A stretch of 32,821 bases of DNA, taken from Nitrospira sp. (GTDB lineage: Bacteria > Nitrospirota > Nitrospiria > Nitrospirales > Nitrospiraceae). The notes under the pieces were generated by a model. It did not search any database. It saw nothing but the letters and a program-made list of their open reading frames with translations, and was not told the DNA's origin. The stretch lies in contig PLBR01000253.1 of the NCBI GenBank assembly GCA_003135435.1, positions 2,282 to 35,102 of the forward strand. Direction: 5' to 3'. Numbering within the stretch: position 1 is the first letter of the stretch; each line of letters starts with the position of its first letter. Below, piece after piece: positions 1-32,821 of the stretch. The translations under genes and the position numbers were made by a program.

Positions 1-1
1 C

Positions 2-403
2 GATGTAGTCGCGTCCGAAAAGAGGCGTCTGCACGAGTTCTACGACAAGAGTGACGCAAGCATTGCAAGCCAAATCGAAATCATGCGTCCGGTTATTAAT
101 GCACTCGAAGCCCTCCGAGGAGAAGTCTCTGACGTGAAAGGTTTAACGATAAGTAGTGCTAGTCACGGACACATGGCGACAATCGAGATAAAGGGCGGCG
201 CCTCCACCCAAACGCTTTCAATCTCTACGTCCTACGACAACTCACAATTCGAGATACAAGAGAGAACGAGTTACTCGTTCGATGCCGAGACATCGGAGTT
301 GGCGCACAGGTTATCGAGGGCCGAAGAAGTTATCGAGTGTGTGGTTGAAGCTGTCGGCAAGCATGTCGCCTCAACGGAGGTCTTGGGCGAGCGTCGGAAG
401 TAG
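2..403 (+). CDS. Hypothetical cassette ORF, 5' end cut by window edge
   Basis: The frame is open from base 2 to the TAG at 401-403, so the gene very probably starts left of the window. The first ATG at position 83 has no recognisable ribosome binding site. The visible 133 residues begin with a charged helical stretch (DVVASEKRRLHEFYDKSD), continue with a beta-like part rich in Ser, Thr and Ile, and end in another charged helix. I recognise no family. An attC-like site follows 26 bases after the stop, so this is probably the ORF of an integron gene cassette. Function unknown. Confidence 0.6.
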   Translation, partial: DVVASEKRRLHEFYDKSDASIASQIEIMRPVINALEALRGEVSDVKGLTISSASHGHMATIEIKGGASTQTLSISTSYDNSQFEIQERTSYSFDAETSELAHRLSRAEEVIECVVEAVGKHVASTEVLGERRK

Positions 404-429
404 CCTATGAATCACGAGAACAAGATGCG

Positions 430-492
430 GTTTAACCATCCGGTCAACGGCGACGGGCCGCGAGCGGCCCGCGCGTTACCGGCACGTTATGC
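430..492 (+). repeat. attC-like integron recombination site (first)
   Basis: This 63-bp imperfect palindrome has the layout of an integron attC site. The left simple site is GTTTAAC (430-436), which fits RYYYAAC, and the right one is GTTATGC (486-492), close to GTTRRRY. CCGGTCAACG (440-449) pairs with CGTTACCGG (474-482) except for one extra C at 445, as expected for the extrahelical base that sets strand choice in attC. GGGCCGC (455-461) pairs with GCGGCCC (464-470) in the centre. The next ORF starts 11 bases after the site, the usual cassette spacing. Confidence 0.7.
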
Positions 493-502
493 GAATTGAA
501 GT

Positions 503-949
503 ATGGGTCTCGTGAGACTGACTAAGTTCGAGGTTGCCGAGAAACAACTCGCAAAGGCGATCGAGTTGTTTTGCGCGCAAGAGCCACTGCCAGCTATTAC
601 GCTGGCAGGCGCCGTGGAGGAGATACTTGGGAAACTCGTGAAGGATGGTGGCGGCGATAACGCCCTTGAGGAAGAGGTGAAGGATCTGTGCGACCTCTAT
701 CAGACCGTGTTTGGTCACTCCGGCGATCCAAAGGCTCTTGCTGACCTGATGAACAATCCAAGAAACGAACTTAAGCACCGCATGTCTGGCAACCCTTTGG
801 AGCTCAACCTGGAGGAAGAAGCCGTTAACTTGATCCAGCGGGCAATCGACAACTTTCAGAGGCTGCGACCAGGTCCTAATGCAATGTTCCAGCGATTCGA
901 AGATGAGGCGGCGGCCTGGTACCGCCGATTCAGTGAACAAATCGCATAA
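503..949 (+). CDS. Cassette-encoded hypothetical protein, HEPN-like
   Basis: A 148-residue, mostly helical, acidic protein. It lies exactly between two attC-like sites and its TAA stop is inside the second one, so it is the payload of a gene cassette. The N-terminus (LTKFEVAEKQLAKAIELF) resembles a widespread family of small uncharacterised proteins. Residues 90-95 read RNELKH, an Rx4H motif of the kind that forms the RNase site of HEPN domains, and it sits between two helical segments as in that fold. HEPN proteins are often toxins or abortive-infection RNases, so a defence role is possible, but this is inferred from the motif only. No antitoxin or nucleotidyltransferase partner is next to it. 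The ATG at 503 is chosen because the cassette boundary lies just upstream; the ribosome binding site is weak. Confidence 0.65.
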   Translation: MGLVRLTKFEVAEKQLAKAIELFCAQEPLPAITLAGAVEEILGKLVKDGGGDNALEEEVKDLCDLYQTVFGHSGDPKALADLMNNPRNELKHRMSGNPLELNLEEEAVNLIQRAIDNFQRLRPGPNAMFQRFEDEAAAWYRRFSEQIA

Positions 950-999
950 CAACGCGCTCCAGCCGACGTCTCCACCGCCGCTGATGAGCAACGTTAGGC
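944..999 (+). repeat. attC-like integron recombination site (second)
   Basis: A 56-bp site ends the second cassette. The simple sites are GCATAAC (944-950) and GTTAGGC (993-999). GCTC (956-959) and CAGC (960-963) pair with GAGC (986-989) and GCTG (980-983), leaving two unpaired bases (984-985) on the right arm. The order TAACAA...GCCGACG...GCAACGTTAGGC resembles many known attC sites. Chromosomal housekeeping genes begin soon after, so this is probably the distal end of the array. Confidence 0.7.
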
Positions 1000-1070
1000 A
1001 TCGGAATGTGCGCCATCCGGCGGACTGGATGTGTGGAGTTTGACTCCCCGGAAATCCCTGTGTTACGGTC

Positions 1071-1104
1071 AACCTCTGTGTATTCGCACAGTTAGCGAGA
1101 GGTT
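1071..1104 (+). promoter_or_regulatory. Hairpin covering the ribosome binding site of the Mrp-like gene
   Basis: AACCTCT (1071-1077) is the exact complement of AGAGGTT (1098-1104), and GTG (1078-1080) can pair with CAC (1087-1089) inside. The probable Shine-Dalgarno GAGAGG (1097-1102) is therefore in the 3' arm of the stem, 8 bases before the ATG at 1111. Such a structure could limit translation. A weak promoter candidate, TTGACT at 1040-1045, lies upstream but has no good -10 box. Confidence 0.35.
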
Positions 1105-1110
1105 CCCGTT

Positions 1111-2031
1111 ATGGCGGTTGAAAAAGATCTGAAGGCCATTCTTCGCAATTTGAAGTATTCAGACGACGCCAAAGTACTCGAGCAGATTTCTGAAAATACC
1201 AAACAGGTCCATGCTCGCATGGCCGGCATTAAGCATAAGCTGGTGGTCATGAGCGGAAAAGGCGGCGTGGGTAAGAGCATGACAACGGTCAACTTGGCGT
1301 TGGCCTTTGCACGGCAAGGAGCGAAGGTCGGACTCTTAGACGTGGATCTGAACGGACCTTGCGTGCCTCGCATGTTGGGTATGCACGGCCAGTCGTTGAC
1401 TATGAGGCCTGAGGGCGCGATTCCCCCGGTCGGGCCGCTCGGGGTAAAAGTTGCATCGATGGACTTCTTCTTGGATGATGCATCGCCGGTTCGTTGGAAA
1501 GGGCCTATGGATGTCAGCCCAGTGTGGTTGGGACTGATGGAAATGAATGTCATTCGAGAATTCTTGGCCGATGTCGTCTGGGGTGAGCTCGATTATCTGT
1601 TGGTCGACCTGCCTCCCGGGGCCGCTGCGGACAAGCCGCCGGTCATTGCCGGGTTTATTCCTGACCTGGCAGGAGCGATTGTCGTCACGACGCCATCAGA
1701 GGTGGCATCGGATGTGGTGCAGAAGTCGGTCACCTATGCCCGCGACATAGGTATCAAGGTCATGGGCATGGTCGAGAATATGAGCGAGTATCGCTGTCCT
1801 TCTTGTGGTGAAGTGAACGAGTTGTTCGAAGGCAACACCGAGGCGATGTGTGAGATGCTGGACCTGCCGTTGCTCGGACGGATTCCATTCGACCGGAAAC
1901 TCGCGCGCACGTTCGACAAGGGAGAGCCATTGCTCGACGAAACGTACCCGACGATTCAACGGTACCAGGAAATTGCCGGGCGCATCAGGACGCTCATCGA
2001 TTACAAGAAGGTGCTGGCCGATAAACTGTGA
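1111..2031 (+). CDS. mrp: Mrp/NBP35-family P-loop ATPase (iron-sulfur carrier)
   Basis: This 306-residue protein belongs to the Mrp/ApbC/NBP35 branch of the ParA-like ATPases, which bind an Fe-S cluster at a dimer interface and hand it to apoproteins in the cytoplasm. The deviant Walker A GKGGVGKS is at residues 49-56, a DVDLNGP motif is at 77-83, and the Walker B LLVDLPPG is at 163-170. The cluster-binding CPSC (C229, C232) is present. The N-terminal DUF59 domain found in many Mrp proteins is missing; instead there are about 40 helical residues. The start at 1111 has a GAGAGG site, partly held in a hairpin. The next gene follows after 25 bases, so the two are probably co-transcribed. Confidence 0.88.
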   Translation: MAVEKDLKAILRNLKYSDDAKVLEQISENTKQVHARMAGIKHKLVVMSGKGGVGKSMTTVNLALAFARQGAKVGLLDVDLNGPCVPRMLGMHGQSLTMRPEGAIPPVGPLGVKVASMDFFLDDASPVRWKGPMDVSPVWLGLMEMNVIREFLADVVWGELDYLLVDLPPGAAADKPPVIAGFIPDLAGAIVVTTPSEVASDVVQKSVTYARDIGIKVMGMVENMSEYRCPSCGEVNELFEGNTEAMCEMLDLPLLGRIPFDRKLARTFDKGEPLLDETYPTIQRYQEIAGRIRTLIDYKKVLADKL

Positions 2032-2056
2032 TGTCACGTACCAAAGAGGAGACGCC

Positions 2057-2815
2057 ATGAAATTTGTGTGCCTCAACTGTGAAACCTACATGAACTTTGA
2101 GAAGGTGGAGAAGCCAGGGGAGGGCACGCTCGGCGTGTTCTTCGGCTGTCCGTCTTGCAATGCCAAGTTCTCGATGGTGACGAATCCAGGTGAAACCCAG
2201 ATGGTCAGTTCTCTCGGGGTGAAGCTGGGTGGGCGTACTGTTGAGGCCGAGCCTTTTGAGATGACGCGGGGTACGCTGAAAGACGAAGCAGTCGCAGGCG
2301 CTGGTCAGATGGCGGCGTATTTAAACGAGAAGATCCAAGGTGGTCAGCCGGCGGTAGCAGCAGCTACGGCTGCACCGGCAGCCAAGCCTGGAGAGAAGTC
2401 CGGCGGCGGTTGCCCCTTTTCCGCGATGGTGGCTGAAATGGGACTCACCTCAGGCGGTAAGCCCAGCGATGCTGGAGCGGCGACTACAGAGTTTGCCTGG
2501 TCGGCTGATGCGAAGGAAAAGCTCGACCGCCTTCCCTCATTTGTCAAGCCGATGGTGCAGAGCAGTGTGGAGGCCTTTGCTCGCAAACAGGGGTACCAGA
2601 CGATCACGTTGCAAGTGATGGACGATTCCAAGAGCGAATCGAGCAACGGGATGACCTGGACGCCTGAGGCTGAGAAGCGGCTTGAGAATATTCCAGACTT
2701 CATCCGTCCAATGGCTCGCAAAGAGGTTGAGCGGGTGGCGAAGGAACGCGGGATGGCGACCATTACGGCTCAAGTGATGGATGACGCGAAAGATAAGTTC
2801 ATGAAGTTCATGTAA
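2057..2815 (+). CDS. Zinc-ribbon protein with two PCP_red domains
   Basis: The 252-residue product starts with a probable zinc ribbon (C5, C8, C31, C34). A linker rich in Ala, Pro and Gly (about 95-145) follows and contains a GGGCPFS motif with C119. The C-terminal half holds two copies of the small helical domain called PCP_red, known from the end of the light-independent protochlorophyllide reductase B subunit (about residues 146-190 and 200-243). Each has the pattern W(S/T)xxAxxxL, then (L/I)PxF(V/I)xPM, then an Ala-rich helix and TIT. No chlorophyll genes are in the window, so the domains are probably used for something else, perhaps cofactor or Fe-S handling with the Mrp-like ATPase upstream. 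The start ATG has GAGGAG 5 bases upstream. Confidence 0.8.
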   Translation: MKFVCLNCETYMNFEKVEKPGEGTLGVFFGCPSCNAKFSMVTNPGETQMVSSLGVKLGGRTVEAEPFEMTRGTLKDEAVAGAGQMAAYLNEKIQGGQPAVAAATAAPAAKPGEKSGGGCPFSAMVAEMGLTSGGKPSDAGAATTEFAWSADAKEKLDRLPSFVKPMVQSSVEAFARKQGYQTITLQVMDDSKSESSNGMTWTPEAEKRLENIPDFIRPMARKEVERVAKERGMATITAQVMDDAKDKFMKFM

Positions 2816-2841
2816 GTATTGCACCGTGCGAGTGCGCCAAC

Positions 2842-2873
2842 AAAGGCCCATCCAGTTCTCTGGATGGGCCTTT
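2842..2873 (+). terminator. Rho-independent terminator after the PCP_red gene
   Basis: A perfect 14-bp stem is formed by 2842-2855 and 2860-2873, with a TTCT loop and a short T-rich tail (TTTCAATT). It ends the mrp-like/PCP_red unit. Its A-rich left foot could make it work in the other direction too. Confidence 0.85.
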
Positions 2874-2933
2874 CAATTAGAGAGGCCACGAAGCTCGGCC
2901 AGCGGTTCTATCGCTGGTCACCCTCCCGCATAA

Positions 2934-2963
2934 TTGACACCTTTCCAAACCCTGTGCTACGAG
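2934..2963 (+). promoter_or_regulatory. Candidate sigma-70 promoter of yebC
   Basis: A perfect -35 box TTGACA (2934-2939) is followed after 18 bases by TACGAG (2958-2963), which has TGC directly before it like an extended -10 element. It lies between the upstream terminator and yebC and would give a leader of about 65 bases. Confidence 0.45.
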
Positions 2964-3036
2964 TACAAGCTCTTATTGATTGAGATCACATTCTTGCGCG
3001 GTCGGTCCCCCATGAGTCCGGCTGCATGGAGTGAGC

Positions 3037-3789
3037 ATGGGTGGACATAGCCATTGGGCGACGGTTAAACGGCACAAAGGGGCCATGGATGTCAAACGCG
3101 GGAAGATCTTCACAAGGATTATCCGCGAGGTGACGATTGCGGCGCGTACAGGTGCCGACCCGGATGGTAATCCGCGGCTTCGATTGGCTATCTTGAAGGC
3201 CAAAGAAGCCAATATGCCTGGTGATACGCTAAAAAAAGCCATTCAGCGCGGCACGGGGGAATTGCCCGGCGTGGCCTATGAAGAATTCCATTTGGAAGCG
3301 TATGGTCCTGGAGGGACCGGCGTATTGATGGAAATCACGAGCGACAACCGCAATCGCACCGTCGCCGAGCTGCGCAATCTCCTCACGAAAAATCACGGCA
3401 ATATGGCGGAAGCCGGCGCCGTCTCCTGGCAGTTTCACAAGAAGGGACTGCTCACGATTGAGAAGGGCACAGTCGATGAAGATACGCTGTTGTCTCTCGC
3501 GCTTGATGCGGGAGCGGAGGACGTGAAAGTGGGCGAGAAAAGTTTTGAAGTCATCACGGATCCGCACCACTTTGAAGCCGTGAAGAAAGCCCTCGCCGAT
3601 GCAAAGATCCACACCGTGTTTGCGGAGGTCACCTCTGTTCCGCAGAACACGATCAGGCTCGAGGAAAAAGCAGCCGAGCAAATGCTCAAGTTGATGGAAG
3701 TCTTGGACGAGCATGACGATGTGCAGAAGCTTCATGCGAATTTTGATATTTCCGACGAGGTGATGGAGAAAGTGGCCGCCGCTGGATGA
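3037..3789 (+). CDS. yebC: YebC/TACO1-family protein
   Basis: A 250-residue YebC/TACO1-family protein, a group described both as transcriptional regulators and as translation factors that help ribosomes pass difficult motifs. The family N-terminus (MGGHSHWATVKRHKG) is clear and fixes the start at the ATG at 3037, with GGAG six bases upstream, rather than the GTG two codons earlier. The conserved NMP and the Tyr-Gly-Pro-Gly-Gly-Thr stretch near residues 88-93 are intact. Length is normal. It stands just upstream of ruvA, a common partner; ruvC, which often lies between them, is absent here. Confidence 0.95.
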   Translation: MGGHSHWATVKRHKGAMDVKRGKIFTRIIREVTIAARTGADPDGNPRLRLAILKAKEANMPGDTLKKAIQRGTGELPGVAYEEFHLEAYGPGGTGVLMEITSDNRNRTVAELRNLLTKNHGNMAEAGAVSWQFHKKGLLTIEKGTVDEDTLLSLALDAGAEDVKVGEKSFEVITDPHHFEAVKKALADAKIHTVFAEVTSVPQNTIRLEEKAAEQMLKLMEVLDEHDDVQKLHANFDISDEVMEKVAAAG

Positions 3790-3846
3790 GGTGTGCGGCA
3801 GCAGCGCTGCCTGACCGTACTTTGTCCGCTGACGGCTTCAGACCGC

Positions 3847-4455
3847 ATGATCGCCTCACTGACAGGCCGATTGGCCTTCAAGGCGCCGACCCATCTGGTT
3901 CTCGACGTGCACGGGGTCGGCTACGAAGTGTTTATTCCTCTCAGCACCTACTATGGGTTGCCTAATCTCAGCGAAAGTATCTCGCTGAGCGTTCACACCC
4001 ATGTCCGCGAAGATGCAATTCAGCTCTTCGGCTTCTTGACGTCGCAGGAAAAAGATGCATTTGTGCTGTTGACCAGCGTGTCCGGCGTCGGACCAAAGCT
4101 GGCCCTCAGTGTCTTGTCGGCTCTTCCGGTGTCCGGCCTGGTCTCGGCGATTCAGTCTGGAGATGTCGAGAAGCTGACGACGGTGCCAGGGATCGGACAC
4201 AAGTCGGCCAGCCGTCTTGTATTGGAGCTCAAGGATAAAGTCGAAAAACTCCATCCTGGCCTCGTGTCTGCAAGTGATTTACCCAAGCAGGGGCAAGATG
4301 CGACTTTCGACGACGCGCTGTCGGCGCTCGTGAATTTGGGTTATCGTCCACAAGACGCCAAAGAGGCGCTGAAACAGGTGAAGAAATCTAATGCTGAGTC
4401 CATCGTGCTCAAAGACATGATTCGTGAATCCCTGAAGGAACTTGCAAGGGGGTGA
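3847..4455 (+). CDS. ruvA: Holliday junction branch migration protein RuvA
   Basis: RuvA is the tetrameric DNA-binding subunit that holds the Holliday junction while RuvB drives branch migration. The 202-residue product has the N-terminal OB fold (MIASLTGRLAF, then GVGYEVFIPLS), two helix-hairpin-helix motifs (VSGVGPKLALSVLSAL and VPGIGHKSASRLVLELKDK), and a C-terminal RuvB-binding helical domain (ALVNLGYRPQDAKEAL). The ATG at 3847 matches the usual RuvA start. A longer open frame reaches back to 3793 but has no family similarity, and there is no strong Shine-Dalgarno site, which leaves some doubt about translation initiation. It overlaps the leader of the next gene. Confidence 0.95.
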   Translation: MIASLTGRLAFKAPTHLVLDVHGVGYEVFIPLSTYYGLPNLSESISLSVHTHVREDAIQLFGFLTSQEKDAFVLLTSVSGVGPKLALSVLSALPVSGLVSAIQSGDVEKLTTVPGIGHKSASRLVLELKDKVEKLHPGLVSASDLPKQGQDATFDDALSALVNLGYRPQDAKEALKQVKKSNAESIVLKDMIRESLKELARG

Positions 4456-4457
4456 AG

Positions 4458-4946
4458 ATGATAACGAGATTGATTCAACGAATAGTCCAGACTCGATTAT
4501 CCATTGGGCTTGTGGTGCTCCTATTGGGGCTGGGGACCATGCCCGTGCAAGCCGAAGAGCCGAGTGAGCCGAAAAGCATTCGCAAGACCTGCGGCACATG
4601 TCCTGAAGGCTATGCGACCACAGGCGTGACCGAGTCCAAAGAGATTTGCAAGGACGGGGATCCCACCCTTGTTCAGTGTGTCCCACTGGGGGCTAATCTG
4701 TTGTCCGTCTGCGGATCCTGTCCCGAGGGCTATCGCGAAATCGGCAGCTCGTCTGTGCCGGCTCGCTGCGGAAGTCAGGATGGGGGGCGTGTCACACAAT
4801 GTCAGCTGGATAAGATGGAGCTGAACCTTCCGGATCCGACCCAAGGCGGTAAGACCTGCCCGCCGGACTGCGGTGCTACAGCAACGCCTGGACAGGGTGC
4901 CTTGCCGCCTCCACCCAAGTACCTCCCAACGCCGGAGAAGAAATAA
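4458..4946 (+). CDS. Exported Cys-rich protein with two CxxCPEGY repeats
   Basis: A 162-residue protein of unknown function placed between ruvA and ruvB. Residues 1-32 form a signal peptide (Arg-containing start, hydrophobic core LVVLLLGLG, cleavage after VQA). The mature part has two repeats, 40 residues apart, each starting CG(T/S)CPEGY and containing two further cysteines (C45, C48, C64, C74 and C85, C88, C104, C115), then CPPDC at 134-138 and a Pro-rich tail. The even cysteine number in each repeat suggests disulfide bonds in the periplasm. GGGGGTG precedes the ATG at 4458, which begins three bases after the ruvA stop. Its presence in a DNA-repair cluster is unexplained; it may just use the transcript. 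Confidence 0.75.
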   Translation: MITRLIQRIVQTRLSIGLVVLLLGLGTMPVQAEEPSEPKSIRKTCGTCPEGYATTGVTESKEICKDGDPTLVQCVPLGANLLSVCGSCPEGYREIGSSSVPARCGSQDGGRVTQCQLDKMELNLPDPTQGGKTCPPDCGATATPGQGALPPPPKYLPTPEKK

Positions 4947-4973
4947 GACCACAACGAGAGAGGTCCCCTCACG

Positions 4974-5981
4974 ATGGCCGAGCGAGTTGTCAGCACGCAG
5001 ATCACGGACGAAGAGCGAAGTATCGAGACGGTGCTGCGTCCGCAGACCTTGGAGGAGTACGTTGGCCAGGAGCGGATGAAAGAATCCCTGCGGATCTGTA
5101 TCGAGGCGGCGAAGCAGCGGCACGAAGCGCTCGATCACACGATCTTTTATGGCCCCCCTGGGTTGGGGAAGACCACCATTGCTCACATCATTGCTCGTGA
5201 GATGGGGGCTGCGCTCCGCTCGACCTCCGGTCTCGTGTTGGCCCATGCGGGCGATTTGGCCGCCATCCTGACGAACCTCCAAGAGCACGACGTTCTGTTC
5301 ATCGACGAGATTCACCGACTCCCTGCCTCTGTCGAAGAGGCGCTCTATCCAGCGATGGAGGACTATCAGCTCGATCTCGTGATCGGCCAGGGGCCTGCAG
5401 CCAGAACGGTGAAATTGGATCTTCCCCGGTTTACGCTAGTCGGGGCCACGACCAGGGCCGGCGCCCTGACCTCCCCACTCCGGGACCGATTTGGCCTCGT
5501 CCACCGCCTGGAGTTCTATTCTCCAGCGGAGCTGCAGACCATCGTGACACGCTCGGCGGGGGTGCTCGGGATCCCGATCGATTCCGAGGGGGCGCAAGAA
5601 ATTGCCGGCCGTGCTCGAGGAACCCCTCGCATCGTCAACCGGCTTATCAAACGGGTGCGCGACTATGCTCAGGTCAAGGCGGAGGGACGAATTACCCAGA
5701 CTGTAGCCCAGGACGCGCTCGCATGGCTGGGCGTCGATACAGCGGGGCTCGATGAGATGGATCGTCAGATTCTTCTGACCATCATCGACAGGTTTGCTGG
5801 AGGACCGGTCGGGGTGGAATCCCTGGCGGCCGCGGTCCAGGAAGACAAGGGTACCCTCGAAGATGTCCATGAGCCCTATCTGATTCAGGCCGGCTTCCTC
5901 GAACGAACCGGTCGTGGTCGCCAAGCCACGAAGCGGGCCTTCGATCACTTCAAAAGGCCGGCCTCCTTCCTCTTCTCGTGA
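4974..5981 (+). CDS. ruvB: Holliday junction helicase RuvB
   Basis: RuvB is the hexameric AAA+ motor of the RuvAB branch migration complex. The 335-residue protein has the N-terminal [12 protein letters not shown] signature (21-32), Walker A GPPGLGKT (60-67), Walker [11 protein letters not shown] (107-116), sensor 1 in VGATTRAG, the arginine-finger region (SPLRDRFG) and the C-terminal winged helix (ending [10 protein letters not shown]-like, [13 protein letters not shown]). Length is normal. The start ATG at 4974 lies 27 bases after the Cys-rich gene with GAGAGG upstream. Confidence 0.96.
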
Positions 5982-6068
5982 TGCGTCTGGCCCCTGTCCG
6001 ATCCTTCTGAGCGCAGATTCAAACGGACGGGGATCGTCACGCAAGCTCGTGAAACGTCGAGGGTCTCC

Positions 6069-6098
6069 TTGCATTGCCAGGAATGGTTCCTGTATCAT
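6069..6098 (+). promoter_or_regulatory. Candidate promoter of the pheA operon
   Basis: TTGCAT (6069-6074) and TATCAT (6093-6098) are 18 bases apart in the 191-base gap after ruvB. The spacer contains the inverted repeat AGGAATGGTTCCT (6079-6091), which could be a repressor site. No terminator or leader peptide with Phe or Tyr codons is evident between here and pheA. Confidence 0.4.
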
Positions 6099-6172
6099 TT
6101 CCCACTTAGCTTGTGCCATTCCAGCCGACGGACGGGTGACTGCCTCACTGGGCTGGAAAGAGGGGGTTAGCT

Positions 6173-7249
6173 ATGTCCGGAGCCTTTTCCGAGTACCGGA
6201 AAGAGATCGATCGCATCGATGACGAGATCTTGCGTCTGCTGAATGAGCGGTCCAAAAGCGTCGTCGAGATCGGCAAGCTCAAGAAACAGCAGGATGCGGA
6301 TGCCAATCTCCATACCCCGGCGCGGGAGGCGGCAATAATCGAGCGCCTCATACAGCAGAACACCGGACCGTTTCCATCCGAGGCGATTCGGCCAGTCTAT
6401 CGAGAAATCATGTCCGCTTCTCTCTCTCTCGAAGGCCCTCAGAAGGTGGCCTACCTCGGTCCCAGAGCCACGTTTACGCACATGGCCTGCATGCAGAAAT
6501 TCGGATCGTCCGCCCAATATATTCCGGTCAATAGCATCAAGGACGTATTCAATGAAGTCGAGCGGGGGCGAGCCAATTTTGGCGTGGTCCCGATCGAGAA
6601 CACGACAGAAGGTGTGGTCAACCACACGCTTGATATGTTCATTGACTCCAATCTCCTGATCTATGGCGAAATTCTCCAGGATGTGTCCCATCACTTGATG
6701 TCGAAGTCTGGCGTGATGGAAGAGGTGAAAAAAATCCACTCTCATCCCCATGCCATTGCCCAATGCCGAAATTGGTTGGAAACCAACTTGCCCAATGTGC
6801 CCTTGTCGGAGGTGGCGAGCACAGCACGTGCCGCGGAACAGTGCGTGGAAAATCCTTCTGTCGCCGCCATTGCATCGGAGTTGGCGGCCCAGTTGTATGG
6901 CTTGAAGGTCATCAAGGCCCGCATCGAAGATAATATCAACAACATGACCCGCTTTCTCATATTGTCTCAGAAGCCGCCCGAGCGTACGGGAAAAGATAAG
7001 ACCTCATTGATGCTTTCGGTGAAAGACAAGGTTGGAGCCCTGTACGATCTCCTCCGGCCTTTTGCCTCTCATGGCCTGAGCATGACCAAGATTGAATCGC
7101 GTCCGTCCAGACGAAAAGCCTGGGAGTACATTTTCTTCGTCGATATCGAAGGGCATATTCAGGAAGAGCGGGTCAAGAAAGCCGTCGAAGAAATCACTGG
7201 CCGCTGCCTTTTCATGAAAGTCCTTGGGTCCTATCCGGCCCACAGTTGA
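6173..7249 (+). CDS. pheA: Chorismate mutase / prephenate dehydratase (P-protein)
   Basis: A 358-residue bifunctional enzyme converting chorismate to prephenate and then to phenylpyruvate. An AroQ-type chorismate mutase helix bundle occupies about residues 1-90 (EIDRIDDEILRLLNERSKSV). The prephenate dehydratase domain begins at VAYLGPRATFTHMA and includes VPIENTTEGVVNHTLD with the catalytic Thr and the acidic pocket. A C-terminal ACT domain carries GALYDLLRPF and the ESRPSR motif for phenylalanine feedback binding. GGGGG precedes the ATG at 6173. It is the first gene of the aromatic block, and hisC follows after four bases. Confidence 0.95.
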   Translation: MSGAFSEYRKEIDRIDDEILRLLNERSKSVVEIGKLKKQQDADANLHTPAREAAIIERLIQQNTGPFPSEAIRPVYREIMSASLSLEGPQKVAYLGPRATFTHMACMQKFGSSAQYIPVNSIKDVFNEVERGRANFGVVPIENTTEGVVNHTLDMFIDSNLLIYGEILQDVSHHLMSKSGVMEEVKKIHSHPHAIAQCRNWLETNLPNVPLSEVASTARAAEQCVENPSVAAIASELAAQLYGLKVIKARIEDNINNMTRFLILSQKPPERTGKDKTSLMLSVKDKVGALYDLLRPFASHGLSMTKIESRPSRRKAWEYIFFVDIEGHIQEERVKKAVEEITGRCLFMKVLGSYPAHS

Positions 7250-7253
7250 TGCC

Positions 7254-8336
7254 ATGCCACTGAAGGTCCATCCAGATATCACTTCCCTGAGTCCCTATGT
7301 TCCCGGGAAGCCGATTGAGGAACTCCAACGGGAACTGGGTCTTGCACACGTCATTAAACTGGCGTCCAACGAGAATCCGTTAGGCTCTTCCCCGAAGGCG
7401 CTCGCCGCGCTGAGCGAGGGGATCGCGACGCTGCATCGCTATCCTGATGGCGGCGCGTTTCGCCTGCGCGAAGCCCTGGCGGATCGTTGGAAGGTGACCC
7501 CGGAGCAGGTCATTCTCGGTAATGGATCGGATGAAATCCTGGGGCTGCTCGCCCGTACCTTTTTGGCACCGGGCGATGAAGCGGTCATGGCCGATCAAAC
7601 CTTCGTCATTTACAAGATGGAGGTCACGGCAGCTCACGGAAAGCCTGTCATTGTTCCGCTGAAGCAGTGGCGGCACGATCTTCAGGCGATGGCGGACGCC
7701 ATCACCGATCGGACACGGCTCCTGTTTCTCTGTAACCCCAATAATCCAACCGGAACGATGGTGTCAGCCGATGAGGTCGAACATCTGCTCTCACGCGTGC
7801 CGACTCATGTCGTCGTAGTGTTTGACGAAGCCTATTTCGAGTATGTCCGGAATCCGCAGTTTCCGGATTCTATGGCCTATGTGAAGCAGGGACGGAATGT
7901 GATCGTACTGCGGACGTTTTCAAAAATCTATGGCCTCGCAGGATTGCGAATCGGGTACGGCGTGGCGACAGCGGAGATCACCAATTTCTTGAACCGAGTC
8001 CGCCCTCCCTTCAATGCCAACAGCCTGGCGCAGCGCGCCGGGCTCGCAGCCCTCGGTGACGACGAACATGTGGCGCGGAGTCGGGCGGTGAATGAAGCTG
8101 GGATGGAGCAGATGGTCAAGGGATTGATCTCGTTCGGGTTTGCGCCGATCCCGAGCGAAGCGAATTTTGTGTATGTTGATGTCGGACGAGACGGCCGCGC
8201 GGTGTTTGAGGCCATGCTGAGGGATGGCATTATCGTTCGTCACATCGAGGGACGTATGGTTCGAGTGACCATTGGCCTGGAAGAAGAAAATAAGGAATTC
8301 TTGACTGCGCTCAAACGGGTGATCCATTCGCATTGA
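7254..8336 (+). CDS. hisC: Histidinol-phosphate/aromatic aminotransferase
   Basis: A PLP-dependent class I/II aminotransferase of the HisC family, 360 residues. Visible motifs are LASNENPLG (36-44), NPNNPTG (161-167), DEAYFEY (191-197) and SKIYGLAGLRIGYG with the Schiff-base lysine K224. HisC can transfer amino groups to imidazole-acetol phosphate and, in several bacteria, to phenylpyruvate and 4-hydroxyphenylpyruvate. Its position between pheA and aroF/tyrA, away from his genes, suggests that the aromatic reaction matters here. The ATG at 7254, four bases after pheA, fits the family N-terminus better than the start 30 bases upstream, which lies inside pheA. Confidence 0.9.
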   Translation: MPLKVHPDITSLSPYVPGKPIEELQRELGLAHVIKLASNENPLGSSPKALAALSEGIATLHRYPDGGAFRLREALADRWKVTPEQVILGNGSDEILGLLARTFLAPGDEAVMADQTFVIYKMEVTAAHGKPVIVPLKQWRHDLQAMADAITDRTRLLFLCNPNNPTGTMVSADEVEHLLSRVPTHVVVVFDEAYFEYVRNPQFPDSMAYVKQGRNVIVLRTFSKIYGLAGLRIGYGVATAEITNFLNRVRPPFNANSLAQRAGLAALGDDEHVARSRAVNEAGMEQMVKGLISFGFAPIPSEANFVYVDVGRDGRAVFEAMLRDGIIVRHIEGRMVRVTIGLEEENKEFLTALKRVIHSH

Positions 8337-8354
8337 ATACATGGTGAGGGCAAC

Positions 8355-9368
8355 ATGATCATCGTATTAAAACCAGAGGCGAGCGAACGGGAGGTCGACC
8401 ACATTATCGATCGGCTTCGCGAGTTGGGACTGAAGTCACAACTATCGACCGGTCAGGAACGGACGATCATCGGAGTCATCGGCGACGATCGGATACTGCA
8501 TAACCAGCCACTCACGGCCCTGCCAGGGGTTGAAAGTGTGCTGCCGATTCTCGCGCCCTGGAAGCTCGTCAGCCGGGAGTTTAAGCGTGAAGGCACGATT
8601 ATCGATGTGAGCGGCGTGAAGATCGGCGGGAACAAGCTGGTCATCATGGCGGGGCCCTGCGCGGTGGAACAGCTCGAAATAACGGTCGGCATTGCCCACG
8701 AGGTCAAGGCGGCCGGCGCGAGTATTTTGCGTGGCGGGGCCTACAAGCCACGCACATCTCCCTATTCCTTTCAGGGGTTAGGGCGTGAAGGGCTAGATTA
8801 TCTAGTCGAGGCGAAGAAACAAACCGGGTTGCCTGTGGTCAGTGAGATACTGGATACCCGCGACATCGAATTGTTTCTCGAGAAGGCCGACATTATCCAG
8901 ATTGGCGCACGCAACATGCAAAACTTTGAACTCCTCAAGGAGGTTGGGGCGTACGATAAACCGGTGCTGTTGAAGCGAGGGCTTTCGGCTACGATCAAGG
9001 AATTTCTTCTGTCTGCGGAATACATCATGTCCCGCGGGAACCAGAACGTCATGTTGTGCGAGCGGGGGATCAGGACCTTCGAAACCCAATATCGCAATAC
9101 GCTCGATCTCGCTGCGGTTCCGACTCTGAAAGAGCTCTCGCATTTGCCCGTCATCGTTGACCCTAGTCATGCCACCGGCAAGTGGAATCTGGTGGCGCCG
9201 ATGTCGAAAGCTGCAGTGGCAGCGGGGGCGGATGGCATTCTGATCGAAGTCCATTCGAACCCGGAATGTGCGCTGTGCGACGGTGAAGAATCCATTAAGC
9301 CAAGCCAATTCAAGGAACTGATGCAGGGCATGCGAAAGATTGCGGTGGCGGTCGGTCGGGAACTGTAA
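8355..9368 (+). CDS. aroF: 3-deoxy-7-phosphoheptulonate synthase (type I-beta)
   Basis: DAHP synthase joins phosphoenolpyruvate and erythrose 4-phosphate, the entry to the shikimate pathway. The 337-residue protein has an N-terminal ferredoxin-like regulatory domain of about 75 residues (MIIVLKPEASEREVDHIIDR), typical of the type I-beta subgroup, and then the TIM barrel: MAGPCAVE, GAYKPRTSPYSFQG, IQIGARNMQNF, VLLKRG, VDPSHATG and IEVHSNPECALCDGEES. All substrate and metal ligands appear intact. GTGAGGG lies 6 bases before the ATG at 8355. The N-terminal domain usually mediates feedback inhibition. Confidence 0.95.
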   Translation: MIIVLKPEASEREVDHIIDRLRELGLKSQLSTGQERTIIGVIGDDRILHNQPLTALPGVESVLPILAPWKLVSREFKREGTIIDVSGVKIGGNKLVIMAGPCAVEQLEITVGIAHEVKAAGASILRGGAYKPRTSPYSFQGLGREGLDYLVEAKKQTGLPVVSEILDTRDIELFLEKADIIQIGARNMQNFELLKEVGAYDKPVLLKRGLSATIKEFLLSAEYIMSRGNQNVMLCERGIRTFETQYRNTLDLAAVPTLKELSHLPVIVDPSHATGKWNLVAPMSKAAVAAGADGILIEVHSNPECALCDGEESIKPSQFKELMQGMRKIAVAVGREL

Positions 9369-9428
9369 TCAGAGAGACTGTGCTTGAAGGACTCAGGATC
9401 GAGGCACGGCCTTGGTCCAGCTTGAAGA

Positions 9429-10322
9429 ATGGCGCTGCATTTTACCCAGGTTACGATTATCGGAGTTGGGCTGATCGGCGGATCGCTCGGCATGATTCTC
9501 CGTCGAAAGGGGTTGGCGGCAAGGGTCATCGGGGTTGGGAGGCGTGTCGAAAACTTGAAAACTGCGGTCGAACTGGGCGCGATCGACCGCTACGTCGTCG
9601 ACCCTAAAGACGGAGTGAGGGATGCCGACCTGGTCGTGTTGGCCACGCCGGTCGACACGTATGACCGGCATCTGAGGGAGTGGGCGTCCTGCTTGAAAAA
9701 AGGCGCGATTGTGACCGATGTCGGAAGCGTGAAGGGTCTGCTGGTGGAACAGGCTGAACGAGCCATGCCGGTCGGTGTCCATTTTGTCGGGGCCCATCCC
9801 ATTGCCGGCAAGGAAAAGACGGGCGTGGCGGCCGGATCGGATCAGCTTTTTATGGGTGCGCGCTGTATCATCACTCCGACGAAAACGACGGATCCGCAGG
9901 CGCTTGAGCAGGTCCGAACGATGTGGCAGGAAACCGGCTCGGTAGTTCTCACGATGGATGCCCATCTGCATGACAAGATTCTTGGGGCGGTGAGCCATTT
10001 GCCTCATGTGGCGGCCTTTGCTTTGATCAATGCCCTGGCTGAGATTCGCGATCAGCAAATCCCCTCCCTCGATCTGGCAAGCCACTCGGGCGGCGGGTTG
10101 CGTGATACGACCAGGATTGCCGCCAGTTCGCCTGAAATGTGGCGCGATATTTTCCTCTGGAACCGCGACAATGTGGTCATGTTCATTGAGGCCTACGAAC
10201 GCTCGCTGAGCCAATTGAAGCAGCTCATTCGTATGGGCGATGCCGCAGGCATCGAGAAGGAGCTTGACCGAGCAAGGCAGGAACGAGAGAAACTCTCTAT
10301 GCAACCATCGGTGTCCGCGTAG
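9429..10322 (+). CDS. tyrA: Prephenate dehydrogenase
   Basis: A 297-residue NAD(P)-dependent dehydrogenase that decarboxylates prephenate (or arogenate) toward tyrosine. The Rossmann motif GVGLIGGSLG (residues 12-21) is at the N-terminus. VTDVGSVKG and VGAHPIAGKEKTGVAA form the substrate site with the catalytic His, and SHLPHVAAFAL and the DTTRIAASSPEMWRDI stretch complete the family pattern. There is no ACT domain, so any tyrosine control is at the active site. The ATG at 9429 lies 60 bases after aroF with only a weak GAAG ribosome binding site. Confidence 0.93.
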   Translation: MALHFTQVTIIGVGLIGGSLGMILRRKGLAARVIGVGRRVENLKTAVELGAIDRYVVDPKDGVRDADLVVLATPVDTYDRHLREWASCLKKGAIVTDVGSVKGLLVEQAERAMPVGVHFVGAHPIAGKEKTGVAAGSDQLFMGARCIITPTKTTDPQALEQVRTMWQETGSVVLTMDAHLHDKILGAVSHLPHVAAFALINALAEIRDQQIPSLDLASHSGGGLRDTTRIAASSPEMWRDIFLWNRDNVVMFIEAYERSLSQLKQLIRMGDAAGIEKELDRARQEREKLSMQPSVSA

Positions 10323-10329
10323 CATTCCT

Positions 10330-11652
10330 ATGGCGTCTTTTACTATTACACCAGGCCGACCGTTACAGGGAATGATTTCCGTCCCCGGCGATAAGTCTAT
10401 CACCCATCGCGCCATCATCTTGACAGCCTTAGCGAACGGGGTCAGCAGGGTTGCACGCTATTGTCGAGGTGAAGATTGTCTCAATACGATGCGCGCGCTC
10501 CAGGCTCTCGGCGTACGCATCGATGAATCGGTCGAGGAATTACGTGTGTATGGCAAGGGACTCTGGGGCCTGACTGAGCCGAGCGGGCCGATTGACTGCG
10601 GGAATTCCGGAACGGGCATTCGTCTCCTAACCGGCCTGCTGGCGGGACAGGACTTTTTTACGGTACTGACCGGCGACGAATCGATTCGTCGCCGTCCAAT
10701 GGGGCGGATCGTCAAGCCGTTGCGGGAAATGGGGGCAACCATTGCCGGACGCAAGGGCGGTGAACTTGCGCCCTTAGCCGTGATGGGTAGTCGCCTCCGC
10801 GCGATCACCTACGCTTCGCCGGTGGCGAGCGCGCAAATCAAGTCGGCTTTGTTGCTCGCAGCCTTGTTTGCCGAAGGGACAACCTGCATCACAGAGCCTC
10901 GTCTTTCACGGGATCATACGGAACGATTGCTCCAGTTTCTGGGTATTGCGCTTCGACGGGAAGGGACGACCTTGCTGATCGATGGACGACCGTCTGTTGG
11001 GTGGAATGCGGCGCCACGATTGGTCGTGCCGGGTGACTTCTCTGCCGCCGCGTTCTTCATCGTGGGCGCCACAATTGTTCCTGGTTCGGATGTGACGATT
11101 CAACACGTGGGGGTCAACCCGACCAGGACGGGCTTGTTGGAAGTGATGACGAGAATGGGCGCGGATATTCAAGTGCTCAATCGGCGTGAAGAGGCAGGAG
11201 AGTCGGTTGCGGACATCCGGGTGAAGTCGGCACGGCTGTGTGGGGTGACGATCGGGCCGGACTTGATCCCACAGACGATCGATGAATTTCCCATCCTGTG
11301 TGTCGCGGCTGCAGTCTCAGAGGGTGAGACGATCATCTCCGGGGCCGAGGAGTTGCGGGTCAAAGAGAGTGATCGGATTGCGACGGTGTCGGCAGAGTTG
11401 CGCACGATGGGGGCGCAGATCACAGAGAAGCCCGACGGGATGGTTGTGCAAGGACTTGGCACAACAGCGGATAACGGTCGATTGCAGGCTGCACGTGGCC
11501 ATAGCCATGGAGATCACCGAGTGGCGATGTCTTTGGCCATCGGAGGCTTGACCGCATCGGCACCAACCCTGATTGACGAGACGGCTTGCATCGAGACATC
11601 ATTCCCAGCGTTTCATCACACACTATTGGAATTATTGACTGAACGCCGGTGA
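10330..11652 (+). CDS. aroA: 3-phosphoshikimate 1-carboxyvinyltransferase (EPSP synthase)
   Basis: EPSP synthase transfers the enolpyruvyl group of PEP to shikimate 3-phosphate. The 440-residue protein has VPGDKSITHRAIIL (18-31) with the PEP-binding Lys, CGNSGTGIRLL (90-100), DESIRRRPM, KSALLLAALFA, PGDFSAAAFF, DEFPILCVAAA, KESDRI and HGDHRVAMS. The SGTG and KESDR forms resemble class II enzymes. The start is taken as the ATG at 10330, seven bases after tyrA, because the family sequence begins there; an in-frame start at 10240 is within tyrA. The stop overlaps the earliest possible cmk start. Confidence 0.95.
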   Translation: MASFTITPGRPLQGMISVPGDKSITHRAIILTALANGVSRVARYCRGEDCLNTMRALQALGVRIDESVEELRVYGKGLWGLTEPSGPIDCGNSGTGIRLLTGLLAGQDFFTVLTGDESIRRRPMGRIVKPLREMGATIAGRKGGELAPLAVMGSRLRAITYASPVASAQIKSALLLAALFAEGTTCITEPRLSRDHTERLLQFLGIALRREGTTLLIDGRPSVGWNAAPRLVVPGDFSAAAFFIVGATIVPGSDVTIQHVGVNPTRTGLLEVMTRMGADIQVLNRREEAGESVADIRVKSARLCGVTIGPDLIPQTIDEFPILCVAAAVSEGETIISGAEELRVKESDRIATVSAELRTMGAQITEKPDGMVVQGLGTTADNGRLQAARGHSHGDHRVAMSLAIGGLTASAPTLIDETACIETSFPAFHHTLLELLTERR

Positions 11653-11662
11653 CGGCTATAAT
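11635..11662 (+). promoter_or_regulatory. Near-consensus promoter at the aroA/cmk junction
   Basis: TTGACT (11635-11640) and a perfect TATAAT (11657-11662) are separated by 16 bases, spanning the last codons of aroA and the first possible codons of cmk. Transcription would start near 11669. It would let cmk, plsC and rpsA be expressed apart from the aromatic genes. Confidence 0.55.
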
Positions 11663-12371
11663 GCGGAGCCACGACGTGGGATGTGTTGCGGAGGAAAAGC
11701 AAGCAAGCCGGCTGATTGTTGCGATCGATGGTCCAGCTGGTGTCGGAAAAAGTACAGTGGCCCGGTTGTTGGCCTCTCGACTGGGCTATCTGTATCTCGA
11801 CACGGGAGCCCTCTACCGGGCGATGGCTTGGGCCGTAATTGAGTCTGGCCGGGATCCGGCGGATGCCGAGGCGGTCGCCACTCTGCTACCCACTCTCTCG
11901 CTCCAGATGCAGTTCCATCACGGAGCCGCGACGGTGTTGGTCAATGGCAAGGACGTGAGCAGCGACCTTCGAACGCCCGCCGTGTCGGTCGCGGCATCGG
12001 TGGTTTCGGCAGTTCCCGCGGTCCGGGCCTGGTTGCTACCCATCCAGCGACAAATCGGACAAGGTGGAGCGGTGGTGGCTGAGGGGCGGGATATGGGAAC
12101 GAACGTGTTCCCCGCGGCAGACGTGAAGTTTTTTCTCGAAGCAGATCCGACTGTCAGGGCTCAACGCCGACATTGGGAACTCGTTGCGGCGGGGCATTCC
12201 AGGGCACTTGAAGAGACGACAGCCGATCTGGCGGGACGTGATACACGAGATCGTTCCCGCTCGATCGCCCCGCTCGTTCCCGCTGAGGATGCCCGGTTCA
12301 TTGACACCTCGGCGTTGTCCGTCGCGGAGGTCGTGGACCAGATGATGGCTGTGATTGCGGCCAGGTTGTGA
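11649..12371 (+). CDS. cmk: Cytidylate kinase
   Basis: Phosphorylates CMP and dCMP with ATP. Up to 240 residues, with the P-loop AIDGPAGVGKST, YLDTGALYRAMAW, AEGRDMGTNVFP (the NMP-binding DxG), and the LID region near TTADLAGRDTRDRSR. The start is uncertain. GTG 11649 overlaps the aroA stop, ATG 11661 lies in the TATAAT of a strong promoter, and GTG 11676 has CGGAG at 11664-11668 with good spacing. The family core begins only at about residue 23 of the longest form, so any of the three gives a working enzyme. If the internal promoter is used, only 11676 or a later codon would be on the message. Confidence 0.9.
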   Translation: MTAIMRSHDVGCVAEEKQASRLIVAIDGPAGVGKSTVARLLASRLGYLYLDTGALYRAMAWAVIESGRDPADAEAVATLLPTLSLQMQFHHGAATVLVNGKDVSSDLRTPAVSVAASVVSAVPAVRAWLLPIQRQIGQGGAVVAEGRDMGTNVFPAADVKFFLEADPTVRAQRRHWELVAAGHSRALEETTADLAGRDTRDRSRSIAPLVPAEDARFIDTSALSVAEVVDQMMAVIAARL

Positions 12372-13024
12372 GTTCGGTCCTCTATGGTATCCTGTGGATC
12401 ATTGCCCGGTCCATCGGCTGGTTCTGTTTTCACTATCGAGTCGTTGGGGCGGTTCCCCGGACCGGTGGGTTCATCGTAGCGGCGAACCATGCCAGTTACC
12501 TGGATATTCCCCTCCTGGGTTGCGGGATGCGGCGGCGGGCTTGGTATTTGGGGCGTAGTGATCTCTTTCCGGTTCCAGGCCTCAGGGCGATCTGCCAATG
12601 GTTGGGATGGATTCCCCTACGGACCGGCCGGTTGGACCGTGACGCATTTGGTAAGGCAGTCACTCTGATCAAGGAAGGAAAGGTTGTGGTGATCTTTCCG
12701 GAGGGCAGTCGCAGCCTGGACGGGCGGTTACAATCCCCCAAACCTGGGATTGGTGTGATTGTGGCGCAAACTGGATGTGCGGTGGTTCCGGCCTATCTCA
12801 AGGGCACCTACGACGTGATGCCGTCAGGAACCATGTGGCCGCGCTTTCGTCCCGTGACCGTTTTCTATGGAGATCCCCTCACCTTTCCCCGGAGCGGTGA
12901 GAATGGGGAGGCCAAGCAGTTTTATCAGGAGGTGAGTCGCACCGTGATGGATCGCATCGCCTCGTTAGGTGCCGTGGAGTCTCCGATCCAGCAGTCCAGT
13001 GCCGGCATTCGCAAGGCTGAGTGA
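12368..13024 (+). CDS. plsC: 1-acyl-glycerol-3-phosphate acyltransferase (PlsC family)
   Basis: A 218-residue acyltransferase that makes phosphatidic acid from lysophosphatidic acid at the inner membrane. The catalytic HX4D is in NHASYLD (about 39-45). The second block is the arginine-containing WIPLRTGRLDRDAF, the third is FPEGSRS with the phosphate-binding Glu-Gly, and a fourth is VVPAYLKGTYDVMP. A hydrophobic N-terminus (LYGILWIIARSIGWF) fits membrane association. Its GTG start overlaps the cmk stop by four bases, a sign of translational coupling. In related gene orders ispH or nothing occupies this place. Confidence 0.9.
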   Translation: MSSVLYGILWIIARSIGWFCFHYRVVGAVPRTGGFIVAANHASYLDIPLLGCGMRRRAWYLGRSDLFPVPGLRAICQWLGWIPLRTGRLDRDAFGKAVTLIKEGKVVVIFPEGSRSLDGRLQSPKPGIGVIVAQTGCAVVPAYLKGTYDVMPSGTMWPRFRPVTVFYGDPLTFPRSGENGEAKQFYQEVSRTVMDRIASLGAVESPIQQSSAGIRKAE

Positions 13025-13080
13025 ATGTCGGTGTATAACCATCAGCACCCGACTCCTGTCGGAAGAGTAGGATTCACATC

Positions 13081-14796
13081 ATGAGTACGGTTTCGCCATC
13101 GAGTGACCAGCAGTTAGACCGAGCGGCCTTAGCGGCTCTGTACGAGGAGACCTTCAAAAACCTCGAAGAGGGCACCATTACGGAGGGCCGCGTCGTCGCC
13201 GTGAGCAAAGACAAGGTAGTCGTCGACATCGGCTACAAGTCCGAAGGCATGATCCCGAACGATCAGTTCTCCACCGATGAGCTCCAGAATATCAAAGTGG
13301 GCGATCTGCTCAAAGTATATATCGAGGAGTGTGAAGACGCCGACGGCAATCTGGTTCTCTCCAAAGAAAAAGCCGATAAGATGAAGATTTGGGAGGAGCT
13401 GGAGAAGCTCTTCAATGACGGCAAAAGCATCGACGGCAAGATCGTGGCGCGGATCAAGGGCGGTATGATGGTGGATATCGGCGTGAAGGCGTTTCTGCCG
13501 GGCTCACAGATCGACCTTCATCCAGTGCGGGATCTTGATGGGTTGGTTGGCCGCACATTCCCCCTCAAGATCATCAAGATCAATCATCGGCGTGGCAATG
13601 TCGTCGTGTCCAGGCGCGTGCTCTTGGAAGAGACGAGGGATTCGAAACGGAAGACGACCCTCTCCACGTTGAAGGAAGGGCAATTGATTCAAGGCGTGGT
13701 GAAGAACATCACGGATTATGGGGCGTTCATCGACCTCGGCGGCATCGACGGGCTACTCCACATCACGGACATGTCCTGGGGCCGTGTCGGCCATCCGTCG
13801 GAAATGTTCAACATCGGTGACAAGGTGGAAGTGAGCGTCCTCAAGTACGATCGAGAGACCGGGCGCATCTCACTCGGCTTGAAACAGAAGAGCGCCGATC
13901 CCTGGACCGGCGTGGCCAGTAAGTACGCGATCGGTACCCGCGTCCGAGGTCGTGTCGTGAGCCTGACCGACTACGGGGCGTTTATCGAGCTCGAGCCCGG
14001 CGTCGAGGGACTGGTACATGTTTCTGTGATGTCGTGGACGCACGAGGTGCGCCATCCGTCACGCGTTGTGTCCATCGGGGATCAGGTTGAAGCGGCGGTG
14101 CTGAATGTAGATCCGGCCAGCAGGAAGATTTCGCTCGGCATGAAACAGACGGCGCCAAACCCCTGGGATATGGTGGAAGGCAAGTACGCCATCGGCACGC
14201 GCATCGAAGGGAAGGTGAAGAGTCTCACCGACTTTGGCGCATTCGTCGGACTCGAAGAGGGCATCGACGGATTGATCCACATTTCCGACATGTCTTGGAC
14301 GAAACATATCAAGCATCCCTCTGAACTCTTCAAGAAGGGGCAGAAGGTAGAGGCCGTGGTCTTGCGGATCGACAAGGAAAAGGAGCGGCTGTCGCTCGGG
14401 TTTAAGCAACTCAAGAACGATCCATGGGACGACGAGATTCCGAACCGGTATGCGGTCGGGGATGTGGCGGTCGGGAAGGTCAGTAAGGTCGCCGATTTCG
14501 GCATCTTCGTCGAATTGGACGGGGGAGTCGAAGGGTTGATTCACATCAGCGAGGCTGGTCTCGACCCGCAGGCCAAGCTCGAAGAGAAATTCAAGCTGCA
14601 GGATGAAGTGACGGCCAAGATCATCAAGGTCGATCGTGAAGAAAGGAAGATCGCGCTCAGCCTGCGCGATCACCAAATGGATTCCGATCGCCAAAAGGTC
14701 GATGAATATCATGCCACGCAAGGCGCGTTGGACCAAAGCTTGGGTCGTTCGGCGAAGCAGAATCGGAAACGAGGCCAAGCCGAGGACGATAAGTAG
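13081..14796 (+). CDS. rpsA: 30S ribosomal protein S1
   Basis: Ribosomal protein S1 binds mRNA leaders on the small subunit and helps initiation, especially on weak or structured sites. The 571-residue protein has six S1 (OB-fold) domains at about residues 34-103, 117-182, 199-270, 284-358, 371-445 and 458-530. Repeats 3 to 6 share the T/KDYGAF(I/V)xL...GL(I/V)H(I/V)S pattern. The tail (531-571) is charged. A hairpin CCGACTCCTGTCGG lies at 13048-13061 in the 56-base leader and AGGA precedes the ATG. It lies behind plsC and is probably also driven by the promoter before cmk. Confidence 0.96.
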   Translation: MSTVSPSSDQQLDRAALAALYEETFKNLEEGTITEGRVVAVSKDKVVVDIGYKSEGMIPNDQFSTDELQNIKVGDLLKVYIEECEDADGNLVLSKEKADKMKIWEELEKLFNDGKSIDGKIVARIKGGMMVDIGVKAFLPGSQIDLHPVRDLDGLVGRTFPLKIIKINHRRGNVVVSRRVLLEETRDSKRKTTLSTLKEGQLIQGVVKNITDYGAFIDLGGIDGLLHITDMSWGRVGHPSEMFNIGDKVEVSVLKYDRETGRISLGLKQKSADPWTGVASKYAIGTRVRGRVVSLTDYGAFIELEPGVEGLVHVSVMSWTHEVRHPSRVVSIGDQVEAAVLNVDPASRKISLGMKQTAPNPWDMVEGKYAIGTRIEGKVKSLTDFGAFVGLEEGIDGLIHISDMSWTKHIKHPSELFKKGQKVEAVVLRIDKEKERLSLGFKQLKNDPWDDEIPNRYAVGDVAVGKVSKVADFGIFVELDGGVEGLIHISEAGLDPQAKLEEKFKLQDEVTAKIIKVDREERKIALSLRDHQMDSDRQKVDEYHATQGALDQSLGRSAKQNRKRGQAEDDK

Positions 14797-14822
14797 GTCC
14801 GATGCACCAGGCCTCAGTGTAA

Positions 14823-14848
14823 GCCGGGGGTGCGTTCACGCCCCCGGC
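14823..14848 (+). terminator. GC-rich hairpin between rpsA and sppA
   Basis: GCCGGGGG (14823-14830) pairs with CCCCCGGC (14841-14848), with further inner pairing. It has no T tract, so it is at best a partial terminator or an mRNA-stabilising 3' end for rpsA. Confidence 0.35.
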
Positions 14849-14867
14849 CCTGTGAGCGAGCAGAGCA

Positions 14868-15764
14868 ATGAGTGATGAAACAGCAGGAAGACCGGCCAAG
14901 CGAGGGATATTGCGCAGAGTGCTCTGGGCGCTCGGCATCGGGCTGGGCCTGCTCTTTCTGATGAATCTGTTCTTTCCCGACCTCGACATTTCGATGGAGG
15001 ACCGGGTTGGATTGATTCGTATCGAAGGGGTCATTCTGGATGCGCGATCCACGATTGGCGAGTTGAAGCGCTTTGCCGACAACCCCTCCGTTAAAGCGAT
15101 CGTATTGCGAATTGACAGCCCCGGCGGCGGGGTTGTGCCGTCGCAAGAAATCCATGATGCGGTCCAGCGAGTTCGTAACAAGAGCAATAAGGCGGTGATT
15201 GCCTCAATGGGTTCGGTGGCGGCATCAGGGGGATACTATATTGCGGTTGCGACCGATCGGATTATGGCCAATTCAGGGACGTTGACGGGGAGCATCGGGG
15301 TCATCATGGAGATGGCCAACGTCGAAGGGCTGCTCAAGAAGATCGGGGTCGAAGGTGTCGTGATCAAAAGTGGGCGATTCAAGGATGTGGGATCGCCGCT
15401 CCGGAAGATGAGTGATGAAGAACACGAGTTGCTCCAATCCGTCATGGACGATGTCCATAAGCAGTTCATTGAGGCGGTAGCGGAAGGGCGCGGACTCGAC
15501 CTGGCGGATGTGCAGGCCTTGGCGGACGGTCGAATCTTTACGGGCCGTCAGGCCAAAGCTGCAAAACTTGTGGACGAACTCGGTGATCTCGATGATGCAA
15601 TCCAGCTTGCGGCGGATGTGTCCGGCATCGAGGGCGAGCCAAAAGTCATTGAGCCGCGCCGGCGATTTTCGATCAGAGAATTAATCGAATCGCGATTGTC
15701 GGTGCTTTTCCCCAAGTTGGACTTTTACTCCGGGGTTAGTCTCAAGTATCTCATGGCGTTCTAG
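14868..15764 (+). CDS. sppA: Signal peptide peptidase SppA (short form)
   Basis: A 298-residue serine protease of the S49 family that degrades cleaved signal peptides in the membrane. One N-terminal transmembrane segment (about 17-36, ILRRVLWALGIGLGLLFLM) anchors it. IDSPGGGVVPSQEI is the oxyanion and substrate region, S120 in VAASGGYYIA is the nucleophile, and K172 in KSGRFKDVGSPLR is the general base. This is the single-domain form (about 300 residues) rather than the double-length E. coli protein. The ATG at 14868 is preceded by GCGAGCAGAGC, a modest ribosome binding site. Confidence 0.93.
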   Translation: MSDETAGRPAKRGILRRVLWALGIGLGLLFLMNLFFPDLDISMEDRVGLIRIEGVILDARSTIGELKRFADNPSVKAIVLRIDSPGGGVVPSQEIHDAVQRVRNKSNKAVIASMGSVAASGGYYIAVATDRIMANSGTLTGSIGVIMEMANVEGLLKKIGVEGVVIKSGRFKDVGSPLRKMSDEEHELLQSVMDDVHKQFIEAVAEGRGLDLADVQALADGRIFTGRQAKAAKLVDELGDLDDAIQLAADVSGIEGEPKVIEPRRRFSIRELIESRLSVLFPKLDFYSGVSLKYLMAF

Positions 15765-15817
15765 CGCGGCCGGATCGATGCACAGGTCGATTCATTACCA
15801 CGAAAGGGAAACCCAAT

Positions 15818-16099
15818 ATGACGAAGGCTCAAATCATCGAACGCGTATCCGAGCAGATCACGACCTTGACGAAGCGGCAGGCGGAAGTCGTCGTCAATAC
15901 GATTTTCGACTGTGTGCGTGATTCGTTGAAGAACGGTGATAAGACGGAGATTCGAGGATTCGGCAGTTTTCGGTTGCGGGCTCGTCGGATGAAAGAAGGG
16001 CGCAATCCCAAGACCGGCGCGACCGTGGCGGTCCCTGCCAAGAAGGTCCCGTTTTTCAAAGCCGGCAAGGAATTGAAGGAACTCCTGAACCAGTCATAA
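15818..16099 (+). CDS. IHF/HU-family DNA-bending protein
   Basis: A 93-residue histone-like protein. It has the helical dimerisation part (MTKAQIIERVSEQI) and the DNA-binding arm motif GRNPKTG (66-72), followed by VPAKKVPFFKAGKELKELL. IRGFGSFRLRARR and the arm resemble the IHF subunits more than HU. The position after rpsA and sppA matches that of himD/ihfB in several phyla, although the partner subunit is not visible here. AAAGGGA precedes the ATG at 15818. Confidence 0.92.
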   Translation: MTKAQIIERVSEQITTLTKRQAEVVVNTIFDCVRDSLKNGDKTEIRGFGSFRLRARRMKEGRNPKTGATVAVPAKKVPFFKAGKELKELLNQS

Positions 16100-16112
16100 C
16101 GGGACGCTCATT

Positions 16113-17114
16113 ATGAACGCACCAGACTCCCACGATGCAGTCGGGATAGATGTTCGTTGGACGGACGAGGCCTCCAAGCGTCTAGAGCGGGCACCGCTCT
16201 TCTTACGCGGGATGGTCCGTCGTTTGGCTGAAAAAAAGGCCCGAGAGCTTGGCCACGCGGAGATTACGGGGGAGATTCTCGATCAGTTCAAGAACCAAAT
16301 GATGGGCAGTATGGGCGGCGAATCTGGCATGGCGGACGCTGCGGAACAAATGAAGCAAGGTCATCTTCCCTGGACTGCCGCTGCCAAGGAGCGCCTAAAT
16401 ACTGTTCCGGAATTTATGCGCAGCATGACTAAGCAGATTGCCGAAGAGATCGCCCAGGAGCGGGGCCATCTCGAGGTGAACGTCGAACTTTTCGAAAAGG
16501 TGGAAGCGCTGGGCGATCTCCGTGAGGCCTCGGCTCCTTCGTTGGAGTGGAGCGAGTGGGCGTTGGCCCAACTTCATGAGAAATTGAAGCAGTCGCCACC
16601 GATCGCCGTCGAATTCGTCACCGATATGTTGAGGCGGGACACCGAAGATTTGGCGAGAGAGAGAGGCGTGACGCGGATCGACGAATCGATGCTGCTTCAG
16701 CTGTGGGACGCACCTCAGGAGCGAGTTGCATGGACTGATGAGGCATGGAAGCGACTGCAGACGTCTCCGGATTTCGTGCGTAGTGGAATCCGCAGGGCCG
16801 CTGAGCGGCGGGCGCGGAAGCTTGGACTCAAAGAAATCGATTCGGAGCATCTGACGACCTTTCGGAATCAGGCCATGATGAAAGCCGTCAAACGCATTCG
16901 CTCTTTTGGATACAACGAGCTGACGTTTGAGGCGTTCGATACGGCGCTGGAGAAGACCAAGCGGCTGCAGGGGAATGAGCAGGCGGAAAAACGCCTTCAG
17001 GAAATTCGTGGGCATTTTGCCGATCCGGGCGTGAAGAAGCCGGAAGGTGGGACACTCGGTGCCGACTTGATGGGCCGCTTTCGCCGGTATCTCAAGGGGG
17101 AAGGAACACTCTAG
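16113..17114 (+). CDS. Protein with four PCP_red-like repeats
   Basis: A 333-residue, highly charged soluble helical protein. It contains repeats of the PCP_red domain at about residues 14-63 (VRWTDEASKRLERAPLF), 85-130 (LPWTAAAKERLNTVPEF), 144-197 (LEWSEWALAQL, divergent) and 205-257 (VAWTDEAWKRLQTSPDF). Each has W(T/S)xxAxxxL, a (V/S)PxF(V/M)R turn, an Ala/Arg-rich helix and a short (E/L)I(T/D) strand. The last 75 residues are charged and not recognised. The domain is known from protochlorophyllide reductase, where it lies near the Fe-S cluster, but here no Cys is seen and the protein is nothing but repeats. It begins 13 bases after the IHF-like gene. The role is unknown; nucleic-acid or protein scaffolding is as possible as cofactor binding. 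Confidence 0.75.
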   Translation: MNAPDSHDAVGIDVRWTDEASKRLERAPLFLRGMVRRLAEKKARELGHAEITGEILDQFKNQMMGSMGGESGMADAAEQMKQGHLPWTAAAKERLNTVPEFMRSMTKQIAEEIAQERGHLEVNVELFEKVEALGDLREASAPSLEWSEWALAQLHEKLKQSPPIAVEFVTDMLRRDTEDLARERGVTRIDESMLLQLWDAPQERVAWTDEAWKRLQTSPDFVRSGIRRAAERRARKLGLKEIDSEHLTTFRNQAMMKAVKRIRSFGYNELTFEAFDTALEKTKRLQGNEQAEKRLQEIRGHFADPGVKKPEGGTLGADLMGRFRRYLKGEGTL

Positions 17115-17322
17115 TAGGATACGGCAAAGGCTGTCGGGGTCGTACTCCCGTTGCTGTAATCCTCGATGGAGTCTATGCATAGACTCGCCGCTTCTCGGGG
17201 CCTAATCAGGCCCGATTGTTCAGTAGGCAGAGTGAAGGCTCAGATTCCAGCGGCTATGAATGAATTGTTCGGCAACTTGCCAGGCTGCTCCTCACACGGG
17301 CCTTTATTTCCACAAGCTCATT

Positions 17323-17353
17323 CGAGCACGGCGGGTTCTTCACGCCGTGCTCG
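17323..17353. repeat. Perfect 11-bp inverted repeat in the gap after the PCP_red gene
   Basis: CGAGCACGGCG (17323-17333) and CGCCGTGCTCG (17343-17353) enclose a 9-base loop. There is no T tract on either side. It lies in a 319-base region (17115-17433) with no convincing gene, and may be a weak terminator for the long upstream operon. Confidence 0.5.
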
Positions 17354-17398
17354 CAAGGTCTCGGCCGATTGGGATGGACGAATCGTTATGAGGTAGAG

Positions 17399-17429
17399 GC
17401 AGGGGCCGCCGTGTGATAACGGCCCCTGC
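17399..17429 (-). terminator. Hairpin downstream of the 17434-17754 gene
   Basis: GCAGGGGCCG (17399-17408) pairs with CGGCCCCTGC (17420-17429) around an 11-base loop. It begins four bases past the stop of the minus-strand gene. The tail on the minus strand is pyrimidine-rich (CTCTACCTCAT) but not a clean T run. Confidence 0.5.
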
Positions 17430-17433
17430 TCTA

Positions 17434-17754
17434 TCAGTTGGTAGCCGTCTGTTGCGGCCAAAACTTATGACGGATTTGTGGGAGAGGCTCGCTATCGAGA
17501 TTGGGGATATCGTAGAGACAGCGATCGATCGTCGCCACCTCATCTTCGGTCAAATCCAAGGTGACCCTCTTCTTCCAGAACTGATCGAGGGTAAAATAAT
17601 CTCCTGACTGGGGCTTCTCAGCCAAGAACACCTTCATCTTATCGAAACCTGCCGTGTCAACCCCAGGGACGCGTCCCTTATTACGATCGTGACACCAATG
17701 CAGTACCTCGGCGATTCCGTAAATCGACAACTCAATCTTCATCATCTTGCTCAT
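17434..17754 (-). CDS. Small conserved-looking hypothetical protein
   Basis: A 106-residue soluble protein with no signal peptide and no family that I recognise. It contains HWCHDRN (19-25), a Lys/Phe-rich middle (DQFWKKRVTLDLTEDEV) and an aromatic C-terminus (IRHKFWPQQ). A very good GGAGG lies 8 bases before the ATG at 17754, and a hairpin follows the stop, so it is almost certainly expressed. It is transcribed away from the VCBS lipoprotein gene, and both probably use promoters in the 244-base gap. Confidence 0.7.
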   Translation of the reverse strand: MSKMMKIELSIYGIAEVLHWCHDRNKGRVPGVDTAGFDKMKVFLAEKPQSGDYFTLDQFWKKRVTLDLTEDEVATIDRCLYDIPNLDSEPLPQIRHKFWPQQTATN

Positions 17755-17875
17755 GGATTCCTCCTTACCACGGGGACATTGTACCCCAAACCCTGCGCCG
17801 TTTTCAAAGCCGTTGTTGAGCGCGCCAGGATTGGGGAAACTGCGTTTTGCTGGGGATCATTGCGCAGCATATCGA

Positions 17876-17905
17876 TTGCCAGGAGAAAGCGCTGGTCTGT
17901 ATACT
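17876..17905 (+). promoter_or_regulatory. Candidate promoter of the VCBS lipoprotein gene
   Basis: TTGCCA (17876-17881) and TATACT (17900-17905) are 18 bases apart. A start near 17912 leaves about 87 bases before the chosen GTG at 17999 and rules out the earlier in-frame start at 17747. Confidence 0.5.
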
Positions 17906-17998
17906 GGCGCGACCTACCTCGGCGGGAAGGCCTGGTTAAAGAGCACACTTATGTGGATGCATTTCCATGTCGCCGGTTTCCTGCTCGAGGAATCATGC

Positions 17999-19195
17999 GT
18001 GATAATACGGGGCGACAGCCCATACAGCCGCAGGTCATGGAACCTGGTGGTCGTGGCGACAAGTCTGTTCCTACTTGTGGCAAGCGGCTGTACCAAACAA
18101 GACCCCTATACCCCGCCAGATCTCTTGTACTACTTTGCCAGTTACAAAGTAGGTAAGAATCCGACGACCGTCACCCCCATTGATGTCAATCAAGACGGGC
18201 TTACCGATTTGCTGACGACCAACATCGGCAGCGATACGCTATCGATTCTCTTGGGTAACGGTGACGGTACTTTTCGCGATCAAGTCCAGCTGAATGTCTG
18301 TAGAGAGCCCCGCTCGCTTGCCCTCGGGCTGTTCAACCGCGATTCGTATCCTGATGTGGTCTTGGCCTGTTCCGGGGGTGACGAAGTGGCCGTACTCTTC
18401 GGCCGGGCCGACGGAAAATTTGAAGAGGGGCCGCGCTATCCCGTGCATCGGACTCCAATTGCCATCGCAAGCGACGATCTGAACGGCGATCAAGTGCCCG
18501 ACCTCGTGGTCGCACTGCGAAACGACAAGATCAAAGTCTTCCTGGGAACCGGCACCGGTGAATTTTCCCATGGGGCGCAGTACGAATATGGGGATACGCC
18601 CACGGCGGTGGCGTTGGCCGACTTGAATGGCGATGGGAAGATCGATTTGGCTGTGACAAACGGGGGGCCGATGTCAAATGCGGTCTCCATCTGGATGGGG
18701 AATGGCGACGGCACGTTTCGCCCTCCCACCGACTATCGGACGGGGAAGCGCCCGCTCGGGGTGAGTTTCGCCGATTTCAATCGTGACCGGATCCACGACC
18801 TACTTGTGATCAACGGCCAACAGGATAGCTTCACAACCTTTCTCGGAAACGGTAATGGGACTTTCCAGCCAGGGCGCGATGCCGGTGCCGACGCAGGACC
18901 GAATTTTGGGCTCGCTCGCGACTTCAACGGCGACCGTCGCACCGACGTGGCCATCGTCAATCTTCAGTCGAGTGATCTCTCCATCCTCTTCGGCCGGGGC
19001 GATGGGACATTCGAATATCCGCCGAGAAACTATCGGACAAAACCAGGCCCCTTCGCTCTTGCAACATTTCGCGTCACAACGAAGGAGGCTGAAGAGCCTG
19101 GACTCGTGACGGCGGATAACGGCAATGGAACCGTCTCCATCTTTCTCCATCGAGGATTGAAAGCGGTGTCCACTCCCGTCGCACCCCCTCCGTGA
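17999..19195 (+). CDS. FG-GAP/VCBS-repeat lipoprotein (seven-bladed propeller)
   Basis: A 398-residue exported lipoprotein. From the GTG at 17999 the protein has basic residues R4, R11 and R12, a hydrophobic core (LVVVATSLFLLVA) and the lipobox LVASGC with C31 as the lipidated residue. The frame is open much further up, but GAGGA lies 7 bases before this GTG and the signal peptide makes sense only from here. The mature part has six clear repeats of the type D(L/F)NGDG..DL....LSILLGNGDGTF and a weaker seventh, so a seven-bladed beta-propeller with calcium-binding Asp/Asn loops is likely, as in the integrin alpha chain. It probably sits on the outer membrane or periplasmic face. The ligand is unknown. 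Confidence 0.85.
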   Translation: MIIRGDSPYSRRSWNLVVVATSLFLLVASGCTKQDPYTPPDLLYYFASYKVGKNPTTVTPIDVNQDGLTDLLTTNIGSDTLSILLGNGDGTFRDQVQLNVCREPRSLALGLFNRDSYPDVVLACSGGDEVAVLFGRADGKFEEGPRYPVHRTPIAIASDDLNGDQVPDLVVALRNDKIKVFLGTGTGEFSHGAQYEYGDTPTAVALADLNGDGKIDLAVTNGGPMSNAVSIWMGNGDGTFRPPTDYRTGKRPLGVSFADFNRDRIHDLLVINGQQDSFTTFLGNGNGTFQPGRDAGADAGPNFGLARDFNGDRRTDVAIVNLQSSDLSILFGRGDGTFEYPPRNYRTKPGPFALATFRVTTKEAEEPGLVTADNGNGTVSIFLHRGLKAVSTPVAPPP

Positions 19196-19245
19196 GGCGC
19201 GTACGATGTCTGGCGATAGGTGGAGTGAATCAAAAGGCAGTCTTC

Positions 19246-19274
19246 TTGACAGCCTGTCGACCCTCGGCTACAGT
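19246..19274 (+). promoter_or_regulatory. Strong candidate promoter for the 19327-20684 gene set
   Basis: TTGACA (19246-19251) and TACAGT (19269-19274) are exactly 17 bases apart. Transcription would start near 19281, upstream of the chosen GTG at 19327. Confidence 0.6.
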
Positions 19275-19326
19275 GGCCGATGGGCGCCGCTTTCAGGCCT
19301 CGTGGCGCTCTGTTTCGAGGACACAT

Positions 19327-19527
19327 GTGAGATCCTTTGGATGGTGGTTTGCTATCGGCGCACTTCTCACCCTCTCCGTGCTGATGGTACAGGGGGGCGT
19401 GCGAGACCTGTTCGACGGAGCCCCTCCCGGCAATGGGGCCAGCGCGTATTTCTCGTTTGGTACCACGATTTTTGGCGGAGGATTGTTGGCAGGTTGCGTG
19501 GCATTGGTGATGAATCGACTCCGGTAG
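19327..19527 (+). CDS. Small two-helix membrane protein
   Basis: A 66-residue protein with two hydrophobic segments (FGWWFAIGALLTLSVLMV and FGGGLLAGCVALVM) joined by a short Gly/Pro-containing loop, so a small inner membrane protein. No family recognised. A longer frame reaches back to 19192, but GAGGA lies 6 bases before the GTG at 19327 and a TTGACA promoter lies within the extension, so the short form is preferred. It is the first gene of a probable unit with the zinc ribbon and the carboxypeptidase. An overlapping ORF in another frame (19206-19574) shows no such signals. Confidence 0.6.
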   Translation: MRSFGWWFAIGALLTLSVLMVQGGVRDLFDGAPPGNGASAYFSFGTTIFGGGLLAGCVALVMNRLR

Positions 19528-19554
19528 ACACAGAGTCTGAAGACAGGCGGGTCG

Positions 19555-19743
19555 ATGCACTGTTTGAGATGTAAGGGTTTCATGATGGTCGAGCGTCACT
19601 ATACGCTGGTGAATCGGCGACTCTATGCCCGTTGTTTGAATTGCGGGTTCTGGATCGACCTTGCCGACCTGCTCCGCTTCTTTCATAAGGTGATCGACAG
19701 CGGGTTTCGCGGAGGGAAGGTGCGGGAATCTTTTACACTATGA
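19555..19743 (+). CDS. Small zinc-ribbon protein
   Basis: A 62-residue basic protein. C3 and C6 (CLRC) and C27 and C30 (CLNC) form a typical zinc ribbon, preceded and followed by strands (MMVERHYTL, RRLYARC). The tail is hydrophobic and basic. It could be a small regulatory or RNA-binding protein. The TGA overlaps the ATG of the carboxypeptidase gene by four bases (ATGA), so the two are translationally coupled. The ribosome binding site is weak. Confidence 0.65.
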   Translation: MHCLRCKGFMMVERHYTLVNRRLYARCLNCGFWIDLADLLRFFHKVIDSGFRGGKVRESFTL

Positions 19744-20684
19744 GTGGGAGCGACGATTTCAGGATGATAAGAGACTGCGGGAGATCCCATCGGCTGCCAT
19801 TCCTCGCCCGCGCTGCTGGGGTGTTCATCGGTCTCCTGTTGATCAGTGCCGAGACCGTCACTCCATCCATCGCCCTTGCGAAGAGCATAGCCGCTCAACC
19901 TGTGCATGTCCGAACTGTGATTGCTCCGCACCAGTTCCCTCCGTGGCGAGTCGCTCCAGCCCATGGCATTCTTCTCAAGGAACTCAATAGTGGACGTGTG
20001 TTGTATGAACATGATGCCGGCAAACGAATGTCTCCCGCCAGCCTCACGAAAATCATGTCGTCCCTGGTCATTCTGGAAAGGGGTCAGTTGGATGATCTCG
20101 TCACGATTAGTCCCAATGCCGCACGGGCTCACAAGACGCACTTACGTGTGAAGGCAGGACAGGTCTTTAGGCTGGAAGATCTGCTGAAGGCCATGTTGAT
20201 CATGTCCGCGAACGATGCCTGCCTTGCAGCGGTGGAGCATGTGGGTGGCGACGAAGCACAGTTCGTGACTCTCATGAATGCCAAGGCTGCGGCCCTCGGC
20301 TTGGCTGATACGCATTTCAGTAATGGCTGCGGGTTCGATAACACGGACCATTACTCGACGGCCGAAGACCTCGCCGCATTGAGTGTCATTGCCCTCGATC
20401 AGCCAATCTTCCGGCAGTTGGTCCGTGAAGAGCGCGCGATCATCACGCCTGTCAACGGTCACCGTGCATATGTCTTGCACAACACGAACAGATTGCTGGG
20501 ACGTATTCCCGGCGTCGAAGGGATCAAGACCGGATTTACCTCCAAGGCCGGGCGATGCCTCATCGCCAAAGTCTCTCAGAACGGGAGCGATCTTCTCCTC
20601 GTGATCCTCAACTCCAAGCGTCGCTGGAACACTGCGACCAATCTCATTACCTACGGGCTACAGGCAGCCGAAGCTCCGCACTGA
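19740..20684 (+). CDS. D-alanyl-D-alanine carboxypeptidase (PBP5/6 family)
   Basis: A 314-residue penicillin-binding protein that removes the terminal D-Ala of peptidoglycan stem peptides in the periplasm. Motif 1 SLTK is at 101-104 (nucleophile S101), motif 2 SAN at 156-158 and motif 3 KTG at 263-265. A signal segment (VFIGLLLISAE, about 28-38) precedes it. The C-terminal beta domain and the amphipathic anchor of E. coli DacA are missing, so it is the short DacF-like type, perhaps released or held by its N-terminus. An in-frame ATG at 19764 (M9) is an alternative start. Overlaps the zinc-ribbon gene by four bases. Confidence 0.9.
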   Translation: MSGSDDFRMIRDCGRSHRLPFLARAAGVFIGLLLISAETVTPSIALAKSIAAQPVHVRTVIAPHQFPPWRVAPAHGILLKELNSGRVLYEHDAGKRMSPASLTKIMSSLVILERGQLDDLVTISPNAARAHKTHLRVKAGQVFRLEDLLKAMLIMSANDACLAAVEHVGGDEAQFVTLMNAKAAALGLADTHFSNGCGFDNTDHYSTAEDLAALSVIALDQPIFRQLVREERAIITPVNGHRAYVLHNTNRLLGRIPGVEGIKTGFTSKAGRCLIAKVSQNGSDLLLVILNSKRRWNTATNLITYGLQAAEAPH

Positions 20685-20939
20685 ATTCCCCTGGTTGATC
20701 AAGCCGACACGAACGTAGGCAGAGGCGAGAAGGCCGCCGCAGTCTGAGGGGTACTCGCAATCTGCCCGTTCGAGTCTTCCCGGGAGCTCTGGCGAGGGTC
20801 TACAGACTTTATGACGGAGTGTGGGAACTGGGGGAAAGAAACGGAGCGGGAACGAATTCAAGCTGGCGATCGGGAAGAAGGATGGAAAGTGTTCTAGATT
20901 TGCAGGCGCGCATTAGGGTCGAACATCCGGTCCGCATCG

Positions 20940-21473
20940 CTACCGAAGCGGGGAAAACTCGACGTTTACATCCTTCCCCAGATAGTTGATGACGAACCCC
21001 TGTTTATCGTAAGCCAGTATGGCGCCCATCACGTTTTCGTCCCCGTAGTCTTCCCGGCCCAATAGTTTTCGCACGTCATCAGGGCTTTCGCTGTTCAACA
21101 CGTTGCGAAAGATGCCGCGAGTTTTATAGGAGAATCGATTATTGATAAAAATCAGGTCGACCTTGCCGTCCTGGATGCGCACGCCAGCCATAGGGCCTGT
21201 TGGTTTGCGTTGGTCGAGCAAGAAGATAAACAAGGCTTCCTGTTCCACTTTCACTCCAGGAATCTTTTCATTCACCAGAGAGTCCAAGGCTTTGGCTTCG
21301 GAGTCTCCCAATTTGACTCCAAACAGTGAAATCTCGGTACTCTTCAAGGCCTTGGGGTCCATCACGTCGTTCTTGCTCAATTCGTAGGGCTCACCATACC
21401 CAGCGGACACCCATGTGCCGACTCCGGCCATCACCATGCAGGTTAGCATGACGACTCGCAGTAAATACTTCAT
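20940..21473 (-). CDS. Exported hypothetical protein
   Basis: A 177-residue protein with a clear signal peptide (MKYLLRVVMLTCMVMAG to about VSA, residue 24). The start is placed at the ATG 18 bases inside the longer frame because AAGGAAGAG directly precedes it. The mature part contains SLFGVKLGDSEAKALDSLV and DVRKLLGREDYGD, the pattern of short alpha/beta repeats in proteins that detect a ligand in the periplasm, but I recognise no named family. It is monocistronic, with 255 bases on its 3' side (20685-20939) in which I see no gene and no clear terminator. Confidence 0.7.
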   Translation of the reverse strand: MKYLLRVVMLTCMVMAGVGTWVSAGYGEPYELSKNDVMDPKALKSTEISLFGVKLGDSEAKALDSLVNEKIPGVKVEQEALFIFLLDQRKPTGPMAGVRIQDGKVDLIFINNRFSYKTRGIFRNVLNSESPDDVRKLLGREDYGDENVMGAILAYDKQGFVINYLGKDVNVEFSPLR

Positions 21474-21491
21474 CGACTCTTCCTTAACCAT

Positions 21492-21996
21492 AGGTTTCGA
21501 CAGATGTATGGTGCGTGAAATCTATTGGCGAAATTGGTGGGATCAATGCAGTGTGTACACATTTTATCGAATGGCCTGAGAACTTGCAAGGAACGGCTGA
21601 ATGCGCGATTGGGGTCAATTCCTCGTTCTTATCCAGTCGTCACAGTGCTGCGGTGACTGTGCTTTGGACGGGCGAGGAGACGAGTCGTGGAACAGAATCG
21701 TACAAGCCGATAATCCGCAACCCCGATCCGCAAGTCTTAATCGGACGTACAGTTCAGATAGGATCATGAGTCCCACCCCTTCCGCCACCGCCGGAGGATG
21801 CCCTCGGGGGAGGTCATCTCAAGCACAACTTAGGTCTTGATCTGCGTCTCCACTATCTTCCGAGGGCAATAATTGACCGGCATGAGTACGAGCGGAAGCC
21901 AACCGATATCCTGTATTTGCAAGCCAGATTGGGGCAGGGTTATCACATTTCATTTACACCAGCGACGGGTTCGTTCGCTAAGGAGGGAGGGGTCAT
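21492..21996. other. 505-base divergent intergenic region
   Basis: This region lies between the exported hypothetical protein and the haemoglobin gene, which diverge. Several short open frames exist but have no ribosome binding sites or family similarity. I see no clear promoter; TTGCAA at 21918-21923 has only a poor -10 box. The strongest signal is the GGAGGGAGGGG (21981-21991) before the haemoglobin ATG. Confidence 0.5.
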
Positions 21997-22452
21997 ATGA
22001 CAAAGCAGTCTGCCTATGGTGTGGGGATGGGAGGCAGGATTCAGTGCCATGGTGGTCTTGGTTGGCTGGCGGGAACGGTAGCGGATACCGGAGGGAAGTC
22101 TCGGTACGACCGGCTTGGCGGAAAGTCCTCGATTCACGCGGTATTTGATCAGTCTGTGGCCAATGTGGTCGCCGATACCAGAATCAATGGCCTGTTTGCG
22201 ACCACCGATATTCGGAAACTCAAGGGCCACTTCTTCGATCAAGTCTGCATGGCGAAAGGAGGACCCTGCACTCACAGCGGGTGCGAAATGAAGACGACCC
22301 ATGCCGGCAAGAAGATATCCAATCGGGACTTTGAGGCATTAGTGGAGGACCTGGTGAAAGCGCTGGATATGTTCAAAGTGCCGGCGCAGGAAAAGGGAGA
22401 ACTCCTGGGTCTTCTTGGACCAATTAGGGAGGGTATTGTCGAAGCTCCGTAA
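21997..22452 (+). CDS. Group 1 truncated haemoglobin
   Basis: A 151-residue protein whose residues 36-150 form a 2-on-2 globin of group 1 (GlbN/trHbN type). YDRLGGKSSIHAVFD is the A/B-helix start, the proximal His is H102 in MKTTHAGKKI, and F113 in SNRDFEALVEDLVKAL is the conserved G-helix start. Such globins bind O2 and NO and often act in NO detoxification. The first 35 residues (MTKQSAYGVGMGGRIQCHGG) are extra, of low complexity and without a signal peptide. Cysteines 84, 91 and 96 near the haem pocket are unusual. GGAGGGAGGGG precedes the ATG with good spacing. A terminator follows. Confidence 0.88.
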   Translation: MTKQSAYGVGMGGRIQCHGGLGWLAGTVADTGGKSRYDRLGGKSSIHAVFDQSVANVVADTRINGLFATTDIRKLKGHFFDQVCMAKGGPCTHSGCEMKTTHAGKKISNRDFEALVEDLVKALDMFKVPAQEKGELLGLLGPIREGIVEAP

Positions 22453-22459
22453 AGACCAT

Positions 22460-22499
22460 GAAGCGAGGGGGGACGGACCGACCCGTTTCCCCTCGCTTC
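22460..22499. terminator. Bidirectional terminator between converging genes
   Basis: GAAGCGAGGGG (22460-22470) and CCCCTCGCTTC (22489-22499) form an 11-bp stem, with further pairing of ACGG and CCGT inside. It lies between the stop of the haemoglobin gene and the stop of the minus-strand gene and can serve both. Confidence 0.65.
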
Positions 22500-22512
22500 T
22501 ATACGGAAGAGG

Positions 22513-22806
22513 CTAGATGGTGTGATGGGTGGTAATGAGGAAGGCGCCGAGGTGCCGGAGCCGTTGAAAGTAGGGCCGACAGCCTTCGTCAAGCTCGTCG
22601 GTCAGGTTATCCAGGTCGGCGACACAATCTTCGACGATCCCTAGCCGCTGGGCATCAAGCCCCTCAGGACTATCGAGGAAATACACCACGCATCCGCTGA
22701 TCACCGTGTCCAGTGTCATCAGTGGCCCCTCATGCTGGTTTCCCACTTGAGGCCAGCGCTCCTCCTTATGGGCTTCCCAGAGGGACAGCACAGCATCCCG
22801 ATCCAT
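22513..22806 (-). CDS. Small acidic hypothetical protein
   Basis: A 97-residue soluble acidic protein with an Asp-rich helical middle (EDCVADLDNLTDELDEG) and a His-rich end (LITTHHTI). Not recognised. AGGAG lies 9 bases before the ATG at 22806. It overlaps the end of the preceding membrane-protein gene by 41 bases, so it is probably the last gene of the leftward htrA-lipB-gdhA unit, and it is followed by a terminator. Confidence 0.65.
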   Translation of the reverse strand: MDRDAVLSLWEAHKEERWPQVGNQHEGPLMTLDTVISGCVVYFLDSPEGLDAQRLGIVEDCVADLDNLTDELDEGCRPYFQRLRHLGAFLITTHHTI

Positions 22807-23224
22807 TCTGCATATCTCCTACAATTCCGCGTGGCTCACTCCGACCAACCCACCCTAGCTCATAGAGTAACAGGACCGCAAGCGCACAGAGACCAAGCCC
22901 CCAGAACCGGTAGTCGACGTCTTCCCGGCTGACACACCAAGCGATGACCGGGCCACGCCAGTAGGGCCGTCCGATCGACAGGAAGCCCCCTTTGGCGATC
23001 ATGCCTCCCGCCGTCACCATCCAGAGCCATTGGTAGGGCAGTTCCGGTGCGGCGAAAAACAAGAAGACGCCTCCGAGGATCGCGATAAGCTCCCACCGCA
23101 ATATCGCAGGGGACTGCGGCAGTAACTCGCGGACCTGCATGATGATGTAGCGGGGAGCTACCAGGAGGGCGATGCCCTCGTCCGGCCAAATCCAGGCGAG
23201 TGCGGCCAACGCATAGTTCTTCAA
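22766..23224 (-). CDS. Small integral membrane protein, three helices
   Basis: About 152 residues with three hydrophobic segments: LIAILGGVFLFFAAP, LWMVTAGGMIAKGGFLSIG and FWGLGLCALAVLLLYELGWV. No family recognised. The frame has no ATG near its beginning; TTG at 23224 is the first start after an in-frame stop, and an internal ATG at 23140 would keep all three helices. It begins 50 bases after gdhA, and the acidic protein gene overlaps its end. The role is unknown. Confidence 0.6.
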   Translation of the reverse strand: MKNYALAALAWIWPDEGIALLVAPRYIIMQVRELLPQSPAILRWELIAILGGVFLFFAAPELPYQWLWMVTAGGMIAKGGFLSIGRPYWRGPVIAWCVSREDVDYRFWGLGLCALAVLLLYELGWVGRSEPRGIVGDMQNGSGCCAVPLGSP

Positions 23225-23273
23225 ACGAGAGACCCCGACAGTACGCGACCCCCGCCCTCATGATGTATGGAGC

Positions 23274-24530
23274 TCACGGGTAGAGTCCGCGATGGAGATG
23301 AGCTTGGGCGACTTTATCGATTCCGCTCATCAAGGCGGCCATACGCATGGAAGTTTTTCTGGAGAGGGAAAACTGTAATGTCCGATGGAAGGCGGAGGTC
23401 AGAATATCTTGCAGGCGCTCCTGAATGTCAGTAGCTTTCCAGAAAAATCGCTGCACATCCTGCACCCACTCGAAGTAGGACACGATTACGCCACCGGAGT
23501 TGGCCAGGATGTCCGGAATGATAAAGATTCCCTGGTCCTCCAGAATGCGATCGGCATCCAGGGTCGTCGGACCGTTTGCCCCTTCGGCGAGAATCCGGCA
23601 GCGCAGTTTCGCGGCATTGCGTTCGGTAATCACCTCGGATAGCGCGGCTGGGACCAGCACGGTACAGTCGAGTTGGAGCAATTCGTCGTTGGAGAGCCAG
23701 TCTCCCAGCTTGGTGTCACGGAGGGTTTGGCCCCTGGTCTTGTAGCGTGTGAGAAGCTCCGGAATGTCCAAACCGCTCGAATTATGGATGCCTCCGTTCA
23801 CGTCACTCACTGCGATGACGCGTGTGCCAGACTCCTGCATGATACGAGCGGTATGGGCCCCCACGTTGCCAAACCCCTGGATGGCCACGGTTGTGTTCCG
23901 AATATCGAGTTTGAGGTGACGAAGCGCTTCCATAGTGACGTAGACCACTCCGCGGCCGGTGGCCTCCTCACGTCCGAGGCTTCCTCCGATCGATAAGGGC
24001 TTGCCTGTGACGACGCCTGGCACTGAATACCCCACCTGCTGACTGTATGTGTCCATGATCCAGGCCATCACCTGGGCGTCTGTGCCGACGTCCGGAGCAG
24101 GCACGTCTTTTTCCGGCCCGATCAGTGGGAAGATTTCCGCTGTATAGCGCCTGGTCAATCGCTCTAATTCTGACCGCGATAACTGTTTTGGGGCGATCGC
24201 CACGCCACCCTTGGCTCCGCCATAGGGCAGGTCGGCTAACGCGCATTTCCAGGTCATCCACATGGCAAGTGCTGCAACCTCCCCAAGATTCACGTCCGGA
24301 TGGTAGCGAATGCCGCCTTTTGTAGGGCCGCGGGAAGAATCGTGCTGCACACGATAGCCGGTATAGACCTCGACCCGGCCGTCATCCATTCTAATAGGCA
24401 CGCTGACGATCAGCGAACGCTCCGGAAGTTTTAGCCGCTCGCGTAAATTGTGATCAAGCTCCATGGCATCGGCTGCTTGATCGAACTGCGCAACCGCCAG
24501 TCGGAAAGTCGGTGTGTCGAGTTCGTGCAT
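23274..24530 (-). CDS. gdhA: Glutamate dehydrogenase
   Basis: A 418-residue Glu/Leu/Phe/Val dehydrogenase family member that interconverts glutamate and 2-oxoglutarate plus ammonia. GPTKGGIRYHP (K71), MTWKCALADLP (K95) and PYGGAKGGV with the catalytic K107 are intact. The Rossmann motif GFGNVGAHTARIM is in the second half, and ILAEGANGPTT and NSGGVIVSYFEWVQ follow. The length is that of the hexameric NAD(P)-type enzymes. AGGA lies 8 bases before the ATG at 24530, and lipB ends 15 bases upstream. For a nitrogen-cycle bacterium it could assimilate ammonium or recycle glutamate. Confidence 0.95.
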   Translation of the reverse strand: MHELDTPTFRLAVAQFDQAADAMELDHNLRERLKLPERSLIVSVPIRMDDGRVEVYTGYRVQHDSSRGPTKGGIRYHPDVNLGEVAALAMWMTWKCALADLPYGGAKGGVAIAPKQLSRSELERLTRRYTAEIFPLIGPEKDVPAPDVGTDAQVMAWIMDTYSQQVGYSVPGVVTGKPLSIGGSLGREEATGRGVVYVTMEALRHLKLDIRNTTVAIQGFGNVGAHTARIMQESGTRVIAVSDVNGGIHNSSGLDIPELLTRYKTRGQTLRDTKLGDWLSNDELLQLDCTVLVPAALSEVITERNAAKLRCRILAEGANGPTTLDADRILEDQGIFIIPDILANSGGVIVSYFEWVQDVQRFFWKATDIQERLQDILTSAFHRTLQFSLSRKTSMRMAALMSGIDKVAQAHLHRGLYP

Positions 24531-24545
24531 TGGGTGTTCCTTTAA

Positions 24546-25352
24546 TCAGGTTTGCAGCAGGGACGTCGATGTGAGGTGGTGATCATGGTGCTCCTGTCCC
24601 ATGACGTCGGACGGGAGACTCATCCATTGAACGTTGAATGTTCGCACGAATTCCTGCGCCACCTGTTGCGCGACGACTGAAGGCGACACGGCGCACTGCC
24701 GGACCTCGGCCATGGATGTGATGTGGCACTGTGCCAGGCCGCAGGGCATGATATGGGAAAAAGGGGATAGGTCCAGATCGACGTTAAGCGCAAATCCGTG
24801 AATCGTGACCCCATGATCGATCCGGACGCCGATCGCGGCAATCTTCGCATCAGCATGATTCCAGCGCACCCAAACGCCAGGTTTCTTCTCGAGGCGATAG
24901 CCTTCAATTCCCCATCGCGCGACTGTATGGATCAAGACCTCCTCCAACTTCCATACATACTGTTTTGGTCCTGAGCAATAATGTGACAGCTTGAGGATGG
25001 GATAGCCCACGACCTGTCCAGGTCCATGGTAGGTAATCGAGCCGCCACGATCTACGGACTGGAGGCTGGCGCCTGTCCGTCGGAGGGCCTCTCCCCCGCA
25101 GTCCCAATGTGCTGGTTGGGTGGTACGGCCCAGGGTATAGACTGGCAAGTGCTCAAGGAGCAACAATACATCCCCTTGTCTCTCCGCAATCCGTTCTCCC
25201 TGTAGCTGTTTCTGAAGTGCCCATGCCTCGGCATAGGGGATTGGCTGCGAAAACCGGATGAGCGTACCCACTTGTGGGGTAGGAGTTGGGAGAGGCTCGC
25301 TCCCCTGTCCTGGGAAATCACGACCCGGGTGTGACCCATCGGCGTGACTCAT
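24546..25352 (-). CDS. lipB: Octanoyltransferase LipB
   Basis: LipB moves octanoyl from acyl carrier protein to the lipoyl domains of 2-oxoacid dehydrogenases and the glycine cleavage H protein. The 268-residue protein has GRTTQ (75-79), DRGGSITYHGPGQVVGYPI (101-119), the catalytic K170 in ADAKIAAIGV and the catalytic C204 in IMPCGLAQ. The N-terminus has about 30 extra residues rich in Pro and Gly compared with the usual length. The ATG overlaps the htrA-like stop by four bases (ATGA). LipA is not in the window. Confidence 0.95.
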   Translation of the reverse strand: MSHADGSHPGRDFPGQGSEPLPTPTPQVGTLIRFSQPIPYAEAWALQKQLQGERIAERQGDVLLLLEHLPVYTLGRTTQPAHWDCGGEALRRTGASLQSVDRGGSITYHGPGQVVGYPILKLSHYCSGPKQYVWKLEEVLIHTVARWGIEGYRLEKKPGVWVRWNHADAKIAAIGVRIDHGVTIHGFALNVDLDLSPFSHIMPCGLAQCHITSMAEVRQCAVSPSVVAQQVAQEFVRTFNVQWMSLPSDVMGQEHHDHHLTSTSLLQT

Positions 25353-26425
25353 GGGACAGCCTTCGGTAGCGATGGTTTCTGAAGCGCGATCGTGGACTGG
25401 GTGTTCTTTCTCTTAATGGTCAGTTGCAGGGTCGGCTGGTCTCCGGACTGTCGGAGGGAGTGCCAAAAGTCTCCGAGATTGTAAATCTGATGTTGGTCGA
25501 CAGTGGTAATGATGTCGCAATTCTGGAAGCCGCCGATGGCGGCCAGACCTCCCGGCTCGACATTGAGAGCCAGGACACCGTGGTCACCTTCCAGTCCGAA
25601 ACTGGCCATGATGCTCGCGGTGATGGTGAGAGGCGTGAATCCGAGATCAGGACGGAGGACTGACCCGCGGACGATCATCGATTGACTATGTGGGTATATG
25701 GCATCCATCGAAATCGCATAGCTAATGGCTTGAGCGGACGGGGCGATGGCCACGTTGATGCCGATCACATGACCCGACAGATCGACGAGCGGACCTCCGC
25801 TATTGCCCGGGTTGATGGCGGCATCGGTTTGGATCAGGCCATAGAGTGTTTCGCCGTCCGGGGTGAGCATCGAGCGATCTACCGCACTGACGACACCCAC
25901 CGTGACGGTCGAGCCTCCCTTAAGCGCGAGGGGGTTGCCGATTGCGACGACCGACTCGCCGATCTCAAGCATCGGAGAAGGGCTCAGCGTGGCGGGAACC
26001 AAGTCCGTCGCCGTAATCTTGACGAGGGCTAGGTCGAGCAGGAAGTCACGGGCGACGACACGGCCTGGGGTGAGTCGACCGGTTGAGAGCCCCACCGTCA
26101 GGCTCTTGATTCCTGCTACCAGGTGGTTGTTTGTCAGGATGTAGCCGCTTTCGTCGATAATGACGCCGGACCCAGACCCCGATTGGGCTTGCGAGGGAGT
26201 TGCCGGTACGCCGCGCGTGAGAATGGTGACGACCGAGGGACGTACTTTCGCCACGACCGCGGGGACCGACAGGGATTTTTCGTGGGAGAGGACCGACCCA
26301 ATCGGTGGTTCAGCGTAGGCGATCAGTCCGTCAAGTGCCAAGGCGATGACAAGAAGGAGAAGGAATGGAATCGTGAAGAAGCGAAAGAGGAGGGAACTCG
26401 TCTCTGTTGTGCGCACTGTCGTCAT
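25349..26425 (-). CDS. HtrA/DegP-like trypsin-PDZ serine protease
   Basis: A 358-residue periplasmic protease. From the ATG at 26425 there is a signal or anchor segment (FRFFTIPFLLLLVIALAL, about 14-31). The trypsin-like domain carries H101 in ILTNNHLV, D131 in LLDLALVKI and S209 in NPGNSGGPL. One C-terminal PDZ domain is seen (about 265-350, SFGLEGDHGVLALNVEPGG, ending before the tail). One PDZ suggests a DegS/DegQ-like or HhoA-like size. The longer frame starts with a TTG at 26464, but a possible -10 box (minus-strand GACAAT, 26458-26453) would exclude it, and ACGAGG precedes the ATG. It is the first gene of the leftward unit with lipB and gdhA. Confidence 0.9.
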   Translation of the reverse strand: MTTVRTTETSSLLFRFFTIPFLLLLVIALALDGLIAYAEPPIGSVLSHEKSLSVPAVVAKVRPSVVTILTRGVPATPSQAQSGSGSGVIIDESGYILTNNHLVAGIKSLTVGLSTGRLTPGRVVARDFLLDLALVKITATDLVPATLSPSPMLEIGESVVAIGNPLALKGGSTVTVGVVSAVDRSMLTPDGETLYGLIQTDAAINPGNSGGPLVDLSGHVIGINVAIAPSAQAISYAISMDAIYPHSQSMIVRGSVLRPDLGFTPLTITASIMASFGLEGDHGVLALNVEPGGLAAIGGFQNCDIITTVDQHQIYNLGDFWHSLRQSGDQPTLQLTIKRKNTQSTIALQKPSLPKAVP

Positions 26426-26493
26426 GGGGCCTCGTCTACTCGAATCGGCCTCATTGTCGCACAAGTGCTCTCAGGGTGAAAGTCGTGGAACAG

Positions 26494-26520
26494 AAAAGGG
26501 GCGAGGATCGTCCTCGCCCC
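26494..26520 (-). terminator. Rho-independent terminator of the sigma-70 gene
   Basis: GGGGCGAGGA and TCCTCGCCCC form a perfect 10-bp stem (26498-26520), followed on the minus strand by TTTT (26497-26494). It begins 24 bases after the sigma-factor stop. Confidence 0.9.
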
Positions 26521-26543
26521 GTTATGCTTCATGAGTCTGTGGC

Positions 26544-27800
26544 TTACTGGATGGCGGCAAACATTTCCTTAATCTCGGGGGTCTTCAGTTTCTTGAGCGC
26601 TTTCGCTTCGATCTGGCGAATCCGCTCCCTCGTCACTGAGAGGCTCTGCCCCACCTGCTCCAGGGTGCAGGACTGATCGTGGCCGATACCGAAGCGCAAC
26701 CGAATGACGGTTTGCTCCCGAGGCGTGAGCGTGCCAAGAATGCGTTCAAGCTGGTGCGACATTTCTGTCCGGTGTACATGGGCATCGGGTGGGACGGCTT
26801 GCAGGTCGGGGAGCAGTTCCCCAAATTCTGTGCTTCCGTCGCCCACCGGCTTCTCCAGGGCGACCGGTTCTTGAAAGGCCTGCACGGTTTCGTGGAGTCG
26901 CTCCGGTCTCATTCGTAGCACCTCCGCCACTTCTTCGAGTCGAGCCGGACGGCCCAGCTGTTGCCCGAGTCGTCTGGTCACGCGTAGGATGCGATGCGAG
27001 GCTTCAGTCTGGTGAACCGGGATGCGAATGGTCCGTGACTGATCCGCCAGCGCGCGTGTGATGCCTTGACGGATCCACCAGGTTGCATAGGTGCTGAACT
27101 TGAACCCTTTGCGGTATTGATAGCGCTCGGCCGCTTTCATCAAGCCGATATTTCCTTCTTGCACGAGATCCAGCAACGTCAGGCCCCGGCCCGTATAATG
27201 TTTTGCGATATCCACGACGAGGCGCAGGTTGCAGCGCACTAATTCGTCCTTTGCCCGTTCGAGCACGATCCGGGCGGAGCGGAGGGTGGCCAGCCCTTCC
27301 TTGAACTGCTTGGCGATGGTTACCGGAAGCTTCCGCTGCCCCGTCCCCTGCTTGATCATCTCGGTGAGACTCTGCTCGGCCTTATCGATCGCGGTGGCTG
27401 AGAGTCCACTCAAACCTCTCACCATCTGGAGTGTCCGTTGCGCCTCGAGCACAGAGTCCGAACGCTTGAGCCGTGGGAAGACTCGCATGACGTGTCGTAA
27501 GGCCTTCCGAATAGCGCTCGTTCCGTAATCGATCTTCTTCGCCAGTTCGACTTCTTCTCCTCTGGTCAACAAGGCGCGTTCGCCGAACGAGCGAAAGTAG
27601 AGTGACTCCAACATGAACGGGCCGCCGCTCACGGCGGTACGAGTCACCGCCTTCGTCGGCTCCTCATGTTGTTCCTCTTCGGATGTATCACGGCCGATCA
27701 CATCCAAGAGGTCGCTTGCCTCGGGATCGTCTGCATCAACGTCCTTTGCAATCGTGGCAAGTTCTTCCTGCTCAGGGGTTGGGAATAGATTCTCTTTCAT
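26544..27800 (-). CDS. RNA polymerase sigma-70 factor (RpoD/RpoS type)
   Basis: A 418-residue group 1 or 2 sigma factor. From the ATG at 27800 there is an acidic N-terminus (about 1-60), region 1.2 near SLYFRSFGERALLTRGEEVELAKKI, region 2 with NLRLVVDIAKHYTGRGLTLLDL, EGNIGLMKAAERY and the -10-reading FSTYATWWIRQGITRAL, region 3, and region 4 with the helix-turn-helix TLEQVGQSLSVTRERIRQIE. Region 1.1 is not evident, and the length is shorter than a primary RpoD, so it may be an alternative group 2 factor such as RpoS. GGAGG lies 9 bases before this ATG; the ATG at 27842 has none. The terminator is described separately. Confidence 0.9.
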   Translation of the reverse strand: MKENLFPTPEQEELATIAKDVDADDPEASDLLDVIGRDTSEEEQHEEPTKAVTRTAVSGGPFMLESLYFRSFGERALLTRGEEVELAKKIDYGTSAIRKALRHVMRVFPRLKRSDSVLEAQRTLQMVRGLSGLSATAIDKAEQSLTEMIKQGTGQRKLPVTIAKQFKEGLATLRSARIVLERAKDELVRCNLRLVVDIAKHYTGRGLTLLDLVQEGNIGLMKAAERYQYRKGFKFSTYATWWIRQGITRALADQSRTIRIPVHQTEASHRILRVTRRLGQQLGRPARLEEVAEVLRMRPERLHETVQAFQEPVALEKPVGDGSTEFGELLPDLQAVPPDAHVHRTEMSHQLERILGTLTPREQTVIRLRFGIGHDQSCTLEQVGQSLSVTRERIRQIEAKALKKLKTPEIKEMFAAIQ

Positions 27801-28119
27801 GTCGTCGTCCCTCCTCTGACTATCTGATGTTTTGCTCCGCATGGTTGTGACCTCAACAGGCTCGCGTTCTATTGCTCTACTCTATGAGAGACAGCTATCC
27901 GTCAAACGATTCATTCGGGGCTCTGTGCTGTTGGGCTGCCCTCTTGTCTCTCTACGCAGCAAATCCTGTGCTGGATTGTTGATGAGAACGCCTGATCGCA
28001 ATCCTATGGAAAAGGCAGCACTATTAGAGTGGTTTAATGAGGATGTCTGAGAGGGGGTGAGGCAACCTTGCTGCAGGTGTGTAGGGACGGCTATAGGGCA
28101 ACAGGCCCAATCGCCACAT
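27801..28119. other. 319-base upstream region of the sigma-70 gene
   Basis: I see no gene here. The first 40 bases are the leader of the sigma gene with its GGAGG. A possible -35 box on the minus strand (TTGACG, about 27904-27899) has no good partner at 17 bases. Confidence 0.4.
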
Positions 28120-28278
28120 CTACTCCCGGGTTAGCCCTTTCAGAAAGGGGGCGATCGCATCGATGGGAATGGGGAAAATCATGGTGGAATTTTTCTCCGC
28201 CGCGATTTCGGCACGTGTCTGGAGATCGCACAGTTTGGACAGGGCATTGGTTCGGATATCCGGCCTGAGCAAGCTGGG
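28120..28278 (-). pseudogene. C-terminal remnant of a stomatin-like (slipin) gene
   Basis: On the minus strand an open stretch of 52 codons follows an in-frame TGA (28281-28279) and ends with a TAG at 28122-28120. It reads LQTRAEIAAEKNSTMIFPIP, then IDAIAPFLKG. This closely resembles the C-terminus of stomatin-family SPFH proteins, for example LQTLTTIAAEKNSTIVFPLP in human stomatin. Nothing upstream in any of the three minus frames resembles the rest of an SPFH domain, and no start codon or ribosome binding site is present. It is therefore a truncated relic, probably left by a deletion next to trmI. The plus-strand ORF over the same bases is its shadow. Confidence 0.7.
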
Positions 28279-28372
28279 TCAGTGGATGCGCGTATCAAAA
28301 GAGAGAGCAATCGGCTCCCCAAGAGGACCCATGGTAGGGGTCAAGAAATCCGTTATCGTGATCGTTGCCTTG

Positions 28373-28401
28373 TTGAAAACCCCGCGCAGCACTTCTAGAA
28401 T
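28373..28401 (+). promoter_or_regulatory. Promoter of trmI, very close to the start codon
   Basis: TTGAAA (28373-28378) and TAGAAT (28396-28401) are 17 bases apart and each differs from consensus at one position. Transcription would start about 28408, two bases before the ATG at 28410. Confidence 0.6.
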
Positions 28402-28409
28402 GGGCCCCG

Positions 28410-29279
28410 ATGTCACACTTTCAATCAGGCGAGCGTATCCATCTGGTCGACAAGAAAGGGCGGCAGTATGCCCTGACTCTGAAGGCCGGAGATCTCTATC
28501 AACTGAGCGGTCACAAAATTGCCCATGACGACCTTATCGGAAAGCCTGATGGTTCTTTAGTCACGCTCTCCGGCAACAAGACGATGTTGTCGCTCAGGCC
28601 TACGTTCGGCGACTATGTGCTGAAGATGCCGCGTGGCGCTCAGGTATTGTATCCGAAGGATCTTGCGCTCATTCCCATGTGGGCGGATGTCTATCCTGGC
28701 GCGCGGGTGTTCGAGGCGGGGACCGGCTCCGGGGCTTTGACAATGGCCCTCTTGCGTGCCGTGGGCTCGCGTGGCTTGGTGGTGACCTACGAAGCCCGGG
28801 AGGATTTCGCGCGAACGGCGATGACGAACATTGAACGGTACATGGGCCCGGTACCGAATCTCATCCCGCTTCGCCAAAACGCCTACGAGGGGATCAGTCT
28901 GCTCGACGATGGTCTGCCCTTCGATCGTCTCGTCCTCGATCTTCCTGAGCCCTGGCAGGTGGTACCGCATGCCGCACAGGTTCTTCGTTCTGGCGGCATA
29001 TATCTGAGCTTTGTTCCCACTGTCCCTCAAGTAGTGCAGACGGTTGAGGCCCTTGAGCGAGCGACGGTCTTTGGTATGGTCGAAACATTTGAAACGCTGT
29101 TGAGGACCTGGTCGATTCAGGGCCGTAGCGTACGGCCGGATCACCGAATGGTCGCCCATTCAGGCTTCATTACAGTGGCCAGGAAAATTGAATCTGGCTT
29201 GTGGCCCGCAGCTCACGCTGCTGAGTCCATAGGTGAGGCCACTGATGCGCAAGAAGAGCGAGAGGAGGATGCGCGATGA
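28410..29279 (+). CDS. trmI: tRNA (adenine-58-N1)-methyltransferase TrmI
   Basis: TrmI uses S-adenosylmethionine to methylate A58 in the T loop of tRNAs. The 289-residue protein begins with the small beta domain (FQSGERIHLVDKKGRQYALTL), has HDDLIGKP and then the Rossmann methyltransferase domain with VFEAGTGSGALTMAL (SAM motif I), VVTYEAREDFA (motif II) and DRLVLDLPEPW with the catalytic Asp. The order and length match TrmI. No Shine-Dalgarno site precedes the ATG at 28410, and the promoter ends 9 bases upstream, so the message may be leaderless. The stop overlaps the next ATG by four bases. Confidence 0.92.
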   Translation: MSHFQSGERIHLVDKKGRQYALTLKAGDLYQLSGHKIAHDDLIGKPDGSLVTLSGNKTMLSLRPTFGDYVLKMPRGAQVLYPKDLALIPMWADVYPGARVFEAGTGSGALTMALLRAVGSRGLVVTYEAREDFARTAMTNIERYMGPVPNLIPLRQNAYEGISLLDDGLPFDRLVLDLPEPWQVVPHAAQVLRSGGIYLSFVPTVPQVVQTVEALERATVFGMVETFETLLRTWSIQGRSVRPDHRMVAHSGFITVARKIESGLWPAAHAAESIGEATDAQEEREEDAR

Positions 29280-30031
29280 ATCGGTTGCGTGGAAAGGTTG
29301 CGGTCGTCACAGGAGGCAACGCGGGTATCGGTGAAGCGATCGCGAAAGTCTTTGCGCGTGAAGGGGCATTGGTCGTGATCACCGGGAGACGGCAAGGGGA
29401 GCTGGATCGGGTCGTGAGCGACATTGTGAAGGAGCAGGGTAAATCCTTTGCCGTTGCCGGATCGGTTACAGATGAACCCCATGTCCAGGAGGCGGTGCGT
29501 CGGACTGTGCAGCAGTTCGGGCGGCTCGATATTCTCGTCAACAATGCCGGAATCGGGGATTTTGGGAAGCGTCTGCATGAGATCGATGATGCGACCTGGG
29601 CGCAGGTCCTCGACGTCAACCTGACCGGGGTGTTTCGCATGACGCGAGCCGCCCTGCCGCAGATGTTGAAGCAGGGGAAGGGAGCGATCGTCAATATCTC
29701 CTCCATCGCAAGCCTAGTCGGGCTTCCCACATTGTCGGCCTATGCCGCTTCCAAGGGGGCGCTCGATGCCATGACCAGAGCCCTCGCGGTTGATTACGCC
29801 AAGGAGGGCATTCGCTCCAACGTGGTGAACCCAGGACTCATCGATACGCCAATGGCTGCTCCGCTGATGAGCAACCCTGAACAGCTGGACCCCATTCTGT
29901 CACACTATCCTATCCGTCGAGCCGGGAAACCTGAAGAGGTGGCCAATATGGTTCTCTATCTGGCCTCCGACGAGGCGGCCTGGGTCACAGGCGGGACCTT
30001 TCCTATCGATGGCGGGATGACCATCTCGTGA
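29276..30031 (+). CDS. Short-chain dehydrogenase/reductase
   Basis: A 251-residue classical SDR oxidoreductase. The cofactor motif is GGNAGIGEAI (13-22), NNAGIGD follows, the catalytic Ser is in NISSIAS, and the YxxxK is YAASK. The proline-glycine pair before the last domain and the C-terminal GGTFPIDGGM pattern are typical. Arg residues after the first strand (TGRRQ) suggest a preference for NADPH. It resembles 3-oxoacyl-ACP reductases and glucose dehydrogenase-like enzymes, but the substrate cannot be read from the sequence. It is coupled to trmI by ATGA and lies upstream of aroE. Confidence 0.88.
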   Translation: MNRLRGKVAVVTGGNAGIGEAIAKVFAREGALVVITGRRQGELDRVVSDIVKEQGKSFAVAGSVTDEPHVQEAVRRTVQQFGRLDILVNNAGIGDFGKRLHEIDDATWAQVLDVNLTGVFRMTRAALPQMLKQGKGAIVNISSIASLVGLPTLSAYAASKGALDAMTRALAVDYAKEGIRSNVVNPGLIDTPMAAPLMSNPEQLDPILSHYPIRRAGKPEEVANMVLYLASDEAAWVTGGTFPIDGGMTIS

Positions 30032-30106
30032 GCAGGCGTCCCCTGCGATATGGTGAAGGTCACCGCCGCGGCGATGGGTGCCTGTCAGTTGGCCCGAGGA
30101 CGAAGC

Positions 30107-30122
30107 AGAAGTCGCGACTTCT
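30107..30122. promoter_or_regulatory. 16-bp perfect palindrome before aroE
   Basis: AGAAGTCGCGACTTCT is identical to its reverse complement and ends eight bases before the aroE ATG, exactly where a ribosome binding site would be expected. It could be an operator or fold back in the mRNA. Confidence 0.4.
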
Positions 30123-30129
30123 CAAACCT

Positions 30130-30984
30130 ATGGAAATCAACGCGCAAACTCAGTTCTGCGGCGTAATCGGCAATCCAGTCGAGCATTCGCTCTCACCTGC
30201 GATTCACAATGCCGCGTTTCAGAAACTCGGGCTGAACTTCGTGTATCTGGCGTTCCGCGTGGAAGCGATCGGCGATGCAATTAAGGGTCTTCGCGCCCTG
30301 GGCAGTTTCCGCGGTGCCAGCGTGACCATCCCCCACAAGGTGGCGACCGTTCCGTTACTTGACTCTATCGAGCCGACCGCACGTCATATCGGTGCGATCA
30401 ATACCATTGTGGCTAAGGGCGGGACCCTCACAGGGTATAACACCGATGCGACCGGCGCCTTGCGCGCGCTTCGTGAGGGCGCGGTTGCCTTGAAAGGGCG
30501 TCAAGTAGTCATACTCGGGTCCGGAGGCGCTGCTCGCGCGATTGCCTTCGCGCTCGGGACGGAACCTGGAATTGATCGCTTGACCATACTAGGGATCGAT
30601 AACCAGGAACGTACAGCCTTGGTCCGAGATCTTCAGTCGAAGACAGGGATGACCGTGCAGGAATCGTCTCTTAATGAGGGTACGTTGCGAAAGGTTCTGC
30701 CTGATACTCATGTGTTGATCCATTGCACACCGATGGGCATGTCGCCAAAATTGCACGAGACCTCTGTGCCGGTGACGTTGCTCCATGCGGGACTGACGGT
30801 CATGGATATCGTCTACAACCCTCGGGACACTCGGTTGCTGAAGGATGCGAAGGCTGCAGGTTGTCGCACGATTCCTGGGCTCGAGATGTTCCTTCATCAA
30901 GCCGCGGCGCAGTTCGAGCTTTGGACCAATCAGACTGCTCCTGCCGACGTCATGCGCGCCGTCCTGGAATCCCGCTTCTCGTGA
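30130..30984 (+). CDS. aroE: Shikimate dehydrogenase
   Basis: AroE reduces 3-dehydroshikimate to shikimate with NADPH. The 284-residue protein has the substrate-binding GVIGNPVEHSLSPAIHNAAF (11-30), the catalytic K70 in VTIPHK, N91 in GAINT and D106 in GYNTDATG, and the nucleotide-binding GSGGAARAIAFAL. The ATG at 30130 matches the family start; a longer open frame reaches 30028 but is out of place. No Shine-Dalgarno site is seen. The gene ends in a GTGA overlap with aroK. Confidence 0.94.
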   Translation: MEINAQTQFCGVIGNPVEHSLSPAIHNAAFQKLGLNFVYLAFRVEAIGDAIKGLRALGSFRGASVTIPHKVATVPLLDSIEPTARHIGAINTIVAKGGTLTGYNTDATGALRALREGAVALKGRQVVILGSGGAARAIAFALGTEPGIDRLTILGIDNQERTALVRDLQSKTGMTVQESSLNEGTLRKVLPDTHVLIHCTPMGMSPKLHETSVPVTLLHAGLTVMDIVYNPRDTRLLKDAKAAGCRTIPGLEMFLHQAAAQFELWTNQTAPADVMRAVLESRFS

Positions 30985-31481
30985 ACATCGTGTTGATCGG
31001 CTATCGGGGGACCGGCAAGAGCACAGTGGGCAGACTGCTTGCGGCGCGATTGGGACGAAATTTCGTGTCAACCGATGTGGAGATCGTGAAGCATGCGCAG
31101 CGTACGATTTCGGAGATCGTTACCCAGGAGGGGTGGGAATATTTTCGCGATCTGGAGTCCGATATCTGCAGGGGACTTGCCAGCCGTAACCAGCTCGTGA
31201 TCGATACCGGCGGTGGGACCATACTTCGCGCGCAGAATGTCGAGGCGTTGAAGAAGAATAGCACCGTGTTTTGGCTGACGGCCTCTGTCGAGACGATCGC
31301 GAAACGAATCGGCGGTGATAATCAGCGTCCCTCGTTGACGGGGACCAAGTCGTTCGTCGATGAAATTCAGGACGTGATGCGGGAGCGGACGCCGAAATAT
31401 CAAGCGGCCGCCGATCACGTCATCGCGACCGATGATCGATCGATCAATCAGCTGGTTGAGACGCTACTCACGTTGGTGTGA
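30981..31481 (+). CDS. aroK: Shikimate kinase
   Basis: AroK phosphorylates shikimate with ATP to make the substrate of EPSP synthase (aroA at 10330). The 166-residue protein has the Walker A GYRGTGKST (7-15), STDVEI with the magnesium-binding Asp, YFRDLES (54-60), DTGGGT (75-80) and a lid region with R102 near RPSLTG. The GTG start overlaps the aroE stop by four bases, so the two are translationally coupled. Confidence 0.93.
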   Translation: MNIVLIGYRGTGKSTVGRLLAARLGRNFVSTDVEIVKHAQRTISEIVTQEGWEYFRDLESDICRGLASRNQLVIDTGGGTILRAQNVEALKKNSTVFWLTASVETIAKRIGGDNQRPSLTGTKSFVDEIQDVMRERTPKYQAAADHVIATDDRSINQLVETLLTLV

Positions 31482-31538
31482 GCATGCTCGATCATTGTCT
31501 CTGTCATGTCAGGATGAGGATATGCGGTTGCCCCGCCC

Positions 31539-31569
31539 TTGACAAGGTCTCCTTCGAAGTGTTTGAAAT
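31539..31569 (+). promoter_or_regulatory. Candidate promoter of the tRNA-Arg gene
   Basis: A perfect TTGACA is at 31539-31544. The -10 is less clear: TTTGAA, TTGAAA or TGAAAT within 31562-31569 at 17 to 19 bases. The tRNA starts nine bases later. Confidence 0.5.
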
Positions 31570-31577
31570 AGCCAAGT

Positions 31578-31654
31578 GCGCCCGTAGCTCAATTGGATAG
31601 AGCATCGGACTTCGGATCCGAGGGTTGGGGGTTCAAGTCCCTCCGGGCGCACCA
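31578..31654 (+). tRNA. tRNA-Arg, anticodon TCG
   Basis: All arms can be drawn. The acceptor stem is GCGCCCG with CGGGCGC, the D stem GCTC with GAGC, the anticodon stem TCGGA with TCCGA and loop CTTCGGA (anticodon TCG at 31611-31613). The T arm is GGGGG, TTCAAGT, CCCTC, and CCA is encoded. It reads CGA and other CGN codons. Its 3' end is a common integration target, and the following DNA looks accessory. Confidence 0.96.
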
Positions 31655-31699
31655 ATTAATCAATATGTTATGATTTTCACGTTATCTCTTACGGACACA

Positions 31700-31715
31700 T
31701 GTAGAAACAGTGTAG
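31700..31715 (+). repeat. Recombinase arm-like motif, copy 1
   Basis: TGTAGAAACAGTGTAG begins 46 bases after the tRNA-Arg 3' end. It contains TGTAG twice. A copy with two substitutions follows the tRNA-Lys fragment at almost the same distance. It fits the arm-type binding site of a tyrosine recombinase. Confidence 0.5.
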
Positions 31716-31846
31716 AATTAGCGCCGCTCTGGCGTATCGCTCTCTCCGGTATATCACCACCAATTTAACGAGGGAGGGAATACGAAATGAGTGAAGACTC
31801 AGTTCAGGTCTCAGCTGCTCCTTGAATAAGCCTGTAGTTCGCACCG

Positions 31847-32323
31847 TTGACATCGATCAGCCTTCAGACGGCGGAGTTGCTGCCGCTTCCTTCCAAAGAA
31901 GTGCGGCAAGAAATCGGTCAGGCCGCAATTCGTTTTGGGCAACTGGAACATCCTCTGAAGGTCATCTACAAACGCTCGGATAAAAATATCTCCCTTGGCG
32001 TCGGCCTAGAAAGATTGAACGGGTGTACTCTTGGCGCCCTTTTAGTGGAATTAAAGGGCCTAATAAACTTGGCGAAAGGTAACCCACCGTTGGCTTCCGT
32101 AAAAGATCAACTGAGTCGGGTTCGTGATTTGTCCAAACCACGAAAGCGGTACTTGCATGATGGGACCGGCAGGAATTCAAGCGGAGAGTTTTTCTTCTTG
32201 CACACTGGGGAACAGATCGAAGAATCAAAAATGTTCGCCGAATTAGTTGCCGCGTCAACTTCTGCGGAATCTCTTCTCTCTGAACTTAACACGAAGCTCC
32301 CGGCGTCAAAGATGGAAGATTAA
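31847..32323 (+). CDS. Accessory hypothetical protein, probably 5'-damaged
   Basis: A 158-residue helical protein if started at TTG 31847, which has no ribosome binding site. An excellent start, GAGGGAGGG and then ATG at 31787, lies upstream in the same frame, but in-frame stops at 31823-31825 and 31835-31837 separate it from the rest. The original protein was probably 178 residues and its first 20 codons now carry two nonsense mutations. RYLHDGTG follows Pro-Arg-Lys and makes an Rx4H motif (RKRYLH), which may point to a HEPN-type fold, but the similarity is weak. The AT content is higher than in the core, in line with acquired DNA between two tRNA-linked sites. Confidence 0.5.
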   Translation: MTSISLQTAELLPLPSKEVRQEIGQAAIRFGQLEHPLKVIYKRSDKNISLGVGLERLNGCTLGALLVELKGLINLAKGNPPLASVKDQLSRVRDLSKPRKRYLHDGTGRNSSGEFFFLHTGEQIEESKMFAELVAASTSAESLLSELNTKLPASKMED

Positions 32324-32472
32324 TGTTGCCGGGCCGAGAAGAGAAGGAACGAGCTGACGTAATCCTCGCTGGCACGACGACGGCAACAAGGCTTCCAGGG
32401 GCATGCCATCCTCATCGAGCAACTGCACGTCCTGGACAGAGGGCCGAGGGAGCAAAAGTCTTGGAGAGTAAA

Positions 32473-32520
32473 TGACTCTTAATCAGCGGGCCGTAGGTTC
32501 GACCCCTACACGGCCCACCA
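32473..32520 (+). pseudogene. 3' fragment of tRNA-Lys(CTT), probable att core
   Basis: The 48 bases from TGACTCTTAATCAG to CCA match the anticodon arm, T arm (GTAGG TTCGACC CCTAC) and 3' acceptor of a tRNA-Lys with anticodon CTT. Identity is lost within the 5' strand of the anticodon stem, which is where integrases often cross over. GGGCCG at 32441-32446 could be the old 5' acceptor strand, but the D arm between is not recognisable and the total would be 80 bases. It is not a working tRNA. Confidence 0.75.
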
Positions 32521-32564
32521 AAAATCAGGCACTTACACACCATCCTCCTTCCAGCCAGTCTCCG

Positions 32565-32580
32565 TGTAGGCACAGTGTAG
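32565..32580 (+). repeat. Recombinase arm-like motif, copy 2
   Basis: TGTAGGCACAGTGTAG begins 45 bases after the tRNA-Lys fragment. It differs from the copy at 31700-31715 at two adjacent positions. Confidence 0.5.
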
Positions 32581-32620
32581 GCAGTAGAACGGAGAAAATA
32601 TATTTTTCTGCCCCCTCTGT

Positions 32621-32757
32621 CTAACCAGATGAACCAGACAAACAAGATCCCAGACCAACGAGATTAACCACCGCACCTGGTGGATTTGCCGTTCCGGACA
32701 ACAAGACAAACCAGACGAACGAAATAAACGAGATAAACCAAATAGACCAGACAGACC
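32621..32757 (+). repeat. Degenerate 9-bp direct repeat array
   Basis: Two blocks (32621-32672 and about 32699-32757) are built of 9-base units near ATAAACCAG, for example ATGAACCAG, ACAAACCAG, ATAAACGAG and ATAGACCAG. They are separated by 26 unique bases. There is no gene and no clean spacer, so this is not a CRISPR array. On the minus strand it translates as runs such as SGLFGLSRL, an artefact of the 3-codon period. Confidence 0.6.
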
Positions 32758-32821
32758 GTCCGTTACCATTCATCATTAGGGTTCAACATTTCGCCCCCTC
32801 CCCTGAAAGGCGGGGTGATTT

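Follow-up and report, generated by a model that had tools for sequence, protein, structure and literature searches.

A two-unit TGTAGR motif behind tRNA-Arg and tRNA-Lys 3' ends in Nitrospira is very probably the arm site of one P4-type integrase family

Near the right end of the DNA stretch analyzed here (the window, comprising the last 32,821 bases of the 35,102 bp contig C242 and ending at the contig end), an intact tRNA-Arg gene and a tRNA-Lys 3' fragment are each followed by a similar 16-base motif. What this motif is, and how a second tRNA end came to lie beside the first, are the questions raised by this locus. Searching the window located TGTAGAAACAGTGTAG exactly at 31700-31715 and TGTAGGCACAGTGTAG exactly at 32565-32580. 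There were 45 bases between the CCA of tRNA-Arg and the first motif, which starts at +46, and 44 bases between the CCA of the tRNA-Lys fragment (ending at 32520) and the second motif, which starts at +45. The shared motif and its two distances, first reported in the initial annotation, are thus real. The features of the locus are listed in Table 1. A match of both tRNA sequences to the Rfam family Plastid-ycf2 on the minus strand was below the gathering score and was rejected as arising artefactually from the complement of the tRNAs.

The genome (4.34 Mb in 254 contigs) was searched for TGTAG-NN-ACAGTGTAG, and four exact matches were found, against 0.022 expected from base composition. All four lie 44-48 bases past a tRNA 3' end, one behind a tRNA-Arg and three behind tRNA-Lys(CTT) 3' fragments; the two matches outside the window both follow tRNA-Lys(CTT) fragments. 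Among the 175 genomes of the family set, 17 exact matches were detected, 13 of them at 42-48 bases past a tRNA-Arg or tRNA-Lys 3' end, indicating that the motif is not widespread away from tRNAs. The remaining four have no tRNA in front of them and count against an arm-site reading. Within the window itself, three matches with three or fewer mismatches were obtained against 0.86 expected, a modest excess that two 16-mers alike by chance could explain; however, the four exact matches in the genome, all behind tRNA 3' ends, refute this explanation, the probability of which is negligible. Each motif contains two 7 bp direct repeats with an 11 bp period (TGTAGAA-ACAG-TGTAGAA for Arg and TGTAGGC-ACAG-TGTAGGC for Lys), and it is better described as two 7 bp sites one helical turn apart than as one 16-base unit.

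Table 1. Coordinates of the features at the tRNA-Arg/tRNA-Lys locus (window positions unless a contig is named) and of the element in G006.
Feature	Position	Strand	Basis or remark
tRNA-Arg(TCG), intact, integration target	31578..31654	+	ARAGORN
55 bp core of tRNA-Arg(TCG)	31600-31654	+	repeated 54/55 at G000:C21:15711-15765(-)
Probable P' arm, Arg element: TGTAGAA-ACAG-TGTAGAA	31700..31717	+	45 bp past tRNA; same-register repeats at 43/54 bp in G006
DNA inside insertion at tRNA-Arg(TCG)	31655..32821	+	unlike the empty-site flank of 13 relatives
ORF, 158 codons, between the two left ends	31847..32323	+	no family match
tRNA-Lys(CTT) 3' part, anticodon loop to CCA; putative core of second element type	32476..32520	+	match to intact gene
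Probable P' arm, Lys-type element: TGTAGGC-ACAG-TGTAGGC	32565..32582	+	44 bp past fragment
A+T-rich inverted repeat AGAAAATATATTTTTCT just inside Lys left end	32593..32609	.	conserved in many copies, alignment of 11 left ends
L097 element	G006:C1:1813831-1824595		tRNA-Arg(ACG), 10.7 kb

The tRNA-Arg side could be followed to a second contig, C21, which carries a 55 bp copy of the tRNA-Arg 3' part with one base different. On the element side of this copy, TGTAGAA sites are located at -128, -117, and -11 from the core, and a tyrosine integrase gene starts just inside and reads inward. The catalytic domain of its product matched PF00589 (5.8e-25, passing the cut-off), with the catalytic region conserved in the alignment, and its N-terminal arm-binding domain matched PF13356 (Arm-DNA-bind_3, 1.1e-18). 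The DNA beyond the copy is chromosomal, and its genes are found at the same place in many relatives. In 13 genus members, tRNA-Arg(TCG) is bare and the DNA downstream of it aligned to the C21 flank with scores of 116-427, compared with shuffle maxima of at most 37 (no locus tested exceeded 41 in its best of 200 shuffles). Neither the window nor other occupied loci aligned to this flank (scores of 19-32). These 13 loci are therefore empty sites, and together with the tRNA copy on C21 they indicate, at the level of sequence comparison, that the window tRNA-Arg(TCG) is attL and C21 holds attR of one insertion that the assembly presents as two separate contigs. The interior of this insertion, between C242 and C21, may be composite.

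A regulatory or transcriptional element of tRNA genes, such as an operator or a promoter, might also be expected at a fixed distance past tRNAs, and TGTAGATACAGTGTAG occurs away from tRNAs in two genus members (L087, G139:C16; L092, G162:C7), where it lies upstream of an apparent AbrB-type small gene on the opposite strand, beside the apparent gene start. However, the 13 empty sites have this tRNA-Arg(TCG) gene without the motif behind it, and the motif is found again at the end of the elements where the integrase lies. The empty sites largely refute the regulatory reading, which we consider very improbable.

Both ends of an element were present on one assembled sequence in two genomes, G006 and G149. 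In G006, which belongs to another genus, a single 4.2 Mb contig carries tRNA-Arg(ACG) with the motif and, after 10.7 kb of DNA, a second, exact 48 bp copy of the tRNA 3' part. The left arms are at +43 and +54 and the right-end sites at -135, -124, and -18, the same register as in C21 once a 7 bp difference in core start is taken into account. The G006 integrase is 65% identical to that of C21, is encoded at the same (attR) end, and also has the arm-binding domain (PF13356, 1.2e-17). The element further contains a primase-like gene (phrog_239, 5.5e-25) and a terminase-small-subunit-like Terminase_4 gene (PF05119, 2.1e-17), gene content hinting that it could be a phage satellite in Nitrospiraceae. 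A second integrase gene overlaps its attR. In G149, a 4.3 kb insertion at tRNA-Arg(TCG) (L141, G149:C342:22060-26590) has the left arm motif and the tRNA 3' repeat but no integrase, and is either an int-less remnant or a mobilizable element.

Both motifs of the window are thus very probably the P' arms of attachment sites used by one family of P4-type integrases at tRNA ends. Each P' arm would consist of two TGTAGR-type 7 bp sites one helical turn apart, and these repeats would be bound by the N-terminal arm-binding domain of the tyrosine integrase. The tRNA 3' part would form the core of strand exchange, with the exchange itself presumably taking place in the anticodon-loop region. In the integrated Arg(TCG) element, attL would comprise the tRNA and the P' arm in the window, and attR would comprise a P arm with distal (-128, -117) and proximal (-11) sites and the tRNA 3' copy on C21. 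The initial annotation had proposed two elements with related integrases, tRNA ends as cores, and arm sites at a fixed distance. This proposal was borne out by the C21 integrase at the Arg attR with TGTAGAA sites in register and by its relatives in G006 and G154, which have the same repeats; tyrosine-type integrases, on which the proposal depended, are abundant, with 34 matches in the genome of the window.

On the Lys side, the intact tRNA-Lys(CTT) gene was located on another contig (C177:1710-1785) with a different integrase and different arm repeats, in agreement with the earlier observation that no complete tRNA-Lys lies to the left of the window fragment. Counting the intact gene, the tRNA-Lys(CTT) 3' part was found 12 times in the genome. 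Copies are present on C36, C41, C85, C118, C123, C166, C219, C234, and C240 (L011-L022), and most copies are preceded by a conserved right end of about 150 bp (..AACGGGGAAACCTTCACAACATCGAGC..CTGCCA) that belongs to a different element family, one with TTTGTGCTA repeats; several copies end within the tRNA, L012 and L020 at the identical point. The TGTAGGC left ends have in common a conserved block reaching from the tRNA fragment to the A+T-rich inverted repeat, which lies just inside the arm sites and could serve as an operator or bind a host factor. The 16-base motif was kept in 10 of 11 aligned Lys-type left ends, the C108 copy having lost one unit. At least two of the left ends have a small excisionase-like gene immediately inward of them, with weak profile matches (phrog_66, 7.7e-8 and 4.6e-7) and a TIGR01764 match below the cut-off of that model. 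G149 has TGTAGGCACAGTGTAGGC directly behind its intact tRNA-Lys.

When Lys right ends were sought with a GTAGGC pattern, three usable cases were obtained, namely C77, C108, and one G149 copy; C77 and C108 have TCAGCAGGCC and the repeat layout in common with G154. No integrase adjoining the TGTAGG-type left ends was seen in the genome of the window, and none was seen at the right ends because contigs C77 and C108 stop there.

The Lys-type left end sits 0.8 kb inside the Arg element of the window. The ORF between the two left ends (Table 1) had no match in Pfam, PHROGs, or NCBIfam and is to a large part missing at the sister locus in G153, implying that it is probably decayed or not a gene. This sister locus has the same layout as the window (tRNA-Arg with TGTAGAATCAGTGTAGAA, about 0.4 kb, a tRNA-Lys part with TGTAGGCACAGTGTAGGC, and the contig end), so the Arg and Lys arrangement either predates the split of the two species or moved as a unit. 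The tRNA-Lys fragment had been interpreted as a decayed left end or a captured attP. With its P' arm present, the fragment is a left end; it is not a whole attP, since no TGTAG repeat was found to the left of it. Decay of a full-length tRNA-Lys was also considered and rejected, as the 5' acceptor/D part beyond AGAGCAGCTGA matched no better than shuffled sequences (p ~0.47).

Two explanations were considered for this left end. In the first, to which we give slightly less than an even chance, a Lys-type element entered a secondary site that is not a tRNA, in or beside the Arg element, so that the left half of the junction would be a chance site and the right half the tRNA-Lys 3' part and P' arm of the element. 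In the window, the tRNA match reads cleanly from the anticodon loop (32476) and begins at a crossover-type boundary (CTCTTAATC); C77 mirrors this, with just 12 bp of core behind a right end before unrelated DNA begins. The missing TGTAG repeat to the left of the fragment agrees with such an insertion. However, at G153 the tRNA-Lys match continues through AGAGCAGCTGA of the D/anticodon stems (0 of 5000 shuffles were as good), implying more than a chance site on the left. In the second explanation, which is a serious possibility even though we would not bet on it, the fragment is a junction produced by recombination of two left ends or by tandem accretion and later decayed, making the locus an Arg-type/Lys-type composite. 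Several of the 12 tRNA-Lys fragments in the genome clearly join the right end of one type to the left end of another, and the Arg element and the Lys-targeting elements belong to one integrase clade, but right-end sequence could not be recognized immediately to the left of the window fragment.

The Arg integrase is tied to the Lys type by G154, in which an integrase 53% identical to that of C21 lies directly beside a tRNA-Lys(CTT) 3' half with TGTAGACGCTGTGTAGAC / GTCAGCAGGCCGCCGTGTAGACGCTGTGTAGAC. Two more Nitrospira integrases (L196 and L197), 47-48% identical, have TGTAGACTCTGTGTAGAC upstream; a clear tRNA-Gln 3' part lies by the integrase in L197, and the L196 locus is interrupted by Ns. 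Upstream of the L197 int gene (2285-2360, minus strand), ARAGORN predicted a whole tRNA-Gln(TTG) at attR that is partly element DNA, possibly a pseudo-tRNA or an element-borne tRNA. As judged from these sequences, one integrase clade with a TGTAGR arm code appears to have spread to at least four tRNA targets (Arg-TCG, Arg-ACG, Lys-CTT, and Gln-TTG). It is an even bet that the clade repeatedly switched its tRNA target while keeping arm code and register, so that arm and core recognition evolve independently. If this is true, the end of one member lying within another could act as a cross-compatible docking site from which composite islands are built.

In fragmented Nitrospira genomes, a pair of TGTAGR sites with an 11 bp period, of which the first lies 42-48 bp past a tRNA 3' end, can be used as a signature to locate where integrated elements end, even if the integrase is encoded on a different contig. 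The clade also provides a naturally occurring group of integrases that combine one arm code with at least four tRNA targets, which is useful for studying how integrases change target.

The arrangement of the repeats was not confined to this clade. Perfect 8/8 direct repeats with a period of 9-12 were found 30-115 bp past five tRNAs of the genome (Arg-TCT, two Met, Leu, and Lys-TTT), all with a period of 11, and each of these tRNAs has a convergent integrase or integrase remnant; none of the 8/8 repeats occurred behind tRNAs of this genome without one, indicating a general layout whose sequence is particular to each integrase group. Other tRNA-linked integrases of the genome (L025, L026, L045, L046, L049, and L061) have their own 11 bp-period repeats (TTGTGCTA, TTTGTCCGTG, GGTCGTATT). 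These repeats overlap or lie near the int stop codon, which puts int at attL, the reverse of the arrangement in the TGTAGA clade.

A tRNA core flanked by integrase arm sites is established for lambda, P4-type elements, and KplE1 (PMC2951348). In the KplE1 prophage of E. coli, IntS, at argW, is reported to bind arm-type sites that share TAAA; these are positioned between tRNA core and int start, where they overlap the int promoter and cause self-repression (PMC2951348). The arm sites of the C21 integrase likewise lie between core and int start; however, their sequences are different, and int of KplE1 is at attL with the argW tRNA 3' end, whereas that of C21 is at attR. In most of the Rhodobacterales/Burkholderiales relatives (L198-L208, 27-36% identity, mostly alphaproteobacterial), int is preceded by a tRNA 3' half, and there are 11 bp-period direct repeats of CGGAAGC or CTACCG, unlike TGTAGR; these differences are consistent with arm code and integrase having diverged together. 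The Nitrospira integrases resemble the P4-type (Arm-DNA-bind_3) integrases of islands and satellites (P4, CP4-57-like, and pathogenicity-island integrases) in combining PF00589 with an N-terminal PF13356, in the tRNA 3' end core with direct-repeat arms on both sides, and in the tRNA 3' repeats bounding the element. In contrast to those systems, the Nitrospira clade has its own TGTAGR arm code, an int gene at the attR end reading inward, and other cargo. The literature text accessible to our search contained the KplE1 and P4-type precedents and no mention of a TGTAGR code. The kind of system is thus already known, and what the sequences described here appear to add is a Nitrospira arm code common to integrases with at least four tRNA targets.
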